DNA of 64,000 bases from Seonamhaeicola sediminis (GTDB taxonomy: Bacteria > Bacteroidota > Bacteroidia > Flavobacteriales > Flavobacteriaceae): NCBI RefSeq assembly GCF_004358095.2, contig NZ_SMZJ02000001.1, forward strand, positions 62,001 to 126,000, written 5' to 3'. The translations under genes and the position numbers were made by a program. Position 1 is the stretch's first letter. Every line of letters begins with the position of its first letter. A model generated the notes under the pieces. That model made no database searches. It was given only the letters and a program-made list of their open reading frames with translations, and had not been told where the DNA came from. Positions 1 through 64,000 of the stretch are shown here, piece after piece.

Positions 1-1671
1 ATCATATCTTAGCCTTAGGGCTGGTTTAATAGTGGTGGTTACATATTCGCTATCAAAACTTTGCAAATCATTAAAGTTAGTATAATCGCCTTCCGCTTCA
101 TTAAAATCATAAACATACTTTTCATTGCTATTATGATTTATATTAGCGTTATACTTTGGAATTAATCTGAAATTATCAAACAATTGTTTAAACCACATAC
201 CGTTAAAATTAATATTGGTATTCGTGTTTTCTGTCAATCTTATTTGGTCTTGAATTCTAGTTCTATTTCTATCGTAAAGTATATTTTCAGAATAATTTTG
301 GGATTCTATGTTAGACTTACTAAAGTTTGTATTTAGATTTAAGGTGAAGAAATCAGTCCCCTTACCTGTTCTAGATATAATTCCAATTTGGTTTTTTATC
401 TCATTATTACCCGAAGTAGATTGATTGTTAGAGTTTACATCGCTTATTAAATCGCCATTATTAGATCTTGAACTTGTGCTTGATTGTGAAAAAGCATCAG
501 CGTTACTAGAGTTGAAATCAAACTCATTAGAGAGTTGCACTTTATTTTTTGAGAATTCGTTCTTGGAATCTATAATATATTTCAAATCGAAATTACCTAT
601 ATGATTATCTGTATCCCTAAAACTTTCACTCTCAGTCTCTGATGTGTAATTTAAATTGGGTAAGAAGTTTTGCCTTACACGCTTTTGAGCATTATCTACA
701 TTACTTGAATTAAAACGATAGTTCCCATTTACTCTAGTTTCGTTCCACCTACCTTTAGTGTAATTAGTACCCAAAAAATCAGATTCTATATAACCAATAC
801 TTGATTGAGCGTTGGGAAGCGCATTAAAACCTCTCCTCATATTGATGTTATTAGAGCCAGAGACAAAACCCAATTGTTTACCGTCAATTAACTTAAATAA
901 ATTAACATTGGCTTGGTATTTTTCATCGGTACCATAACCCCCATTTAAATCACCAAAAAACGCCGTATTTTTTCCTTTCTTGATTTTTAAATTTATTTCC
1001 TTGGTACCAGAATCTGATTCTTCTCCCGTAAACTTCTGCATATTCGTTTTAAAATCGGTAACCTGAACTTTACTTATAACACTACTTGGTAAGTTTTTTA
1101 ATGCTATGTCTCCTTTTTTCTCTCCAAAAAAGCGCATACCGTCCACATTAACAGCTTCAACATCTACCCCGTTAACTGTAATATTACCATCAATATCTAT
1201 TTCTACCCCTGGAAGTTTTTTAAGCAGGTCTTCGGCCCTATCGTTTGGTAAGGTTTTAAAGCTATCGGCATTATACTCTATGGTATCTTTTTTTATAACA
1301 ATGGGTGCTGCCCTAGCAATTACAGAAACTGTGTTTAGCTCTTCAATTTGTTCATCAAGTGTTACAAACCCTACATTCCAAGTATCAGATTTGGGAACCT
1401 CTATTTTTTTTGAATAAGGTTTATACCCTAAATACCCTACATTTAATATCACTGCAGATGCTTCTTCGGTACTTACCTTAATAGAGAACTGCCCATCCTT
1501 ATTGGTAATGCCATAAGCTAGTACAAGACTATCTTGAACACTCTGTAAAAATACCGTAGCTGCTTCTAATTTATTCTCCTCATTATCTACAACAACACCT
1601 TCTAAAGTAAACTTTTGTGCAAATATTGATATTGAGAATGATAGTACTACTAAAAGAGTTAGAGCTTTCAA
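1..1671 (-). CDS. TonB-linked outer membrane beta-barrel protein, C-terminus cut by the window edge
   Basis: The minus strand is open without a stop from 1671 to the window edge (557 codons), so the C-terminus is missing. A TTG at 1669-1671 begins MKALTLLVVLS, a Sec signal peptide ending FAQ. Next comes a carboxypeptidase-regulatory-like beta domain (about residues 20-105) with the pattern FTLEGVVVDNEENKLEAA. A plug-like region follows (about 125-215), with LLKKLPGVEIDIDGNITVNG and the VNVDGMRFF segment. The rest is beta-barrel, rich in Asn and Ser and with alternating aromatics. This architecture matches the Bacteroidota outer membrane beta-barrel family whose members take up or process unknown substrates. 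It is divergent from the receptor gene at 1884. The substrate cannot be inferred. Confidence 0.85.
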   Translation of the reverse strand, partial: MKALTLLVVLSFSISIFAQKFTLEGVVVDNEENKLEAATVFLQSVQDSLVLAYGITNKDGQFSIKVSTEEASAVILNVGYLGYKPYSKKIEVPKSDTWNVGFVTLDEQIEELNTVSVIARAAPIVIKKDTIEYNADSFKTLPNDRAEDLLKKLPGVEIDIDGNITVNGVDVEAVNVDGMRFFGEKKGDIALKNLPSSVISKVQVTDFKTNMQKFTGEESDSGTKEINLKIKKGKNTAFFGDLNGGYGTDEKYQANVNLFKLIDGKQLGFVSGSNNINMRRGFNALPNAQSSIGYIESDFLGTNYTKGRWNETRVNGNYRFNSSNVDNAQKRVRQNFLPNLNYTSETESESFRDTDNHIGNFDLKYIIDSKNEFSKNKVQLSNEFDFNSSNADAFSQSSTSSRSNNGDLISDVNSNNQSTSGNNEIKNQIGIISRTGKGTDFFTLNLNTNFSKSNIESQNYSENILYDRNRTRIQDQIRLTENTNTNINFNGMWFKQLFDNFRLIPKYNANINHNSNEKYVYDFNEAEGDYTNFNDLQSFDSEYVTTTIKPALRLRYD

Positions 1672-1812
1672 TCTTAATCTGTTTGGGTTAGTTGTGATTT
1701 AGACTAAAAGAACAGTAAAAAGTTTAATGAAAATATAGAAAAGTTATAGTAGTCTTTATACATCTATAAATCAATATATTAAAAATTTTATTTTTATTTA
1801 TTCTAAATAAAG

Positions 1813-1843
1813 TTTGTAAAAGTGTTTCTAGTTACTATTTTTG
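1813..1843 (+). promoter_or_regulatory. Bacteroidota-type promoter of the FecA-like receptor gene
   Basis: TTTG at 1813-1816 and TATTTTTG at 1836-1843 are separated by 19 bases. They match the Bacteroidota housekeeping consensus (TTTG, about 19 nt, TAnnTTTG). Transcription would start near 1850, giving a leader of about 35 nt before the ATG at 1884. This is the best two-box match in the window. Confidence 0.65.
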
Positions 1844-1883
1844 CTTCGTAAATAAAATATTATTTTTAATAAGTCTAAATAAA

Positions 1884-4103
1884 ATGAAAGCCAGATTTCT
1901 TTTAATTCTACTAATCTTCTCTCCTGCTATTTACGCACAGAAAAAAGTAAAAACTAACGATTCGATTCAAAAACTTGACCAGGTACTTATAAGCACAAAA
2001 GTAATTTTTGGTAATAAATACGAAGCAAAAAACAGAACTGGTTCATCCTTTTATATTTCACCAGAAGAGCTAGCAAAATTTAACTATACAGATATTTCCA
2101 GAATTCTCAGAACGGTTCCAGGTGTTAATGTTTATGAAGAAGATGGGTTTGGTCTAAGACCCAATATTAGTTTAAGAGGAACATCTCCAGAGCGTAGTGC
2201 TAAGATTTCAGTTATGGAAGATGGTGTTCTAATCGCTCCGGCTCCATACAGTGCTCCAGCAGCTTATTACTTCCCATCGGTTGCTAGAATGCAAGCCGTA
2301 GAAATACTAAAAGGTAGTAGTCAAATTCAATATGGGCCTTTTACTACTGGTGGTGCAATTAATTTTGTGAGCACTCAAATTCCTAAAAGTTTTAAAGGAG
2401 GTATAAAAACTAGCTACGGAAGTTTTAATACTAGCCAAATTCATACTAAACTTGGTGATAGCAAAAATAACTTTGGATATACTCTAGAGTTCTTGAATTT
2501 TAATTCTGATGGATTCAAAAATTTACCCGATGGAAGCAATACTGGTTTCGATAAAAATGATGTTGTAGCCAAATTTAGACTGAATTCAAATTCAGAGGCT
2601 CAAACTAAGCAACAATTAAACTTTAAGTTTCAATATTCAGACGAGGTATCTAACGAAACGTATCTTGGATTATCACAAAACGATTTTCAAACTAATCCCT
2701 TTAGCAGATATAGTAGCTCTCAAGATGATAAAATGACTAATGATCATATACAGTTTATGGTTAGTCATGAACTGGAGTTTTCTAAGCAATTTAGAATTAG
2801 TACAGATGCTTATTATAATGGGTTCTCAAGAAATTGGTACAAACTAAATGATATTGTTTTTAATGGAGATAAAGTTGGTATTTCATCAATTGTTGACGCC
2901 CCAGAGGTATACCCAAACCATTTTGATATTGTTAATGGTAGTGTAAATTCTGATGATGACGCCATAGTTTTAAAAGCTAATAATAGACGCTATGTATCTA
3001 AAGGTATTCAAATGAAAATAGATCAACATTGGACCACCCATAACGTTTTTCACGATTTAGAGATTGGCTTTAGATATCATTATGATGAAGAAGACCGTTT
3101 TCAATGGGTTGATGGTTATAACATCATGAATGGTGAAATGAATCTTACATCAGCAGGTACTCCGGGTAGTGATGCTAACAGAATTAGTAGTGCCAAAGCT
3201 TTTGCAGGTTCTCTATTATATAAATTAAAATATGATCAGCTAACTCTTACACCTGGAATTAGATATGAAAATATTTCATTAGAAAGGGAAGACTTTGGAA
3301 AAAATGATGGAGCAAGAACAGGAACAAACTTAAGTACTAGAGAAAACAATATAGACATATTCATTCCTGGAATTGGTTTTAATTTTAACTTTAGTCCATT
3401 AGCATCAATCTATGGCGGTGTTCACAAAGGTTTTTCTCCTCCTGGAAGTTCTCCTGGTCAAAAAGCAGAAGAAAGTATAAACTATGAACTGGGTACCCGT
3501 TTTAGTTATAATGGCATTAGAGGTGATGTCGTATTGTTTTACAATGATTATAGCAACTTGTTAGGCAGTGATTTAGCAGCCTCTGGAGGAACTGGAACTT
3601 TAGACCAATTTAATGCAGGAGAAGTTGCTGTAAAGGGCTTAGAATTATTACTTAACTATGAGTTCCTATCTACAAATAGCAGCTTCAATTTGCCAATTAC
3701 ATTTGGTTATACTTACACAGATACAGAATTCTTATCAAGCTTTGGAAGTGATGAAGATCTTTGGGGAGAAGTGAGTAAAGGCGATGAAATACCTTATATT
3801 GCTAAACATCAGTTTAACACCTCTGTGTCTCTTGAACATAAAGTTTTTGTATTAAACCTTAATGGCCGTTATAACGGTGCATTTAGAACTATTGCTGGAA
3901 CTGGAGATATTACCTCTGAAAATGGAGTGCTATCAAACTTTATAATAGATTTCTCTGGAAAGTATCACTTAACAAAAAACTTAAGTATTACCGGGAATAT
4001 TATAAACTTATTAGACGAAACATATGCCGCATCTCGAGTTCCTGCTGGATTAAGACCCGGACACCCGTTTGGGGCTTATGGTGGATTAGAATTTAATTTT
4101 TAA
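1884..4103 (+). CDS. TonB-dependent outer membrane receptor, FecA-like (iron-siderophore uptake)
   Basis: Predicted 739-residue outer-membrane receptor that imports a ferric chelate using TonB energy. Residues 1-18 are a signal peptide (ending IYA before Q). The plug domain is about residues 50-165 and includes ISRILRTVPGVNVYEEDG, NISLRGTSPERS and the VEILKGSSQIQYGP stretch. The DGVLIAPAPYSAPAAYYFP segment is typical of the ferric-dicitrate (FecA) branch. A 22-strand barrel would fill residues 170-739, and the chain ends in the aromatic Phe of EFNF needed for Bam assembly. There is no N-terminal carboxypeptidase-like or FecR-signalling extension and no adjacent sigma/anti-sigma pair, so regulation by FecIR is not supported. 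A promoter lies at 1813-1843 and a terminator follows at 4131. The exact ligand is unknown. Confidence 0.9.
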   Translation: MKARFLLILLIFSPAIYAQKKVKTNDSIQKLDQVLISTKVIFGNKYEAKNRTGSSFYISPEELAKFNYTDISRILRTVPGVNVYEEDGFGLRPNISLRGTSPERSAKISVMEDGVLIAPAPYSAPAAYYFPSVARMQAVEILKGSSQIQYGPFTTGGAINFVSTQIPKSFKGGIKTSYGSFNTSQIHTKLGDSKNNFGYTLEFLNFNSDGFKNLPDGSNTGFDKNDVVAKFRLNSNSEAQTKQQLNFKFQYSDEVSNETYLGLSQNDFQTNPFSRYSSSQDDKMTNDHIQFMVSHELEFSKQFRISTDAYYNGFSRNWYKLNDIVFNGDKVGISSIVDAPEVYPNHFDIVNGSVNSDDDAIVLKANNRRYVSKGIQMKIDQHWTTHNVFHDLEIGFRYHYDEEDRFQWVDGYNIMNGEMNLTSAGTPGSDANRISSAKAFAGSLLYKLKYDQLTLTPGIRYENISLEREDFGKNDGARTGTNLSTRENNIDIFIPGIGFNFNFSPLASIYGGVHKGFSPPGSSPGQKAEESINYELGTRFSYNGIRGDVVLFYNDYSNLLGSDLAASGGTGTLDQFNAGEVAVKGLELLLNYEFLSTNSSFNLPITFGYTYTDTEFLSSFGSDEDLWGEVSKGDEIPYIAKHQFNTSVSLEHKVFVLNLNGRYNGAFRTIAGTGDITSENGVLSNFIIDFSGKYHLTKNLSITGNIINLLDETYAASRVPAGLRPGHPFGAYGGLEFNF

Positions 4104-4130
4104 AATCTACATCATAAAACAAAAAGAATC

Positions 4131-4157
4131 AAAGGCGCTAGATAAAAGCGCCTTTTT
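4131..4157. terminator. Intrinsic terminator after the FecA-like receptor gene
   Basis: AAAGGCGC (4131-4138) pairs perfectly with GCGCCTTT (4148-4155) around a 9-nt loop. A T-run follows on the plus strand and an A-run precedes it, so it may work in both directions. It abuts the TAG stop of the convergent HMG-CoA lyase gene (4158). Confidence 0.8.
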
Positions 4158-5021
4158 CTATGTATAATTTTTGAAAATTTTTGAAGCTTCATTAAAAGCA
4201 CTCTCAAAACTTAAAGCATTTAAGTTGTTAAGCTGTTTTGAAGTAAAATAAGAAAGTAATTTTTCTGTAGGCATATTACCGGTAAGTTCGTCTTTGGCCA
4301 TGGGACAACCACCAAACCCTTGAATGGCTCCATCAAAACGATTACAGCCGGCATTAAAAGCCGCATCTACTTTTTCAAACCATGAACTGGGTGTGGTATG
4401 TAAATGCGCTCCAAATTCAATATGTGGGTAGTTTGGAATTAAATTTGAAAATAGATATGTGATACTATCGGGCGTAGAACTGCCTATGGTATCACTTAAA
4501 GACAATGTCTTAACACCCATGTTATTTAAACGTTCTGTCCACTCCCCAACAATATCAACATTCCAAGGGTCTCCATAAGGGTTTCCAAATCCCATAGAGA
4601 TATAAACTACTAGTTCCTTGTTATTCTTATCTGCCAATTCAAGAATATCATTTAGAATATCAACCGATTGCGCAATAGTTTTATGCGTGTTCCTCATTTG
4701 AAAATTCTCTGATATTGAGAATGGATAACCCAAATATGTTATCTCAGGGTGCCGGCATGCATCTTGAGCACCTCTCAAATTGGCCACAATAGCCAAAAGT
4801 TTACTCGTAGTTTTACTCAAATCTAATTGCGACAATACTTCGGCAGTATCTTTCATTTGAGGAATAGCCTTTGGAGACACAAAGCTTCCAAAATCAATGG
4901 TATCAAAACCTACCCGTAATAATGCCTGAATGTATTGCACCTTTTGAGCAGTAGGTATAAACTGTTTGATACCTTGCATAGCATCACGCGGACACTCAAT
5001 TATTTTGATTTTGTTTAACAT
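4158..5021 (-). CDS. Hydroxymethylglutaryl-CoA lyase
   Basis: Cytoplasmic TIM-barrel lyase that splits HMG-CoA to acetoacetate and acetyl-CoA, the last step of leucine degradation. The catalytic signature IIECPRDAMQG is at residues 7-17 (Arg12 and Asp13 match the catalytic pair of the family). The divalent-metal HLH motif is at about 206-208 and the active-site cysteine loop GGCPMAKDELTGN starts at 237 (Cys239). The open frame reaches 5093, but the ATG at 5021 puts ECPRD at its usual distance from the N-terminus and gives 287 aa, the normal length for bacterial members, so that start is preferred. No other leucine-degradation gene is adjacent. It is divergent from the spondin gene at 5108. 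Confidence 0.88.
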   Translation of the reverse strand: MLNKIKIIECPRDAMQGIKQFIPTAQKVQYIQALLRVGFDTIDFGSFVSPKAIPQMKDTAEVLSQLDLSKTTSKLLAIVANLRGAQDACRHPEITYLGYPFSISENFQMRNTHKTIAQSVDILNDILELADKNNKELVVYISMGFGNPYGDPWNVDIVGEWTERLNNMGVKTLSLSDTIGSSTPDSITYLFSNLIPNYPHIEFGAHLHTTPSSWFEKVDAAFNAGCNRFDGAIQGFGGCPMAKDELTGNMPTEKLLSYFTSKQLNNLNALSFESAFNEASKIFKNYT

Positions 5022-5107
5022 CAATTGGTTTAATTCAGAGCTAAAAGTACTATTATTTTTTGTAAGGTAATTATAACCTTTAAGACTTATCATCTAAAAT
5101 ACTTACC

Positions 5108-6025
5108 ATGGGAAAAACTACTTTATTTTTTGTTACTGTTCTGTTTATTTCGTCTCAAATACTCAGTCAAAGTATTGCTAATTACGATATTGTTTTTGAA
5201 AGTGATTGGGATTCAGAAACTAATGATCCCTTAAACGGCTGTAGTACTGTAAGCTTACCAAGTAATGCACATTGGTCGCCATTAGTTGGCGCTACCCATG
5301 CAACAACTAATACTTTTTTAGAAATGGGGCAAATGGCTTCGGCTGGAGTTGAATTGGTTGCAGAAACGGGCACTTTTTCCACATTTCAAACTGAAATTAC
5401 GTCAAATCCTGATGCTAATCAATTTATCAACGGTGGTGACTTGGCAAGTGCTAAAGGCACAATCTCTGTTAATAATTTAGAAGTAAACGAAAATTATCCG
5501 TTGTTAACACTTGCTTCCATGATAGCCCCAACACCAGATTGGTTTATAGCAATAAACAGTTATAATTTGAGAAATGGTAGCTCTTGGGTGACTTCTGCAA
5601 CCATAGATTTATTTCCTTATGATGCTGGCACTGAAGATGGCTCTGGATACTCGTTAAGTAATCCAGAAACCAATCCTAGAGGTGTTATTACAAGTAGGTC
5701 TAACATGACTCCTTTTAACGAAAAGAAAATAGGCACCATCACTATTACATTGAAGCAGGTTTTGAATACTTCTAACAATGAATTAAATAATATTAGTTTC
5801 TATCCAAATCCAGCAAACCACTTGGTTAGCATTTCTAACCCACAAAACATAGAACTGAAAAGTATTGAAATTTATTCGGTCTTAGGAAAGCTTAGTAAAA
5901 CTTTTTACATGGAATATCAAAAGGCTTTAGATTTAGACTTATCAGATCTAAAGTCAGGAATCTATTTAATTAAATTCAATGAGGTAAACGGCTTTAGCAG
6001 AATTCAAAAATTAATTATTCAATAG
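5108..6025 (+). CDS. Secreted spondin-domain protein with T9SS C-terminal sorting domain
   Basis: 305 aa. Residues 1-21 form a signal peptide (ending ILSQ). Residues 25-190 match the spondin_N fold: YDIVFESDW near the start, [10 protein letters not shown], then [10 protein letters not shown], and the [11 protein letters not shown] segment that is diagnostic of bacterial spondin proteins. Residues 225-305 are a type A T9SS sorting domain, with [33 protein letters not shown] and a final KLIIQ. The protein should cross the outer membrane through the PorSS/T9SS machinery, after which the sorting domain is cleaved. The physiological role of bacterial spondin proteins is unclear; a metal-binding or adhesive role is possible. 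Its 3' end overlaps the convergent pyrD by 15 bp. Confidence 0.88.
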
Positions 6026-7042
6026 AGCTTTATTAATTTGCTTTACCAAACTAGGGCCTTCATAAATAAATCCAGTGTAAATTTGAACCAAATCTGCTCC
6101 TGCTTCTAATTTTTCTAAAGCATCTTTTGCAGAATGAATACCTCCCACACCAATGATAGGAAAACCTTTATTACTTTTTGTAGCAAGATAATTTATAACT
6201 CTAGTGCTTTTTTCTTTAATGGGTTGTCCACTTATCCCACCATTTCCAATGCCTTTAAGCATTTCTTGTGATGCCCTTAAACCTGTTCTATCAACCGATG
6301 TATTACTGGCTATAACACCATCCAAATTGGTGTCCTTAACTAAATCTATAATTTCATCTAGTTGACCATCATTTAAATCTGGTGCAATTTTTAAAAGAAT
6401 TGGCTTTTGCTTTTCAAAGGTAGCGTTAGCTTTTTGTACATCATATATTAATTCTTCCAAATACGCTTTGTCATTTAATTTTGCATGACTATCAACATTA
6501 GGACAACTAACATTCAACACAAAGTAATCTACATAAGGATGCAATGCATTAAAACACTCTAAATAATCTTTAGTATAATCTTCAGGTTTGGTGGCCGTGT
6601 TTTTTCCTATGTTCCCACCAATTATCAATGCTCCCTTATTCTTCTTTAATTGTTCTATAGCGGCTTCTAAACCTTCATTGTTAAAACCCATTCGGTTTAT
6701 AATCCCCTTATCTTCTTTCAATCTAAACAAACGCTTTTTAGGATTACCTGATTGTCCCTTTGGTGTAACAGTGCCAATTTCAATAAAACCAAATCCAAAA
6801 TTTGCCAATTCATTGTATAAAATTGCATTTTTATCAAACCCTGCTGCCAAACCTACAGGGTTTTTAAATGTTAGTCCAAACAAATTTCTTTCTAAACGTT
6901 TATCATCCATTACATATAAACTTCTAAATATAGTGAGAATTCCAGGTATTTTAGATGTAAACTTTATTAAAGAAAATGTAAAGTGGTGAACTTTTTCGGG
7001 ATCGAATAAAAAGAATATAGGGCGAAGGAGTAATTTATACAT
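6011..7042 (-). CDS. pyrD: Dihydroorotate dehydrogenase (class 2-like, membrane-associated)
   Basis: 343-aa FMN enzyme of pyrimidine synthesis that oxidises dihydroorotate to orotate. The N-terminal amphipathic helix (residues 1-40) and overall layout are those of quinone-linked class 2 enzymes. Visible motifs are [13 protein letters not shown] (60-72), the glycine-rich [13 protein letters not shown] stretch, [31 protein letters not shown] and IIGVGGI near the C-terminal phosphate site. The catalytic base position reads NVSCPN with Cys180, where the class 2 enzymes I know have Ser; Cys is the class 1 choice. A TATTTTTG box lies upstream on the minus strand (7057-7064). The gene converges with the spondin gene and overlaps it by 15 bp. 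Confidence 0.93.
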
Positions 7043-7056
7043 CTCTTTTATTTGTG

Positions 7057-7064
7057 CAAAAATA
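7057..7064 (-). promoter_or_regulatory. Probable -7 box of pyrD
   Basis: On the minus strand the bases read TATTTTTG, a perfect TAnnTTTG match ending about 15 nt before the pyrD ATG (7042). No clear TTG -33 element is seen at the usual distance, so the call rests on one box. Confidence 0.4.
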
Positions 7065-7191
7065 CTCCGAAATAATCTAAATAAAAAATGATGTGATTTA
7101 TAAAATGAAAACGTTTAAAATTGTATCTTAGGGATTCCTAAGAACTACTATTTTTACTTTCAAGCATCTTCAAATATTACTCAAAATATAG

Positions 7192-8442
7192 ATGATTTCT
7201 AAAGAACAAATTATTAAGAGATTTATAAGTTACGTTACCATAGACACCGAGTCTGACCCCAACTCAAACACCACTCCTAGTACAAAAAAGCAATGGGATT
7301 TGGCCAACAAATTGACTGAAGAGTTAAAAACTATTGGTATGCAAGATGTATGTATTGATGAAAATGCTTATGTCATGGCAACATTACCAACTAATGTAAA
7401 GCATGAAGTACCTACAATTGGATTCATTGCACATTTTGATACGTCACCAGATTTTACAGGTGCTAACGTAAAACCCCAAATACATAAAAACTATTTGGGA
7501 GGCGATATTTTACTCAATAAAGAAGAGCAAATTGTACTTTCGCCTAATTACTTTGAAGACCTACGCTTATATATTGGACAAACATTAATTACTACAGACG
7601 GAACAACACTTTTAGGAGCCGATGACAAGGCTGGTATTTGTGAAATAGTATCAGCCATGGAATACTTAATTAAAAACCCAGACATTAAGCATGGTAAAAT
7701 TAGAGTAGGTTTTACACCCGATGAAGAAATTGGTAGAGGTGCACACAAATTTGATGTTAAAAAGTTTGGAGCAGAATGGGCTTATACTCTGGATGGTAGT
7801 CAAATTGGGGAACTAGAATATGAAAACTTTAATGCAGCGGCAGCAGTTGTAAAAATAAAGGGTAAAATTGTGCATCCAGGATACGCCAAAGGTAAAATGG
7901 TAAACTCTATGTATATAGCTACTGAGTTTATTAATTCACTTCCAAGAATGGAAACTCCAGAACATACAGAAGACTATCAAGGCTTTTTTCATCTATGTTC
8001 AGTTAAAGGAGAAGTAGATGAAACCACTCTAGAATACATTATTAGAGACCATGATAAAAAACACTTTGAAGCGAGAAAAGAAGTTATGCAAAACCTTACT
8101 AATGAACTCAATTCTCAATATGGAAGTGAAATTATTACCACACAAATAAAAGATCAATATTATAACATGAGAGAAAAAATAGAACCTGTTATGCATATTG
8201 TCGATATTGCCGAAGAAGCCATGATACAAGTGGGAGTTCAGCCAATAATTAAAGCCATTAGAGGAGGTACTGATGGTTCCCAATTAAGTTATATGGGCTT
8301 ACCATGTCCTAATATTTTCGCAGGTGGTCATAATTTTCATGGTCGCTATGAATACGTTCCTGCAGAAAGCATGATTAAAGCTACTGAAGTGATTTGCAAA
8401 ATAACAGAGTTAACAGCTAAAAAACATAAACCAGATTTATAA
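7192..8442 (+). CDS. pepT: Peptidase T (tripeptide aminopeptidase)
   Basis: 416-aa M20B dinuclear-zinc aminopeptidase that removes the N-terminal residue of tripeptides in the cytoplasm. Metal and catalytic motifs are in order: [11 protein letters not shown] (His81, Asp83), the bridging Asp in [12 protein letters not shown] (about 145), the PDEEIGRG Glu pair (about 179-180), the [18 protein letters not shown] segment, and [11 protein letters not shown] near the C-terminus (about 382-392). The length is close to that of the E. coli enzyme. A lone weak -7-like box (TATTTTTA, 7149-7156) lies upstream. The gene is probably monocistronic. Confidence 0.94.
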
Positions 8443-8549
8443 ATAGTTCAAATTAGTTTAAATCAGAGCCATATAAGATTGGGAATATTTTAATGCAATG
8501 TACCCATTTCTTAAAATAGAGTCAACCAATAATAACTAATAAAAAAATC

Positions 8550-9461
8550 ATGAAATTCAATAACATTCTTGAGAGTATAGGAAACACCCCTGTTGTAAAG
8601 CTTGATAAGCTATTTCCGGAAGCTAATGTTTGGATGAAGCTTGAGAAAGCAAATCCAGGCGGCAGCATTAAAGACAGAATAGCGATTGCTATGATTGAAG
8701 ATGCCGAGAAAAAGGGTCTTATTAAAGAAGATACCGAAATAATAGAACCAACATCTGGAAACACAGGTATAGGTTTAGCCATGGTAGCTGCTGTAAAAGG
8801 GTATAACCTTACTTTAGTGATGCCAGAATCTATGTCTGTTGAACGTCGTTCTTTAATGGCCGCATACGGAGCCAACCTTGTACTAACACCAAAAGAAGAA
8901 GGTTTAGGTGGTACACTGGCTAAAGCCGATGAATTAGTGTCCAACAATGATAAAGCTTGGATGCCCTCTCAATTTACTAATCCTGCCAACCCTGAAATTC
9001 ATCAAAAAACTACTGCCATTGAAATAACCAATGACTTTCCCGATGGTATCGATTATCTAATTACTGGAGTGGGTACTGGTGGCCATATAACTGGAATGTC
9101 TAGAGTACTGAAAGATAAACTTCCAAATTTAAAAGTTTTTGCAGTTGAGCCTGATGATTCTGCTGTTATATCTGGTGATGAACCTGGACCTCATCCACTA
9201 CAAGGTATAGGTCCTGGATTTATACCCGAGGTTTTTGAAAAAAACTTAATAGATGGTGCTATTAGAATTACTAAAGAAGAAGCTTTTTTAGAAGTTAAAA
9301 AGATTGCAAAAACAGAAGGCATTCTAGTAGGAATTTCTACTGGAGCTTCTTTAGCCGCTGTTAGAAAAAAGTTAAAAGATATTGATAAAGGAAAAATTGT
9401 TTTAACCATGAACTACGACACTGGAGAGCGTTACCTCTCTGTTGAAGATTTATTACGATAG
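8550..9461 (+). CDS. cysK: Cysteine synthase (O-acetylserine sulfhydrylase)
   Basis: 303-aa PLP fold-type II enzyme making cysteine from O-acetylserine and sulfide. The PLP lysine is Lys41 in NPGGSIKDR, the substrate loop TSGNTG spans 68-73, and the PLP-phosphate glycine loop reads [10 protein letters not shown] (about 172-181). [12 protein letters not shown] is the loop near the active-site entrance. The length and GIG motif favour CysK over the longer cystathionine beta-synthases; CysK and CysM are not fully separable by eye. No serine acetyltransferase gene is adjacent. The terminator at 9482-9508 closes the unit. Confidence 0.87.
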
Positions 9462-9481
9462 TTTGGTTTTAACAGCAAATA

Positions 9482-9508
9482 AAAAGGCTTCCTCCTAGGA
9501 AGCCTTTT
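9482..9508. terminator. Bidirectional terminator between cysK and yajC
   Basis: AAAAGGCTTCC (9482-9492) and GGAAGCCTTTT (9498-9508) form an 11-bp perfect stem with a 5-nt loop. The A-run and T-run on either side let it end transcription of cysK (+) and of the nusB-DUF1573-yajC operon (-). Confidence 0.85.
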
Positions 9509-9534
9509 CAATTTATAACTTTAGTTGAGATTTT

Positions 9535-9822
9535 CTATTTAGCAGGTGCATTCAATTTACCACTCATTTCCATTGAAATAAATGAACGCTCAAGTTTTAA
9601 TTTTCCAGACATGGTTTCAATGATGCAAGTCCCGTCTTTATCATTTAGCTCTAAAACTTTACCATGCAAACCACTCTTGGTAATTATTCTATCTCCCTTT
9701 TTAAGTTCTGCAGCAAATTTCTTTTCTTTTTTTGCACGTTTCATTTGCGGTGCAATCATAAAGAAGTACACTACTACAAACATTAAAATAAATGGCATAA
9801 ATGCCCCAATTCCTTCTCCCAT
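9535..9822 (-). CDS. yajC: Preprotein translocase accessory subunit YajC
   Basis: 95-aa inner-membrane protein that associates with SecDF-YidC and the Sec channel. One transmembrane helix (about residues 7-24, FMPFILMFVVVYFFMIAP) is followed by the hallmark QMKRAKKEKKF basic stretch. The cytoplasmic domain has the family pattern LKKGDRIITKSGLHGKV. It is the last gene of the operon, 10 bp behind the DUF1573 lipoprotein gene, and ends at the shared terminator. Confidence 0.95.
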   Translation of the reverse strand: MGEGIGAFMPFILMFVVVYFFMIAPQMKRAKKEKKFAAELKKGDRIITKSGLHGKVLELNDKDGTCIIETMSGKLKLERSFISMEMSGKLNAPAK

Positions 9823-9832
9823 TTTTTATAAT

Positions 9833-10318
9833 TTATTGTACAACCGTTTTTGTAACATTATTATTAGCATTTGCGTCTGTTTTTACAAATGCAGTTATTT
9901 TTACAGTTTCTTTTCCCTTTTCAGTATTGGCAGTAACTGTAATAGTCTTAGACACTTTATTGGAACCACTACCGTTAAAAGTTACAGAAAACTCTCCAGA
10001 ATCACCAGGAGCCAAAGGATCTCTACTCCAATCTTGTGGTACTGTACAGCCACAAGAACTTTTAATATCAGTAATTACCAATGGGGCATCACCAACATTT
10101 TTGTAATTAAAAACAGTTGTCACCGATTTTTTAGCTTCAATTTCACCAAAATCATGCTCTGTTTTGTCAAACTCTATCACAGGAAATTTTGAGGCGTTAG
10201 CATCTCTTTCTGCTGCAGCGGCAATATTACTTTGATCAATCTTTTTGGCCGCATTCTCTTTGCAAGAAGTAAAGGCTATTAAACATATAGCACTTAAACC
10301 TAATATTAGTTTCTTCAT
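9833..10318 (-). CDS. DUF1573 lipoprotein
   Basis: 161 aa. The signal peptide MKKLILGLSAICLIAFTSC ends in a lipobox with Cys19 as the predicted lipidated residue. Residues 45-150 are the DUF1573 immunoglobulin-like fold, marked by TEHDFGEIEAKK, VFNYKNVGDAPLVI and the SSCGCTVP cysteine pair. DUF1573 proteins are abundant in Bacteroidota; their molecular role is not established. The gene sits between nusB and yajC, an order I recall as recurrent in the phylum. Confidence 0.9.
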   Translation of the reverse strand: MKKLILGLSAICLIAFTSCKENAAKKIDQSNIAAAAERDANASKFPVIEFDKTEHDFGEIEAKKSVTTVFNYKNVGDAPLVITDIKSSCGCTVPQDWSRDPLAPGDSGEFSVTFNGSGSNKVSKTITVTANTEKGKETVKITAFVKTDANANNNVTKTVVQ

Positions 10319-10402
10319 TATTATAAGTTTTTAAGTTAAGTGGCGTAAAAGTACTAATTATTTAACCGATTAAAAATTTTTTAAAGGCTTCTTAACAAGA
10401 TT

Positions 10403-11347
10403 TTATAGTAAACCACGCCCCATCTTTTTCAAACTTCCAGCTTGCTGATATTCTTTTACGAGTTTATCTAAAATGCCATTTATAAATATACTACTCTTTG
10501 GTGTTGAATATTCTTTAGCAATTTCTAAATACTCATTAATGGTAACCTTTACAGGTATTGATGGAAAATCTTTTAATTCACAAATAGCCATTTGCATCAA
10601 TGTGTAATCAATATCTGCTATTCGGTCTGCATCCCAATTTTTAGTTTTTTGCTCTATGTCTTTGTTTATCAAACTTCGGTTAAGTAGTGTTTTTTTAAAT
10701 AAATTAACAGCAAATTGTTGATCTTCTTCCTCTTTATACAATTTAGGTGTAAAATGATGTTTCGTATTTGTAAGCTTAGTTTTTCTTAAAAGTTTAAGAA
10801 TAGTAGTATTTACTGTTGGAAGATCATCTAACCAGGTTAGGTTCTTGTCCTCTATATAGTCATAAAGCTTTTCATTTGGCGCTATAATATCCTTGAAAAC
10901 ATCTACCACAAAGGCTTTATCTTCCTTAAAATCAGAAACTCTAGTCTGCATATATTCTTGATACAATTCACTTGAGGTTATAGCTTTAAAAATAACTTCA
11001 ATATACTCATTGTCAAGTTGCCAGTTATTAATTTTATAGGCTTCTAACTGGCTTTTAAGTTCTAAATCATTACTTAACAATTCAAGTAACTGATTGTTTA
11101 TAAATTTTCTATTAGGATTTTTATCTTCTTTGGTAGCAAGAAGTTTTTGTTGCTTCTTTTGTAAATCGGTCACTGCTCTTTTTCTAACCTCTAAAAGTAA
11201 TGAGATTAGTAAAAGGTACAAATTGTACATATTATCAATGCTAAACAATAAAAATTTTTGATCTTTACTAAAGTCGTCACTTTCATTACCTCTAAAAGCA
11301 TACAACGTTTGCATAACTTTTACACGAATATGTCTTCTGTTTAGCAT
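10403..11347 (-). CDS. nusB: Transcription antitermination protein NusB (long Bacteroidota form)
   Basis: 314 aa, about twice the size of E. coli NusB. The first residues MLNRRHIRVKVMQTLYAF give the conserved RNA-binding arginine-rich helix. The C-terminal half (about 170-300) holds the helical NusB core, including IADIDYTLMQMAICEL and the closing VKVTINEYLEIAKEYSTPKSSIFINGILD pattern (about 265-293). The insert of about 130 residues between them is typical of Bacteroidota members. NusB with NusE (S10) binds boxA RNA to help rRNA transcription. It is first in the operon; a TATTTTTG box (11399-11406) and a leader palindrome (11373-11395) lie upstream. Confidence 0.9.
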   Translation of the reverse strand: MLNRRHIRVKVMQTLYAFRGNESDDFSKDQKFLLFSIDNMYNLYLLLISLLLEVRKRAVTDLQKKQQKLLATKEDKNPNRKFINNQLLELLSNDLELKSQLEAYKINNWQLDNEYIEVIFKAITSSELYQEYMQTRVSDFKEDKAFVVDVFKDIIAPNEKLYDYIEDKNLTWLDDLPTVNTTILKLLRKTKLTNTKHHFTPKLYKEEEDQQFAVNLFKKTLLNRSLINKDIEQKTKNWDADRIADIDYTLMQMAICELKDFPSIPVKVTINEYLEIAKEYSTPKSSIFINGILDKLVKEYQQAGSLKKMGRGLL

Positions 11348-11372
11348 AATTACAAAGAACTTAATTTAATAA

Positions 11373-11395
11373 CGTAAAAAATTAATTGTTTTACG
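11373..11395. promoter_or_regulatory. Palindrome in the nusB leader
   Basis: CGTAAAA (11373-11379) and TTTTACG (11389-11395) are exact inverted repeats 9 nt apart. The palindrome lies between the predicted nusB -7 box and the nusB start. It could be an operator or a small leader hairpin; no function is known. Confidence 0.35.
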
Positions 11396-11398
11396 CTG

Positions 11399-11406
11399 CA
11401 AAAATA
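11399..11406 (-). promoter_or_regulatory. Probable -7 box of the nusB operon
   Basis: The minus strand reads TATTTTTG here, a perfect TAnnTTTG match about 52 nt before the nusB ATG. No TTG is seen at the usual -33 spacing. Confidence 0.4.
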
Positions 11407-11520
11407 ATATTATTTTAAGAAGTAGCTCTATTTTCAATCTTATATTATTGTCAATTTAACTTTAGGGTATTTTTAACAATTACTAAATAGTTTTAAGGTA
11501 AGTTATAGCATTATATACCC

Positions 11521-11528
11521 TATATTTG
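11521..11528 (+). promoter_or_regulatory. -7 box very close to the ABC exporter start codon
   Basis: TATATTTG is a perfect TAnnTTTG match ending only 9 nt before the ATG at 11538. Transcription from it would start almost at the start codon, so the mRNA would be leaderless or nearly so. The -33 region lacks a clear TTG. Confidence 0.45.
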
Positions 11529-11537
11529 CTTCTCTCT

Positions 11538-13295
11538 ATGAAAGAATTACAACATTTAAACAAATACTTTTTAAAGTATAAAACCCACATCATTTTAGGA
11601 AGCATTATTACCATTGCTGCTAGAATATTTTTGCTTTATACCCCCAGATATGTTAAAAAGATTTTTGTTGCCATTGAACGTTTTGATAACAAAACAATTT
11701 CAGAAAGTGTTTTTAAATCTGAGCTAGCCGAAGCTATTATCTGGATTATTTGCGCCGCATTAATTGCTGCAATTCTTACGTTTTTTATGAGACAAACCAT
11801 CATTAATGTATCTCGTTATATTGAGTTTGACCTGAAGAACGAAATCTATGAACAGTACCAAAAACTCTCTCTTAACTTCTACAAGAAAAATAGAACGGGC
11901 GATTTAATGAATCGAATTACAGAAGATGTTACCAGAGTGCGCATGTATGCAGGTCCTGCTATAATGTATAGTATTAATACAGTTGCTTTGTTTGTTGTGG
12001 CGCTAATTTACATGTTTAAAGCAGCTCCCACACTCACACTCTACACCGTTTTACCGCTACCTATTCTCTCTTTAGTTATTTATAAACTGAGTAGAGAAAT
12101 TCACAAAAGAAGTACTATTGTTCAAGAATACTTATCTAAATTATCAACTTACACACAAGAGTCTTTTAGTGGTATTTCTGTAATAAAGGCTTATGGAATT
12201 GAACCTCAAACAGTCTCTAGTTTTAATACGCTAGCGCTTGAAAGTAAGGAAAAACAAGTGAATCTAGCTAAAGTTCAGGCTTGGTTTTTCCCCATGATGA
12301 TACTACTTATTGGCACTAGTAATCTCCTAGTTATCTATATAGGTGGTATGCAGTATATTAATGGAGATATTGAGAGTTTAGGCACTATTGCTGAGTTTAT
12401 TATTTATGTAAACATGCTCACATGGCCAGTTGCAACGGTAGGTTGGGTAACTTCAATTGTGCAACAAGCAGAAGCATCACAAAAAAGAATTAATGAATTT
12501 TTAAAGATTGAACCAGAAATTAAAAACACCGTTAATAACCCAACGGAAATTACAGGCCATATTACTTTTGATAATGTATCGTTCACCTATGACGATACTA
12601 ATATTAAGGCTTTAAAAGGCATCAGCTTTGAAATAAAAGAAGGAGAAACCCTTGCTATTCTAGGTAAAACCGGATCTGGAAAATCTACCATTTTAGATTT
12701 AATTGGAAGACTCTACGATATTTCTGAAGGTAAGATTCTTGTAAACGGGATGGCTATTAAAAAACATAATCTTTACAATTTAAGAAATAGTATTGGTTAT
12801 GTTCCACAAGATGCTTTTCTGTTTTCAGACACCATAAAAAATAACATTAAGTTTGGTAAAGCAAATGCTAGTGATGATGATGTTATTGAAGCCGCCAAAA
12901 ATGCCCAAGTTCATAAAAACATTATAAAATTTAATAAAGGTTATGACACCATTTTAGGTGAGCGAGGTATTACCTTGTCTGGTGGACAAAAACAACGCGT
13001 ATCCATTGCTAGGGCTATCATAAAGTCACCTAAAATATTGTTATTTGACGATTGCCTATCAGCTGTTGACACAGAAACTGAGGAAAAAATTCTTAAAAAC
13101 CTCAATAAAATTTCTCAAGGAAAGACATCAATTATTGTGAGTCACCGGGTATCATCAGCTAAAAATGCAGATAAAATTATTGTATTAGACAATGGTAAAA
13201 TTGTACAAGAAGGCACTCATGAAACGCTTATCAACACAGAAGGCTACTACAAACACCTATATTTAAAACAATTAAGTGAAACCTCAACAAAATAA
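11538..13295 (+). CDS. ABC exporter half-transporter (fused membrane and ATPase domains)
   Basis: 585 aa. The first 310 residues are the six-helix exporter membrane domain. The ATPase domain follows (about 338-585), with Walker A GKTGSGKST (376-384), Q-loop GYVPQDAF, signature LSGGQ (480-484) and switch His in IVSHR (His536). Walker B reads ILLFDDCLSAVD, so the catalytic glutamate is replaced by Asp505. That substitution marks the degenerate-site subunit of heterodimeric exporters such as the YheI/LmrC/TM287 type, which suggests a partner encoded elsewhere. ATG 11538 is preferred over an in-frame TTG at 11526 that lies inside the promoter box. The substrate is unknown. Confidence 0.88.
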   Translation: MKELQHLNKYFLKYKTHIILGSIITIAARIFLLYTPRYVKKIFVAIERFDNKTISESVFKSELAEAIIWIICAALIAAILTFFMRQTIINVSRYIEFDLKNEIYEQYQKLSLNFYKKNRTGDLMNRITEDVTRVRMYAGPAIMYSINTVALFVVALIYMFKAAPTLTLYTVLPLPILSLVIYKLSREIHKRSTIVQEYLSKLSTYTQESFSGISVIKAYGIEPQTVSSFNTLALESKEKQVNLAKVQAWFFPMMILLIGTSNLLVIYIGGMQYINGDIESLGTIAEFIIYVNMLTWPVATVGWVTSIVQQAEASQKRINEFLKIEPEIKNTVNNPTEITGHITFDNVSFTYDDTNIKALKGISFEIKEGETLAILGKTGSGKSTILDLIGRLYDISEGKILVNGMAIKKHNLYNLRNSIGYVPQDAFLFSDTIKNNIKFGKANASDDDVIEAAKNAQVHKNIIKFNKGYDTILGERGITLSGGQKQRVSIARAIIKSPKILLFDDCLSAVDTETEEKILKNLNKISQGKTSIIVSHRVSSAKNADKIIVLDNGKIVQEGTHETLINTEGYYKHLYLKQLSETSTK

Positions 13296-13450
13296 ACTTT
13301 ATCTCTGTTATCTTAAGTCTAATGAAGTTTTAAAGTAAATGCAACGAAAAAGAAGATTAAAAAAAGAAACTTCATAATTTGTTGGTTAGTATCGGTTTTT
13401 TTTAGATTTTTGATACACAAATGATAATTCAAATAAATTTCTATTAAACT

Positions 13451-13846
13451 ATGAATAATAATGATATGATGGAGAGAGAAGAGATTTTTTCTAAGGTTTT
13501 AAGAGCTGGAAGACGCACTTATTTTTTTGATGTAAGAGCCACAAAAGCAGATGATTACTACTTAACTATTACAGAAAGTAAAAAATTCACAAACGACGAT
13601 GGATCATTCCATTACAAAAAGCATAAAATTTATCTTTACAAAGAAGACTTTACTGAGTTTAAAGATATTTTAGCTGAAATGACTGATTACATTATTGACG
13701 AAAAAGGCGATGAAGTTATTAGTGAACGTCACCAAAAAGATTTTAAGAAAGAGGACAACAACGATGATACTTCTACCAAATCTGACACCGAAGACACTCT
13801 AAAAACAACTGAAAGTTTCACAGATGTTGACTTTGATGATATATAA
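13451..13846 (+). CDS. DUF3276 PUR-alpha-like nucleic-acid-binding protein
   Basis: 131 aa. Residues 8-85 match the bacterial PUR domain: EEIFSKVLRAGRRTYFFDVR, YYLTITESKK, KHKIYLYKEDF and a helix FKDILAEMTDYI. Residues 90-131 are an acidic, disordered-looking Asp/Ser/Thr-rich tail ending FDDI. PUR-alpha homologues in spirochaetes (BpuR) bind DNA and RNA and regulate gene expression; the Bacteroidota members are much less studied. A strong terminator follows at 13871. Confidence 0.88.
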   Translation: MNNNDMMEREEIFSKVLRAGRRTYFFDVRATKADDYYLTITESKKFTNDDGSFHYKKHKIYLYKEDFTEFKDILAEMTDYIIDEKGDEVISERHQKDFKKEDNNDDTSTKSDTEDTLKTTESFTDVDFDDI

Positions 13847-13870
13847 TTGATTTAATAATCAATTTTTGAA

Positions 13871-13902
13871 GCCGTTACACGAAGTGTAGCGGCTTTTTTT
13901 TT
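13871..13902 (+). terminator. Strong intrinsic terminator after the DUF3276 gene
   Basis: GCCGTTACAC (13871-13880) pairs with GTGTAGCGGC (13884-13893), 10 bp with one G-T wobble and a GAA loop. Nine T follow (13894-13902) and overlap the stop codon of the convergent acyltransferase gene. Confidence 0.9.
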
Positions 13903-14932
13903 ACAATTTTATGGCTATTAACCCCAATAATATGGTTAGTAAAAAGTACAATATGGCTATAAATAAACCATAGTACAATAGTAATATAATGGTTATAATC
14001 AGTATCCAAACTGGTACCAAGGTCAAAGCCACAGCAAAGCGAAAAGTTGATTTAAACTCTAATTCTGTTATTTTTGGCTCAATGGCAAGTTTCCATATAG
14101 CATAAGGCAATATCAAATTAATTATAAGCAGTAACTTAAAAAAGTTACTTAACCCAACTGTTTTTGATTTCACCTCTGTTTTACACCTTTTAAAACCACT
14201 TTTAATGCAATTATTAACGTCCTGTGGTTTTAAAAAATCAACTTGTAACTCCTGTAGTTGCCTTAAATTGGTTTCATAATTATCTTGAGGAATATGAGTT
14301 GTTAATTGCAGCAATTCCAATTGCATCTTGTTTTTTAAATTAGCTAAAGATTTACTTTTACTATCTTCAATAAACGCCTGAGCCGCAATTGGTTTACCAA
14401 AAAACATTGAAGCACTATCAGGAAAACTAACGGCATCTTTATAATTCAAGCCAACAGGAACCAATTGTAAATCTAAACTAGGATACTTTTCTAAAGTATC
14501 AAAAACAATTCGCGTAAACCCTTTACTCAAAGGTCTTACACGTCTTTCCAAATTATGATTTCCTTCTGGAAAAATTACGATAGACTCCCCTTTTTTCAAT
14601 AATTCAGAACAAGTTTCAAAAATAGCATTATTATTATTTAGGGTATTCCAACCATCTCTAATTCTATATACTGGAAGCATTTGTAAACTTCTTAATAGCT
14701 TACTAAACAATACTTTTTTGAATACTGCCGCTCTTGTTAAAAAATAAGAAAACCGGCTACCATAAACCGCAATCAATAACGCATCTAAAAGCGCATTTTG
14801 GTGATTTCCTAAAATCAACACCGGTTTATCTTTAGGAATATTTTCAATATTATGAATCATTACTTTTTTAAAGTAGAAAAACATTCCCAACTTCAAGTAG
14901 GCATGTACGCTATGTAACCAAAGTTTTTTCAA
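13901..14932 (-). CDS. PlsC-family lysophospholipid acyltransferase, membrane protein
   Basis: 343 aa. The catalytic motif appears as GNHQNALLDAL (about 42-52): His is followed by Asp after five residues rather than the four of classical PlsC, as in some Gpt2-type acyltransferases. The FPEGNHNLERR motif (about 119-129) supplies the second conserved block, and VPVGLNYKD the third. Two or three hydrophobic helices sit near the C-terminus (about 270-343). It probably transfers acyl chains to lysophospholipids or glycerol phosphate at the inner membrane. It is last in the csaA-symporter-acyltransferase operon, 11 bp behind the symporter gene. Confidence 0.85.
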   Translation of the reverse strand: MKKLWLHSVHAYLKLGMFFYFKKVMIHNIENIPKDKPVLILGNHQNALLDALLIAVYGSRFSYFLTRAAVFKKVLFSKLLRSLQMLPVYRIRDGWNTLNNNNAIFETCSELLKKGESIVIFPEGNHNLERRVRPLSKGFTRIVFDTLEKYPSLDLQLVPVGLNYKDAVSFPDSASMFFGKPIAAQAFIEDSKSKSLANLKNKMQLELLQLTTHIPQDNYETNLRQLQELQVDFLKPQDVNNCIKSGFKRCKTEVKSKTVGLSNFFKLLLIINLILPYAIWKLAIEPKITELEFKSTFRFAVALTLVPVWILIITIILLLYYGLFIAILYFLLTILLGLIAIKL

Positions 14933-14943
14933 TTACTCATGAA

Positions 14944-15840
14944 TTATTTTTCTTTACCAGACCAATAAAATGCCAATAACAAACCAGAAATTATATGCCA
15001 TATACCCCAAAAAGCTGCTAAAATAGCCATGCCTCCCATACCATTAAAAAAGGTGAAAATAAGCAGTAAACCTAATCCAGAATTTTGTATTCCAGTTTCT
15101 ATGGCTATGGTTTTTTGATTTTTAAATGATAATCTAAATAATCGTGCCACCAAGAATCCTAACAAAATAGCAATGATGTTATGTAAAATACCTAACAGTA
15201 ATACATGATGAATATAAGCATTAAAAACATCTAGGTTATTTACAAATGCAATAACTACAATAGCCCCAAAAATAAATATAGAAAAAGGTCTTAAAAATTT
15301 AGAAAGTTTTATTGCTATAGATTGGTAGTAACGTCTAATCAGCATCCCGAAAAATAGAGGAATTCCCAATATAAGTGTTACTAATTTTAGAAGTTCAAAA
15401 ATATTTAATTCCACCTCTTGTAATATTTGTGACGTAGGTTGATACAAACTACCATAAAAATGAAAGTTAAAAGGTGTCATAAAAATGGCAAAAAAAGTTG
15501 CAAAAGCAGTTAAACTAACTGAAAGTGCTGTATTTCCCTTGGCTAAATGCGTCATAAAATTTGAGATATTTCCACCAGGACAAGACGCCACCATCATCAT
15601 CCCTAAAGCAATACTGGGTTGTGGTTTTACAAGCATAATTAGTATAAAAGTTACTAACGGTAATAATACAAATTGTGATACTACACCAACTATAACCAAC
15701 TTTGGTTGTCTTATTAAATTTTTAAAATCGCCAAGAGTAATACCCAAAGCTACTCCAAACATAACCACAGCTAAGGCTATATTTAATACCCAGAGTGCGC
15801 CACTATCAAAATTAATTTTAACAGAATCAAGTTCCTGCAT
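14944..15840 (-). CDS. Bile acid:sodium symporter family (BASS) transporter
   Basis: 298-aa polytopic membrane protein with about nine or ten hydrophobic segments. The sodium-site signature is visible as ASCPGGNISNFMTHLAKGN (about 84-102), followed by ALSVSLTAFATFFA, and a second conserved block IETGIQNSGLGLLL (about 246-259). Members carry organic anions such as bile acids, pantoate or pyruvate with sodium; the substrate here is unknown. It lies 4 bp after csaA and 11 bp before the acyltransferase, so the three are probably co-transcribed. Confidence 0.88.
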   Translation of the reverse strand: MQELDSVKINFDSGALWVLNIALAVVMFGVALGITLGDFKNLIRQPKLVIVGVVSQFVLLPLVTFILIMLVKPQPSIALGMMMVASCPGGNISNFMTHLAKGNTALSVSLTAFATFFAIFMTPFNFHFYGSLYQPTSQILQEVELNIFELLKLVTLILGIPLFFGMLIRRYYQSIAIKLSKFLRPFSIFIFGAIVVIAFVNNLDVFNAYIHHVLLLGILHNIIAILLGFLVARLFRLSFKNQKTIAIETGIQNSGLGLLLIFTFFNGMGGMAILAAFWGIWHIISGLLLAFYWSGKEK

Positions 15841-15844
15841 ATAT

Positions 15845-16180
15845 CTAAGACACTACACTGCCGTTTTTTACTTTGCTTTCGGGTTTTAAAAGGATGACAT
15901 CCTTTCCATTTACAGCTCCTAAAACCAAACATGCACTCATAAATTTAGCAATTTGCTTTTTTGAAAAGTTTACAATAGCCACAATTTGCTTTTGTAACAA
16001 ATCTGCTTTTCTATAGCGTGTTGTAATTTGCGCCGAAGATTTTTTTATACCTAATACACCAAAATCTATTGTTAATTTGTAGGCAGGATTTCTCGCTTCC
16101 ATAAAATCATGCACTTCAATAATAGTGCCCACTCTAAAATCTAATTTAGTAAAATCTTCAAAAGTTATTACATCGTTCAT
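15845..16180 (-). CDS. csaA: tRNA-binding domain protein CsaA
   Basis: 111-aa OB-fold protein of the CsaA/TRBP111 type. FEDFTKLDFRVGTIIEVHDF begins the fold, NPAYKLTIDFG and the KKSSAQITTRY stretch follow, and LVLGAVNGKDVILLKPES is the usual C-terminal half. The family binds tRNA and has been proposed as an export-related chaperone in Bacillus. The gene heads the three-gene operon and is divergent from the redoxin gene at 16227. Confidence 0.93.
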   Translation of the reverse strand: MNDVITFEDFTKLDFRVGTIIEVHDFMEARNPAYKLTIDFGVLGIKKSSAQITTRYRKADLLQKQIVAIVNFSKKQIAKFMSACLVLGAVNGKDVILLKPESKVKNGSVVS

Positions 16181-16226
16181 TTTTTAAAAATACAAATTAT
16201 CACGAACTTTGTAGAAACACAAAATT

Positions 16227-16784
16227 ATGGCAAGAACACCTTCAAATATGCTTCCATTGGGAACAAAAGCACCAGAGTTTTCACTTTTTGATACCATTTC
16301 TGATGCATCTATAAGCTTTAATGAAATACAAGGCAAAAACGGAACAGTTATTATGTTTATTTGCAATCATTGCCCATTTGTAATTCATGTAAATTCTGAA
16401 ATCATTTCCATAGCAAAAACTTATAAGGACAAAGGGATTGGGTTTGCTGCAATTTCAAGTAATGATGTAGTTAACTACCCCCAAGATAGCCCTGAAAACA
16501 TGAAAGCTCACGCAAAAAATGAAGGATACCCGTTCCCTTATTTATATGATGAATCCCAAGAAATAGCTAAAGCTTACGATGCTGCTTGTACACCTGATTT
16601 TTATGTTTTTAATTCCAATGACAAATTAGTTTACAGAGGGCAACTTGACGATTCCAGACCAGATAATGGCAAACCTTTAAATGGTGCTGATTTAAGAAAT
16701 GCATTGGATTGTTTAATTGAAGAAAAAGAAAACACCCTATTACAAAAGCCTAGTATTGGTTGTAATATTAAGTGGAAGGTTTAG
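16227..16784 (+). CDS. Thioredoxin-fold redoxin (AhpC/TSA-like)
   Basis: 185 aa with no signal peptide, so probably cytoplasmic. LPLGTKAPEFSLFD (9-22) opens a peroxiredoxin-like fold and the redox site is FICNHCPFV, a CxxC pair at about residues 46-49. YDAACTPDFYVFN carries the cis-proline region and GQLDDSRP follows. The CNHCPFV type is a common redoxin family in Bacteroidota and is annotated as a thioredoxin-family protein; its partner is unknown. The last 45 bp overlap the convergent GNAT gene. Confidence 0.87.
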   Translation: MARTPSNMLPLGTKAPEFSLFDTISDASISFNEIQGKNGTVIMFICNHCPFVIHVNSEIISIAKTYKDKGIGFAAISSNDVVNYPQDSPENMKAHAKNEGYPFPYLYDESQEIAKAYDAACTPDFYVFNSNDKLVYRGQLDDSRPDNGKPLNGADLRNALDCLIEEKENTLLQKPSIGCNIKWKV

Positions 16785-17261
16785 TTTAAGTTGATAAACA
16801 CCCACATCTTGCCACTTGCCAAATTTAAAACCTACTTCATTAAGGTGGGCTACTTTTTTGAAACCTAATTTTTCATGAAGTTTTTCACTGGCTTCATTGG
16901 GTAATGTTAACACTCCCAAAACTATATGGAATTTCTGTTCTCTTAGAAGTTCTATCAATCGCGTATATAATTTGGTCCCTATTTGTTTTCTAATAGCTGA
17001 ATGCCTCAAATATATGGTTGATTCCACCGTGTTTTTATAAGCCGGCTTTGGTCTAAACTGGCTACCATAAGCATAACCTAATATTTGGTTATTTTCTTCA
17101 AAAACTATAAAAGGATATTCAGAGTTTATTTTGTTAGCTTTTTCAGTAAAAGTTTCTAATGACAGCAACTCATCGTCAAAGGTTACAGCAGAATGTAAAA
17201 CATAGTGATTATAAATATACAATAGTTGTTGTATATCTTTTGTTTGAAAATCCCTAATCAT
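16740..17261 (-). CDS. GNAT family N-acetyltransferase (phosphinothricin-acetyltransferase-like)
   Basis: 173 aa. MIRDFQTKDIQQLLYIYNHYV starts the GNAT fold (about 1-21). FIVFEENNQILGYAYGSQFRPKPAY and STIYLRHSAIRKQIGTKLY (acetyl-CoA loop, about 100-118) are in the order seen in Pat/Bar-type acetyltransferases. LHEKLGFKKVAHLNEVGFKFGKW ends the fold. The real substrate may be an amino acid or a toxic analogue. It overlaps the upstream YfiT-like gene by 8 bp, suggesting coupled translation, and converges with the redoxin gene. Confidence 0.86.
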   Translation of the reverse strand: MIRDFQTKDIQQLLYIYNHYVLHSAVTFDDELLSLETFTEKANKINSEYPFIVFEENNQILGYAYGSQFRPKPAYKNTVESTIYLRHSAIRKQIGTKLYTRLIELLREQKFHIVLGVLTLPNEASEKLHEKLGFKKVAHLNEVGFKFGKWQDVGVYQLKLNLPLNITTNTRLL

Positions 17262-17805
17262 AAAGCCATCCTTTACGTTTTAGTAAATTCTCAATATGCG
17301 CATAATGATGGTTACTATGCCACGCATAATTACCAATATTATAGGATAACAAAACCTCAGAACCAGTTTCTGGATGCATAAAACTTTTCTTTAAATCTTC
17401 ATTATTTAAACCCTTTAACAAATACACCAACTTGTAATGAATAGCTTTAATATGCTCTAAAGACATTTGTATGGGTGCATGTTTACTGTCATGTAATTCT
17501 GCCCAATCAGCTTCATTGTAAGCTTTAATTATTGGTTTATCTTCGGTTAATGCCCACTTAAAACGTGTATAACTATGGTGATGACTATCTGCCACATGGT
17601 GCACAACTTGCCTTATGGTCCAACCACCAGGCCTATAAACAGTATCTAACTGCTCCTTAGACAAGTACTTAACTAAAGCTTCTAATCGAATGGGAAATTG
17701 TTCTAAAACCAAAATCCAATCTTTAATATGTTGGTCTGTAATCGTATCTGGAAATTCAAATGTTCCAATAGGATATTTTAACTGCTCTAAATCTTGATTT
17801 GTCAT
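17254..17805 (-). CDS. YfiT/DinB-like putative metal-dependent hydrolase or thiol transferase
   Basis: 183 aa from the ATG at 17805; the frame is open to 17826 but the extra residues look non-native. The four-helix DinB_2 fold shows GGWTIRQVVHHVADSHHHSY (about 81-100) and NYAWHSNHHYAHIENLLKRK (about 158-177). These give the three-histidine metal site of the family. NCBI-type annotation often calls these YfiT bacillithiol transferases, yet bacillithiol use in this organism is unproven. It is translationally coupled to the GNAT gene downstream. The terminator for the preceding PPIase gene lies just upstream, so it needs its own promoter. Confidence 0.85.
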   Translation of the reverse strand: MTNQDLEQLKYPIGTFEFPDTITDQHIKDWILVLEQFPIRLEALVKYLSKEQLDTVYRPGGWTIRQVVHHVADSHHHSYTRFKWALTEDKPIIKAYNEADWAELHDSKHAPIQMSLEHIKAIHYKLVYLLKGLNNEDLKKSFMHPETGSEVLLSYNIGNYAWHSNHHYAHIENLLKRKGWLYD

Positions 17806-17813
17806 GTTTAAAT

Positions 17814-17842
17814 ATAAAAAAAGCACCTCAAATGAGGTGCTT
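17814..17842 (-). terminator. Terminator after the cyclophilin-FKBP gene
   Basis: AAGCACCTCA (17821-17830) and TGAGGTGCTT (17833-17842) are perfect inverted repeats. On the minus strand the stem is followed by a run of seven or more T, so it terminates the gene at 17874-18806. Confidence 0.85.
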
Positions 17843-17873
17843 AGAATATCATAAAAATGTGAATACTCTATTA

Positions 17874-18806
17874 TTATTTCACATTCATTAACTCTACGTC
17901 AAAAATTAAAGTAGCATTAGGCGGAATAACACCACCTGCACCTCTACTACCGTATCCCAAGTCACTTGGAATTACCAAGCGTGCTTTGTCTCCTACTTTT
18001 AATAGTTGAATACCTTCATCCCAACCGGGTATTACTTGTCCAACTCCTAATGGAAAATCTATGGGTTGGTTTCTTTTGTAAGAAGAATCGAAAACAGTAC
18101 CATCTGCCAATTGCCCTTTATAGTGAACAGAAACTGTTTTTCCTTTTTCCGCTTTAATACCATCACCTTTTTGAATAATTTGATAACGTAACCCGCTCTC
18201 TGTTTTTTCAAAACCAGCAGCTAACTTATCTAATTGAGCTTCAGCTTTCGCTTTTTCTTCAGCCATTCTTTTTTCTCTGGCGCCTTCAAAAGTTCTAAAA
18301 GCTTCAACAGCATTAAACCCTTCAGCTTCAACGCCTACTCTAACAATCTCTAAAGTTTCAATGGTATCGCCTTGGGCAATAGCATTAACTACGTCTTGTC
18401 CTTGTTCTACCTTACCAAAAACCGTATGGTTATTATCTAACCAAGGGGTTTCTACATGTGTTATGAAAAATTGGCTTCCGTTAGTTCCAGGTCCTGCATT
18501 AGCCATTGATAGTATTCCTGGACCATCATGTTTTAAATCTGGATGAAACTCATCATCAAATTGATACCCTGGGTTACCAGCTCCGCTACCTTGTGGACAA
18601 CCACCTTGAATCATAAAATCAGGAATCACTCTGTGAAACTTTAATCCGTTATAATATGGAGTTCCTTGCGGCTTTACTGAATTTTCAAGATTCCCTTCTG
18701 CTAAAGCAACAAAGTTACCAACCGTTCCTGGTGTTTTTTTGTATTCTAAAGCCACTAAAATTTCGCCTTTTGTAGTGTTAAATTTTGCGTATAATCCGTC
18801 TTGCAT
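17874..18806 (-). CDS. Dual-domain peptidylprolyl isomerase: cyclophilin fused to FKBP
   Basis: 310 aa with no signal peptide. Residues 4-165 are a cyclophilin: FHRVIPDFMIQGG carries the catalytic Arg, then MANAGPGTNGSQFFIT and PWLDNNHTVFGKV (cyclosporin-site Trp present). Residues 166-195 form a charged helix, EKRMAEEKAKAEAQLDKLAA. Residues 200-310 are an FKBP: KGKTVSVHYKGQLADGTVFD, QVIPGWDEGIQLL and GYGSRGAGGVIPPNATLIFD. Both active sites look intact, so two unrelated proline isomerase folds are joined in one cytoplasmic chain. Cyclophilin-FKBP dual immunophilins are known from Flavobacterium. A terminator follows at 17842. Confidence 0.95.
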   Translation of the reverse strand: MQDGLYAKFNTTKGEILVALEYKKTPGTVGNFVALAEGNLENSVKPQGTPYYNGLKFHRVIPDFMIQGGCPQGSGAGNPGYQFDDEFHPDLKHDGPGILSMANAGPGTNGSQFFITHVETPWLDNNHTVFGKVEQGQDVVNAIAQGDTIETLEIVRVGVEAEGFNAVEAFRTFEGAREKRMAEEKAKAEAQLDKLAAGFEKTESGLRYQIIQKGDGIKAEKGKTVSVHYKGQLADGTVFDSSYKRNQPIDFPLGVGQVIPGWDEGIQLLKVGDKARLVIPSDLGYGSRGAGGVIPPNATLIFDVELMNVK

Positions 18807-18910
18807 TGTTCTAATTTTTAAGAAAGTGCAAAGATAACTTATTTAGATAGAAGACTGAAGTATGAAGCTAGAAGTTTTTTTGATAAGCGTTATAAAGATA
18901 GGACTGAAAA

Positions 18911-21115
18911 CTAATTAGCGACTTCACTTATAAATTTAATTCGATAGAGACGCAATTCTTCATCATCATAATCGCCATCAAACTCTTCAATAGCCTCATT
19001 GATTGAGTCGGTTTCAGACTCCATAAAATATTCGTGAATTTCTTCTTGTTGATCTTCATCTAAAATTTCATCTATCCAATAATCTATATTGAGTTTAGTA
19101 CCAGAATATACAATGGCTTCCATTTGTTTTATAAACTCATTCATTTCTAAACCTTTAGCAGAAGCAATATCATCTAAAGGCAATTTTCTATCTATATTCT
19201 GTATGATATATAGTTTGTTTGCAGAATTACTACCAGTTGATTTAACCACCAAATCATCTGGTCTAACTATATCATTTTCCTCTACATATTTAGCTATTAG
19301 AGCAACAAAATCCTTTCCATATTTCTTAGCTTTACCCTCTCCAACACCATGCACATTTCCAAGTTCTGATAAAGAAATAGGATATTTAAGCGCCATATCT
19401 TCAAGCGAAGGATCTTGGAAAATAACAAATGGTGGAACTCCAAGTTTTTTTGCATTTTTCTTTCGAAGATCTTTAAGCATATTCATAAGTGTTTCATCGG
19501 CCACACCTCCACCGCCTTTAGCAGCTGTCACTATACCAGAATCATCTTGATTGCTATCAAATACGTGATCTTCGGTCATCATAAATGATGTTGGATTCTT
19601 GATAAATAGTCGGCCGTCATCATTCAACTTAATAACACCATAAGCTTCTATATCCTTTTTAAGATAACCGGTAACTAACACTTGCCTTAAAAGTGCCATC
19701 CAATAGTTTTTATCTTTGCCTTTTCCTTTACCAAAAAATGGTTGTTCATTGGTTTTATGTGAGTTAATGAGAGCATTTTCCTTACCAACAATTACATTTA
19801 CCAAATCCTTAGACTTATATTTTTCGTTAGTATCTCTTATAATTTGTAAAAGAATAACCACATCATCTTTGGCTTCGTGCTTCTTTTTAGGGTGTCTAAC
19901 GTTGTCATCCATATCGCCTCCTTCACCAGTTTCATTGTCAAACTCTTCACCAAAATAATGTAAAATAAATTTTCTTCTAGATATTGAAGTTTCAGCAAAA
20001 GCAACAACCTCCTGCAATAGTGCATGACCAATTTCTTGTTCAGCAACGGGTTTACCAGACATAAACTTTTCCAGTTTTTCAATGTCTTTATAGGAATAAA
20101 ACGCTAAACAATGACCCTCGCCGCCATCACGTCCGGCGCGTCCTGTTTCCTGATAATAACTTTCTATACTCTTAGGTATATCATGATGAATAACAAAGCG
20201 TACATCTGGTTTATCAATTCCCATCCCAAAGGCAATAGTAGCTACCACAACATCAATATCTTCCATTAAAAACATATCTTGATGATTGCTTCTAGATTTG
20301 GCATCTAAGCCAGCATGGTAAGGAACTGCCTTAATACCATTAACTTGTAAAACTTGAGCAAGTTCTTCAACGCGTTTTCTACTTAAACAATATACTATAC
20401 CCGATTTACCTTCGTTTTGCTTGATAAATCTAATTATATCTGCATCTACACTTTTAGTTTTTGGTCGAACTTCGTAGTATAAATTAGGTCTGTTAAAAGA
20501 CGCTTTAAAAGTTTTAGCACCAGTTATACCTAAATTTTTAATAATGTCTTCTTGTACTTTTGGAGTTGCTGTTGCCGTCAATCCTATTATGGGTATGTTC
20601 TCTCCTATTCTACCAATTATATGACGTAAATTCCTGTATTCTGGCCTAAAATCGTGCCCCCATTCGCTAATACAGTGTGCCTCATCAATAGCCATAAAAG
20701 ACACCTTTACGGTTCTTAAAAAATCAACATTTTCATCCTTGGTTAATGACTCTGGAGCTACGTATAAAAGTTTGGTAACACCATTTGTAATATCTTCTTT
20801 AACGCGTTTAACCTCTGTTTTGTTCAATGATGAATTTAAAACGTGGGCAATACCTTCTTCATTAGAAACCCCTCTTATGGCATCTACTTGATTTTTCATT
20901 AAGGCTATTAAGGGTGATACCACAATAGCAGTACCCTCTTGCATTAACGCAGGAAGTTGGTAACATAACGACTTACCGCCGCCAGTTGGCATTATTACAA
21001 ACGTATGGTTTCCTGAAATAATACTCTCAACAACATCTTCTTGCAACCCCTTGAATTTATTAAACCCAAAATACTTCTTTAGTGCAGAGTGCAAGTCACT
21101 TTTTGCTACTAACAT
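18911..21115 (-). CDS. recQ: ATP-dependent DNA helicase RecQ
   Basis: 734-aa 3'-to-5' helicase of recombination and repair. Helicase motifs are FKGLQEDVVESI, Walker A MPTGGGKSLCYQLP, IAIDEAHCISEWGHDFRP, LTATATPKVQEDI, YCLSRKRVEEL, ATIAFGMGIDKPDVRFVIH and QETGRAGRDG. A winged-helix RQC region follows, then an HRDC domain (about 550-625, LRKKNAKKLGVPPFVIFQD) and a long C-terminal tail ending acidic. The zinc module after HYFGEE normally reads CGxCDxC; here the stretch is DNETGEGGDMDDNVRHPKKK and has no cysteine, so zinc binding appears lost. It is divergent from kdsD. Confidence 0.95.
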   Translation of the reverse strand: MLVAKSDLHSALKKYFGFNKFKGLQEDVVESIISGNHTFVIMPTGGGKSLCYQLPALMQEGTAIVVSPLIALMKNQVDAIRGVSNEEGIAHVLNSSLNKTEVKRVKEDITNGVTKLLYVAPESLTKDENVDFLRTVKVSFMAIDEAHCISEWGHDFRPEYRNLRHIIGRIGENIPIIGLTATATPKVQEDIIKNLGITGAKTFKASFNRPNLYYEVRPKTKSVDADIIRFIKQNEGKSGIVYCLSRKRVEELAQVLQVNGIKAVPYHAGLDAKSRSNHQDMFLMEDIDVVVATIAFGMGIDKPDVRFVIHHDIPKSIESYYQETGRAGRDGGEGHCLAFYSYKDIEKLEKFMSGKPVAEQEIGHALLQEVVAFAETSISRRKFILHYFGEEFDNETGEGGDMDDNVRHPKKKHEAKDDVVILLQIIRDTNEKYKSKDLVNVIVGKENALINSHKTNEQPFFGKGKGKDKNYWMALLRQVLVTGYLKKDIEAYGVIKLNDDGRLFIKNPTSFMMTEDHVFDSNQDDSGIVTAAKGGGGVADETLMNMLKDLRKKNAKKLGVPPFVIFQDPSLEDMALKYPISLSELGNVHGVGEGKAKKYGKDFVALIAKYVEENDIVRPDDLVVKSTGSNSANKLYIIQNIDRKLPLDDIASAKGLEMNEFIKQMEAIVYSGTKLNIDYWIDEILDEDQQEEIHEYFMESETDSINEAIEEFDGDYDDEELRLYRIKFISEVAN

Positions 21116-21335
21116 GAATAAAATTACTATTAATTATCTACTTGAAATTATATTAACATCCAATTTACAGAATATCTTAACAATATAACTTAAAGACGCC
21201 CTCTTCTTTTTTTCGTCCTTTATTTATAACTTTTAGAATGAAACCTTTACCTAAAATAATTACTAAAGATAGTGGTACAATTATTTTTAGCGCCAATGGT
21301 TACAAACTACTATTATAAAATCAATATATACAAAC

Positions 21336-21353
21336 ACATGAAAAAATTCATGT
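21336..21353. promoter_or_regulatory. Perfect palindrome abutting the kdsD -7 box
   Basis: ACATGAA (21336-21342) and TTCATGT (21347-21353) are exact inverted repeats with four A between them. The last base is the first base of the predicted -7 box at 21353-21360, so a bound protein would cover the promoter. The rest of the 338-bp recQ-kdsD gap shows no gene beyond an unsupported 26-codon frame at 21238. Confidence 0.4.
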
Positions 21354-21360
21354 ACTTTTG
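21353..21360 (+). promoter_or_regulatory. Probable -7 box of the kdsD-tatC-lptB unit
   Basis: TACTTTTG matches TAnnTTTG exactly. It lies about 93 nt upstream of the kdsD TTG start, leaving a long leader. No clear -33 TTG is visible. Confidence 0.4.
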
Positions 21361-21453
21361 TACAGAGAATCCAAATTACAACAAAATTTAAAATTTGGAT
21401 ACCATTAAAGATAATAAAATCTTTAAGAGCATCAACTAAAAAGAAATTAAATT

Positions 21454-22419
21454 TTGAATAGGGAGACATCTATTTTACAAATTGCTAAACAAACTATAGA
21501 GGCAGAAAGTAAAGCCATTTTTAATCTTTCTAATTTAATAACTGATGATTTTGCCGAAGCCGTAAAACTAATCTACAATTCTAAAGGGCGCGTCATTATT
21601 ACCGGAATTGGTAAAAGTGCCATTATTGCCAATAAAATTGTGGCTACATTAAATTCTACGGGTACACCTGCTATATTTATGCATGCGGCAGATGCTATTC
21701 ACGGTGATTTAGGACTTATTTTAAAAGACGATGTTGTGATTTGCATTTCTAAAAGTGGTAATACCCCAGAAATTAAGGTTCTGGTTCCGCTAATTAAAAA
21801 TGCTAAAAACAAAATGATTGCCATTACTGGAAATAAAGATTCATTTTTGGGGCAACAAGTTGACTATGTTCTTGACACCTATGTTGAAAAGGAAGCCTGT
21901 CCAAATAATCTAGCGCCTACCACAAGTACCACAGCACAACTGGTTATGGGAGATGCATTGGCGGTGTGCTTATTAGAAATGCGAGGCTTTTCAAGTAAAG
22001 ACTTTGCTAAATATCACCCAGGCGGTGCTTTAGGAAAAAAACTGTATTTACGGGTTTATGACATTTCATCGGTTAACGAAAAACCTCAAGTACACCCATC
22101 AACTAATATTAAAGATGTTATTGTTGAAATTACTCAAAAACGATTAGGAGTTACTGCAGTAGTTGAAAACGATAAAATTGTTGGTATTGTAACCGACGGT
22201 GATATCAGGCGTATGTTGAGTAATTCTGATAATTTCACCTCGTTATCAGCAAAAGATATAATGAGTGCCAACCCTAAGCGAGTACACGCCGAAACAATGG
22301 CCGTTGACGCTCTGGAACTTATGGAAGTAAATGAAATTACTCAGCTTCTTGTTGAAGAAAACGGTCAATATGCTGGCGTTATTCATCTACACGACTTAAT
22401 TAAAGAAGGCATTATATAA
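21454..22419 (+). CDS. kdsD: Arabinose-5-phosphate isomerase (KpsF/GutQ/KdsD family)
   Basis: 321 aa. It converts ribulose-5-phosphate to arabinose-5-phosphate, the precursor of the Kdo sugar of lipopolysaccharide. The SIS domain is about residues 10-190, with VIITGIGKSAIIANKIVATL and CISKSGNTPEI (sugar phosphate loops), and the family motif FAKYHPGGALGKKL. Two CBS domains fill 205-321, with GVTAVVENDKIVGIVTDGDIRR. An in-frame TAA lies at 21448, so ATG is unavailable and the TTG at 21454 (an upstream ATT is the only alternative) must start translation. The stop overlaps the tatC ATG (TAATG), indicating coupling. Its neighbour lptB fits a role in LPS. Confidence 0.93.
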   Translation: MNRETSILQIAKQTIEAESKAIFNLSNLITDDFAEAVKLIYNSKGRVIITGIGKSAIIANKIVATLNSTGTPAIFMHAADAIHGDLGLILKDDVVICISKSGNTPEIKVLVPLIKNAKNKMIAITGNKDSFLGQQVDYVLDTYVEKEACPNNLAPTTSTTAQLVMGDALAVCLLEMRGFSSKDFAKYHPGGALGKKLYLRVYDISSVNEKPQVHPSTNIKDVIVEITQKRLGVTAVVENDKIVGIVTDGDIRRMLSNSDNFTSLSAKDIMSANPKRVHAETMAVDALELMEVNEITQLLVEENGQYAGVIHLHDLIKEGII

Positions 22420-23243
22420 TGGCGAAAAAAAATATAAACGAGATGTCGTTTTTAGACCATCTTGAAGATTTACGATGGCACTTAATTAGAATTTGTTTAG
22501 CAGTTATTATAGTAGCTACCTTAGCTTTTATTTTTAGTCGCTTTATTTTTGATAAAATTATTTTCGCACCATTAGACATGAGTTTTCCAACTTATGATTT
22601 TTTATGTAAAGCAGCTACTTTTATTGGTGTTGATACCACTTTTTGTAACGAAAAAGTACCTATGATTATACAAAACCGCACTATGGCTGGTCAGTTTTCA
22701 GCAGATATCTGGACGGCTATTTTAGGAGGATTTGTTATTTCTTTTCCATACGTAATTTATCAACTTTGGAAATTTGTAAGTCCTGGTTTGCATGAGAATG
22801 AAAGAAAACACTCCAAAGGATTCATTATCATTTCATCTATCTTGTTCTTTATTGGTGTTTTATTTGGATACTATATTGTAACGCCTTTATCCATTAACTT
22901 CCTGGCTAATTATAGCGTTTCTGAAACGGTTGATAATCAAATAGACATTAGTTCTTATATAGCATTGGTACGTTCATCTGCCCTTGCTTCTGGACTTATT
23001 TTTGAACTACCAATTATCATTTATTTTTTTACCAGAATAGGTCTAGTGACCCCAGAAATTTTAAAGAAATATAGAAAGTATGCCTTGGTTGTAGTTTTGA
23101 TACTATCTGCCATAATTACACCGCCAGATATAGCAAGTCAGGTTATTGTAGCCATTCCCATTATAATTCTGTACCAAGTAAGTATTTATATTTCTAAACT
23201 TGTTGTTAGAAAACAAAAACGAAAGGAAGCTGTAAAAGCCTAG
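22419..23243 (+). CDS. tatC: Twin-arginine translocase subunit TatC
   Basis: 274-aa inner-membrane core of the Tat system that recognises RR signal peptides. The start MSFLDHLEDLRWHLIR is the conserved N-terminal amphipathic region with the Glu needed for signal recognition. Six membrane helices follow; FVSPGLHENERKHSKGFI is the conserved first cytoplasmic loop and SALASGLIFELPI the conserved helix 4-5 region. It overlaps the kdsD stop by one base. The periplasmic loop after helix 1 carries a Bacteroidota-type insert of about 45 residues with two cysteines. No tatA gene is adjacent. Confidence 0.95.
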   Translation: MAKKNINEMSFLDHLEDLRWHLIRICLAVIIVATLAFIFSRFIFDKIIFAPLDMSFPTYDFLCKAATFIGVDTTFCNEKVPMIIQNRTMAGQFSADIWTAILGGFVISFPYVIYQLWKFVSPGLHENERKHSKGFIIISSILFFIGVLFGYYIVTPLSINFLANYSVSETVDNQIDISSYIALVRSSALASGLIFELPIIIYFFTRIGLVTPEILKKYRKYALVVVLILSAIITPPDIASQVIVAIPIIILYQVSIYISKLVVRKQKRKEAVKA

Positions 23244-23288
23244 TACTTTTAAACCCAATAATTAATTAAATTTTACGTTATTGCAAGT

Positions 23289-24029
23289 ATGATTTTAAGA
23301 GCCGAAAATTTAATGAAGTCCTATAGCGGGCGAAAAGTTGTAAAAGACGTTTCTCTTGAAGTAAATCAAGGTGAAATTGTAGGGTTGTTAGGACCTAATG
23401 GTGCTGGTAAGACTACTTCGTTCTATATGATTGTGGGGCTTATTAAACCTAACGGCGGGCAAATATTTCTTGACAACACCGAGATTACCAAATTCCCTAT
23501 GTACAAACGTGCCCAAAACGGTATTGGTTATTTAGCACAAGAAGCATCAGTATTTAGGAAATTAAGTATTGAGGATAATATTCTAAGTGTACTTCAACTT
23601 ACTAAACTAAGCAAAAAGGAACAACGCCATAAAATGGAATCTTTAATTGAAGAATTTGGTTTAGGACATATTAGAAAAAATAGAGGTGATTTACTCTCTG
23701 GTGGTGAGCGCCGTAGAACGGAAATTGCACGTGCCCTAGCCACCGACCCTAATTTTATTTTGCTAGACGAACCTTTTGCAGGTGTTGACCCTGTTGCTGT
23801 TGAGGATATTCAACGTATTGTAGCACAACTTACCAAAAAAAATATTGGTATTCTTATTACTGACCATAACGTACAAGAAACCCTTGCTATTACAGATAGA
23901 ACCTATTTGATGTTTGAAGGAGGCATATTAAAACACGGTGCACCCGAAGACCTTGCAAATGATGAAATGGTTCGAAAGGTGTATTTGGGTCAGAACTTTG
24001 AGTTGCGTAAAAAGAAGATTAGGGATTAG
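23289..24029 (+). CDS. lptB: LPS export ABC transporter ATP-binding protein LptB
   Basis: 246-aa ATPase that drives LPS extraction by LptFG. Walker A is [14 protein letters not shown], the Q-loop [14 protein letters not shown] is characteristic of LptB, the signature is [16 protein letters not shown], and Walker B is [15 protein letters not shown] with the catalytic Glu present. The C-terminal segment [11 protein letters not shown] is also family-typical. It lies 45 bp after tatC and converges with the DUF808 gene with only 4 bp between stops. Confidence 0.95.
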
Positions 24030-24033
24030 CCTC

Positions 24034-24930
24034 TTATGCTTTTTGGGCACTTCCTTTAAAAAGTAATTTAAATACTTGCAATAATAAAACTGCAACAATT
24101 CCAACAATTAAGCCTACCAAAAATTCAACAAGAAACGATGGTAAGTTTATATCTTTAACCAAATGATGAACAAACTCAATATGGTGAACAAAAACCCCAC
24201 CTGCCACCAATAACAAAGCAATGGTACCTATAATAGCTAAACTTTTAATGATTATAGGTAAGGCTCTAATTAACACGTTACCTATATGGTGTAAAATGCT
24301 TTTTCCATTACCAATTTTAACTAATTTATAGCCAAAATCATCCATTCTCACTAGTATCGCCACTATGCCATAAACCCCTACTGTAGCTATAATGCACACA
24401 ATGGTTACTACTAATATTTGGTTTAAAATAGGCGCTTCTAAAACAGTACCTAATGCAATTATTACAATTTCAACAGATAAAATGAAATCTGTAATTATAG
24501 CAGACTTAATTTTCTTTTTTTCTGAAAGTAACAGTTCTTCTTTAGTTAAATTCTGTTCATCTATTATATCCGCTTTGGTTTCATCTTTATGATTCTTATG
24601 AAAAAAATACTCATATATTTTTTCAGCACCCTCATAAGCTAAATATATACCACCAAGCACTAAAGCAATGGTTATTGCAATAGGTAAAAAAGCACTTAAT
24701 AAGAAGGCTATGGGTAATATGATGATTTTATTAAGAGCAGACCCTTTTGTTATAGCCCAAAGAACAGGTAACTCTCTTGAAGACACAAAACCTGTTGCTT
24801 TTTCTGCATTTACCGCCAAGTCATCTCCTAAAATACCAGCCGTTTTTTTTGTTGAAATTTTACTCATTATAACAACATCATCCATGAGTGCTGCAACATC
24901 ATCTAATAACGCAAAAAAACCAGAAGCCAT
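24034..24930 (-). CDS. DUF808 family inner membrane protein (YedI-like)
   Basis: 298 aa. The signature N-terminus MASGFFALLDDVAALMDDVV is followed by LPVLWAITKGSALNKIII and five or so membrane helices. A charged cytoplasmic segment rich in Lys and Glu (about 108-140) separates two helix groups. The family has no assigned function. It begins 4 bp downstream of pssA, so the two are likely one transcript. Confidence 0.9.
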   Translation of the reverse strand: MASGFFALLDDVAALMDDVVIMSKISTKKTAGILGDDLAVNAEKATGFVSSRELPVLWAITKGSALNKIIILPIAFLLSAFLPIAITIALVLGGIYLAYEGAEKIYEYFFHKNHKDETKADIIDEQNLTKEELLLSEKKKIKSAIITDFILSVEIVIIALGTVLEAPILNQILVVTIVCIIATVGVYGIVAILVRMDDFGYKLVKIGNGKSILHHIGNVLIRALPIIIKSLAIIGTIALLLVAGGVFVHHIEFVHHLVKDINLPSFLVEFLVGLIVGIVAVLLLQVFKLLFKGSAQKA

Positions 24931-24934
24931 AATT

Positions 24935-25696
24935 TTATGTTGAAGTAATACTGTCTAAAACAGACATGATTATGTAAACTAAAATAATTAAAGGAATAGC
25001 GGCAAATTGAAGCACAATTAACAATACCACACAAAGCATTATAAAAATATATCGGGTGGCATTGGCTTTAAATCCCCAATTTTTAAACTTTAACGCAAAT
25101 AATTTTATACCGGAGTTTAATAGCCAACAACTTAAAATGGTCATACCAATTAAAAACCATTTGTTTAAAATAATGGCATTAATAATATCATTATTTTGAA
25201 ACTCCAATATTAACGGTAACGATACAATTAACAAGGCGTTAGCAGGTGTTGGTAATCCCTTAAAATAATTTTGTTGTTCTGTATCTACATTAAATTTTGC
25301 CAGTCTATAAGCTGAGGCTAATGTGATTGATAGACCGAATAATGGCAATACATAGTAAAATTCAGGATACTCAAATTCAAAACCAATTGTTCTGTTATAT
25401 CCAATTCCATCAACAGTTTCTTGCCATAAAGGGCCAACTAATTGCAGTAATTTATACATTATAATTCCGGGCACTAACCCACTAGTCACAACATCGGCTA
25501 AAGAATCTAGTTGCAATCCTATATCACTTTGAACATTTAGTTTTCTGGCGGCAAATCCGTCAAAAAAATCGAAGAAAATACCAAAAAACACAAAAAATGC
25601 AGCCGTAACAAAATTATCGTTTACAGCATATATTACAGCAATACTACCACATAAGAGGTTTAATAATGTTAGAGCATTTGGAATATATCGCTTCAT
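24935..25696 (-). CDS. pssA: CDP-diacylglycerol-serine O-phosphatidyltransferase
   Basis: 253-aa membrane enzyme that makes phosphatidylserine, the precursor of phosphatidylethanolamine. The CDP-alcohol phosphotransferase signature appears as DGFAARKLNVQSDIGLQLDS at about 46-65, followed by LAD, giving the DG-x2-AR-x8-G-x3-D-x3-D pattern with all acidic residues present. The N-terminal RYIPNALTLLNLLCG segment is typical. Several hydrophobic helices follow. No decarboxylase gene is adjacent. It is first in a two-gene unit with DUF808. Confidence 0.92.
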   Translation of the reverse strand: MKRYIPNALTLLNLLCGSIAVIYAVNDNFVTAAFFVFFGIFFDFFDGFAARKLNVQSDIGLQLDSLADVVTSGLVPGIIMYKLLQLVGPLWQETVDGIGYNRTIGFEFEYPEFYYVLPLFGLSITLASAYRLAKFNVDTEQQNYFKGLPTPANALLIVSLPLILEFQNNDIINAIILNKWFLIGMTILSCWLLNSGIKLFALKFKNWGFKANATRYIFIMLCVVLLIVLQFAAIPLIILVYIIMSVLDSITST

Positions 25697-25750
25697 CTAA
25701 GAATTTTAATTTAAAAGAAAGTCTCGACGTTTTGCATTAAAACTTTCATT

Positions 25751-25788
25751 CCTGCTGTCACACTGAGCGCAGTCGAAGTGACGGCAGG
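25751..25788. repeat. Single palindromic repeat upstream of the PorV-like gene
   Basis: CCTGCTGTCAC (25751-25761) and GTGACGGCAGG (25778-25788) are inverted with one G-T pair. The core CACTGAGCGCAGTCGAAGTG resembles the short intergenic repeats of the polysaccharide locus. This is the only clear copy outside that locus. Confidence 0.7.
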
Positions 25789-25863
25789 TATCCAAAATAA
25801 CAAACAATTTTACTGTAAAACAAGTAATAAACAATAACTATTACATTTTACAGTTTATAGGTT

Positions 25864-25871
25864 TATATTTG
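25864..25871 (+). promoter_or_regulatory. -7 box of the PorV-like gene
   Basis: TATATTTG matches TAnnTTTG exactly and ends 14 nt before the preferred TTG start (25886), so the leader would be very short. A clear TTG -33 box is missing. Confidence 0.45.
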
Positions 25872-25885
25872 TAAAAAAATTGCGA

Positions 25886-26956
25886 TTGAAAGTTTACATA
25901 AGCGTTATATTTTGTTTACTATCGGTTTCTGTGTTTGCTCAAACCACTAGAAAATATTCTAACGAGTTTATGAACATAGGCGTGGATGCTGCAGCCTTAG
26001 GCATGAGTAGTGCAGTAACATCACATACTGCCGATGTAAATTCAGGGTATTGGAATCCGGCAGGACTTTTGGCGCTTGAGGATAACCAATTGGCATTGAT
26101 GCACTCCAGTTATTTTGCCAATATTGCTAATTATGATTATGCTGCTTTTGCCATGCCTTTAGATAACCAAAGTGCCATAGGCATCTCTTTAATTAGATTT
26201 GCGGTTGATGATATTTTAAACACCACGCAGCTTATTGATCAACAAGGGAATATTAATTATGATAGAATAAGTCTTTTCTCTACAGCAGATTATGGACTCA
26301 CATTTTCTTACGCCAGAAAATTACCTGTTCAAGGTTTAAATTATGGGGTTAATGCCAAAGTGATTCGACGCGTTATTGGCGATTTTGCGTCGTCTTGGGG
26401 GTTTGGTTTAGATGCCGGCATTCAGTTTGAAACTAATAACAATTGGAAGTTTGGCATCATGGCACGCGACATTACAACAACATTTAATGCTTGGGCTATT
26501 GATGAAGGTGAATTTGAGAACATTAGAAATGCCGTTGAAGGGCAAAATCAAGAACTTCCTGAAACTACCGAAATCACCATTCCAAAATTACAAATAGGTT
26601 TTTCTAAATTATTCAATTTTAATTATGATTATACTTTATTGGCCGCTGCCAATCTGAATGTGCGTTTTGAAGAAAATAACGATATTATTTCAACATCCTT
26701 TGCCAGTGTCAATCCGGCTTTAGGTTTTGAGTTTGGGTATATAGATATGGTGTATTTACGTGCTGGTATGGGAAACTTCCAAAATGAACTACAAATAGAC
26801 AACACAGAGCAACTTACCTTTCAACCCAGTTTTGGCGTAGGTTTTAAATACAATGGTATTCAAATAGATTACGCTTTCACCGATATAGGAGACCAAAGTG
26901 TAGCCCTATACTCTAACGTATTTTCTTTAAAACTAGATTTTAGTATTTTTAGATGA
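25886..26956 (+). CDS. PorV/PorQ-family outer membrane beta-barrel protein (possibly PorV2)
   Basis: 356 aa from the TTG at 25886 (an alternative TTG lies two codons upstream; no ATG fits). A signal peptide MKVYISVIFCLLSVSVFAQ is followed by MNIGVDAAALGMSSAV and NSGYWNPAGLL, the typical N-terminus of the PorV/PorQ/UPF0164 family related to FadL barrels. The chain ends LKLDFSIFR. PorV shuttles T9SS cargo to the sortase PorU; this gene may encode the PorV2 paralogue, whose role is less clear. Its stop overlaps the ATG of the DUF4105 gene (ATGA), so translation is coupled. Confidence 0.85.
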   Translation: MKVYISVIFCLLSVSVFAQTTRKYSNEFMNIGVDAAALGMSSAVTSHTADVNSGYWNPAGLLALEDNQLALMHSSYFANIANYDYAAFAMPLDNQSAIGISLIRFAVDDILNTTQLIDQQGNINYDRISLFSTADYGLTFSYARKLPVQGLNYGVNAKVIRRVIGDFASSWGFGLDAGIQFETNNNWKFGIMARDITTTFNAWAIDEGEFENIRNAVEGQNQELPETTEITIPKLQIGFSKLFNFNYDYTLLAAANLNVRFEENNDIISTSFASVNPALGFEFGYIDMVYLRAGMGNFQNELQIDNTEQLTFQPSFGVGFKYNGIQIDYAFTDIGDQSVALYSNVFSLKLDFSIFR

Positions 26957-28131
26957 TGACAAAAAAATTACTATTTCTCCTTATAATAGTTTCATCATGC
27001 GTTTACGCACAGCAAACAACACTTTCTAACACCTCTGAAATTAGTGTTTTAACCATTGGACCAGGTACTTCTCTTAATGATGCTTTTGGCCATAGTGCTT
27101 TTAGAATAAAAGACCCAAACATGGGTTTAGATGTTGTTTATGGTTATGGTGAATACGATTTTGATGCCCCTAATTTTTATTTAAAGTTTGCCAGAGGGAA
27201 ATTAAACTACCTTTTAAGTAAAGATAACTTTAGTAGGTTCTACCAAATCTATGTGTATCATAACAGAACCGTAAAAGAGCAGGTGCTCAATGTATCGCAA
27301 AGCGAAAAACAAACACTTTACAATTACCTATTAAACAATTATAAATCAGAAAATAGAGCGTATTTATACGAATTCTTTTTTGATAATTGTGCTACACGAA
27401 TTAAAGATGTTGCTAAAATAGCTACTAACAATGGTATCACATTTAACAGTCCAAAAGATTTTGAAGCTAAAACATTCCGAAGTTTAATTTATGATAATGT
27501 AAACCAAAACTCTTGGGGCAGTCTAGGGATTGATATCGCTTTAGGTTCAGTTATTGACAGGGAAGCAACCCCCGAAGAACATATGTTTTTACCCGAAAAC
27601 ATTTATGAATTCTTTGAAGTAGCTACAAAAAAAGATGGTTCGCCTTTAGTAAAAAATAGCAATACGATTTTTACTAAAAGACCGACCAAAGTTTCAAATT
27701 CATTTTTTACCAGTCCGTTGCTTATTTTAGGTATTCTCTCTTTAATTATCTTATTCATCACCTATACAGACTTTAAAAAGAGAAAAAGAACCATTTGGTT
27801 GGATATGTTCATATTCAGTTTTACAGGAATCATTGGCATATTAATTTTGCTCCTTTGGTTTGCGACAGACCATATTGGAACCCATCAAAATTACAACCTG
27901 CTTTGGGCCTTTGCTTTAAATATTGTAGTGATTGGCCAACTTTTTAAAGAGACTCCCAAAAAGTGGTTTATAAAGTATTTGAAGTTTTTAATTATCATGC
28001 TTTGCCTTTTGACATTGCATTGGATTATTGGTGTTCAGGTATTTGCCATGAGTTTAATTCCATTAATCATCGCTGTAGGAATACGATATCTATTTTTGGT
28101 AAGGTATTATTCCAATAATCATAATCAATAA
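26953..28131 (+). CDS. DUF4105 membrane protein (Lnb-like candidate lipoprotein N-acyltransferase)
   Basis: 392 aa. A signal peptide (1-19) leads to a DUF4105 domain, about residues 28-210. Two conserved blocks stand out: LNDAFGHSAFRI with His47 and FFFDNCATRI with Cys146, a Cys-His pair like that of NlpC/P60-related enzymes. Four hydrophobic helices fill about 255-385. From memory, a DUF4105 protein (Lnb) has been reported to N-acylate lipoproteins in Bacteroides; whether this flavobacterial copy does the same is inference. It overlaps the PorV-like gene by 4 bp. The last bases lead into a small tandem repeat and the convergent polysaccharide locus. Confidence 0.83.
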   Translation: MMTKKLLFLLIIVSSCVYAQQTTLSNTSEISVLTIGPGTSLNDAFGHSAFRIKDPNMGLDVVYGYGEYDFDAPNFYLKFARGKLNYLLSKDNFSRFYQIYVYHNRTVKEQVLNVSQSEKQTLYNYLLNNYKSENRAYLYEFFFDNCATRIKDVAKIATNNGITFNSPKDFEAKTFRSLIYDNVNQNSWGSLGIDIALGSVIDREATPEEHMFLPENIYEFFEVATKKDGSPLVKNSNTIFTKRPTKVSNSFFTSPLLILGILSLIILFITYTDFKKRKRTIWLDMFIFSFTGIIGILILLLWFATDHIGTHQNYNLLWAFALNIVVIGQLFKETPKKWFIKYLKFLIIMLCLLTLHWIIGVQVFAMSLIPLIIAVGIRYLFLVRYYSNNHNQ

Positions 28132-28143
28132 TCAATAATCAAT
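28121..28143. repeat. Short tandem repeat between convergent genes
   Basis: Three copies of the 7-mer ATAATCA in a row, overlapping the stop of the DUF4105 gene and ending 5 bp before the stop of the phosphoglycosyltransferase gene. It may mark the boundary where the polysaccharide locus joins core DNA; otherwise nothing is known. Confidence 0.6.
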
Positions 28144-28147
28144 TTAG

Positions 28148-29539
28148 TTATTGTCCTCTAAAGAAAATAACGGTGCTAAAGGTTTTAATTAGAATATTAA
28201 TGTCTAAGAAAAAACTTCTATGTTTAATATAATACAGGTCATACTGAAGCTTAAGTAAGCTATCATCTACCGAGGAACCATATCTAGTATTCACCTGCGC
28301 CCACCCGGTTAAACCTGGTTTTACAATGTGGCGTGTTTCATAAAAAGGTAATACTTGAGAGAGCTCTCTAACAAAATAAGGACGTTCTGGCCTAGGGCCA
28401 ATTAAACTCATATCGCCTTTTAAAATATTTATAAACTGTGGAATTTCGTCCAATCGGGTGTTTCTTAAAAACTTTCCAAAAAGAGTTATCCTAGAATCAT
28501 TCTTCATAGCCCAAGCCTCTCCATGAGGTTCGGCATTTTTAATCATGGTTCTAAACTTGATTATTTTAAAAAGATCTCCATTTTTTCCAATACGCTCCTG
28601 AGTATAAAACAACGGGCCCCTATTGGCCATGGCATTACCTATAATTACTATTGGTAATAGTAAAGCTCCTATTACAAGACCCAAAACACTAATGATTATA
28701 TCAAAAAATCTGTGAAAGAACAAATACATTTTATTTTGATTACTTCGGCTAAATGGGAAATACTTATAAAAGTCCTTTCCAACAAACTGAACAGGAACTC
28801 TTTTGGTTAAATCTTCATAAACCTGTGTATATTCCTTTATCGGAAAACCGCCTTCTAAAAGCGTAATCAAATCAGTATAAATCTCGGGAGTAATATTTTC
28901 AGAATTATAAGTAGCCACCACAATTTCAAAAATATTTTCATCCTTGATAACTTGATAAATTTCTTTTGGAGCGTATTCGGTCAGTCCTAAAAATTTAACT
29001 TTATCACCCCTAGTTTTCTCACAGTTTATAAAACCAATGATTTGATAATTAGGATCAGCCGTTTTAAAAGTGTCTAAAATAGCTTTAATATTAGACGTTT
29101 CACCAACCAACAAAACCTTTCTATTAAAACGCGGTGAAACTATAAGTTTTATGTAAGCAAAACGCCAAACTAACAAAGCCACTAATATAGAGGCAAAAAA
29201 GAAAAAAATCTGTAAACGATTGTCTGGTAAAAACGGTGTAAAAAAAGGTGTTAGTAAATAAAAAAGTACGGTGGTTGATGTGGTAAGAACAATGGTAGTC
29301 CAAACACTTTCTAACTTACTAGATTTTTGTAAATCATACATTTCAAATATGGTTCCAAATACAGAAATATATAATATCAACACAAAAACCCAAGACCAAT
29401 TTTCTTTACTTACTGTAAAATAATCAAAATGAAACCCTGTACCTACTAAGTGAAGCAACAGCAATACAAAAAAAAGGTCAAAAATTCTAAGCAGAAGTTT
29501 TCGTTCTGAAATATTAAAATGAATACTAAGACCAGACAT
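28148..29539 (-). CDS. Polyprenyl-phosphate hexose-1-phosphate transferase (WcaJ-type, initiating enzyme)
   Basis: 463 aa from the ATG at 29539; an in-frame TTG at 29560 is rejected. Residues 1-130 hold four membrane helices, 135-255 a Rossmann-like CoA-binding domain (KVLLVGETSNIKAIL), and about 270-463 the bacterial sugar-transferase domain: a re-entrant helix FFDIIISVLGLVIGALLLP, ERIGKNGDLFKIIKFRTM, then RLDEIPQFINILKGDMSLIG and PRPERPYF. It adds the first sugar phosphate to undecaprenyl phosphate to start the repeat unit. It is the leftmost gene of the locus and the last transcribed. Confidence 0.93.
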   Translation of the reverse strand: MSGLSIHFNISERKLLLRIFDLFFVLLLLHLVGTGFHFDYFTVSKENWSWVFVLILYISVFGTIFEMYDLQKSSKLESVWTTIVLTTSTTVLFYLLTPFFTPFLPDNRLQIFFFFASILVALLVWRFAYIKLIVSPRFNRKVLLVGETSNIKAILDTFKTADPNYQIIGFINCEKTRGDKVKFLGLTEYAPKEIYQVIKDENIFEIVVATYNSENITPEIYTDLITLLEGGFPIKEYTQVYEDLTKRVPVQFVGKDFYKYFPFSRSNQNKMYLFFHRFFDIIISVLGLVIGALLLPIVIIGNAMANRGPLFYTQERIGKNGDLFKIIKFRTMIKNAEPHGEAWAMKNDSRITLFGKFLRNTRLDEIPQFINILKGDMSLIGPRPERPYFVRELSQVLPFYETRHIVKPGLTGWAQVNTRYGSSVDDSLLKLQYDLYYIKHRSFFLDINILIKTFSTVIFFRGQ

Positions 29540-29646
29540 GAGGGCAACGATTAATAGCAATCACTAATATAGTACATAATTTTACAAGAGCCTATTATTT
29601 TAAAACATTATCCCATACAGGTTTAATATCAAAATAATTATCTCTT

Positions 29647-30588
29647 TTAATAATTATTTTCTTTAAACCATTTTAATTGTTCCTTAAGTCCTTCTTTTAA
29701 TTTAGTAGTAGGATTATAATTTAAAACTTTTCTGGCCTTATCAATATTGGCTCTAGTTCTTAATTGATCGCCTTGTCTTGGAGGTAAAATTTGCTTTTTT
29801 ATTGTTACATTTAATAATGCTTCTATTATTTGTATTCCATGTGCCGTTGTATTTTCAACGTCTGTTCCTAAATTAAATATTTCACCATTGCACAAGTCTT
29901 CTTTACCTAAAACACTAACTATACCATCTATAATATCCTGAACATAGGTATAACTTCTAAGATGCTTTTCACTCCCTTCATACAATGAAAACTCCTTATT
30001 GTTAATTCCACAATCCAATAATTTTGTGTACAATTTATCAGGCCGCTCTCTAGGGCCATAAACAGAATATAATCTTAGAGAGGTTCCTTTTAATTCTTTT
30101 TTTCTAATATAAGATAACACTAATTGCTCAGCTGCCAACTTAGTAACACCATACCAGGATGCTGGAGAAGTAGCTTGATCTTCAGATAAGGTGGCTTCTA
30201 ATCCATAAATAGAGGATGTTGCTATATTAATAAAGTATGGTTTTCTTTTTAAGCCTAACGTCCAATGAAGCAAATTCTGAGTAGCACCAACATTATTTGA
30301 TAAATAGTCATTAAAGGTTGACATCTGTGAAATACCTGGGTGAGCAGAAAAATGAATAATATAATCTATTTTATTAGGTAATAATTCCATTAATGCATCA
30401 GTTCTTAAATCCAATGCAATCATCTCAATATCTTGATCTTCTAATACTTCTGCATTTCTTTTTTTTAAGCGCACATCATAATAAGACGAAAAGTTATCTA
30501 CACCTATGACCCGATGGCCCAGTTGCTTAAAACGTTCTGCTGCATGAGATCCAATAAAACCAGCAGCTCCTGTAATTAATATATTCAT
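29647..30588 (-). CDS. NAD-dependent sugar epimerase/dehydratase (UDP-glucuronate 4-epimerase-like)
   Basis: 313 aa short-chain dehydrogenase fold. The NAD loop is ITGAAGFIGSHAAE (5-18). The catalytic region shows ATSSIYG with Ser and, further on, the YGVTK Tyr-Lys pair. SLRLYSVYGPRERPD and the GEIFNLGTD block belong to nucleotide-sugar epimerases, and the best overall match is to UDP-glucuronate 4-epimerases. It would supply an activated sugar for the polysaccharide. The exact sugar cannot be fixed by eye. It lies between the initiating transferase and a GT4 gene. Confidence 0.9.
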   Translation of the reverse strand: MNILITGAAGFIGSHAAERFKQLGHRVIGVDNFSSYYDVRLKKRNAEVLEDQDIEMIALDLRTDALMELLPNKIDYIIHFSAHPGISQMSTFNDYLSNNVGATQNLLHWTLGLKRKPYFINIATSSIYGLEATLSEDQATSPASWYGVTKLAAEQLVLSYIRKKELKGTSLRLYSVYGPRERPDKLYTKLLDCGINNKEFSLYEGSEKHLRSYTYVQDIIDGIVSVLGKEDLCNGEIFNLGTDVENTTAHGIQIIEALLNVTIKKQILPPRQGDQLRTRANIDKARKVLNYNPTTKLKEGLKEQLKWFKENNY

Positions 30589-30652
30589 GGCATTAAAACT
30601 ACAATGCTAAACTACTTACTTTTTTTGGGTCAATATGTATTAATAACCATTT

Positions 30653-31669
30653 TTAATTATTCAAAACTGTAAACCATTGCTTCTTAACTACATTCCAATC
30701 AAACTGCTCAACTTTTTTTCTAGCTTTAACAGTCAACCTTATAGCTTCCTCTTCATTACTTAACAGATATTTAATAGCCTTCACAAACTCTCTAACACTA
30801 TTTGGGTTAACAAGTAAACCATCTATACCATCTTCAATTAAATACGGCATACCGCCAACATTAGTAGAAACAACAGGTAATCCCAAAGCCATGGCCTCAA
30901 TCACACTAACAGGCATATTGTCAAAATTGGTAGTATTTATAAAGATGTCATATTCTTTTGAAAGTGCTATCCACTGTGGTTTGGTTAACTTTCCTGTAAA
31001 GGTTACTTCCACCGCTAACTGTTGCGCCAATTCCCTAACAGATTCTAAACTACCATCACCACTATCGGGCCCTACCATACATAGGGAAGCTTGTAAACCT
31101 TCATCACGGAGAAGCTTTAATATTGTAACAGCTAATTGCGGATTGTAAATTTTAGCAAAGGAGCGTACCCAGAGTAATTTTATTTCAGAATAATCTCTTT
31201 TCTTAAAGGGGTATTGTTTAATTTCAAAGGCATTAGGAATATAAACAAGATTCTTATAACCATAACTTTTAAATTGTTCCATCATATATACAGAAGGCGC
31301 TACGTTTACATAGGCCTTTCGAAATATAGATTTGCTTAACTTAGCATGACACTTTAAACGTTTTGGTAAATTACCGCCATGTAAAATGGGAATGTATTTT
31401 AATTGTAATACATCACATAATCTGGATACAGCATAAGCAAAATAGAAATTTTGGGTACTGTAGGTATCAATGAGCACCATATCTACCGTTTGCCTATACT
31501 TATAACAAGCCCATAACATCTCTATAAGGCGTATGAACTTGTTTAATTTAGAAGAACTGGTATAAACTGTATATCCTGCGCTTTCTAATAAAGGACTTAA
31601 TACCTCAACGCCCGTTGCATTTTTCCCATGCTTCTTAAGCTTATTACCAATGTATAATATGGATTTCAC
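30653..31669 (-). CDS. Glycosyltransferase family 4
   Basis: 338 aa from a GTG at 31669 (MKSILYIGNKL); the upstream TTG at 31684 is less likely. The GT-B fold has an N-terminal loop GNKLKKHGKNATGVE and a C-terminal nucleotide-sugar site with FINTTNFDNMPVSVIEAMAL and PVVSTNVGGMPYLIEDG, the classical GT4 EX7E block. No membrane helix is present, so it acts on the lipid-linked intermediate from the cytoplasm. Donor and linkage are unknown. Confidence 0.9.
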   Translation of the reverse strand: MKSILYIGNKLKKHGKNATGVEVLSPLLESAGYTVYTSSSKLNKFIRLIEMLWACYKYRQTVDMVLIDTYSTQNFYFAYAVSRLCDVLQLKYIPILHGGNLPKRLKCHAKLSKSIFRKAYVNVAPSVYMMEQFKSYGYKNLVYIPNAFEIKQYPFKKRDYSEIKLLWVRSFAKIYNPQLAVTILKLLRDEGLQASLCMVGPDSGDGSLESVRELAQQLAVEVTFTGKLTKPQWIALSKEYDIFINTTNFDNMPVSVIEAMALGLPVVSTNVGGMPYLIEDGIDGLLVNPNSVREFVKAIKYLLSNEEEAIRLTVKARKKVEQFDWNVVKKQWFTVLNN

Positions 31670-31862
31670 ATGGTAAAAATACAAGAATTAATAATTGAAC
31701 CTAAACCCTTTTCATCTAATTTATAGCTAATAGCCTTACCTCAATAAAGCCCATACTAAGTAATGGTTACTCAATATAATATCAGAAGGATTTAAAATAT
31801 AATCATTCAACTGGGTCATGACTGCGCTAGACCTGAAAATTCAAAATCAAAAAAAAACAGCC

Positions 31863-32687
31863 TTAGGTTTGGTATACCAATTCTTCTTGGAGATTATTTA
31901 TAGGAAAAATATAGAAGTAACTTTTCTTTATTAAAAACAACCAAAAGTGAATAACAAATACGGGTAAAAAAGTGTGATACCTATCTAAATACTTGTCGTA
32001 AGTTTCATTATGATAATTGCATATTAAAAAAGGGGCCCTATCACCATTCAAATAATAATGGGAAATAAGGTTATCGTCAACCTTATTTGATTCTAAAAAC
32101 GACTTATATATAACTTCTTCACCAGACTTATTGCACGCAAACAATTCCATAACAGATAATGGAATATCAGACCCCTTAACGAAGAACATCATGGTTTTAG
32201 AAACGTCTATTAACACCCACTTATCAAATTTCTCAGAATAAAATTCATTAAATGCATGCCCACCAAAAGTTCTATTAAACGGTAAAGATGTGATTCCCCA
32301 CTCCCGTACTTTAATATCATTAACTACACAAAAATTATTGAATACTTGAGATATATCACTACAAACCCCTCCTTCTCCAGCTAACATTTTTTCCAAGGCT
32401 TTCTCAGAAGATAGGCTCAACCCCGAACCTCCTTTAATATTAAGGCGTAGCCATTTGGCTATTTCCAATACCTTGTTAAAGGTATTCATTTGTACTTTTC
32501 CCTTTAAAATAATGGCGTTAACTATGTGAAAGCTTTTGGGAATATGCTGTTTTTTATTAATGAGATTGTAGGTGTGTGTTATGGCTTCGTTTTGAGAAGC
32601 CTCTTTGGATAGTAACTTAAATCTGGTATAATACAAATAGGGATGTCGCTTGACCAACCAGATTATTTTTTTTCCTACTTTAAGCAT
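31863..32687 (-). CDS. Transglutaminase-like cysteine protein in the polysaccharide locus
   Basis: 274 aa from the ATG at 32687. The papain-like triad of the transglutaminase fold is visible: Cys109 in GEGGVCSDIS, His144 in FGGHAFNEFYSE and Asp161 in WVLIDVSK. The N-terminus (residues 4-30) is basic and partly hydrophobic without a clear signal peptide, and the C-terminus (about 240-262) has a hydrophobic helix (FVIHFWLFLIKK). Such domains act as proteases, peptide N-glycanases or acyl/amide transferases. Within a sugar locus it might join an amino group to the polymer or trim it; this is inference. No close named family is recognised. Confidence 0.75.
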   Translation of the reverse strand: MLKVGKKIIWLVKRHPYLYYTRFKLLSKEASQNEAITHTYNLINKKQHIPKSFHIVNAIILKGKVQMNTFNKVLEIAKWLRLNIKGGSGLSLSSEKALEKMLAGEGGVCSDISQVFNNFCVVNDIKVREWGITSLPFNRTFGGHAFNEFYSEKFDKWVLIDVSKTMMFFVKGSDIPLSVMELFACNKSGEEVIYKSFLESNKVDDNLISHYYLNGDRAPFLICNYHNETYDKYLDRYHTFLPVFVIHFWLFLIKKSYFYIFPINNLQEELVYQT

Positions 32688-32797
32688 TTGGAACAACGGG
32701 ATATGATATAAATGTAGGAAAATATTTTTAATTACTAGATTGTATCATGTCCTTCTTAATCAAACCATAACCTAATAACCCATAACATATTAATAAA

Positions 32798-34210
32798 TTA
32801 AGTAGTGAGAATAGGTTTTCCAGATGTGCTCTTTACTTTCTTTTTCTTTACAATAGACTTTAAATAAACACGCTCTGGGACTACATTCAATAGCGCAAAA
32901 GCATACAATAAAGAAGGCGCAGCTATTCTCATACCTGAATGGTTAATAGTAGCAAACCAAAAAGCCAAAAAGGCATAAAAGTAATAATTCCGTTTATTAC
33001 CGGTTCTATAGCCAATGGGCTTAAAAATCAATATTAAAATAATAACAATCCCTAAAAACCCATGTTCAGATAATAGCCTTCCTATTTCATTATGAGAAGG
33101 CAATTGAGTACCAGAGGTTTCAACCCTTATATCCTTTACGCGACTGGCACCAATACCTAAAAAAGGACTGCTTAAAAAGCCTTCAATTTCTTCCCTAAAC
33201 AAATCTAACCTACCCGTTGTAATGTCTTTTTCTTTAATACCTCTAGCATTTTCATTAGCATAACGTTTATCTAATAATCCTCTAGTCTGATTTGAGCTTA
33301 CTACCCAGGTAACTACACTTGTTATCACTAATAAAAAAATCGAAACAAAAATCCGATTCTTCATCTTTCCAGAAGAATGGTAAAAGAGTGTCCACAAAAA
33401 AGCGCCTATTACAATAATAGCCGCAAACACGCCGCCTCGACTAAAAGTGATAAGTGCTCTAAATGTCATGGTTCCTAGTATAATTAAATTTAGAACCTTT
33501 AAAGAAGTAGTAGGGGATTTTACAAATAGTCGTACCGCCATTGCAAACATGCCTAGTCCTAAAATAGTAGATACCTGATTGGGACCAAACCCTCCAGATA
33601 AAGCTGCATTAGAAATGGTACCTGACAACTTATCTTTAATGCTGGGGTTATACAAAAACAAATAAGTGGTCATTGAAATTATTGGCAGAGAGAAATACAT
33701 GATAATGTCCAAAAGCTGTCTATTCGTTACTTTTCTATCATAACAAAACAACGCGGCAATTCCTAAACATACCGGACCACTTAATACAAAGGCTATATTG
33801 GTTCTAAAATTAGCAAAGAAACTTAAGGTAGATGAAGCTACCAATATAGAAGGCACCAGTAAAATCAAATAAATAAAATAGGGATACGCTTTACCACTTA
33901 AGCCCTTAAAAAACATCCCCATGAGCATAAATAAAACCACCAAATATTTAGAGGCCTCATAAGCTATACCACCATCGGTCATTCTAAAAAGCACCTCTGC
34001 CCCCGTAAAATAAGCACACCCTAAAAAAACTGTTTGTGCTTTATTATGAGAAGGTTCCAGCACAATCTTAACCATAAAGTAAACCATGGTTACTAAAAAA
34101 TAAAGTTTAGAAATGGGTTCGTAAAAAAACAAAACTAGCCCAAGCGCTACGTGTAATACAACCAAAGGCACATAATAATCTGGAGCTAGTTTTCGTAGTC
34201 TTGGACTCAA
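32798..34210 (-). CDS. O-antigen ligase/polymerase-like membrane protein (Wzy_C family)
   Basis: 470 aa with about ten to twelve membrane helices. The Wzy_C/O-antigen ligase signature appears as RALITFSRGGVFAAI (about 252-266), then LFREEIEGFLSSPFLGIG and LPSHNEIGRLLSEHGFLG. These contain the Arg and His residues needed in the family. It probably polymerises repeat units or ligates them at the periplasmic side of the membrane. The only usable start is a TTG at 34210, because an in-frame TAA lies 12 nt upstream. It begins 4 bp after the stop of the GT4 gene at 34215. Confidence 0.88.
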   Translation of the reverse strand: MSPRLRKLAPDYYVPLVVLHVALGLVLFFYEPISKLYFLVTMVYFMVKIVLEPSHNKAQTVFLGCAYFTGAEVLFRMTDGGIAYEASKYLVVLFMLMGMFFKGLSGKAYPYFIYLILLVPSILVASSTLSFFANFRTNIAFVLSGPVCLGIAALFCYDRKVTNRQLLDIIMYFSLPIISMTTYLFLYNPSIKDKLSGTISNAALSGGFGPNQVSTILGLGMFAMAVRLFVKSPTTSLKVLNLIILGTMTFRALITFSRGGVFAAIIVIGAFLWTLFYHSSGKMKNRIFVSIFLLVITSVVTWVVSSNQTRGLLDKRYANENARGIKEKDITTGRLDLFREEIEGFLSSPFLGIGASRVKDIRVETSGTQLPSHNEIGRLLSEHGFLGIVIILILIFKPIGYRTGNKRNYYFYAFLAFWFATINHSGMRIAAPSLLYAFALLNVVPERVYLKSIVKKKKVKSTSGKPILTT

Positions 34211-34214
34211 ATCA

Positions 34215-35345
34215 TCAAAATTTTAAAATATCATGCTTTATTCTGCTATTATAATGAGAAAAGGTGAACTTTTCAACCACTGTATCAAAACTTTCTAACA
34301 TCCTTTTGTAATTTTCTTCAGAAAGGTTTAACATTGTATAAAGCATTGATATCAAAGCTTCATAAGTTACTTCATTTAATAAAAACCCATTATCGTTGTG
34401 TTTTATATAATGTCCAATAGCCGAAATATTGGACACAATGGGAATACATCCAAAATTCATAGCTTCAGCAATCACCTTGGGAAACCCTTCCGAAGCGGTA
34501 GTGGGTAATAAAAAAGCATGAGACTGTTTATAAATTTCAAACACCTCTTGCCGTGGTAAAGCACCATGAAACAGAACATGAAGGTTACCTTCATTGGCTA
34601 GCTGCTTAAAATATGTTGACTCCTCACCCTCTCCCACAAAATGAATGGTCCCGATTCGGGACACCAAATCAGCACTTAGACTATGAAACGCGCTTAATAT
34701 AGTTTCTACACCTTTTTCTCGTTCTAAACGCCCCACAAAGCAAAAGGTTATTTTACGTTCTAGGCTTTTATCTTGACGAATTTGTCTACCTAAAACAATA
34801 TCGGCGTCTGTTAAACAAGGATTCTCAAAACTCAGATGGTGTAAAGGCTGCTGCTCCCAATAGCCATTAATAGTAACGGTTCTTCTCTGTAGTTTTAGCA
34901 TCCAACGCTGTAGCCTATAACCTAATGGTGGTTGTAGCTGATTCCAATTACCAGCATATTTAAACCAGCCTTTCTGTTTTACAAAAACACTTAAATAGGG
35001 GATTAAAAAAACGCCTATACCTGTGGGGGTACGCAATTGAAAGCAATCCACGTCTCTTAAGGTTTTAGAAACTATTTGAATAATCTTTGGACTCTTCCAA
35101 ATAACCTCTAACTTATTTAAAAACCCTTTACCACCCACCGAAGGTATGGGAATAAAATGAACTTTATCTGAGATATATGGCAATGCACTGGCCGGAACCT
35201 CTGTATCATATAACATAGCTATATGGTACACTTCATCAAATATCGCTAATAAATGGTTTATCTCACTCACAGTGGCACCCCACCCTACCAAAGTACCATC
35301 TGGTCTTTTGTAATGTTCGGTATGTGAAATAATGGCTAACTTCAT
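34215..35345 (-). CDS. Glycosyltransferase family 4
   Basis: 376 aa with ATG start MKLAIISHTEHYKRPDG. N-terminal motif GWGATVSEINHL binds the acceptor side; the C-terminal half shows ITFCFVGRLEREKGVETIL (about 202-220) and the donor-site HAFLLPTTASEGFPKVIAEA. It retains the GT4 EX7E glutamates. It is followed closely by the O-antigen ligase-like gene. Its start is bounded by the repeat array that begins at 35401, so the gene needs a promoter inside or after that array. Confidence 0.9.
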   Translation of the reverse strand: MKLAIISHTEHYKRPDGTLVGWGATVSEINHLLAIFDEVYHIAMLYDTEVPASALPYISDKVHFIPIPSVGGKGFLNKLEVIWKSPKIIQIVSKTLRDVDCFQLRTPTGIGVFLIPYLSVFVKQKGWFKYAGNWNQLQPPLGYRLQRWMLKLQRRTVTINGYWEQQPLHHLSFENPCLTDADIVLGRQIRQDKSLERKITFCFVGRLEREKGVETILSAFHSLSADLVSRIGTIHFVGEGEESTYFKQLANEGNLHVLFHGALPRQEVFEIYKQSHAFLLPTTASEGFPKVIAEAMNFGCIPIVSNISAIGHYIKHNDNGFLLNEVTYEALISMLYTMLNLSEENYKRMLESFDTVVEKFTFSHYNSRIKHDILKF

Positions 35346-35400
35346 GGATTTAAAACAAAGGTGCTGTTTTTATTTTAACTTAGAAAGTATTTTTATAATT

Positions 35401-35481
35401 TGTCATTCAGAGCATTCCTGAAGGCAAATATATTTGCATTGAAAGTACCTTGCAAAGCAATAAAACGAAGTAAAGAATCTC
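35401..35481 (+). repeat. Palindromic repeat, copy A (long form)
   Basis: Plus orientation. The usual core is replaced by a longer insert containing GGCAAATATATTTGC, GTACCTTGC and AAAGCAA. It matches copy L (36442-36523) at the other end of the array. Confidence 0.75.
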
Positions 35482-35484
35482 CAT

Positions 35485-35522
35485 TGTCATTCAGAGTGAA
35501 GCAAAGCGAAACGAAGAATCTC
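35485..35522 (+). repeat. Palindromic repeat, copy B
   Basis: Plus orientation, TGTCATTCAGAG to GAAGAATCTC. With the following spacer and copy C it forms a unit duplicated at copies J-K. Confidence 0.8.
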
Positions 35523-35574
35523 TTCCAAAAAATCTAAACATAAATTCACATAACAAAATTGCACTCCATTTAAT

Positions 35575-35613
35575 GAGATTCTTCAGTCGAACAAGTTCTC
35601 CTTCTGAATGACA
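35575..35613 (-). repeat. Palindromic repeat, copy C
   Basis: Minus orientation. The apical hairpin is GAAC-AA-GTTC inside the outer TTCAG/CTGAA pair. Confidence 0.8.
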
Positions 35614-35622
35614 TAGAACCGT

Positions 35623-35660
35623 TGTCATTCAGAGCGCAGTGCAACGAAGCGAAGAATCTC
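35623..35660 (+). repeat. Palindromic repeat, copy D
   Basis: Plus orientation, TGTCATTCAGAG to GAAGAATCTC, ending 27 bp before the GIY-YIG start codon. It is the likely left inner flank of the gene. Confidence 0.8.
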
Positions 35661-35686
35661 TTCTTTTTTTGTTTACATTTATATTA

Positions 35687-35992
35687 ATGAAAACAAAAGG
35701 CACTCACAATTACTATGTTTATATACTTACTAACAAAACTAAAACTGTATTGTATACAGGAGTAACCAATAACTTGAAAGAAAGACTATATCATCACAAC
35801 AACCCTTTACCATTCTCAAAATCATTTACCTCCAAATATAAATGCTTTTACCTGATTCATTTTGAACACTTTTTTGAAATTGATGACGGCATCAAAAGAG
35901 AAAAAGAAATTAAAGGTTGGAGTCGTGCCAAAAAAGAACAGCTCATTAATACATCAAATCCAGATTGGACGTTTTTGAATGATACCATTTAA
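35687..35992 (+). CDS. Small GIY-YIG endonuclease domain protein (UPF0213-like)
   Basis: 101 aa from the ATG at 35687; an open frame reaches 35639 through repeat DNA and is rejected. The GIY-YIG fold is complete: YYVYILTNKTKTVLYTGVTN supplies the two tyrosine motifs (YVY and YTG), LKERLYHHNN the catalytic Arg, and IDDGIKREKEIKGWSRAKKE the metal-binding Glu. The family includes single-strand-acting nucleases; most UPF0213 members have no known role. It is the only gene on the plus strand in this part of the locus and is hemmed in by palindromic repeats 27 bp upstream and 1 bp downstream, which suggests that gene and repeats move or work together. Confidence 0.9.
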   Translation: MKTKGTHNYYVYILTNKTKTVLYTGVTNNLKERLYHHNNPLPFSKSFTSKYKCFYLIHFEHFFEIDDGIKREKEIKGWSRAKKEQLINTSNPDWTFLNDTI

Positions 35993-36030
35993 AGATTCTT
36001 CAGTCGGCTAAAGCCTCCTTCTGAATGACA
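35993..36030 (-). repeat. Palindromic repeat, copy E
   Basis: Minus orientation, starting directly after the GIY-YIG stop codon. The apical hairpin is GGCT-AA-AGCC, a different sequence from copy C with pairing kept. Confidence 0.8.
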
Positions 36031-36039
36031 TAGAACCGT

Positions 36040-36077
36040 TGTCATTCAGAGTGTAGTACAACGAAACGAAGAATCTC
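36040..36077 (+). repeat. Palindromic repeat, copy F
   Basis: Plus orientation, 9 bp after copy E, TGTCATTCAGAG to GAAGAATCTC. Confidence 0.8.
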
Positions 36078-36131
36078 TTCTCAAAACCCTCTTCAATTAA
36101 TCTACGTACCTAAACCACGCAACAATTCAAT

Positions 36132-36166
36132 AGATTCTTCGGTCACTGCGTTCCCTCTGAATGACA
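36132..36166 (-). repeat. Palindromic repeat, copy G
   Basis: Minus orientation. The centre (GGTCACTGCGTTCCCTC) has no simple four-base hairpin, so it is a diverged copy. Confidence 0.7.
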
Positions 36167-36176
36167 TTAAACTATT

Positions 36177-36203
36177 ATCTTTCAGAGCAAAGCGAAGAAT
36201 CTC
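36177..36203 (+). repeat. Palindromic repeat, copy H (degenerate)
   Basis: Plus orientation with a damaged left end (TATCTTTCAGAG) and a shortened core. It ends GAAGAATCTC. Confidence 0.65.
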
Positions 36204-36254
36204 ATTCTTAAAACTTCCAGAAAAAATTGTATAAAAACAATACTCCAATCAATA

Positions 36255-36296
36255 AGATTCTTCAGTCGGTCGCAAACTCCCTCCTTCTGAATGACA
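36255..36296 (-). repeat. Palindromic repeat, copy I
   Basis: Minus orientation, AGATTCTTCAGTCGG to CTTCTGAATGACA, with a longer centre than the other copies. Confidence 0.75.
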
Positions 36297-36305
36297 TAGA
36301 ACCGT

Positions 36306-36343
36306 TGTCATTCTGAGTGCAGTATAACGAAACGAAGAATCTC
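36306..36343 (+). repeat. Palindromic repeat, copy J
   Basis: Plus orientation, TGTCATTCTGAG to GAAGAATCTC. It leads into the duplicated 94-bp segment. Confidence 0.8.
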
Positions 36344-36395
36344 TTCCAAAAAATCTAAACATAAATTCACATTACAAAGTTGCACTCCATTTAAT

Positions 36396-36434
36396 GAGAT
36401 TCTTCAGTCGAACAAGTTCTCCTTCTGAATGACA
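36396..36434 (-). repeat. Palindromic repeat, copy K
   Basis: Minus orientation. It is identical to copy C over 39 bp, including the GAAC-AA-GTTC hairpin, and shares its upstream spacer with two differences. Confidence 0.85.
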
Positions 36435-36441
36435 TTGTGAT

Positions 36442-36523
36442 TGTCATTCTGAGCATTACTGAAAGGCAAATATATATGCATTGAAAGTACCTTGCAAAGC
36501 AATACATTGGAGTGAAGAATCTC
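36442..36523 (+). repeat. Palindromic repeat, copy L (long form)
   Basis: Plus orientation, the counterpart of copy A with the same kind of insert (GGCAAATATATATGC, GTACCTTGC). It ends 5 bp before the stop of the GT4 gene at 36529. Confidence 0.75.
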
Positions 36524-36528
36524 CCTTA

Positions 36529-37641
36529 CTACAAATCTTCAATAACATCTATATATTGCTTTATAATCTCTTCCCAACGGTGTTGATTTGCCCATATTGA
36601 TGCTTGTTTACTAAATGTTTCTTTATTACTTAAAATGGTTTCAATCGCATTTATAAAAGCGCTCGTATCCATAGCGTCGATCAATACACCTGACTTTTCG
36701 TTTTGCACCGCATCTTCAATTCCATTATTTTTCGATCCAATAGCTGGAATCCCCAACGTATTGGCTTCAATAATAGCAATACCAAATCCTTCCACATCTC
36801 CAGTTTCAGTTTCCGTACTCAACATCACAAAAATATCGGAAGTTCCAACTAAACTTATTAAGTCGTTATGAGACACCCTGCCATGAAAGGTCACATGGTT
36901 TTCCACACCTAATGTCTTGGCTTTCTGCAAACAATTTTCTTGCTCAGTTGGAATGCCCACACAATGGTAATGGATTTGAGGATACGTTTTAATCAGCATA
37001 GGCAAATGTTCAATGACCTGTATTTGCCCTTTCCGTTCAGTGACATTCCCAACCGTGATAAGTTTTGGAGCCCCTTTTATTGAAATATTTGACGCTGCTT
37101 TTGTATTCCATTTTGTCTCATCAACACCATTAGGGATTACCGTTGTCTTTCTTTGAAATGTCTGTTTTAATAACAATTTGGTATAAGACGATACCGCTAT
37201 AATCTTGGGAAAACGTATTAGAGACAGATTAACCATGAGCTTTACAGGAAATGATTTAAAATTAACCTCTGTACCATGAACAACCGCTAAATAATGTCTT
37301 CTGTAAAACCAGCTAAACCAACTAACACTCCACAACGAAAATTTACCAGAAGCAATAATCACACAATGGTTTTTTAAAGCCTTCCTAAGGAGCAGCAGCC
37401 GTTTTATATACATTAACAACCTAGGCCTCTTTACCCAAACTCTGAGTACCTCAAACGGTAATTCTTTATCAAAGCGCTTTTCTTCATGTCCTGATGTAGA
37501 CCGAGCATCAGTAATCACAGAAACCTCAAAACCGTGGCTATTAAGCTGATATGCCAAATTATAGGCATGATTGCCAATACCTCCTGGTTGTGGTGGAAAT
37601 TCGGAACTAACAATCAATAGGCTTTTGCTGTTCTTTTTCAT
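36529..37641 (-). CDS. Glycosyltransferase family 4
   Basis: 370 aa. The acceptor-side loop is SSEFPPQPGGIGNHAYNLA (12-30), a common GT4 motif. The C-terminal half shows LITVGNVTERKGQIQVIEHL and the donor block with GFGIAIIEANTLGIPAIG. TVIPNGVDETKW marks the domain linker. The protein is soluble and probably acts at the cytoplasmic face on the growing lipid-linked unit. Its ATG overlaps the stop of the upstream GT2 gene by 4 bp, showing coupled translation. Confidence 0.92.
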   Translation of the reverse strand: MKKNSKSLLIVSSEFPPQPGGIGNHAYNLAYQLNSHGFEVSVITDARSTSGHEEKRFDKELPFEVLRVWVKRPRLLMYIKRLLLLRKALKNHCVIIASGKFSLWSVSWFSWFYRRHYLAVVHGTEVNFKSFPVKLMVNLSLIRFPKIIAVSSYTKLLLKQTFQRKTTVIPNGVDETKWNTKAASNISIKGAPKLITVGNVTERKGQIQVIEHLPMLIKTYPQIHYHCVGIPTEQENCLQKAKTLGVENHVTFHGRVSHNDLISLVGTSDIFVMLSTETETGDVEGFGIAIIEANTLGIPAIGSKNNGIEDAVQNEKSGVLIDAMDTSAFINAIETILSNKETFSKQASIWANQHRWEEIIKQYIDVIEDL

Positions 37642-38969
37642 TCTAACATATCTATTAATGGGCCCTGCTTTAATTTAGAACTGGATAATTTCCAGGATCT
37701 GTAAACTTGAAAAACAACTAATGGTAATATTAATACACAAATAAATACCCCTAATAACAACATAGCTTTATGTATCTTAAACCGGTAAGGCATCATAGAA
37801 ATAGGGACTAATCGTAATAAGGCTAACCTTGCCTGTGTAGTTCCAAAATACCTTCTAAAAAAATAAAGCACACTGGGAATAGGTCGTGGTTCAAAAAGGT
37901 GACGCGTCCTAAAAGCATCCCAACTTCCCATATCCCTTAGTCCTCCAGTACCAACCTTTAAATGTAAACGCTGTGCATACGGATTGGATACATTTCTAAA
38001 ATTATGCCAATATGCCCGCATTCCAAATTCGCCATCACCCATCCGTTGTTTTTCAAACTGTCTGTCAAACAATCCTATTTGTTTAAAAACGTCTTTTTTA
38101 ATCATCACGTTCCCAGTATCTAGTTGGTCACTTATTCTAAAAAACGCATAATGTTCAGGCACTTTGTCCCCAACTTTTGAAATGGACACCCCTGAAGATA
38201 TATCGGCTTTAAAAAAATCTAAACACTTTAAATGGTTGGTAATCCAGTTTGTTTGTACCCTACTGTCATCATCAAAAAAGAGTAAATAATTACCTTTACT
38301 AAGTTGTATAGCCCAATTACGGGCTTGCCATAACAAAGGTTCTTGCTGGCGGTGTACTTTTAAATTGAGATGGTAATCATTATAAAATGATTCTTGAAAT
38401 GGCAGGGACTGATCTACCACGATCACCTCAAAATTTTCATACTCCTGCGCCTCTAAATCCTTTAACACCGCTTTTAAATAATCGTACCTGTTAAGGGTTG
38501 GAATAATAACACTTACCATAGGCTGTGCTTCCAGCAGCGACGCCTCATAATGCTCCCAATCTTTATAGCGAACCGTATTTTTAAAAACCTGAACACGTTT
38601 TGTATGCCTAGTTCTAAGAAAAGCTTTAAACTCTTTAAAAGGATTGTGAAAACTTAAAATCCGAACCATAAAAACATAAAATATCCATGCCGGGTTAAAA
38701 TATTTTCTGATAAAGTGATATTCGTCCTCAAGGGGTAGAGTCTCCATAATTTCTATAGCCTTAACATCCCCTATATAGCCTTTTTGAATCAATTGCCAGG
38801 AGGCATCATACTGTTTTGCCAAGTCGCTTGAATAAGCACTATCAAAAGTAATTTCTTTTAAAACAGTCTCTGGTAAACCATGAACTTCAGGAAAAATAGC
38901 ACTTCCATTATTTTTTAAAACTGTAAAATAATGGGTAGGTTGTAAATATTTTAAAAACCTAAATAACAT
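37638..38969 (-). CDS. Glycosyltransferase family 2 with an N-terminal extension and C-terminal membrane helix
   Basis: 443 aa. The GT-A domain starts at about residue 148 with PMVSVIIPTLNRYDYLKAVL. It carries the acceptor and metal motifs YLLFFDDDSRVQTNW (DxD region, about 230-244) and later MGDGEFGMRAYWHNF. About 145 residues precede it, an extension without a recognised domain. A hydrophobic helix near 398-418 (LLLGVFICVLILPLVVF) should anchor it in the membrane. It is coupled to the GT4 gene downstream. Confidence 0.87.
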   Translation of the reverse strand: MLFRFLKYLQPTHYFTVLKNNGSAIFPEVHGLPETVLKEITFDSAYSSDLAKQYDASWQLIQKGYIGDVKAIEIMETLPLEDEYHFIRKYFNPAWIFYVFMVRILSFHNPFKEFKAFLRTRHTKRVQVFKNTVRYKDWEHYEASLLEAQPMVSVIIPTLNRYDYLKAVLKDLEAQEYENFEVIVVDQSLPFQESFYNDYHLNLKVHRQQEPLLWQARNWAIQLSKGNYLLFFDDDSRVQTNWITNHLKCLDFFKADISSGVSISKVGDKVPEHYAFFRISDQLDTGNVMIKKDVFKQIGLFDRQFEKQRMGDGEFGMRAYWHNFRNVSNPYAQRLHLKVGTGGLRDMGSWDAFRTRHLFEPRPIPSVLYFFRRYFGTTQARLALLRLVPISMMPYRFKIHKAMLLLGVFICVLILPLVVFQVYRSWKLSSSKLKQGPLIDMLE

Positions 38970-39084
38970 AAATAGCTCATTAACTTCTGTTCAACTTATT
39001 TGATGGTTTAAAAACAAATAGACTATAAACATAATCTATCTTTATCATTCAAACAACTTATAAGAAAGCATATCATCATATTGG

Positions 39085-39124
39085 AGATGTCTCGTCGCTC
39101 GTCCCTACCTCTGTCGACATGACA
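39085..39124. repeat. Degenerate palindromic repeat
   Basis: GATGTC and GACATGAC border a CTCGTCGCTCGTC centre. It is the leftmost of several REP-like elements in the 598-bp gap between 38970 and 39567, which otherwise holds no gene. Confidence 0.5.
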
Positions 39125-39194
39125 AATTTCTAGTTTTTTAATTAAAATTAAATTATAATTTGATTGTCCGTCTTATGTCATAACATCTTATTTC

Positions 39195-39223
39195 CGTAAT
39201 GCCGAACTTGTTTCGGTATCTCA
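39195..39223. repeat. Palindromic repeat of the CCGAA type
   Basis: CCGAA-CTTGT-TTCGG hairpin inside AATGCCGAACTTGTTTCGG. It resembles repeats scattered in many Bacteroidota genomes. Confidence 0.6.
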
Positions 39224-39252
39224 TACTATTTATAAATCAAATCTTTATGATG

Positions 39253-39279
39253 TGATCCTGAAATAAATTCAGGATGACG
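39253..39279. repeat. Palindromic repeat with a perfect 8-bp stem
   Basis: ATCCTGAA (39255-39262) and TTCAGGAT (39268-39275) pair exactly around a 5-nt loop, followed by GACG. Confidence 0.65.
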
Positions 39280-39356
39280 TGCAATTTTATGAATGATTAC
39301 GGATATTTAAAATTATAATTTACCCATTGTGCATTTTGGTTCAATCTTGTTCAAAA

Positions 39357-39521
39357 TGTCAGTTCGAGTGATTTTTTCCTCTCGACTGCGCTCGAGATGA
39401 CGAAAAAATTGTATCGAGAACTATTTCAAAGCTTCAAATTCTTAATTCTCGATAGTTCTACTGAGCAGAGTCGAAGTGCAAATTTCACGCATTTCAATCG
39501 TAAAATCCACTCGAATTGACA
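39357..39521. repeat. 165-bp segment bounded by inverted repeats
   Basis: TGTCAGTTCGAGTG (39357-39370) and CACTCGAATTGACA (39508-39521) are inverted copies matching at 13 of 14 bases. Inside are a TCTCGA/TCGAGA palindrome (39380-39397) and a second repeat-like run near 39446-39478. It resembles a small non-autonomous element. No target duplication is evident. Confidence 0.45.
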
Positions 39522-39567
39522 GAATTTAATCAAAATGTACAAGGTTTTTAATTCATGTCAAATTATA

Positions 39568-40398
39568 CTATATAGGAACACAAAAAATATTTGGTGGCAA
39601 AACAGTTCCTTTAGCATATTCTTTTAAAGACATATCTAACACTTTATAGTTCTTCTCCATAAAGAAATCAATAATTTCCATGTTATCATTGGTCTCTACT
39701 ATAAAGATGGGTTTAAATCTTTCAAGAGTATATAAACACCCTTGTAAAATATCCAATTCAATACCATCTACATCTATTTTTATCAAATCACAGGTATCAA
39801 AATTATTTTCAAGTACATAAGTATCCATCGTAACCATGGGAATACTCACAGAGTCTGAAATTTTTTCAGGCTTTAAAACATTGGAGGTGGTATAATTTAG
39901 AAACAGTTCAACGGTTTTATTCTCAGATCCAACCACTACATTCTCCAGTGTAATAATCGCTTCCAAACGGTTCTTTTTTATCGACTTTTTAAACGAATCA
40001 CACACTTGTTTATTAGGTTCAAAAGCCACAACCTTTCCATTATCACTACAAATAGTTTGCGCCCACACTAAACTTAGAAATCCAAAATTGGCTCCAATAT
40101 CAAAAACCGTTACATATTGTCTGTTTGCTTTATAAAGATTACAAAGCTTGATAGCATTATTTAGCAAGGTTGTTTCCACCCCTCGTTGTTGGGCTTTAGA
40201 AGCCTCTTTAATTGGTGCCCAAAACCCAAACTTAACATTATATTGTTGATAATGGCGATTAATATCGGCACATATCAACCTAAAAAAACCACGTGTTGTG
40301 TTTACATTTCCAAACAGGCGCTTTACCAAATTTGATTTACCCATTACTTGCTTTACAGAAATGGGAACGCAATTATATATTCTAATTAACAAACTCAC
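39568..40398 (-). CDS. FkbM family methyltransferase
   Basis: 276 aa from a GTG at 40398, with the start nested in the end of the upstream GT4 gene (17-bp overlap). The SAM-binding motif is VFDIGANFGFLSLVWAQ (about 98-114), the acidic motif follows in KVVAFEPN, and LIKIDVDGIELDILQG (about 211-226) is the FkbM signature block. The family O-methylates sugars or polyketides, so it probably methylates a sugar of the polymer. The gap downstream carries only repeats. Confidence 0.9.
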   Translation of the reverse strand: MSLLIRIYNCVPISVKQVMGKSNLVKRLFGNVNTTRGFFRLICADINRHYQQYNVKFGFWAPIKEASKAQQRGVETTLLNNAIKLCNLYKANRQYVTVFDIGANFGFLSLVWAQTICSDNGKVVAFEPNKQVCDSFKKSIKKNRLEAIITLENVVVGSENKTVELFLNYTTSNVLKPEKISDSVSIPMVTMDTYVLENNFDTCDLIKIDVDGIELDILQGCLYTLERFKPIFIVETNDNMEIIDFFMEKNYKVLDMSLKEYAKGTVLPPNIFCVPI

Positions 40399-41560
40399 TG
40401 TAAAATTTCACAAATTGTTCAGCTTGATTTTTTACATCAAAATTACTTTTTACATGATTTATGGCGTTACCTCTAATCGTATTTTTTTCTTCATCGGGTA
40501 AGTTTATAACATGCAGTATCATTTCTACTAATAATTTTGGTTGCCGTTTGGGCACTATCCATCCCGTTTTACCATGAATAATATTCTCTTTCAACCCGCC
40601 ACCATCTGAAGTTATACATAATAAACCGCTCCCTTGAGCTTCCAATACCGCATTACAAAACCCTTCAGAATAACTGTATTGAATATAGATGTCTGAATCT
40701 TTGACCAATGCCATAGTTTCTTCATGTGTTTTCTGGCCTTCTAATATGACATAATCTTCTATACCCAATTGGGAAATAGCATATTTTAAGCTTTCGTATT
40801 GTTCACCAGAACCAATAATGGAATACTTAAACGCCATTCGTTTTGACTTGAGAATAGCTAAAGCTTCTAATGTATCCTGTAATCCTTTTATCCAATGCAA
40901 TCTAGCCACTGTAACCATTCTAAAAACTGAAACTTTGCTTTGGTCATGCTTTTCAAGATACCCTAGAATTGGAATAGCAGGTTTTATAATTTGGTAGGGA
41001 ATAGACTTTGGCATCCCTATACTATAAGCCTTTTGTAGTAAATAATTGGAAATACTATGCACTTGGTTTACCTGACTCCACATTAGTTTATAACACCTTG
41101 GATGTTTAAGAGGATACACATCTAAATCAAAACCCCTAAAGCTTACTGCCATTTTAGCTCCAATGGACTTAGCTACATGTTCACTCTGTAACGCCATGGT
41201 TGTAAAACCAAAATGCACCCAATCTAAATTGGCTGCGAGTAAATGATTATTATTATAAAGATTTTTTAAAATTTGTTTGTACGGCCTACCAATATTGGTT
41301 TCCAACTTAATAAACTCCATAGACCGTTTAAAATTAAGGACTAATTTTAAAAACACAGTAAAACCCGTCATCAACATGAGTAACAAGTTATATTTATAAA
41401 CTTTAGGCGCTAACTGCACAGTGCATAAATTAAATTCAGGGGTTTTACGCTGTACAAATAGGATCACCTTAAAACCATGTTTCTGCAAACCCTTTATTTT
41501 ATTTGTAAAAAAGGTTTCAGAATAACTGGGTGTTTCGGAGAGGACAATTCCTATTCGCAT
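40382..41560 (-). CDS. Glycosyltransferase family 4 (WcaL/AmsK-like)
   Basis: 392 aa. The N-terminus MRIGIVLSETPSYSETFFTN is typical of colanic-acid type GT4 enzymes, with the SETF motif. The linker VTVARLHWIKGLQDTLEAL and the donor-site block YSEGFCNAVLEAQGSGLLCI are clear, including the EX7E pair. It overlaps the upstream GT4 gene by 10 bp and the downstream methyltransferase by 17 bp, so the three act as one translated unit. Confidence 0.92.
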   Translation of the reverse strand: MRIGIVLSETPSYSETFFTNKIKGLQKHGFKVILFVQRKTPEFNLCTVQLAPKVYKYNLLLMLMTGFTVFLKLVLNFKRSMEFIKLETNIGRPYKQILKNLYNNNHLLAANLDWVHFGFTTMALQSEHVAKSIGAKMAVSFRGFDLDVYPLKHPRCYKLMWSQVNQVHSISNYLLQKAYSIGMPKSIPYQIIKPAIPILGYLEKHDQSKVSVFRMVTVARLHWIKGLQDTLEALAILKSKRMAFKYSIIGSGEQYESLKYAISQLGIEDYVILEGQKTHEETMALVKDSDIYIQYSYSEGFCNAVLEAQGSGLLCITSDGGGLKENIIHGKTGWIVPKRQPKLLVEMILHVINLPDEEKNTIRGNAINHVKSNFDVKNQAEQFVKFYSEFVN

Positions 41561-42657
41561 CTTTTTATCGATTTATATAAAGCCCCATGCTTAGCAATAC
41601 ATTGCTTTATGGCATATTTTTCTAATACAAATTTTCTCATCTGTAAACCTAGACGCTCTCTGCCTGCTTCTGTCAAAGTTTGTATGTCTTTTAATTTTAA
41701 AGATAATGCTATGCTATTAGATGGCGTCACTAAATTCTCTTTAAATTCACTTAATACATCTTTAACCCCACAAACATTAGACCCTACAACAATTTTACCA
41801 CTAGCCATGGCTTCTATTGGCGCTATTGGTAAACCTTCCTTACGTCCTTCGTCCTTAGTTGAAATCACAAAAACATTGGCTAATGCTAAGTAAGGACGAA
41901 CCTCATTTTGTTTCCCTACAAACTGGATTTGATTACTCTCAAATTTAGCTTTTAATCCTAAACCATAATTGTTATTATAATCACCTACAATCAATAATTT
42001 AATTGATGTATCGTTTAATTGTTTAATCGCTTGTATCAAAATTTCAATCCCTTTAACGGGCACTAAATTGGCCACCGTAATAACAACAAAATTAGTCGCT
42101 TGAATTCCTAAGGCATTTGCTAAAGCTTCATCCTGCTCTTGAGGCCTAAAATAATGAGTATCCACTCCCAAGGGTATATAAGACACCTTATCTTTTAACT
42201 TGTCAAAAAACTGAGGTATCATATCGGTATTAATGGTAATAATTTTAGTGCTTAGTTTTGAGCGCCATACCCAAGCCTTATTACCCCAACCCATAGCCTT
42301 TTTAGTATACACAAAAGGGATTCCCGCCAATTTAGCTGCCAAAGGTTCGGTAATATCCGAACTCCAATGCCAGGAATGAATGATATCAAATTGATTTTTT
42401 TTAAAAAACCTAGTTATCCTTAGTACTCTAAAAGGCAAACTTAAAAAAGGCCGATACCCTACTGCAAAGGGAAAAATATGCATTTTAACCCCTAGCTGTT
42501 TTACGGTTTTAAAATATTCTCCTCTATTATGAAAACAACAAATCTCTGGTTCAAAAACGGTTTTATCTAAGCCCTTTACCAAATCGTACACCACCTTACC
42601 ACTTCCTGCGGTTTCAAAATTTGGAATGGTAAATAATATCTTAATACGTTTAGGCAT
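41551..42657 (-). CDS. Glycosyltransferase family 4
   Basis: 368 aa. The acceptor loop is TIPNFETAGSGKVVYDLVKG (10-29). The central block reads VVITVANLVPVKGIEILIQA and the donor block EGLPIAPIEAMASGKIVVGS, with the two glutamates of the family. YIPLGVDTHYF marks the hinge. Its ATG overlaps the stop of the asparagine-synthase-like gene by 8 bp. Confidence 0.92.
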   Translation of the reverse strand: MPKRIKILFTIPNFETAGSGKVVYDLVKGLDKTVFEPEICCFHNRGEYFKTVKQLGVKMHIFPFAVGYRPFLSLPFRVLRITRFFKKNQFDIIHSWHWSSDITEPLAAKLAGIPFVYTKKAMGWGNKAWVWRSKLSTKIITINTDMIPQFFDKLKDKVSYIPLGVDTHYFRPQEQDEALANALGIQATNFVVITVANLVPVKGIEILIQAIKQLNDTSIKLLIVGDYNNNYGLGLKAKFESNQIQFVGKQNEVRPYLALANVFVISTKDEGRKEGLPIAPIEAMASGKIVVGSNVCGVKDVLSEFKENLVTPSNSIALSLKLKDIQTLTEAGRERLGLQMRKFVLEKYAIKQCIAKHGALYKSIKRCE

Positions 42658-44038
42658 GCCAATGTTTTTGGTTAAATAAAGATAAAGTCAATAATATACT
42701 TATCGAGTGCGCTTGTCTCAATGAGTTCCCTTGAAAAAAAGCGTTTAATTGAGCTTTCAAAAAAGATAAAGGTATCCATGTCTCAAGACCCGATTCCAAA
42801 ATATTTTTCTTTAAAAAGTACGTATTGTCTGTTCCCAAAAACTGCAATTCCCAGTTGCGTTGTACATAAGGGTTACCGCTTAAACCTTTAAGCTCTCGTT
42901 TTAATTTATTGATGATTTTATAGGGCAAATTATAAGGACTCTTATTTAGATGATAATTACATAAGTTAAATGGTCTGTGGTCTTGCCATTCAATTTTTGC
43001 CAATTCAGGAGCGCTTTGTTTAATGTATGCTATCTGCAACTGCCTATTCTTTAAGTACTCCTCAGGAACGGTGCATATAAATTCACACATCCTATCGTCG
43101 TAGTATGGTAAGGTAATGGGCTTTGCTTTACTAAAAATAGATAAATTTACCGACGTCCATCGTGGCGCCCAATATTTAGATTTAAAAGCCCGCAATTTAG
43201 CATTGGTATCATTTATATTTATAGTATGTAATAAAGCACTTATTCTATGTCTAAAGTAATCTTTAAAGTGCCCCTCCAGTTCCCACAGTTTCCATAAGCT
43301 AGTAGCAAATTCCAATCCGCCTCGCTTTAACAGTTTATTCATTAAAGCGTCTACTTGTGCTTGATGGGTTAATGCTGGGAGGTTCATAGAATCAAACAGG
43401 ACATCGCCCCAATGCCCCAGTGAAAACACATCGCCCATGTTTTCAAACTCATTTAGAATGGCCATTTGTCTCGGACTTGTAAAATCTGAATAACAGCCAT
43501 TTATTTTGGCCAAATCCTCAATCACACTCCATAAGTATCCCTTGTTAATTTTATAATCTTGAAAATTAAATCCACAGGTTTTTGCTATATGTTTAGCAAT
43601 TTTTGTTTCCGGATAGCCGTTTTCAAAATCATAACTATATGAAAATACCTCTGCTCCAATTTTCTTTAGAGCTACCGCTTGGGTTCTACTATCTAAACCA
43701 CCAGACAATGGTAAAATAACCTGTTTATCAAGGGCTTGTTCACTTACTATCTTTTCAAAGAGAATTTTATATTCTTCTAAAACCTGATTAAATGATATAT
43801 CTCTAGGGGTGTAATGCCAATTAAAATAAGTTTTGGCATCTAATATTTTATCACTATCGTCTAAAGTATATTCAGTTCCAGGGCGTAGAACTTTAGTGTC
43901 TTTAAAATAGGTATCCGCATCTAAAAAAAAACCTATGGCTGCAAAAACACAAATGGCTTGAAGGTCTAGATCGTGAGGTGCATCTACCTTAAAAAAGGTT
44001 TGTTTTGTAGGGATTATTGGGGTGGTTATTGTTTTCAT
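42650..44038 (-). CDS. Asparagine-synthase-like protein lacking the glutaminase domain
   Basis: 462 aa. The ATP-pyrophosphatase PP-loop LPLSGGLDSRTQA is at about residues 110-122. Residues 30-70 still match the end of the glutaminase domain (AIGFFLDADTYFKDTKVLRP), but the first 130 or so residues, including the nucleophile Cys2, are absent. The fold continues with LGHWGDVLFDS and PYYDDRMCEFICTVP. Without glutaminase it must use ammonia or rely on a partner. It might amidate a sugar carboxylate rather than make free asparagine; that is inference from the locus. It is coupled to a GT4 gene. Confidence 0.82.
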   Translation of the reverse strand: MKTITTPIIPTKQTFFKVDAPHDLDLQAICVFAAIGFFLDADTYFKDTKVLRPGTEYTLDDSDKILDAKTYFNWHYTPRDISFNQVLEEYKILFEKIVSEQALDKQVILPLSGGLDSRTQAVALKKIGAEVFSYSYDFENGYPETKIAKHIAKTCGFNFQDYKINKGYLWSVIEDLAKINGCYSDFTSPRQMAILNEFENMGDVFSLGHWGDVLFDSMNLPALTHQAQVDALMNKLLKRGGLEFATSLWKLWELEGHFKDYFRHRISALLHTININDTNAKLRAFKSKYWAPRWTSVNLSIFSKAKPITLPYYDDRMCEFICTVPEEYLKNRQLQIAYIKQSAPELAKIEWQDHRPFNLCNYHLNKSPYNLPYKIINKLKRELKGLSGNPYVQRNWELQFLGTDNTYFLKKNILESGLETWIPLSFLKAQLNAFFQGNSLRQAHSISILLTLSLFNQKHWHA

Positions 44039-44173
44039 TTAATAGAACGCAATATACAATTTTAACATGATTATTAGAGACACTGTTTTTAGTATTACGG
44101 CAGAAACCGGAATGTATAAATACCAAATATTAACTTTTAGGTTTTATCATAAAAACGAACTAAAAAATCCTTT

Positions 44174-44231
44174 TGTCATTCTGAGTGTGGTACGCGATCC
44201 ACTGAAATTGTCGAAGTGTGCGTAAGAATCT
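44174..44231 (+). repeat. Palindromic repeat, copy M
   Basis: Plus orientation, TGTCATTCTGAG to AAGAATCT, with an enlarged centre (about 58 bp). It begins the repeat cluster in the 519-bp gap between 44039 and 44557, which holds no gene. Confidence 0.65.
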
Positions 44232-44256
44232 ATTAAATGATTCTCCTAAACAAAAT

Positions 44257-44295
44257 AGATTCTTCAGTCGAACAAAGTTCTCCTTCTGAATGACA
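44257..44295 (-). repeat. Palindromic repeat, copy N
   Basis: Minus orientation with a GAAC-AAA-GTTC hairpin, one loop base more than copies C and K. Confidence 0.8.
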
Positions 44296-44342
44296 AACGT
44301 CTTATTATTTAACATAGAATCGAATAAAGCAAAACGCTCTCT

Positions 44343-44380
44343 TGTCATTCAGAGTGCAGTGAAACAAAGCGAAGAATCTC
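44343..44380 (+). repeat. Palindromic repeat, copy O
   Basis: Plus orientation, TGTCATTCAGAG to GAAGAATCTC. Confidence 0.8.
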
Positions 44381-44477
44381 TTAAATATTTTAACCAATGA
44401 AGTTTTTTCGTTCTTTTAATGCTAAGGGATTGCTACGTCGCTAGCTTCCCTATGTACCCACATAATGACAGAACGTG

Positions 44478-44505
44478 TGTCATTCAGAGTGCAGGTATGA
44501 ATCTC
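44478..44505 (+). repeat. Palindromic repeat, copy P (shortened)
   Basis: Plus orientation with a short centre, TGTCATTCAGAG to GAATCTC. Confidence 0.65.
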
Positions 44506-44518
44506 TTATCTTGTATCA

Positions 44519-44556
44519 AGATTCTTCAGTCGGCTTAAGCCTTCTCCTGAATGACA
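44519..44556 (-). repeat. Palindromic repeat, copy Q
   Basis: Minus orientation. The hairpin GGCT-TA-AGCC is a perfect palindrome and a variant of copy E. It ends 1 bp before the stop of the GT4 gene at 44558. Confidence 0.8.
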
Positions 44557-44557
44557 A

Positions 44558-45742
44558 TTAATTTTTAACTATGATGTTCTTATACAACTCCAAAAACTGT
44601 TTTATAGAATCCTCGGCATTGAAATGAGACTTTACAAATTCATGCGCTTGTTTTGTGATGTCTTGTAGCTCTAATTCTGAAGTTTGACTAACCTCAACAA
44701 TAGCCTGAACCAAAGCTTCTGGGTCTCTAACTGGTACTAACCAACCTGTTTTATTTGGTATCACCACTTCAGCCATACCGCCGCAATCGGTAGAAATAAC
44801 AGGCACTCCCAAAGCCATCGCTTCTAGAACTACATTAGCAATACCTTCTTCCAAACTAGGTAATACCACAGCATCAAAACGCTGCACTTTTTTAAATAAA
44901 GTCTCTTGAGGTAACCCTTTCAATATCGTAATCTCATTTTCAAGCCCTAGTTGATTTATTTGAAATAAGATATCTTCTGAAATAGTATTGGAAGCTATAA
45001 TAGTATAATGTACTTGAACACCTTGTTCCTTTAACAGTTTTACTGCGTCTATGGCATATTTATAACCCTTTTTCCAATGAAAACGTCCTACTGACACTAA
45101 ATGAAACGCATCTCTCTCATTTTTTTCAAAAATCCTAAAGGCATCAAAAGTTGTTTTCGGAATTGGGGAGTGAATGACCTCTATTTTCTCCTTATCAGCC
45201 CGATACTTTTGAGCTTCTAATGCAATGGCTTTTGAAACGGCGTGAAATTTATCAACCTTAGGAAAGGTTCTTTTATAAACCTCGGCCAAACTTTCATCTG
45301 CTATGGGCGAATAATTAATATGGGCTCCTCTTAAACTTAATACGAGCTTAATATCAAAAGCGGTCTTTAAAAAAACCCATTGCTTAATATCCTTTGCCCA
45401 TTGTATATGAAATACATCTGGTTTATGTAAAATTACCGGAACAAATCTAGATAATAGGTTCCACTTTTTGTACCAACCATGGTAGGTTTTCACTTCTTGC
45501 CATAATTTTAAAAACCGTTTGGGGTATATCAATATTAGCTGCAAAAGCCTTATAGAAGTCAGTAATATATTTAAAACGTTATTTTTTGGCGTAGCATAGA
45601 TACGGATATTGGAAGATTTGTAATTTACGGTCGCCCTTAGTTTACCAAATAGCATTACCTCATGTTCTTCTGCCACACCTTTAATTAAATTTTCTATAAA
45701 GGTAGTGCTAGGTATGGATCCGGAGTAAATGGCTATTTTCAA
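44558..45742 (-). CDS. Glycosyltransferase family 4
   Basis: 394 aa from a TTG at 45742 (MKIAIYSGSIPSTTF). The hinge has VSVGRFHWKKGYKYAIDAV and the donor site VLPSLEEGIANVVLEAMALG, with the EX7E pair present. PVISTDCGGMAEVVIPNKTG is the usual C-terminal loop. It is flanked by repeat clusters on both sides (44174-44556 and 45825-46095), so it may be a free-standing cassette. Confidence 0.9.
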   Translation of the reverse strand: MKIAIYSGSIPSTTFIENLIKGVAEEHEVMLFGKLRATVNYKSSNIRIYATPKNNVLNILLTSIRLLQLILIYPKRFLKLWQEVKTYHGWYKKWNLLSRFVPVILHKPDVFHIQWAKDIKQWVFLKTAFDIKLVLSLRGAHINYSPIADESLAEVYKRTFPKVDKFHAVSKAIALEAQKYRADKEKIEVIHSPIPKTTFDAFRIFEKNERDAFHLVSVGRFHWKKGYKYAIDAVKLLKEQGVQVHYTIIASNTISEDILFQINQLGLENEITILKGLPQETLFKKVQRFDAVVLPSLEEGIANVVLEAMALGVPVISTDCGGMAEVVIPNKTGWLVPVRDPEALVQAIVEVSQTSELELQDITKQAHEFVKSHFNAEDSIKQFLELYKNIIVKN

Positions 45743-45824
45743 AGGTTTAGGTTGTATTAGGGTTTAAATATAAATCAATTATTAAACATTCCCTTGTAAA
45801 ACCATTTCTATTGGAAAAACATAT

Positions 45825-45856
45825 CATTGTGAGGCGTGCAACGCCGTAGCAATCTC
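45825..45856 (+). repeat. Type 2 repeat, copy R
   Basis: CATTGTGAGG to GTAGCAATCTC with hairpin GGCGT-GCA-ACGCC. It opens the repeat cluster that fills the 362-bp gap 45743-46104; no gene lies there. Confidence 0.8.
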
Positions 45857-45875
45857 ATCCATCAATCCTAACCGA

Positions 45876-45920
45876 CATTGTGAGGAGTTTCAATACCAAT
45901 TGAAACGACGTAACAATCTC
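45876..45920 (+). repeat. Type 2 repeat, copy S
   Basis: Same ends (CATTGTGAGG, GTAACAATCTC). The centre is GTTTCAAT-ACCA-ATTGAAAC, a perfect 8-bp stem unrelated in sequence to copies R and U. Confidence 0.8.
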
Positions 45921-45943
45921 TTTAATTACCTTCCCAAATTAAA

Positions 45944-45982
45944 AGATTCTCACGCTCAGATTTCATCTTCGCTCAGAATGAC
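45944..45982 (-). repeat. Type 1-like repeat, copy T
   Basis: AGATTCTCACGCTC to GCTCAGAATGAC, a variant of the minus-orientation type 1 element. Confidence 0.65.
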
Positions 45983-46001
45983 GTTTTAATTCAAACTCTC
46001 A

Positions 46002-46033
46002 CATTGTGAGGCACGTAGTGCCGTAGCAATATC
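46002..46033 (+). repeat. Type 2 repeat, copy U
   Basis: CATTGTGAGG to GTAGCAATATC with hairpin GGCAC-GTA-GTGCC. Two pairs differ from copy R and both changes keep pairing. Confidence 0.8.
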
Positions 46034-46054
46034 TTTAATTCAAGTCCCAAATTT

Positions 46055-46095
46055 AAAGACCCTTACGCTCGGGCAAGCCCTCGCTCAAGATGACA
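46055..46095 (-). repeat. Repeat copy V
   Basis: Minus orientation, with GGGC-AA-GCCC hairpin between two CGCTC motifs, ending AAGATGACA. It ends 9 bp before the asnB stop. Confidence 0.65.
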
Positions 46096-46104
46096 GCACA
46101 TTTT

Positions 46105-47934
46105 TTAAACCAACCCCTCTCCTATAGCCCACTTCTGCCAAGCATAAATATGCCATACACCCCAGGCCGCATCATGCTTTTCCTTGAAAAACTGTTTGAC
46201 ATAATCTTTAACAGCTTCCTCATTTATATGAGAAGCCCCATAAAAGGGTGTTTGTAATACAACCTCTTCTACATCTGCTTTCAGGTACCCGTGTAACCAA
46301 TCGAACATAGGGACCGCAAACCCTTGCTTTTTGTTATTAATGCTGGATGGTGAATAGTAATCAAGCATCAAGGTTTTGAGAACTTTCTTTAAATCGGTTT
46401 GGCTTCTAAATGATTTAGGCTGTTTAGAAAGAGCATCATCTATAACCTGTTTATCTAAAAATGGCACCCGTACTTCAAGACCATGGGCCATACTCATTCT
46501 ATCTACTTTAACCAGTACCCGTTGCATATGTCCGTAAAATTCATTCAGTCTTAGCTGGCTTATCATATCATTTTTTGAAGTTGCCTTGTGAAAATCATAT
46601 AAACACCTAAATTCTTCACTGTAATCGGTATCATTCAAAAACCCATCTAAATCTTTTTTAAACACATGGGCCTGCCTTCCCATCACCCAATCCCCTATAT
46701 GCTTATAATGATACGGCCCCCATGTATTTGTCAGGTTTAGTTTATTGGCCAATCTTACCAATGGTTTTCGTATCAGGTATGGTATTTTAAACCAATGTCT
46801 TTTGTTATAAACATCCAACATACGGGGATATCCAAAAAACAATTCATCACCACCGTCACCAGATAACATAACCGTGTGTTTTACTTTGGCTTTTTTAGCA
46901 ATTAAATAGGTAGGAATGCTTGAATAATCACCAAAAGGTTCGCCCATAAACTTAAAATGCTCGTTAACAACAGCCAACAGATCTTCTTCGTTAACTTTAT
47001 GAATTTGCTGTTTTACCCCAACCTCTTTGGCATAGCTAAAAGCTTGTTGTCCTTCATCAAGGGCTTTATGGTTTACAGATAAGGTAAAAGCCTCCAAATC
47101 TGACTTTTCTTTTTTGGCCATGGCTGTGATTAACGGACTATCTATACCGCCACTTAAAAAAGAAGCCAAAGGTACATGGCTTACTAATTGGCGTTTAACT
47201 GCCGCCTCTAGAGTAGGCTTTATGGTACTTTCAAAAACATCATTGGTCTTTGTTTTTGCTTTGTAAAAGAGACGCCTTTCTACAGCCTCACCGTGCTGTA
47301 TTTTAAGACATTCACCCGGGCGCACTTGATATATATTGTTATAAATGGTGTTTGGCGCTTGCATGTATCCAAATCCAAAATATTCTTTTATAATATCTGG
47401 TCTAAGTTCTAAGGTTTCTTTAAACCAAGGATGTCTAAATATTTGGTTAAATTGAGAGGCCGCTACAACACCCAAATCTGACACCCCATAAAACAAGGGT
47501 TTTATTCCTGCAAAATCACGTGCTAAAAAAAGGGCATTGGTTTTGGTATCAACAACGGCTATGGCAAACATCCCGTTTAAAACTTTTAAAGCATCATAAA
47601 CTCCCAAAACATCCAATAGGTGTATCAATACTTCGGTATCCGAAGTAGAGTTTAAGTTGTTGAGCTTATACTGTTCTTGTAAGGCTTTATAATTATAGAT
47701 TTCCCCATTAAACACCACATGATAGCGTTGTGACGGACTGTACTTAGGTTGGTTCCCTTGGGCACTCAAATCTAGTATGGCCAGACGGTTAAACCCCAAG
47801 CGGTAGTTTTGTTGGGCACTTATAGTGGTATTATCTGGCCCACGGTGTTTAGACAACCGTAATAATTCCTCAAATACAGTGCTGTTTATAACACCATGAT
47901 TGCCAAAAGAAAATTCTGTTAGAAAGCCGCACAT
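46105..47934 (-). CDS. asnB: Asparagine synthase (glutamine-hydrolysing) of the polysaccharide locus
   Basis: 609 aa. MCGFLTEFSFGNHG places the glutaminase nucleophile at Cys2. FNRLAILDLSAQGNQP and FNGEIYNYKALQ are the glutamine-binding blocks. The synthetase PP-loop is ASFLSGGIDSPLI (about 248-260), followed by SGDGGDELFFGYPR. All parts needed for glutamine-dependent amidation are there. Genes of this type are common in capsule and O-antigen loci, where the amide is thought to go to sugar acids; that use here is inference. It is the fuller counterpart of the truncated protein at 42650. Confidence 0.9.
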   Translation of the reverse strand: MCGFLTEFSFGNHGVINSTVFEELLRLSKHRGPDNTTISAQQNYRLGFNRLAILDLSAQGNQPKYSPSQRYHVVFNGEIYNYKALQEQYKLNNLNSTSDTEVLIHLLDVLGVYDALKVLNGMFAIAVVDTKTNALFLARDFAGIKPLFYGVSDLGVVAASQFNQIFRHPWFKETLELRPDIIKEYFGFGYMQAPNTIYNNIYQVRPGECLKIQHGEAVERRLFYKAKTKTNDVFESTIKPTLEAAVKRQLVSHVPLASFLSGGIDSPLITAMAKKEKSDLEAFTLSVNHKALDEGQQAFSYAKEVGVKQQIHKVNEEDLLAVVNEHFKFMGEPFGDYSSIPTYLIAKKAKVKHTVMLSGDGGDELFFGYPRMLDVYNKRHWFKIPYLIRKPLVRLANKLNLTNTWGPYHYKHIGDWVMGRQAHVFKKDLDGFLNDTDYSEEFRCLYDFHKATSKNDMISQLRLNEFYGHMQRVLVKVDRMSMAHGLEVRVPFLDKQVIDDALSKQPKSFRSQTDLKKVLKTLMLDYYSPSSINNKKQGFAVPMFDWLHGYLKADVEEVVLQTPFYGASHINEEAVKDYVKQFFKEKHDAAWGVWHIYAWQKWAIGEGLV

Positions 47935-47936
47935 AG

Positions 47937-48875
47937 TTACACTTTATTAAAATAAGAATACCCCTTACCTGTTATGTAGTAAAACAATCCAACAAAAAAT
48001 ACTGAAACCACTTTTTTAAGGCTAAACTCTTTACTATCTATTTTATATAATTGAATAGAAAATGATAAACCATGATTGATTTTCTTATGTTTATACATGT
48101 TTTTCAACAAATACCAACTCATTTTTTTTTGTGAATCTATACATTCTTTTGATAGTTTGTACTTTTTTTGATATTTAAGAAGCTCATAAACAATGATAGA
48201 TTTTGAATAGGCTTTATAACCAAACTCTTCAATTCTATTTGGATGAACCCGGGCCATAGATAGTATATCTTGTACTATAACGGGCATAAGCTTTAGTGTT
48301 AAAGCTTGAATATGATAATAATAATCATCTCCATTAAAGAGCCTTTCATCAAAATGAAAATTATTCTCAATCAATGTTTTTTTTCTCCATAAAGGTGCAT
48401 TAACACTCCACCCTATTTTCTGCATTATAAAATCATTCAAAGGGTCATCACTATACAAAGCTCTGTTCCAAACATTCAGTACTTTGTTTGAATCACTTTC
48501 AAAATATTGTGTCTGAGATATGGTGAAATCATAAGATTCATCTTTTAAAAGCTCAACATCCTTCTCTAGTTTATTAGGTTTCATAATATCATCAGAATCA
48601 AACCAATTAACATAAGCACCCTTACTTAAAGAAAACCCATAGTTTCTACATCCTGAAGGACCCTTTTTAAAGGTTTTCAACCTTTTATAATAGCTAAACC
48701 TTGTATCCTTGATTAAATATGAATTCAACACCTCTTTTGTGTTGTCATTAGAACCATCATCTATAATGATACATTCCCAGTTTGTATAAGATTGTGCCCT
48801 AATTGAGTTTAGTGTCTCTGAAATTAAATGAGCTCTATTGTAAGTAGGAATGATAATTGAAACAAGTGGTTTCAA
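47937..48875 (-). CDS. Glycosyltransferase family 2
   Basis: 312 aa from a TTG at 48875. The GT-A fold opens with MKPLVSIIIPTYNRAHLI, followed by WECIIIDDGSNDNT and GAYVNWFDSDDIMKPNKLEK with the DxD motif (about 94-96). It is close in sequence to the GT2 proteins at 48890 and 58469. The C-terminal 60 residues are basic and contain a hydrophobic patch. It begins 3 bp before asnB on the same strand. Confidence 0.88.
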   Translation of the reverse strand: MKPLVSIIIPTYNRAHLISETLNSIRAQSYTNWECIIIDDGSNDNTKEVLNSYLIKDTRFSYYKRLKTFKKGPSGCRNYGFSLSKGAYVNWFDSDDIMKPNKLEKDVELLKDESYDFTISQTQYFESDSNKVLNVWNRALYSDDPLNDFIMQKIGWSVNAPLWRKKTLIENNFHFDERLFNGDDYYYHIQALTLKLMPVIVQDILSMARVHPNRIEEFGYKAYSKSIIVYELLKYQKKYKLSKECIDSQKKMSWYLLKNMYKHKKINHGLSFSIQLYKIDSKEFSLKKVVSVFFVGLFYYITGKGYSYFNKV

Positions 48876-48889
48876 ATCTATAAACTGTA

Positions 48890-49837
48890 TTATTTAATAT
48901 GCAAATAACTATATCCTTTCTTAAAAAGATTATAAGATATAAAACCAAAGATAGTCCTTATAAGTTGTTTATATTGATTAAACTCAAATTCTTTCTTTAG
49001 AACTTTTAAAAAAAGTATCCAACTAATCTTATTTTTTTTCAATAGGGCCTCCATGAAATAGCTATTAAATCTTTTAACAATATATTTTTGAATAGTATCC
49101 TTATTAATTTCTTTATTTGTTTTTATAATTTGATAGTGTCTCTCAATAACTTTAAACTCAGATTGAAGCTCTTTTTTATTAAATTTTCGTTTTTCTCTTG
49201 AGAAAGAATTAGGGTGAATTCTTACTTGTAATAAAGCCTCATTCAAAAACTTTAATCTAGGCTTTTTATATAACATTCTCAAGTTAAAATCCCAATCATC
49301 TCCGTTACCAATGGCTTCATCAAATAATTCTTTTTGATTTTTTAAAAAATCCTTATTCCAAAAAGGACCACAGACATAAAAGTTTATTTTTTCTACAAAA
49401 AAATCCTGAATTAAAGTTTCTGATTCAATGTTATTTTCCTTTAAGACTTCTCCAGAATTAAAATCAATTAATTCCGATTTGCAAACAATGACATCAATAT
49501 CATTTTTGAAAACAGAAACTATAGACATTAATGTTTCTCTTTTATACAAGTCGTCACTATCAAAAAAATGAACTAATTCACCTTTACTATATGAGTATCC
49601 AAAATTTCTACAGCTATTAGGCCCCTTTAATTTATCTTTTGGTCTTTCCAAATACTTAAACCTTGAATCTGCCTTAGCAAAAGATTCGATAAGTCGCTTT
49701 GTCTCATCTAAAGAACCATCATCAACTATAAGGCATTCCCAATTTATATATGTTTGATTTTTGATTGATTCTAGAGTTTGCCCAATAATATCTTCTCTAT
49801 TGTAGGTTGGAATAATTATTGAAATCAATGGATACAT
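48890..49837 (-). CDS. Glycosyltransferase family 2
   Basis: 315 aa with ATG start MYPLISIIIPTYNREDIIGQ. WECLIVDDGSLDETK and GELVHFFDSDDLYKR are the nucleotide and metal motifs. It is a paralogue of the adjacent gene at 47937 (shared CRNxGxxxSKG and FDSDD blocks). The C-terminal half is less conserved and may define acceptor choice. Coding sequence here is visibly AT-rich. Confidence 0.88.
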   Translation of the reverse strand: MYPLISIIIPTYNREDIIGQTLESIKNQTYINWECLIVDDGSLDETKRLIESFAKADSRFKYLERPKDKLKGPNSCRNFGYSYSKGELVHFFDSDDLYKRETLMSIVSVFKNDIDVIVCKSELIDFNSGEVLKENNIESETLIQDFFVEKINFYVCGPFWNKDFLKNQKELFDEAIGNGDDWDFNLRMLYKKPRLKFLNEALLQVRIHPNSFSREKRKFNKKELQSEFKVIERHYQIIKTNKEINKDTIQKYIVKRFNSYFMEALLKKNKISWILFLKVLKKEFEFNQYKQLIRTIFGFISYNLFKKGYSYLHIK

Positions 49838-49927
49838 TCTTAAATTTTAGAGGTTTGTGCTAATATAAGAAAAGCAATTTTTGAAGGTTTATAATTTTGT
49901 ATCATCAAGTTTAAAAACTCAATCATA

Positions 49928-50998
49928 TTAATTAATATTACTTTTTAATATAAAAATATCCCACTTTGCAGCAACTTCCTTAGGTTTAAATTCCTTCAAA
50001 ACATTCTCATTATAATGGCTTTCTTTATTTAAAAGATTTAGACTTTCTGAAAATGCCAAACTTGCACTCTTAACATCATCAGGGTTAAAAATTGGTAAGT
50101 TTAATTTTTCTAAAAAGCCCAAAACATTACCCTTATTAGGACCAACAATAATTTTCCGATAAGTTAAACCTAAAAACAAATTCCCTGAATTCAATATTTT
50201 CAATCTTGGAATAATTACAATATCTGCTGCAGACATCAATAAAGATAATTCCTTAAAAGATGTAAACCCATAATTAAATCGAAACTTTGAGTTAAAGTTA
50301 AAATTGTAAACTTTATTGATAAGCCTTTTTACATCTATTACTCTTTTAAGTTTTGTCCTCCCTTTAAACTCAATATTTAATTCTTTATAATACATGTTTG
50401 AAGCTATAAGAAGTTTGTCTTTTTCTTTAACGCTATTGAATGCTGAGATAATAAACTTTCTTTCAGCTAAACTTCTTATTCTACCAGGTGCTATAAATAC
50501 AATTTGATCTTTTCTAATTCCAAGTTTTTTTCTAGCCTCTAGTTTATTATGTATTTCAAAACTCCTTTCGTATAAAGGATGATAGATTACCTCATGATGC
50601 TTGCTTGGATATTTTTTTTGAAACAACTCCTTACTATAGACTCCCAAATGAATTAATGAATCTGAAAAATGTAAAACCATTTCGAAAAGTCTTCTATAAT
50701 TATCCGTCATTCCAGAATGTCTCTCTAAATCATGCACCACATAGATGATGCTAGATGACTGTTTCCATAACCTAAATCTATTTTCTAAATCATCTAGTTG
50801 AGTATTGCTTGGTTCTTTCCAGCCAAACAATTGTTCTGGCCAATTAATTAAAATTACGGAGTAACTGGGTTTATAGGAATTTAAGACCCCAAAGATAAAC
50901 TCATGTTTACTGTAATGTAATATCTCATCCAAATACGGGTTTGGATCCTTTGGAGTTGGAACAAACACCTGAACACTATCTTTAGTTTTTTGTCTCAC
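49928..50998 (-). CDS. GT-B fold glycosyltransferase-like protein
   Basis: 356 aa from a GTG at 50998. N-terminal sequence PTPKDPNPYLDEILHYSKHE and VILINWPEQLFGWKEPS resemble polysaccharide GT-B enzymes that start from a peptide-like first Rossmann domain. The hinge is IVFIAPGRIRSLAERKFII, and DIVIIPRLKILNSGNLFLGL gives the donor-site region. The EX7E pair is not obvious, so the family is not fixed. No membrane helix is seen. AT-rich neighbours suggest acquisition with them. Confidence 0.72.
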   Translation of the reverse strand: MRQKTKDSVQVFVPTPKDPNPYLDEILHYSKHEFIFGVLNSYKPSYSVILINWPEQLFGWKEPSNTQLDDLENRFRLWKQSSSIIYVVHDLERHSGMTDNYRRLFEMVLHFSDSLIHLGVYSKELFQKKYPSKHHEVIYHPLYERSFEIHNKLEARKKLGIRKDQIVFIAPGRIRSLAERKFIISAFNSVKEKDKLLIASNMYYKELNIEFKGRTKLKRVIDVKRLINKVYNFNFNSKFRFNYGFTSFKELSLLMSAADIVIIPRLKILNSGNLFLGLTYRKIIVGPNKGNVLGFLEKLNLPIFNPDDVKSASLAFSESLNLLNKESHYNENVLKEFKPKEVAAKWDIFILKSNIN

Positions 50999-51010
50999 CC
51001 AACTATTATT

Positions 51011-51850
51011 TTATGTAATAATGTTTGATTGTTTTAAAAAGCTTTGATCAGGGAAATAAAAATCATTCATACCATAGGTTTTTAACAACATCGTTCCTTG
51101 GTCTTTAGCAAAATTAATAGCATGAATACTACTTAAAGGCTCTGGAAAATCTAATCCCACAGAAAGATAATAGTCTCTATATTTAAAAATTGGTTCGTCT
51201 GTTTGCGGCTTAACTAAAATACATTCTTTATTTAATGCATGGGCAAAAATAACTCCATGTAAAGAAGAAGAATACACTAGTTTTGCTTTTTGAATTTCTT
51301 TAGCAAGCTTTTTTGGTGTATTATCAATATTAACAACCTTAATCCCTCTGGGGTAATTACCGTTGTATATCCAATAATCATGAAAATGAGGAATAAAAAT
51401 GACATTGTTTTCTGTGTTGTTAGAAATTTTTAAATTACACACTTCTTTAATTAAAAGGCCAGGGTCTAACTCAAACTTTAAATTAGACAAGTCTGTACCA
51501 TGTTTCTCAAAAAGAGACTTTGTTAATGGCCCTCTAACCCCAAAAACTTTAGATGATTCTATAATTTCTTGTCTGTCACTTAAATCATTACCTTTCCAGC
51601 CTATACCATTTACAATATCACCACGATCTAAAACCGACATTGTAGACCCCACTAATAACAGCCTATTTATATCTCTTCTTACATTTATAATTTCTTGATT
51701 TCCATAAAGAAATTGAATTAAGTTTCCTGCAAAAATATCTCCAGAATTCCCATATCTAAACACTTCTTTTTTGGGGTTTCTAATTCTAGTTTTATAATAC
51801 TTATACCTACTAACTTTTAATTGGTTCCAATAATAGGTTCTTATGGCCAT
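51011..51850 (-). CDS. Polysaccharide pyruvyl transferase family protein
   Basis: 279 aa from the ATG at 51850; a second ATG at 51883 is possible but overlaps more of the neighbour. The family blocks are GNSGDIFAGNLIQFLYG near the start, FGVRGPLTKSLFEKHG (about 127-142) and LVYSSSLHGVIFAHAL (about 202-217), where the conserved His sits. The enzyme forms a pyruvate ketal on a sugar, using phosphoenolpyruvate, and adds negative charge to the polymer. It overlaps the beta-propeller gene by 10 bp. Confidence 0.87.
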   Translation of the reverse strand: MAIRTYYWNQLKVSRYKYYKTRIRNPKKEVFRYGNSGDIFAGNLIQFLYGNQEIINVRRDINRLLLVGSTMSVLDRGDIVNGIGWKGNDLSDRQEIIESSKVFGVRGPLTKSLFEKHGTDLSNLKFELDPGLLIKEVCNLKISNNTENNVIFIPHFHDYWIYNGNYPRGIKVVNIDNTPKKLAKEIQKAKLVYSSSLHGVIFAHALNKECILVKPQTDEPIFKYRDYYLSVGLDFPEPLSSIHAINFAKDQGTMLLKTYGMNDFYFPDQSFLKQSNIIT

Positions 51851-52728
51851 AATACTTTTTCGATTAATGATACAATATGCCATTTTACATCATTTATTCC
51901 GTAGCTAATATAAATTTTATTATTCTCTTTAAATAGTCCAGAAAAGTAAGTGCAAGAAAAAAGATTAACATTAAACTTTTTATTACTTCCAAACAACGAT
52001 TTAATTGAATGAAACAAAAACAATCTTCCTTTTATTAAAACGGGCTTACTACCAAACTTTAAATGAAAAGGGCACCCTAAATAAACCATTTTTTTTCTTA
52101 GAAAAAGTTTATAATGACCAATGAACAAATATTTATCATTAGACTTTACTAAAGGCGTGCCAATACTATACTTTTTAAAAGATGTTTTATCATCAATATA
52201 GTAGTCCCTAAACTCAATTTGTTTTGAGTTTACTATTTCTCCTTTTAAAATTGTAAACGGATTCACATTATATAAAGCATATAAAACATTATTTTCATTA
52301 AAAAAACTCCAGTTTTTTTCTATAGTCATCCGGTTAGCGTAATTACATAAAAAGCTACTTTTTACTTTATTTTTTTCTAATTGAAATATTCCAATATCAT
52401 TATTTCCTCCTCTTGTATGTCCTGTATTAAAGGTTCCCCAAACCTTGTCCTGCATAATAAACAGTTTTGGGTCTGACACCTTAAAAACACCAAGTTCATT
52501 TTTAAGTACATGTGTTAAATTAAGTTCATAAATATTGCTTTCATTTTCCCAATAAAACATCAATGCCAAAATAGTTTTTGTAAAGTCATCAAAAACTCGT
52601 AAAGCCATATATTTTGTCCCTTTATGCTCCAAATAACTACTATTAAAAGCATATTTATATTGAGAAATTTTGCTTTCTAAAGATGCAGGAATAATGTCTG
52701 TTTTATATTTTTTTAACTGGAGAACCAC
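51841..52728 (-). CDS. Beta-propeller glycosidase-like protein
   Basis: 295 aa from a GTG at 52728. Repeating blade motifs are visible: YMALRVFDDFTKTILALMF, DPKLFIMQDKVWGTFN, EKNWSFFNENNVLYALYNVN and IGTPLVKSNDKYLFIGHYK. The EKNWSFF plus PF pattern occurs in five-bladed propellers of the GH43/GH130-like clan. No secretion signal is seen, so it likely works in the cytoplasm, possibly as a phosphorylase or transferase rather than a secreted hydrolase. It is sandwiched by overlaps with both neighbours. The exact function is unknown. Confidence 0.65.
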   Translation of the reverse strand: MVLQLKKYKTDIIPASLESKISQYKYAFNSSYLEHKGTKYMALRVFDDFTKTILALMFYWENESNIYELNLTHVLKNELGVFKVSDPKLFIMQDKVWGTFNTGHTRGGNNDIGIFQLEKNKVKSSFLCNYANRMTIEKNWSFFNENNVLYALYNVNPFTILKGEIVNSKQIEFRDYYIDDKTSFKKYSIGTPLVKSNDKYLFIGHYKLFLRKKMVYLGCPFHLKFGSKPVLIKGRLFLFHSIKSLFGSNKKFNVNLFSCTYFSGLFKENNKIYISYGINDVKWHIVSLIEKVLWP

Positions 52729-53468
52729 TTAACTATACGTTTTAAATAATTTTTAAATGAAGGTATTAACCTATCCTCTTTAGTCAATTTATAAGCATTA
52801 GCATATTTTTTCAAAACTAACGAGGGAGGTAACCCCAATAATTTCTGAACTTTTAAATAATTACTCTTTTTAATATTTGGTTTACCCGTAAAATGAAGTA
52901 TTAATGGTTTATGCACATCTTTGTTAAACAAGTTTTCAGCTCTACTATTAAAGGCCTTGTAATTATAAAGTATGTATTTCTCCTTGTACGCCTCTTTAGT
53001 AAGTAATAAATAGATTATGGCATCTTGATCGCCGTTTGAAAAATAACCTAAATCTTTTTTCCACCACGCTTTAATATCATTTAAACTTATATTTAAAATA
53101 TCTCTCAAGAACTGTTTAGATAAGGAATTGTTTTTTATTATAAACTGACCTGAACTGAGGTATGTTTTTAGTTCTTTAAAAGAAGGGCTCTTACAAAAAG
53201 ACAGAAACTTATCTCCCTTAGGCATAAAGCTCATAATGTCTTTCTCAAAATCAAAAAAAAAGGCATCATCATCTATCCAAACTAAGTAATCAAAATAATC
53301 AATAAAACTCAACACATAATGTATCTTGTTTAAATAAGGATTTTTTGCCTGGGTAGGATAATTACAATGAATGTAACTATAACCAAATTTATCTGCATAA
53401 ATTTTATGATTTATTGCAGAACTAAACTTAGTCTGCGGATACCTCCCAGATATGATACACACCTTCAT
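52713..53468 (-). CDS. GT34-like (GMA12/MNN10-type) glycosyltransferase
   Basis: 251 aa. NHKIYADKFGYSYIHCNYPT (20-39) resembles the opening of eukaryotic-type GT34 galactosyl/mannosyl transferases. A DxD-type site follows as YLVWIDDDAFFFDFE (about 61-75), then SSGQFIIKNN and YFSNGDQDAIIYLLL. All match the GT34 plan at normal length. It overlaps the propeller gene by 16 bp. Such genes are uncommon in bacterial polysaccharide loci, though not unique. Confidence 0.75.
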   Translation of the reverse strand: MKVCIISGRYPQTKFSSAINHKIYADKFGYSYIHCNYPTQAKNPYLNKIHYVLSFIDYFDYLVWIDDDAFFFDFEKDIMSFMPKGDKFLSFCKSPSFKELKTYLSSGQFIIKNNSLSKQFLRDILNISLNDIKAWWKKDLGYFSNGDQDAIIYLLLTKEAYKEKYILYNYKAFNSRAENLFNKDVHKPLILHFTGKPNIKKSNYLKVQKLLGLPPSLVLKKYANAYKLTKEDRLIPSFKNYLKRIVKWFSS

Positions 53469-53481
53469 TTTAATTTAATTT

Positions 53482-54600
53482 TCACAAATAATTTATTTTA
53501 ATCTCATCAACCTCGTCTATAGAATTTAAATCAAGAATGAAAAATTCCTCATTCATTTTTATCATTCTATCAGGCCAATCCCACCATTTAAGGGACAACA
53601 AAAATTCTATAATATGTATGTCAAATCTTGCTTTCAAATGTTTTGCTGGTACCCCTCCTACAATTGAATAATCCTCTACATCGGAAGTTACAATACTACC
53701 TGCTGCAATACAGGCCCCATTTCCAATTGTCACACCACTCATAATTTTAACATCATCACCTATCCAAACATCGTTTTTGATAATAACTGGACCTTTTGTT
53801 CTTGCTAATGAAGGATTCTTCCTAAATTCACCTGGGTGATCTCGATTAAAATATTTTCTATATATATATCCCTGAGTAGTTAAATAATTAGTATCGTGAT
53901 TAGTTGTGTAAATTTTAATATTATTTCCAAAGGAACAGAAAGACCCTATTTCAACAAAAGCTTCACTTCCGATAATTTGAAAATTGCTATTATAAAAAGA
54001 GTTTAATCCTACTTTTAATCGTTTCATTGATTTCATTCTGTTTGAAATTCTAGCACTATCTTTAACAACAGAATTAATTCCTTTTCTAATCTGATTTCGA
54101 AAATAGTTATCATCCCAATTGGGTGAACAAATATCTTCTGTTTCCTTTAAACATACATGAAACAAATTAGGGTGATTAAATAGTTGGTTTTGAAATTCAA
54201 AACTTTGAAACCAAACTACATCATAAAAGAACAGTGCTTTCCTCTTTTTAGGTGAAGAATCACTAGTAATAATACCGAAAGGAATATCAACTTTGAGATT
54301 CTTTCTAACATATATATCCGAAAAACCGTTTATACCATCTGCCACTAAGACAAAATCAAAATCAACTACATCTTCTTGAGAAATGAGTTTGTCTTTTAAA
54401 TTGAATTCTACTACCTCAAAATCACTTCTAATCAAGGACATCAAATATCTATATGATTTACAAATATTTCTATAATTAGTAAAAACTTGTTGATCCTCAT
54501 AAAACAAAAAGGCTATGCTTTTAATTTCATTATCCGCCATTCTTAATTTATCAATTGCTGTATATGACATTAACTTTTCAATAGCTTTTCTTATTATCAT
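53482..54600 (-). CDS. Fusion of an unknown N-terminal domain with a hexapeptide O-acetyltransferase
   Basis: 372 aa. Residues 1-190 form an alpha/beta domain of unknown family (IKSIAFLFYEDQQVFTNYRN, then FDFVLVADGINGF). Residues about 195-345 are a left-handed beta-helix acetyltransferase of the CatB/xenobiotic type: FVEIGSFCSFGNNIKIYTTN with the catalytic-type NHD, PVIIKNDVWIGDDVKIMSGV and VGGVPAKHL. It probably O-acetylates a sugar. The N-terminal part could bind the acceptor. The coding region is very AT-rich, unlike the genes near 55-58 kb. Confidence 0.78.
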   Translation of the reverse strand: MIIRKAIEKLMSYTAIDKLRMADNEIKSIAFLFYEDQQVFTNYRNICKSYRYLMSLIRSDFEVVEFNLKDKLISQEDVVDFDFVLVADGINGFSDIYVRKNLKVDIPFGIITSDSSPKKRKALFFYDVVWFQSFEFQNQLFNHPNLFHVCLKETEDICSPNWDDNYFRNQIRKGINSVVKDSARISNRMKSMKRLKVGLNSFYNSNFQIIGSEAFVEIGSFCSFGNNIKIYTTNHDTNYLTTQGYIYRKYFNRDHPGEFRKNPSLARTKGPVIIKNDVWIGDDVKIMSGVTIGNGACIAAGSIVTSDVEDYSIVGGVPAKHLKARFDIHIIEFLLSLKWWDWPDRMIKMNEEFFILDLNSIDEVDEIKINYL

Positions 54601-54631
54601 TTTTGGTAATACTTAATATTTTTAAATTTAA

Positions 54632-55483
54632 TCACTCGATAGTTCCTCTAAATATTTTCTTAATATCCTTCATTTTTTTTATTGTAAACAAATAATTACG
54701 ATCCTTACTTGCTTTTTTATACCATCTTATTTTTTTTAATAATAAATTATCATCATCAATATTATATACTGTGTACCCTCTAGGGAATAATCTCCTAACC
54801 TTTTTTACTTTTTTATAATTATTTACTTCAATTAAAACATCTGGTTTATTCTCTTTCAATATTCTTTGCATACCTTCTAGAGTATCCAATTCGGCATCTT
54901 CTACATCTATTTTCAAGAGTTCAACTATTAGATTTTCTATATTATTTTCATTATCAAAACTATCTAAACTAACAGCTTCAATTTCCTTACTTTTGTCATT
55001 AGTTGGTTTTTTAATTAAACTTGCCACAGAGCTAATAATATTATCTTCTTCGCAAAATGAAAAAACCGTTTCACCATTAAAATTGGTACACGCAGCATTT
55101 ATTAAACAGATGTTATTTAGCTTATTAATATTTTTATTTTTTTCTAATCTATTTAAAGTATTTGTCTGAATATCAAAAGCAAAAACTTTATTTCCTTTAG
55201 AAAACTTGGCTGCAATCAAAGAATAAATTCCTGTATACGCACCTATATCATAAATAACCCCATCATTATTAGCCTTTAATAAATCATACCATAAAAGCAA
55301 ACTGGTAAGCTCCCACCCTTTATGATTTGTCCAGTATAACTCCTTTACTACCGTATCATCATTTTCATTATACATAATGAAATTTTCAATACCTTCAATT
55401 TTTATTTCAACTTCTCCATTTAAAGGATTCTCTCTCCAGAACTTCTTTTTTTGATTGATATTTAGATTACGATAATTTACCAT
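54632..55483 (-). CDS. FkbM family methyltransferase
   Basis: 283 aa. The SAM motif is VIYDIGAYTGIYSLIAAKF (about 75-93), the acidic motif KVFAFDIQ, and the FkbM block ELLKIDVEDAELDTLEGM (about 188-205). It likely methylates a sugar hydroxyl. It is distinct in sequence from the FkbM protein at 39568, so two different positions may be methylated. Coding sequence is among the most AT-rich in the window. Confidence 0.88.
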   Translation of the reverse strand: MVNYRNLNINQKKKFWRENPLNGEVEIKIEGIENFIMYNENDDTVVKELYWTNHKGWELTSLLLWYDLLKANNDGVIYDIGAYTGIYSLIAAKFSKGNKVFAFDIQTNTLNRLEKNKNINKLNNICLINAACTNFNGETVFSFCEEDNIISSVASLIKKPTNDKSKEIEAVSLDSFDNENNIENLIVELLKIDVEDAELDTLEGMQRILKENKPDVLIEVNNYKKVKKVRRLFPRGYTVYNIDDDNLLLKKIRWYKKASKDRNYLFTIKKMKDIKKIFRGTIE

Positions 55484-55492
55484 AGCTATTTT

Positions 55493-56407
55493 TTAATTTA
55501 ATAAGTATTTCTTTTTACGCATTAAAATATACTTTAAAAAATAACCATCTAAATGACATAAAGCATACCAAAAGCCATATAATACAATTCCTGTTTTGCT
55601 ACGATAACCTTGTTCTATCTTTCTATGTGTTTTAAGCGCTTTAGAATACAATTTCCTATTCACCAACTCTGGAAACTCTTTTTTAAAGTCTTTTAATAAT
55701 TGCCTAGAAGCGGCAAACTGTTTCCATTTGTTAACCGTAACCGAGTTTCTGTTACTGGTTCTATCCATATGCACCAACACTTTGGAAATACCATGTACTT
55801 TAGATACGAGCGAAAAGCGCAATACGTAATCCCAATCTACATTAAAATTACCATAGGTGTTTTTAAAAACCAACTCATGCCTTAAATGAGTTGCCTTACG
55901 TATCATCATGCAAGTATTGACCACCTTTAGCTGGTTTTCGTATAAATATTTAAACAAGGCGTCTCCTTGCGGAAACTGCTTTTTGTAGGCCAATAATCCT
56001 GGAAACAAATCGCGTCGGGTTTCACTAACAAACTCTGCGATACCTGATACCAAACCTACCTCCGGATGTTGTTTCATGACTTCTATTTGCCATTGTAGGC
56101 GCTCTGGTACATAGACATCATCTTGTTCTGCCATGGCAAAAAATGCAGCCTCAGGCGCACTGGCTTTAATTAACGCATTGAGGTTATTGGCTAACCCTAA
56201 GTTTTGGGGGTGTTGGATGATTTTAATTCTGGCATCTTTAAAACTTTCTGCAATAGCTTTAGAACCATCATAAGTACCATCTATACCCACCAAGATTTCA
56301 AAATGGGTGTAGGTTTGTGCCAACAAACTCTCTAAAGTAGCCTTTATGGTATATTCACCGTTATAAACTGGTAATAAAATAGAAATAAGAGGTAAAGATT
56401 TAAGCAT
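55493..56407 (-). CDS. Glycosyltransferase family 2
   Basis: 304 aa from the ATG at 56407; the frame is open to 56434 but only via a TTG. MLKSLPLISILLPVYNGEYT starts the GT-A fold. HFEILVGIDGTYDGSKAIAE and AFFAMAEQDDVYVPERLQW (metal site EQDD, about 92-95) follow. It has the higher GC look of the older-style genes in the locus. A repeat cluster lies upstream (56498-56733). Confidence 0.88.
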   Translation of the reverse strand: MLKSLPLISILLPVYNGEYTIKATLESLLAQTYTHFEILVGIDGTYDGSKAIAESFKDARIKIIQHPQNLGLANNLNALIKASAPEAAFFAMAEQDDVYVPERLQWQIEVMKQHPEVGLVSGIAEFVSETRRDLFPGLLAYKKQFPQGDALFKYLYENQLKVVNTCMMIRKATHLRHELVFKNTYGNFNVDWDYVLRFSLVSKVHGISKVLVHMDRTSNRNSVTVNKWKQFAASRQLLKDFKKEFPELVNRKLYSKALKTHRKIEQGYRSKTGIVLYGFWYALCHLDGYFLKYILMRKKKYLLN

Positions 56408-56497
56408 ACTAAAAACATTTAATCCTAAAAACAAATCTCGGAGGCTTTAACTTGAGGTTTCTATTAAAACTGAAGCGACCTAAAACTTCAATAGCCT

Positions 56498-56534
56498 TGT
56501 CATTCAGACCCCGATGTATCGGGGGAAGAATCTC
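56498..56534 (+). repeat. Type 1 palindromic repeat with perfect hairpin
   Basis: TGTCATTCAGA, hairpin CCCCGAT-GT-ATCGGGG (56509-56524), then GAAGAATCTC. A 7-bp exact stem replaces the four-base stems of other copies. It lies in the 338-bp gene-free gap 56408-56745. Confidence 0.85.
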
Positions 56535-56660
56535 ATACATTAAATAATCCATACGTTTCAATTTTAAAAGCTACTTTATTCCACACTTAAAGACATTTTT
56601 AGTCAAAATAATAAAGAGACTTCTTAACAAATTTCTCCAGTACAGGACAAAAATAAAACA

Positions 56661-56688
56661 TGTCACATTGAGCGTAGTCGAAATGTGC
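56661..56688 (+). repeat. Repeat of the CACATTGAGCG type
   Basis: CACATT (56665-56670) and AATGTG (56682-56687) are inverted around GAGCGTAGTCGA. It resembles the single copy at 25751. Confidence 0.65.
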
Positions 56689-56709
56689 TTCAAAGTTGTA
56701 TTATCAATG

Positions 56710-56733
56710 CCTTCGACTGCGCTCAGGTTGACA
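56710..56733 (-). repeat. Repeat of the same type, opposite orientation
   Basis: CCTTCGACTGCGCTCAGG followed by TTGACA, the reverse form of the 56661 copy. Confidence 0.6.
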
Positions 56734-56745
56734 TCTTGATATAAT

Positions 56746-57630
56746 TTAATTTTTGTCATGTATAAAATTCCTTATTCTAACCAAACCTTTAAACATTGGG
56801 TGGTATAATTTTAATAGTTTTAATTGGTTTTGAGGGTGTAAGTACCAAAATAAGTGTTTATAATAGCTGGCGAATAGTATATGTTGCTCATTAATCGCTT
56901 TCTTCTTATTAATAACACTGGCCTGTTCATCATGCAACCTAAAACCCACCAAAGAGACATCTACAAATCCCACATGATAGTGCTTCATCACCCGATACCA
57001 AAACTCATAATCTAAGGTTTGCTGTAACGACTCATTAAAAAAGCCTAGGTTTTTAAAACACTCCCTTTTAATAAGGACGGCTACAGGCTCACCAATTTTA
57101 TTTTTAGGGCTATTTAAAAACTGCCTGTCTTTTAAATAGGCTTTTCCGTTTAAAACCCCTTGTTGTACCCTAACATGCTGCCAATAGGTATGCAACTTAT
57201 CATAGAAATCTATAAAAGCTTTTATTTTAGGCGTTAAAGTATCATATAAAAACCTGCGTTTAGAATATACCAACCCTATTTTAGCATCTTGCAATGCTAG
57301 TTCCATCATGGTTTCAATACAGTGGGGTTCTAAAACATCATCCTGAAATAAAAATTTAATATAATCGCCTTGAGCCTGTTTGACACAATGATTCCAATTG
57401 GCACCGATACCTGAAGGGGTATGATGATATACATAGAAAGGAATCGTTGTTTTTTCTTTATAAGAATTAACTATACTTAGAGTATTATCATTAGAAGCAT
57501 CATCAGACACTACAATCTCTAAATTAGGGTAGGTTTGGTTAATAGCAGATTGTAAAGCTTTGGCTATGTAAGTTTCCCCATTAAAAGTAGGAACACAAAT
57601 AGACACTAAAGGATTTGATTTATGATTCAT
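56746..57630 (-). CDS. Glycosyltransferase family 2
   Basis: 294 aa from the ATG at 57630; the longer frame to 57678 lies within the neighbouring gene. MNHKSNPLVSICVPTFNGET begins the fold, then LEIVVSDDASNDNTLSIV and DYIKFLFQDDVLEPHCIE with the metal site. DYEFWYRVMKHYHVGFVD gives the catalytic acid region. It overlaps the GT2-like gene at 57620 by 11 bp. A single cytoplasmic domain is predicted. Confidence 0.88.
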   Translation of the reverse strand: MNHKSNPLVSICVPTFNGETYIAKALQSAINQTYPNLEIVVSDDASNDNTLSIVNSYKEKTTIPFYVYHHTPSGIGANWNHCVKQAQGDYIKFLFQDDVLEPHCIETMMELALQDAKIGLVYSKRRFLYDTLTPKIKAFIDFYDKLHTYWQHVRVQQGVLNGKAYLKDRQFLNSPKNKIGEPVAVLIKRECFKNLGFFNESLQQTLDYEFWYRVMKHYHVGFVDVSLVGFRLHDEQASVINKKKAINEQHILFASYYKHLFWYLHPQNQLKLLKLYHPMFKGLVRIRNFIHDKN

Positions 57631-58459
57631 CCTTATAAAGTGGTTTATGAACATCATTAACCAACTCACCTTTAGCATTAATATTCCAAGATGCTGACTG
57701 ATTAGCCGTTTGTATATAGTATTCCTGTTCTTCAGTTAAATGATTAATATCAATATACCACCCGCCATGAATGGCTTGTAGTGGGTACTCTGTTCTCCAA
57801 GCCTTCGTGAAATCTTTAAGTTGGTATTTATATCTTGGTCTGTACAATGCAAAGGTGGTATCAATCTCTGCTTTAAAAGCTAAATTGTGAATTTTAGTGG
57901 TCCAATATTTAGATTCCCAGCTTATGATTTTGGATTTGTTAGGGTTAACATCTGGAATATTATCTATTTTTAAGGAAAAGCCCACTTTAGTTATGTTCCA
58001 AGCTTTATCTAACAGCTTACGAAATTGCAAAATAAAATCTTCAGGACAATCTTTAATGGGTACTACATCTGGATCAGTAACCACATAGTAGCCTTTAGTA
58101 TACTTTTCTACCAACTCTTCTTCTCTCCAAAATGACAAGTGGCCATTGTTAGTTTTTAGCCTATACAAAGTAACCTTATGTTCTATAGTCTTAAAATACT
58201 GTAACAAGGGTTTATATGTAGACTTATTATCTATAATTACGATGTTCCTATAATCTTTTTCTAATAAAAACGTTACTAATTTTTCTAAATAATATAGCTG
58301 GTTAAAGCTAATAATGATAATGGGTATGTGTTTATAATTTTTTAACTGAGCCCTTACCGTTGCATTAAATAAATATGCTATATGAGTAAATACTAGATGT
58401 TTTATAAATACTATAAGTTTATTAATATAGGTTCCTGATATGTTATTTTTTATAATCAT
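57620..58459 (-). CDS. GT-A fold glycosyltransferase-like protein
   Basis: 279 aa. HIPIIIISFNQLYYLEKLV (44-62) and NIVIIDNKSTYKPLLQYF are the nucleotide-binding strands. The metal motif is YYVVTDPDVVPI with DPD at about 129-131. ALYRPRYKYQLKDF and HGGWYIDINHLTEEQEYY follow. A hydrophobic N-terminal segment (about 13-30) may touch the membrane. It is near GT2 but with a reduced acceptor half. It sits between two GT2 genes. Confidence 0.78.
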   Translation of the reverse strand: MIIKNNISGTYINKLIVFIKHLVFTHIAYLFNATVRAQLKNYKHIPIIIISFNQLYYLEKLVTFLLEKDYRNIVIIDNKSTYKPLLQYFKTIEHKVTLYRLKTNNGHLSFWREEELVEKYTKGYYVVTDPDVVPIKDCPEDFILQFRKLLDKAWNITKVGFSLKIDNIPDVNPNKSKIISWESKYWTTKIHNLAFKAEIDTTFALYRPRYKYQLKDFTKAWRTEYPLQAIHGGWYIDINHLTEEQEYYIQTANQSASWNINAKGELVNDVHKPLYKDES

Positions 58460-58468
58460 TATAACACA

Positions 58469-59419
58469 TTATTTATATAGCGACACCTTGCTTAAATAAC
58501 CGTCTCCTTTACTGGAAAAATATTTTAAAAAACTCCCTACAGCTAAATTAAAATGATCTTTTAAAGTTAACTTTTGATAAGACATTAAACAATAACGCCA
58601 AACATACCAAGCTTTTTTAAATTCTTTTAATCTTACGAATTGCTTAAAAATAAAAAGGAAAAAAATGTATAATGTTTGTTTATTTTCTATAGATAACGCA
58701 TCTTCTAACTCACTATATAATATAAAACGTGCTAAAAAATAATGCCAGTATTTTTTATTTGAATTATGATTTGAAATATTGTTAGGATGGTTTCTAATAT
58801 AATCTAATGGTTCATTTATGGCCACATAGTTTGGGTAGTTAAACAATATTTTTGCTAAAAAAAGCCACTCTTGACCTGCTTGTAAACTTTCATTATAAGT
58901 GTAATTATTTTCTATTAAAAATGACCTTTTAAATACTGCTGCTTGTACTGGAATTATAATATGCTTTGATATAAATGCCTGAAAAGGGTTGGTAGTTGCA
59001 ATATATCTAGACTTTAACCCAGTAATATTTTCGATTGTAGATTCAAAAACATAAGATTTGCAGATGGAATAATTTAAATCTGATTGCTCCAAGACTTCAA
59101 CTTGCTTAAGCAATTTATCAGGATGCATAATATCATCACTATCAATCCAGTTTATGTACTTTCCTTTACTTAATTCAAAACCATAGTTTCTACAGGCATT
59201 TGCACCTTTTGATCTATTTACAGGTCTTTTATAGAATTTTATTCGTTTATCTACATCGGTATATTTTTTTACAACTGCCTCACTATTATCTGTACTACTA
59301 TCATCAACCACCAAACATTCCCAATTAGTGTAAGTTTGCTCTAAAATTGATTGCAATGTTTCTCCAATTATAGAAGCTCTGTTATAGGTAGGGATAATGA
59401 TAGAAATTAGAGACTGCAT
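58469..59419 (-). CDS. Glycosyltransferase family 2
   Basis: 316 aa. MQSLISIIIPTYNRASIIGE, NWECLVVDDSSTDNSEAVVK and GKYINWIDSDDIMHPDKLLK (DSDD metal site) give a normal GT2. It is the third member of a trio with 47937 and 48890, sharing the CRNYGFELSKG block. The C-terminal 60 residues are aromatic and basic. A 210-bp gap with no clear feature separates it from the broken acyltransferase gene. Confidence 0.88.
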   Translation of the reverse strand: MQSLISIIIPTYNRASIIGETLQSILEQTYTNWECLVVDDSSTDNSEAVVKKYTDVDKRIKFYKRPVNRSKGANACRNYGFELSKGKYINWIDSDDIMHPDKLLKQVEVLEQSDLNYSICKSYVFESTIENITGLKSRYIATTNPFQAFISKHIIIPVQAAVFKRSFLIENNYTYNESLQAGQEWLFLAKILFNYPNYVAINEPLDYIRNHPNNISNHNSNKKYWHYFLARFILYSELEDALSIENKQTLYIFFLFIFKQFVRLKEFKKAWYVWRYCLMSYQKLTLKDHFNLAVGSFLKYFSSKGDGYLSKVSLYK

Positions 59420-59629
59420 GAATTTTCAATAACTAATTGTGCTAATATACAAAATGCGACTCTGTAGGTATTTTGAATTCATTGTTTATTTTCTAAACTT
59501 TTTCCTTGTACAAAAACAGTGCATTAAAAAATAAAAATTAATGAAATGCTCCATTAAACGTATTAATCAAAAAAGTTATTTTAAAGTTGACTCTCCACTA
59601 ACCTATAGTCTGTTTTGTAAAGTATACAT

Positions 59630-60670
59630 TTATTTAAATCTACTTTTATATTTCAAAACTGGTTTTTCAATAAATTCATAGGATAAAATTGCCAAAATAA
59701 AGGTTAAAACAATATTGATAGGAAATTCTTGAATCTTCAAACCTCCTCCCGGACCTGTTCTTAAAAAAACCCCTTGATAAACATACAATCCATAAGATAC
59801 TAAACCTATTTACACTAAAGCTTTGTTATGTAACACATTCACAAGACTAGAGTTCTGATTATAATATATCCATACCAAAAATATTGATACTCCTACTGCT
59901 TGAAAAATAAAGGAAACAACCATATAACTTATAGGTATATAAGTAGGACATAAAAAAAATATAAGACTCATCCAAAAAATTAGTTTATTTCTTTTTAAAA
60001 GATATGGCACCTTACTTATATACTTAAAATTTAAGACAGAAAATAAGCATCCCAACATAATTGGACCAACAGCAGGTATAAACCATCTAAACGGTTTAAA
60101 ATTCGAACGAAAGCCACCTAATTCACTATAGACCAAAGCAAACCCTAAACAAAGACCAACAACTATTATTGCTGCATAAATAAGATGCTTAACCTTTTTT
60201 AAATAAATTACTATAATTGGCCATGTAATATAAAATTGTTCTTCAACAGCTAGCGACCAAGTATGTCCAATCTCAACCGTATATAGTTTTTCTGGAACAA
60301 AATTATAGGCATAAAATATTGATAGTAGAAGTCCTTCAAAATTAGGTTTAATAAGTTTAAATAACATTATTAAAATTATTATCGAATAAAAAATCACTAA
60401 AGGCGGTAAAAGTCTCAAAAACCGCCTAATATAAAACTTCTTTAAATTTATATAACCTCTATGTTTTTTTTCCTCAAATAAAATTGATGTGATTAAAAAT
60501 CCGCTTAGCGTAAAAAAAATTAACACACCAGTACTTCCAGAAATCAATGACCACACTCTTACTTGAATAAAATCAAAATTAGGCAACATTTTATATGAGC
60601 CTAAATGAGAGGTAATAACCATTAGAATTGAAATAGCTCTTAGTGAATCATATCCCTTGATATATTTCAT
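59630..60670 (-). pseudogene. Acyltransferase 3 gene broken by one in-frame stop codon
   Basis: The frame from the ATG at 60670 matches the acyltransferase 3 family: GYDSLRAISILMVITSHLG (5-23), RRFLRLLPPL and HTWSLAVEEQFYITWPI, with about eight membrane helices. It stops after 286 residues at a TAA (59810-59812). In the same frame the reading resumes with IGLVSYGLYVYQG and later SYEFIEKPVLKYK, the normal C-terminus of the family, up to a TAA at 59630. The whole frame is exactly 347 codons. One base change explains the break; a sequencing error or stop read-through cannot be excluded. The intact enzyme would O-acylate a sugar. Confidence 0.88.
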
Positions 60671-60717
60671 AAATTTAAAACGTCTTACTTAATTTTGTTA
60701 TTTATGACTTTATCCAA

Positions 60718-61944
60718 TTAATATATACACTTGAAAAACTTATGGCTTATAATAGTGCTATCATAATTTTTTAATACAAACTCTCTACCACGTGCCCCCA
60801 TTTCTTTTCGTTTATCGGAATTGTTAATCAAAAACATAATTCGTTCAACAAAAGCCTCAAGATTACCAGTCTTGATAGCATATCCTGTCTTTTCTTCTAT
60901 CATACCTTCTTTCATGCCTCCAACATCTGAAATCAACACAGGCAATTCCATAGCCTGTGCTTCCTGAATAACTAACCCTTGTCCTTCACAACATCCCTTA
61001 CTATCAATTATCCCTGGGAACAAAAACAGATGCGCTTCGTTCATAAGATTTTTCACCTCTTCCTGTGACTTACTTCCTAATAAAAAAATTTGATTTATCA
61101 GGTCATTTTGTTCTATATAATCTTTACATACCTCATACTCCTCACCATCTCCAACCATATATAAAACTATATTATTTCCTATTTTATTTATTACTCTCTC
61201 GATAATTTTTATGGCTAAAATCGGTGCTTTTAACTCTATAAATCGACCTACAAACAAAACTATAAAGGGTGAAGTTAAAACTCTTATAGATTCAGGCTTA
61301 AAGAATATGGTATTCAACCCTACAGGTAATACATGAATTTTTTCTTTAGAAAACCCTAAACTTAAAACTTTTTGTCTAGTATATTCTGTATTTACAGTAT
61401 AATAAATATGCTTTAAATTTTGTAAACCCTTAAAATAAGATGAAGGATAGTTATGAGCATCATAGCCATGAAACGTAACCACAATCTTGCCATCAAATCT
61501 TTTTAACTGTTCTAGAAGGTGTACAGCATTATCAGCAAAATGCACATGCACCACATCAAAACGATTGATGTTAAAATAATATTTAAAATAGACTTTAAAA
61601 AATTGTTTATTAACTCTATCTATATTAGCCCAAGTTAGGTACTTAAAACTTTTAAGTAATGGTAAGAACCCTTTAGCACCTAAACTTTTCAAAAGTATCA
61701 TTATTTTATTTAAAAAGCCTTTGTTCTTATTTAATAGCTCATTTGCAGTAAACTTTGTTGTTGATTCTAAAAGTTTATATTTGGAAATCAATCTATTAGC
61801 TACAGGATTTCCATTAACCTCCCTTGTGCATAAAATCTTAACGTTACAACCTTTTTCCTTTAGAGTCCCTATTTGATTGACAATAAAAGTTTCAGAAATA
61901 GCTGGAAATACTCCAACAACAAAAGCAATTTTTAGAGTTTTCAT
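60718..61944 (-). CDS. Glycosyltransferase family 4 (colanic-acid WcaL-like)
   Basis: 408 aa. IAFVVGVFPAISETFIVNQI (6-25) carries the SETF loop and VVHVHFADNAVHLLEQL follows. The hinge is IVLFVGRFIELKAPILAI and the donor site reads GCCEGQGLVIQEAQAMELPV with the EX7E pair. It shares this plan with the GT4 at 40382. Its ATG overlaps the upstream GT2 gene by 4 bp. It is part of the most AT-rich section of the locus. Confidence 0.92.
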   Translation of the reverse strand: MKTLKIAFVVGVFPAISETFIVNQIGTLKEKGCNVKILCTREVNGNPVANRLISKYKLLESTTKFTANELLNKNKGFLNKIMILLKSLGAKGFLPLLKSFKYLTWANIDRVNKQFFKVYFKYYFNINRFDVVHVHFADNAVHLLEQLKRFDGKIVVTFHGYDAHNYPSSYFKGLQNLKHIYYTVNTEYTRQKVLSLGFSKEKIHVLPVGLNTIFFKPESIRVLTSPFIVLFVGRFIELKAPILAIKIIERVINKIGNNIVLYMVGDGEEYEVCKDYIEQNDLINQIFLLGSKSQEEVKNLMNEAHLFLFPGIIDSKGCCEGQGLVIQEAQAMELPVLISDVGGMKEGMIEEKTGYAIKTGNLEAFVERIMFLINNSDKRKEMGARGREFVLKNYDSTIISHKFFKCIY

Positions 61945-62885
61945 TTTCTAAAATTAAAAAATGCAAAACCAATTCTTTTAAAATTTTTAAACAATCCTAG
62001 AATTGACCAATTTAAAAAAAACAGTTCTATGCTCAATACAAGAGCTTTTAGAATATATTTATTCTGAATATTAGATTGTATAAAGTTTTGGGCTGAATGC
62101 ATAAATTTTTTCTTTAAAAAAATATTCTTTTTATTGTTTACATATAATTCTTTATGGCATTGATAACCTTTTTGAAACCCTTTATAGACGGATACCGAAG
62201 AATGTACACCTCCATCATGAATGCGATAGACAGCTCCAACAAAATTTAGACAAGCCCCTTTACCTTTCTTTAGTAGTTCAATAATTATATATATATCCCT
62301 AAAATATTTAAACTTTCTAGATATCTCAATATTGAAACTTTGCCTTCTTAAAACCAAAGTCTGAGTACCAATATGCCAACCTTTTTGAAATGTTTCAAAA
62401 GTAAAATCTATAAAAGTACGATTAGAGTTAAAATACTTTTCATTGAAATCAATTTTAAAACTATTGTCTTCCTGATTAAATGTTTTGAATCTTGTATAAC
62501 AAAAACTATATTCTTTATTAGCTTGGAGGAAATCTATTTGTTTCTGTAACTTATACTCATCTACCCAATAATCGTCACCTTCACAAATTGCAACATACTT
62601 TCCTCTAGATTTTTTATAACATTGTGTAAAATTATTTCTTCCAGTTGACTGATCTTCCTCATATGCTTCATTTTCTCTATTCCATAAAAATAATCGTATT
62701 ATATTTGAATATCTTTGTGCATAATTTTTACAAATTTCTCTTGTTTTATCTTGACTTTGATCTTCTCCAACAATAACCTCATAGTTAAAATTTGTCTTCT
62801 GCTTTAATATACTATCCAAACAACTTGATATATACTTTTCATGATTATAGGTGGGAACTACAATGCTTACTAATACGTCTTCCAT
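61941..62885 (-). CDS. Glycosyltransferase family 2
   Basis: 314 aa. VSIVVPTYNHEKYISSCLDS begins the fold, followed by YEVIVGEDQSQDKTREICK and GKYVAICEGDDYWVDEYKLQ. The EGDDYW motif is common in polysaccharide GT2 enzymes. The C-terminal part is rich in Lys and Phe and likely helical. It is coupled to the GT4 gene downstream by a 4-bp overlap and starts 2 bp after the propeller gene stop. Confidence 0.9.
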   Translation of the reverse strand: MEDVLVSIVVPTYNHEKYISSCLDSILKQKTNFNYEVIVGEDQSQDKTREICKNYAQRYSNIIRLFLWNRENEAYEEDQSTGRNNFTQCYKKSRGKYVAICEGDDYWVDEYKLQKQIDFLQANKEYSFCYTRFKTFNQEDNSFKIDFNEKYFNSNRTFIDFTFETFQKGWHIGTQTLVLRRQSFNIEISRKFKYFRDIYIIIELLKKGKGACLNFVGAVYRIHDGGVHSSVSVYKGFQKGYQCHKELYVNNKKNIFLKKKFMHSAQNFIQSNIQNKYILKALVLSIELFFLNWSILGLFKNFKRIGFAFFNFRK

Positions 62886-62887
62886 AC

Positions 62888-63838
62888 CTATTTTCTTAAA
62901 ACTGCATACCCAAAACCACTTTTTCCAAACCCATTGCCATTATATATCAAGTATCTAACTCCATTAAACATATATGTTGTGCAATATTCGTTCATAAGGC
63001 TATCCCAACCCATATCACTCTTTTCTATTCCAGCCAAATCATCTAATCTTTTCCAATGAATTCCATCCTCAGACTCCGAATACCCAATTGAATATGCTGC
63101 CTCTTTATTTTCTCTATAACCTAAGGCCTTTCTATTAGAGTGGTACATTTTATAAATACCTTCATCTTTATATACACAAGGTCTTCCTATAGCGTCAATT
63201 TTCCCAAAATCAAAATCAATGCAAATACGGTTTTCCCTTATCCAATTAATACCATCATAAGACTGAGCATATTTTACATTGTAAAATGGCTCCGGAATAT
63301 TATTTATGACTTCAATTTTTTCACAACATAAATACCACATTTTCCATATTCCATCTTCAATAATAACACATGGTTGCCCAACCCAAATTGGATCATGAAT
63401 GTTTCTGTCTAGAATTGGCCCTCGAAATAATTTTTCAAAAGAAATCCCATTATCTTCACTTACTGCTAACCCTATAGATAGTCTATATGATGCATCAACA
63501 CTCTTATTCCAAGCAGTATAATACATATATAGCTTATTTTCATGATTTATAAACCATGACGGCATTGTTCCTGAGTCATCAAATGAGCCTCTTTTTCCTT
63601 TTTGGAGTACAGGCAATTTATGAATATAATGGATATTTAAAGGGTTATCAGGTTCTACATCTATAAATGAAACTGAAGAACAGCTATTTTTATCTCTAGT
63701 TGAGTAAAAAATTCTTAGAATATCATCATTTATAAGATGTGCAAAGGGAACTTGGGCGTGTGTTAAACTCCAATCTAAATTACCCTTAGGTTTAAAAATC
63801 AAACCTTTCTTTTCCCATTTTGATTTAATATAAGTCAT
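62888..63838 (-). CDS. GH43/GH32-like beta-propeller protein
   Basis: 316 aa, no signal peptide. Blade motifs recur: LRIFYSTRDKNSCSSVSFID, WFINHENKLYMYYTAWNKS, WVGQPCVIIEDGIWKMWYLC, DAIGRPCVYKDEGIYKMYHS and KSGFGYAVLRK. Such propellers are often annotated as glycosidases and are seen in polysaccharide loci where they may act on nucleotide sugars or lipid-linked sugars. It overlaps the partial acetyltransferase gene upstream by 14 bp. It is a distant cousin, at best, of the propeller at 51841. Confidence 0.72.
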   Translation of the reverse strand: MTYIKSKWEKKGLIFKPKGNLDWSLTHAQVPFAHLINDDILRIFYSTRDKNSCSSVSFIDVEPDNPLNIHYIHKLPVLQKGKRGSFDDSGTMPSWFINHENKLYMYYTAWNKSVDASYRLSIGLAVSEDNGISFEKLFRGPILDRNIHDPIWVGQPCVIIEDGIWKMWYLCCEKIEVINNIPEPFYNVKYAQSYDGINWIRENRICIDFDFGKIDAIGRPCVYKDEGIYKMYHSNRKALGYRENKEAAYSIGYSESEDGIHWKRLDDLAGIEKSDMGWDSLMNEYCTTYMFNGVRYLIYNGNGFGKSGFGYAVLRK

Positions 63839-64000
63839 AACTCTTTTTATCTCCTAAACGTTTTGCAGGATTACCTACATAAACACTCCATTCTTCTGTA
63901 CTTTGCTTTGTTAAGCATGCACCCATAGCAACTAAAGTACCTTTACTAATAGTTGAATAATCTCTAATTGTAGCATTTACTCCAAAAAAACAATGAGATT
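63825..64000 (-). CDS. Hexapeptide-repeat O-acetyltransferase, N-terminus beyond the window
   Basis: The minus strand is open from the right edge to a TAA at 63825. It encodes the end of a left-handed beta-helix: FFGVNATIRDYSTISKGTLV, then VAMGACLTKQSTEEWSVYVG and NPAKRLGDKK. The GNPAKRLG ending is typical of NeuD/WbbJ-type sugar acetyltransferases. The 5' end and active-site His are outside the window. It overlaps the propeller gene by 14 bp, so the two are co-translated. Confidence 0.85.
   Translation of the reverse strand, partial: SHCFFGVNATIRDYSTISKGTLVAMGACLTKQSTEEWSVYVGNPAKRLGDKKSYDLY

Follow-up and report, generated by a model that had tools for sequence, protein, structure and literature searches.

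A small GIY-YIG nuclease gene between inverted hairpins, a mobile cassette and candidate partner of CGTC/TGTC-tagged REPs

The window, a 64,000-nucleotide stretch of the Seonamhaeicola sediminis genome, contains a small GIY-YIG gene set within an array of short repeats (Table 1). Direct reading places its ATG at 35687 and its stop codon at 35990-35992 on the + strand; the genes on either side (34215-35345 and 36529-37641) are both on the - strand. Together with a match to PF01541 (GIY-YIG, E 4.6e-16), this bears out the first-pass annotation, which had described a lone 101-aa GIY-YIG ORF on the strand opposite to its neighbours. Twelve repeat copies, as had been counted there, enclose the gene, four before it and eight after it, and their orientations alternate as claimed, except that the first two copies are both on the + strand. 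The tight bracketing of the gene also stands: 26 bp separate the upstream copy from the ATG, and the downstream copy begins immediately past the stop codon. The foot of the window copies is TGTC. The copies had been called palindromic, which applies weakly to single copies (-0.4 to -2.2 kcal/mol for five folded with DNA parameters) and strongly to the two head-to-head pairs folded as pairs (-15.2 and -15.7 kcal/mol). In the 3.54-Mb genome, the head...tail pattern of the repeat has 15 forward and 6 reverse matches and the reversed control pattern has none, which excludes a chance origin of the pattern. Related copies, previously assigned to four other gaps of the window, could be confirmed in three (Table 1).

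Table 1. Positions of the nuclease gene, the cassette and the repeat copies in the window
Feature	Position	Strand	Remarks
GIY-YIG nuclease gene	35687..35992	+	101 aa, UPF0213/Slx1-like; intact; Pfam, PDB profile, AlphaFold2, Foldseek, invariant residues
Mobile cassette (hairpin - gene - inverted hairpin)	35623..36030	+	homology to G153 copy, outer hairpin end to outer hairpin end
Long repeat copy, outer left	35401..35483	+	
Repeat copy	35485..35522	+	
Repeat copy	35575..35613	-	head-to-head with 35623 copy
Left flanking repeat of cassette	35623..35660	+	TGTC head outward
Right flanking repeat of cassette	35993..36030	-	ends as in left copy, middle different
Repeat copy	36040..36077	+	head-to-head with 35993 copy
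Repeat copy	36132..36166	-	
Repeat copy	about 36176..36203	+	degenerate head, start approximate
Repeat copy	36255..36296	-	
Repeat copy	36306..36343	+	
Repeat copy	36396..36434	-	
Long repeat copy, outer right	36442..36523	+	
Solo hairpin	39086..39124	-	class as in array, other stem
Repeat group	44174..44556	.	several copies, without nuclease gene
Solo hairpin	56498..56533	+	class as in array

A PDB profile search with the 101-aa protein returned 1zg2 and 1ywl, both UPF0213, as top matches. The AlphaFold2 model (pLDDT 92.4) retrieved 1zg2 first in Foldseek, followed at weak E by Slx1 structures, including ones solved on branched DNA. Pfam gave no further DNA-binding domain. Residues Y12, Y23, G25, R33, H37 and E72 are invariant in an alignment of 35 sequences, and we take the invariant Y, R, H and E to be the usual GIY-YIG active-site residues. 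Judged by sequence and predicted fold, the protein is UPF0213/Slx1-like, like 1zg2, 1ywl and Slx1, with the conserved active-site residues in place. The accessible text of PMC1564403 places bacterial members of the family with Slx1 and describes no repeat-flanked mobile cassettes.

Homologous loci were scored for a hairpin of the form GTC-stem-loop-C within 300 bp of the gene. The main set comprises the best 80 of at least 551 confirmed loci, chosen by protein similarity alone, 13 of which carry non-Bacteroidota labels that may in some cases be binning errors. The second set comprises 26 of 30 loci, one from the window's genome, four having been dropped for contig ends, among them L135, the sole one sharing DNA with the main set. 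A hairpin is present at 70 of the best 80 of at least 551 loci, compared with 117 of 635 control ORFs, and on both sides at 49 of the 80, compared with 10 of 635; a narrower definition, used first, gave 67 and 48. The remaining 10 of these best 80 loci have no hairpin by the definition used. All 26 loci of the second set, including that of the window's genome, have one, and thinning the best 80 to less than 70% protein identity leaves 45 of 54 loci with a hairpin. When all 6-mers up to 250 bp from the genes are counted without bias, TGTCAT/ATGACA ranks first, at 67 of the best 80 loci with 13.5 expected. The gene-repeat association thus exceeds chance, and the comparison proposed in the first-pass annotation, whether homologues are repeat-flanked more often than other ORFs, comes out in favour of the link.

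Among the 49 two-sided loci of the best 80, the nearest left and right hairpins have a common stem in 29 (5.7 expected), and the nearest heads both point outward in 29 (12.3 if random). The inverted pair is identical in L221, L223 and Sphingobium MM7A, has two mismatches in L224, and has different middles in the window. Flanking of the gene by two inverted REPs is common, not universal. Protein identity and stem are weakly correlated (rho 0.057, 34 of 1000 permutations), and stems tend to be locus-specific. In the window's genome, four of seven GIY-YIG genes have a hairpin by the formal definition; L001, L003 and L006 do not, and L001 has repeats by eye. The exact window repeat is absent beside the other GIY-YIG genes of this genome, with one tail-like match inside L004; this absence was dropped as a refutation, the flanks carrying other hairpins of the same structural class.

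Hairpin density is 4.71/kb beside the genes, compared with 0.64/kb in control intergenic DNA. That the control DNA also has some hairpins would suit a reading in which repeats and small genes merely accumulate in insertion-tolerant intergenic gaps, as would the window gap itself, which is an insertion hot spot: in G150, the orthologous gap contains a further two GIY-YIG ORFs, each of which looks broken, plus other hairpins. We consider such passive accumulation unlikely in view of the difference in density, the hairpins that are oriented toward one another and are alike on the two sides more often than by chance, and the movement of cassettes as units with fixed ends, described below.

For 5-bp stems, GTC.C is the most enriched head.tail context in the main set (206 vs 10.5; best 80 of at least 551 loci), and it ranks first for 5-, 6- and 7-bp stems in the second set. 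For 6- and 7-bp stems in the main set, again the best 80 of at least 551, the first rank goes to AGA.T, which we interpret as the termini of head-to-head pairs. The cores are fully complementary in 150 of 169 near and 91 of 112 far skeleton matches, complementarity having been no selection criterion, and the stem bases covary, with 34 two-sided changes against 13 in shuffled sets and 97.2% pairing. The main Bacteroidota form has a 5-bp variable stem starting with AT, a tandem GA (GA..GA), a GNA-type tip and the tail CT, while most alphaproteobacterial, Neisseria and Aeromonas loci have an 8-9 bp stem beginning with AT and a loop of 4-5. Perfect long stems were rejected as a criterion, being too strict and missing most Bacteroidota hairpins. 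The gene-hairpin pairing is also found in rhizobia, Azospirillum, Sphingobium and Neisseria. Sixteen named-record loci were drawn from 32 records with a match, several of the left-out records being near-duplicates in name and size and several named records being listed as plasmids though chromosome-sized. Of these loci, 13 have a REP of the strict CGTC/CCTC type, with a density of 3.81/kb nearby and 0.34/kb elsewhere, and most have the tail CC; the tail is CCA in L004, L221, L223 and L224.

The hairpins fit, and would extend, the CGTC/TGTC-tagged REP superfamily. They have in common with it an unpaired CGTC, TGTC or CCTC head, a stem starting with AT, a short unpaired C-rich tail and head-to-head dimers, and the accessible text of the defining survey (Di Nocera et al. 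2013, PMC3733652) gives a stem of 8-9 bp, a loop of 4-5 and a tail that is mostly CCA, from which the main Bacteroidota form differs. The same text reports CGTC REPs in Bacteroidetes too. It defines two REP superfamilies with an enzyme assignable to one alone, and states that the CGTC superfamily apparently lacks a dedicated transposase, whereas a putative partner gene is present here; how CGTC REPs mobilise is left open in that text, one view being that the families are heading toward extinction.

The first-pass annotation had likened the locus to REP elements with their own TnpA-type transposase, and the comparison is apt. As in the GTAG REPs with RAYT, the hairpin is small and its unpaired 5′ foot is conserved, a small gene for a DNA-cutting enzyme lies between inverted copies, and further solo copies and head-to-head pairs occur in gaps; according to the accessible text of PMC2817692, a RAYT gene always has an inverted pair of REPs around it. 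The systems differ in the enzyme, a Y1 tyrosine transposase (PF01797) there and a GIY-YIG protein (PF01541) here, and in the foot, GTAG there and GTC here. A canonical RAYT/IS200 driver was rejected for the window's genome, which has no match to PF01797. Within the same bacterial family, 1 of 22 Y1 loci has such a hairpin (30 were fetched and 8, short or cut by contig ends, were dropped) and 1 of 30 has the strict motif; in a single case, G036, some 110 bp lie between the end of a 148-aa Y1 frame and a hairpin pair. Two RAYT-like genes in G094 carry a different repeat, and the 7 kb read around them contain no GTC hairpin. A Y1 match is weakly tied to the presence of at least one pattern match (45/58 vs 54/91, p 0.03), not to the presence of many.

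The window cassette recurs at an unrelated site in the congener G153, and the homology stops at the hairpin ends. Sister cassettes are absent at orthologous sites: the L004 site is empty in six of six congeners, and three Azospirillum relatives have the orthologous site without the cassette. Because of the recurrence at an unrelated site, the ends at the hairpins and the absence of sister cassettes at orthologous sites, the hairpin-gene-hairpin units are mobile cassettes, in which the gene moves together with the hairpin on either side. Inspection of the flanks of L004, L221, L223, L224 and L254 by eye shows no evident target-site duplication, the congener gaps being too divergent.

Of 149 genomes from a single bacterial family, 110 have matches to the protein family; the number per genome is 0-10, and some matches have internal stops. 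A Slx1-like fold, which acts on branched DNA, could serve a nuclease that clears cruciforms made by the repeats, selection keeping the gene beside them. We regard this housekeeping role as very improbable, since the presence is patchy, some matches have internal stops, and the empty orthologous sites and cassette movement look selfish. Ten or more pattern matches occur in 24 of the 110 genomes with the gene and in none of the 39 without it (p 6e-4), or in 20 of 89 versus 4 of 60 when strong protein matches alone are counted (p 0.012). The presence of at least one pattern match is independent of the gene (76/110 vs 23/39, p 0.32). Repeat-rich genomes lacking the gene, named in the first-pass annotation as evidence that would count against the link, are seen in part: G094 has 123 pattern matches, and its five PF01541 matches all lie in frames of 288-690 aa. 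In addition, G093, G070, G066 and G051 have 9, 5, 5 and 3 pattern matches and no profile match at E <= 1e-6, three of the five matches in G066 looking like chance. G094 without a small frame, the weak tracking of protein by stem and the independence of single matches from the gene count against a strict link.

In Sphingobium TYG64, one hairpin lies at the site, and its outer arms are the outer ends of the hairpin-gene-hairpin of MM7A and MM15; TYG74 has a near-identical single hairpin. The single-hairpin form was seen on two Sphingobium plasmids. Such a configuration resembles that of free-standing GIY-YIG homing endonuclease genes, which insert at a target whose halves flank the gene, and raises the possibility that something else spreads the hairpins and that a GIY-YIG homing gene cuts and copies itself into them, the repeats being landing sites and not progeny. 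This reading, which we hold to be doubtful but a serious contender, would also account for the differing stems beside similar genes within one genus, and for pattern matches that outnumber genes in repeat-rich genomes. The accessible text of PMC1525189 reports that some insertion sequences target REPs, with S. meliloti as one case and Neisseria as a probable one; an element can thus land in REPs without being their dedicated partner. However, no other enzyme is linked to the repeats here, as the Y1 counts indicate, and the accessible part of PMC3733652 names none for CGTC REPs. The empty sites show no clear hairpin in Azospirillum or at five of six congener L004 sites, and the direction of change in Sphingobium is not polarised, the outgroup TYG65 having another palindrome at the site. 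Unlike homing endonuclease genes, the cassettes would have as target a dispersed hairpin class and not one conserved gene site, and the protein is about 100 aa.

The UPF0213/Slx1-like nuclease is a strong candidate for the partner of CGTC/TGTC REPs. Our preferred reading, to which we give a chance just short of even, is that the gene and two hairpins form one mobile cassette and that CGTC/TGTC-tagged REP hairpins in several phyla have the small stand-alone Slx1-like GIY-YIG protein as their dedicated partner. In this dedicated partnership, the nuclease would recognise the hairpin fold and its feet (5′ GTC, 3′ C or CT) and not the stem sequence; in Bacteroidota, the mini-hairpin tips with tandem GA and GNA would be recognised, leaving the stem free to drift. 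The enzyme would cut the hairpin or cruciform once the DNA is single-stranded or extruded, and another copy would then serve as the template for repair of the break. In this way cassettes could spread, along with their non-autonomous derivatives, the hairpin pairs that lack a gene and the single hairpins, and the same copying could enlarge local arrays like that of twelve copies in the window. GIY-YIG enzymes hydrolyse DNA, and we know of no strand-transfer step for them. It is nearly an even call whether Slx1-like GIY-YIG proteins are the missing enzymes of CGTC REPs, a second solution to REP mobility that arose independently of RAYT/GTAG and runs parallel to it, with a hydrolytic structure-selective nuclease in place of the tyrosine transposase.

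The same gene-hairpin pairing in many unrelated bacteria may point to a possible enzyme for a known genome-wide repeat group. If true, this would be a class of mobile elements of about 400 bp that extends from Bacteroidota and Cyanobacteria to Alpha-, Beta- and Gammaproteobacteria. No paper linking GIY-YIG genes with REP-type repeats was found among openly licensed papers, and GIY has no match in the accessible text of the MITE paper PMC9769881. The partner gene makes mobilisation of CGTC REPs directly testable, with a candidate enzyme, a candidate substrate, related strain pairs and, in the other stems and the empty sites, natural controls. It would likewise point to a function for a common protein family with a generic annotation, and would explain odd gene positions. 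Family members are annotated just as "GIY-YIG nuclease family protein" or "excinuclease ABC subunit C", and one such gene is placed between sufB and sufC.

The first-pass annotation had described a nuclease gene enclosed by twelve palindromic repeats, and this description holds: the window, which spans positions 62001-126000 of contig C1 in a genome of 3.54 Mb, contains an intact 101-aa GIY-YIG ORF on the strand opposite to its neighbours, with 12 repeat copies around it. This genome contains 21 instances of the pattern TGTCATTCNGAR-N(10-30)-GAAGAATCT (15 forward, 6 reverse), against 0 for the reversed control; 11 of the 21 are in the window, one lies elsewhere on C1, and nine form a single direct array on C34. 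The array on C34 has a spacing of ~70-180 bp, and the GIY-YIG matches of the genome all lie elsewhere. Of 12 matches to the PF01541 profile in the genome, seven fall in small ORFs with open frames of 99-126 aa. The full window repeat is absent from the other six small genes; on reading of the flanks, L004, L007, and L002 carry hairpins with the same feet (the unpaired ends, 5′ GTC and 3′ C or CT) and different stems, as does L001 by eye.

Locations and sequences of the principal features
Feature	Location	Description	Basis
Window GIY-YIG ORF	window 35687-35992		
Window cassette (hairpin-gene-inverted hairpin)	window 35623-36030		
Single pattern match	C1:141410		
Nine-repeat array	C34:494243-495107 (G000, the window's own genome)		
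L004 left hairpin		GTC-ATTCCGCA-CTTGA-TGCGGAAT-CC; right hairpin similar, inverted, with another stem	flank reading
L007 hairpin		GTC-ATTTC...GAAAT-C	flank reading
L002 hairpin	gene 1429-1749	GTC-ACCCTGAA...TTCAGGGT-C	flank reading
L001 repeat		GTCAGGGTGAGC...	by eye only
L003 and L006	G000:C48:7292-10878	second kind of small GIY-YIG gene, two tandem copies after tRNA-Val	
L314	G036:C32:16500-18500	second kind of small GIY-YIG gene, one copy beside tRNA-Pro	

At L002, and also at G150:C4:197846-198076 in a compared genome, the reading frame enters the repeat, and the protein ends in DPETSSG encoded by the flanking hairpin.

Profile searches with the window protein return 1zg2 (1.6e-16) and 1ywl (1.5e-12), both UPF0213, with Slx1 next. 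In Foldseek, the predicted model of the protein (pLDDT 92.4) best matches 1zg2 (E 1.2e-4), followed by Slx1 entries at weak E values of 0.01-0.1, some with titles that mention branched and 5′ flap DNA. Residues Y12, Y23, G25, R33, H37, and E72 show no variation across 35 sequences. An excerpt of Dunin-Horkawicz et al. 2006 (PMC1564403) groups bacterial stand-alone GIY-YIG proteins with Slx1, and the strings 'palindrom' and 'hairpin' are absent from the text of that paper. Our searches of openly licensed papers yielded no earlier report of a link between GIY-YIG genes and hairpins.

Flanking sequences were compared at the best 80 of at least 551 loci, chosen on protein similarity alone. The top enriched 6-mer within 250 bp of these genes is TGTCAT/ATGACA (67/80 loci, with 13.5 expected from 2044 control windows), and the usual form of the hairpin is TGTC-ATNNN-GA-loop-GA-N'N'N'AT-CT. 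Among matches to this skeleton, picked without requiring NNN pairing, 150/169 near GIY-YIG genes and 91/112 far from them are fully complementary; the complementary skeletons reach 3.20/kb near versus 0.072/kb far, 15 distinct cores occur near genes, and the reversed sequence gives one match. The skeleton lies within 300 bp at 55 of these best 80 loci. Under a wider definition (either GTC, a perfect stem of at least 5, a loop of 3-34, and a closing C, or the skeleton with two or all three of its core pairs), a hairpin lies within 300 bp at 70 of the best 80 loci versus 117 of 635 control ORFs taken from the same loci at a distance of 2 kb or more (Fisher p 4e-35), and hairpins lie on both sides at 49/80 versus 10/635 (Fisher p 3e-44), both p values ignoring relatedness. 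The suggestion that such repeats flank these genes more often than other genes is thus confirmed. After thinning of the best 80 to below 70% protein identity, 45/54 loci retain a hairpin; in a second set, from the bacterial family of the window, all 26 do, 21 of them on both sides, and within the window's own genome the formal definition is satisfied at 4/7 small genes. Among 5-bp stems at the best 80 of at least 551 loci, GTC.C tops all head.tail contexts (206 versus 10.5 expected).

The 25-base class of hairpins comprises 24 distinct sequences from the best 80 of at least 551 loci, with the AT and GA columns fixed by the selection of matches; 97.2% of its cells are paired, while slid versions are all at most 54% paired. 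Two-sided changes occur in 34 cells, versus 13.0 ± 2.6 in shuffles; the number of pairs with a two-sided change (3) and the number of pair types are not above shuffles. An extra pair inside GA closes a triloop, which is GNA in 24 of 26 distinct 25-base sequences over all loci and in 42/70 of the 27-base class, with tips such as GCGNAGC and ACGNAGT. Mini-hairpins of DNA that combine two or more G-C pairs with a loop of the GNA or GNNA type, e.g. d(GCGAAGC), are described as extraordinarily stable, with a Tm of 78 °C (excerpt of PMC4686876). The GNA tips and tandem G-A pairs may point to selection of the hairpin as single-stranded DNA, although the energy model gives such hairpins only -1.9 kcal/mol.

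Comparison with related genomes indicates that gene and hairpins move together. The similarity between the window cassette and its copy in a congener, G153, spans from outer hairpin end to outer hairpin end, plus one base on the left, and the flanks are unrelated. The L004 cassette is absent at the orthologous site in 6/6 congeners searched, one of which, G154, has a hairpin pair without the gene there; relatives of this cassette elsewhere lie between inverted hairpins, with identical pairs at L223 and L221 and two mismatches at L224. The L007 cassette is absent in G154, the sole congener with both flanks matched, the right one weakly (E 5e-4). Azospirillum lipoferum carries a GIY-YIG gene between two hairpin pairs in the sufB-sufC gap, and this gene is absent from the gap in A. 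ramasamyi, A. oryzae, and strain B510. In Sphingobium, the site occupied by hairpin-gene-hairpin in MM7A and MM15 holds a single hairpin with identical outer arms in TYG64; TYG74 has a hairpin near-identical to that of TYG64, and in TYG72 and TYG65 other palindromes stand at this site. The pairing of the gene with this hairpin class, and their mobility as a unit, are well supported, and the nuclease likely acts on the hairpins.

The window array lies in a hot-spot gap, whose counterpart in G150 harbours a different pair of GIY-YIG ORFs, both with apparently broken N-termini, along with other hairpins. The sufB-sufC gap holds two distinct GIY-YIG cassettes with distinct hairpins in A. lipoferum (L239) and Shinella PSBB067 (L249), and a DUF559 gene with palindromes alongside in Sphingomonas parapaucimobilis (L250). 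In three Flavobacterium species (L066, L080, and L088), what is apparently one locus carries 3, 4, and 6 hairpins 3′ of the gene, as inverted pairs with a period of ~148 bp in L080 and L088, providing a natural series for array growth.

The hairpins resemble a known class of REPs. According to sections of Di Nocera et al. 2013 (PMC3733652), REPs fall into two superfamilies, GTAG and CGTC; those of the CGTC superfamily, known from five phyla including Bacteroidetes, have one end that reads CGTC, TGTC, or CCTC, a stem beginning with AT, and a mostly CCA tail. The same sections state that CGTC REPs 'apparently lack a dedicated transposase', with only a few fortuitous associations with other transposase classes, name S. 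meliloti and A. lipoferum, and equate CGTC-1 with the dRS3 repeat of Neisseriae. In S. meliloti, A. lipoferum, and Neisseria records, CGTC-type hairpins adjoin a GIY-YIG gene, the strict motif being on one side only in S. meliloti. Across 16 loci from named records (S. meliloti, Sinorhizobium, Rhizobium, Neorhizobium, Shinella, Sphingobium, Azospirillum, Novosphingobium, Neisseria, Aeromonas, Photobacterium, Planktothrix, and Spirosoma), a strict CGTC/CCTC-type REP is nearby at 13 and on both sides at 10, with a density of 3.81/kb near versus 0.34/kb elsewhere. The three loci that lack the strict REP are those of Spirosoma and Planktothrix, in which the Bacteroidota-type form is visible by eye, and that of Novosphingobium, which has other palindromes.

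RAYT genes, which encode the Y1 transposase paired with GTAG-tagged REPs, always sit between two inverted REPs according to part of Nunvar et al. 2010 (PMC2817692), an arrangement paralleled by the GIY-YIG gene between hairpins. That the nuclease is a dedicated partner that spreads REPs is a tentative reading, to which we give slightly less than an even chance. This reading is weakened, and the alternative that a GIY-YIG gene only homes into REP hairpins strengthened, by the existence of REP-targeting insertion sequences, reported for S. meliloti and probably Neisseria in an excerpt of PMC1525189; we regard homing alone as somewhat less likely than the main reading. The nearest left and right hairpins share a 5-base stem at 29/49 loci (5.7 expected), and over 70 loci, both samples being from the best 80 of at least 551, stem likeness hardly follows protein identity (rho 0.057; 34/1000 permutations as high), rising clearly only above 70% identity. 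Such weak tracking fits an enzyme that recognises its hairpins by fold and feet; it also fits homing into any resident hairpins.

Among 149 genomes of the bacterial family of the window, the protein is matched at E <= 1e-6 in 110, and the skeleton pattern matches 935 times, versus 74 in the reversed control. The presence of at least one match is independent of the gene (76/110 with, 23/39 without; p 0.32), while at least ten matches occur in 24/110 genomes with the gene versus 0/39 without (p 6e-4) and are not linked to Y1 (11/58 with a Y1 match, 13/91 without). Pattern matches correlate with gene count (Spearman 0.34, or 0.31 after control for Y1) and with Y1 (0.17, or 0.09 after control for the gene). 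With strong protein matches only (E <= 1e-20), the contrast is 20/89 versus 4/60 for at least ten pattern matches (p 0.012) and 41/89 versus 9/60 for at least three (p 8e-5).

The association drawn by the first-pass annotation stands as an enrichment; two pattern-rich genomes, G094 and G036, speak against a strict link. G094 has 123 pattern matches, and all five of its PF01541 matches lie in frames of 288-690 aa; G036 has 30, and its sole small PF01541 match is of a tRNA-linked type. Another repeat, CCGCACGAT...ATCGTGCGGTAGCG, accompanies the two RAYT-like genes that were read in G094, and the GTC hairpin is absent from the 7 kb around these genes. The 123 matches of G094 are spread over many contigs, and many of them form inverted pairs ~72 bp apart or belong to arrays whose period is 114 bp.

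Small GIY-YIG genes of a second kind adjoin tRNA genes and are accompanied by partial copies of the tRNA. L003 and L006 are such a separate case among the genes of the window's own genome, being associated with tRNA-Val. These genes look like insertions at tRNA genes with partial duplication of the target.
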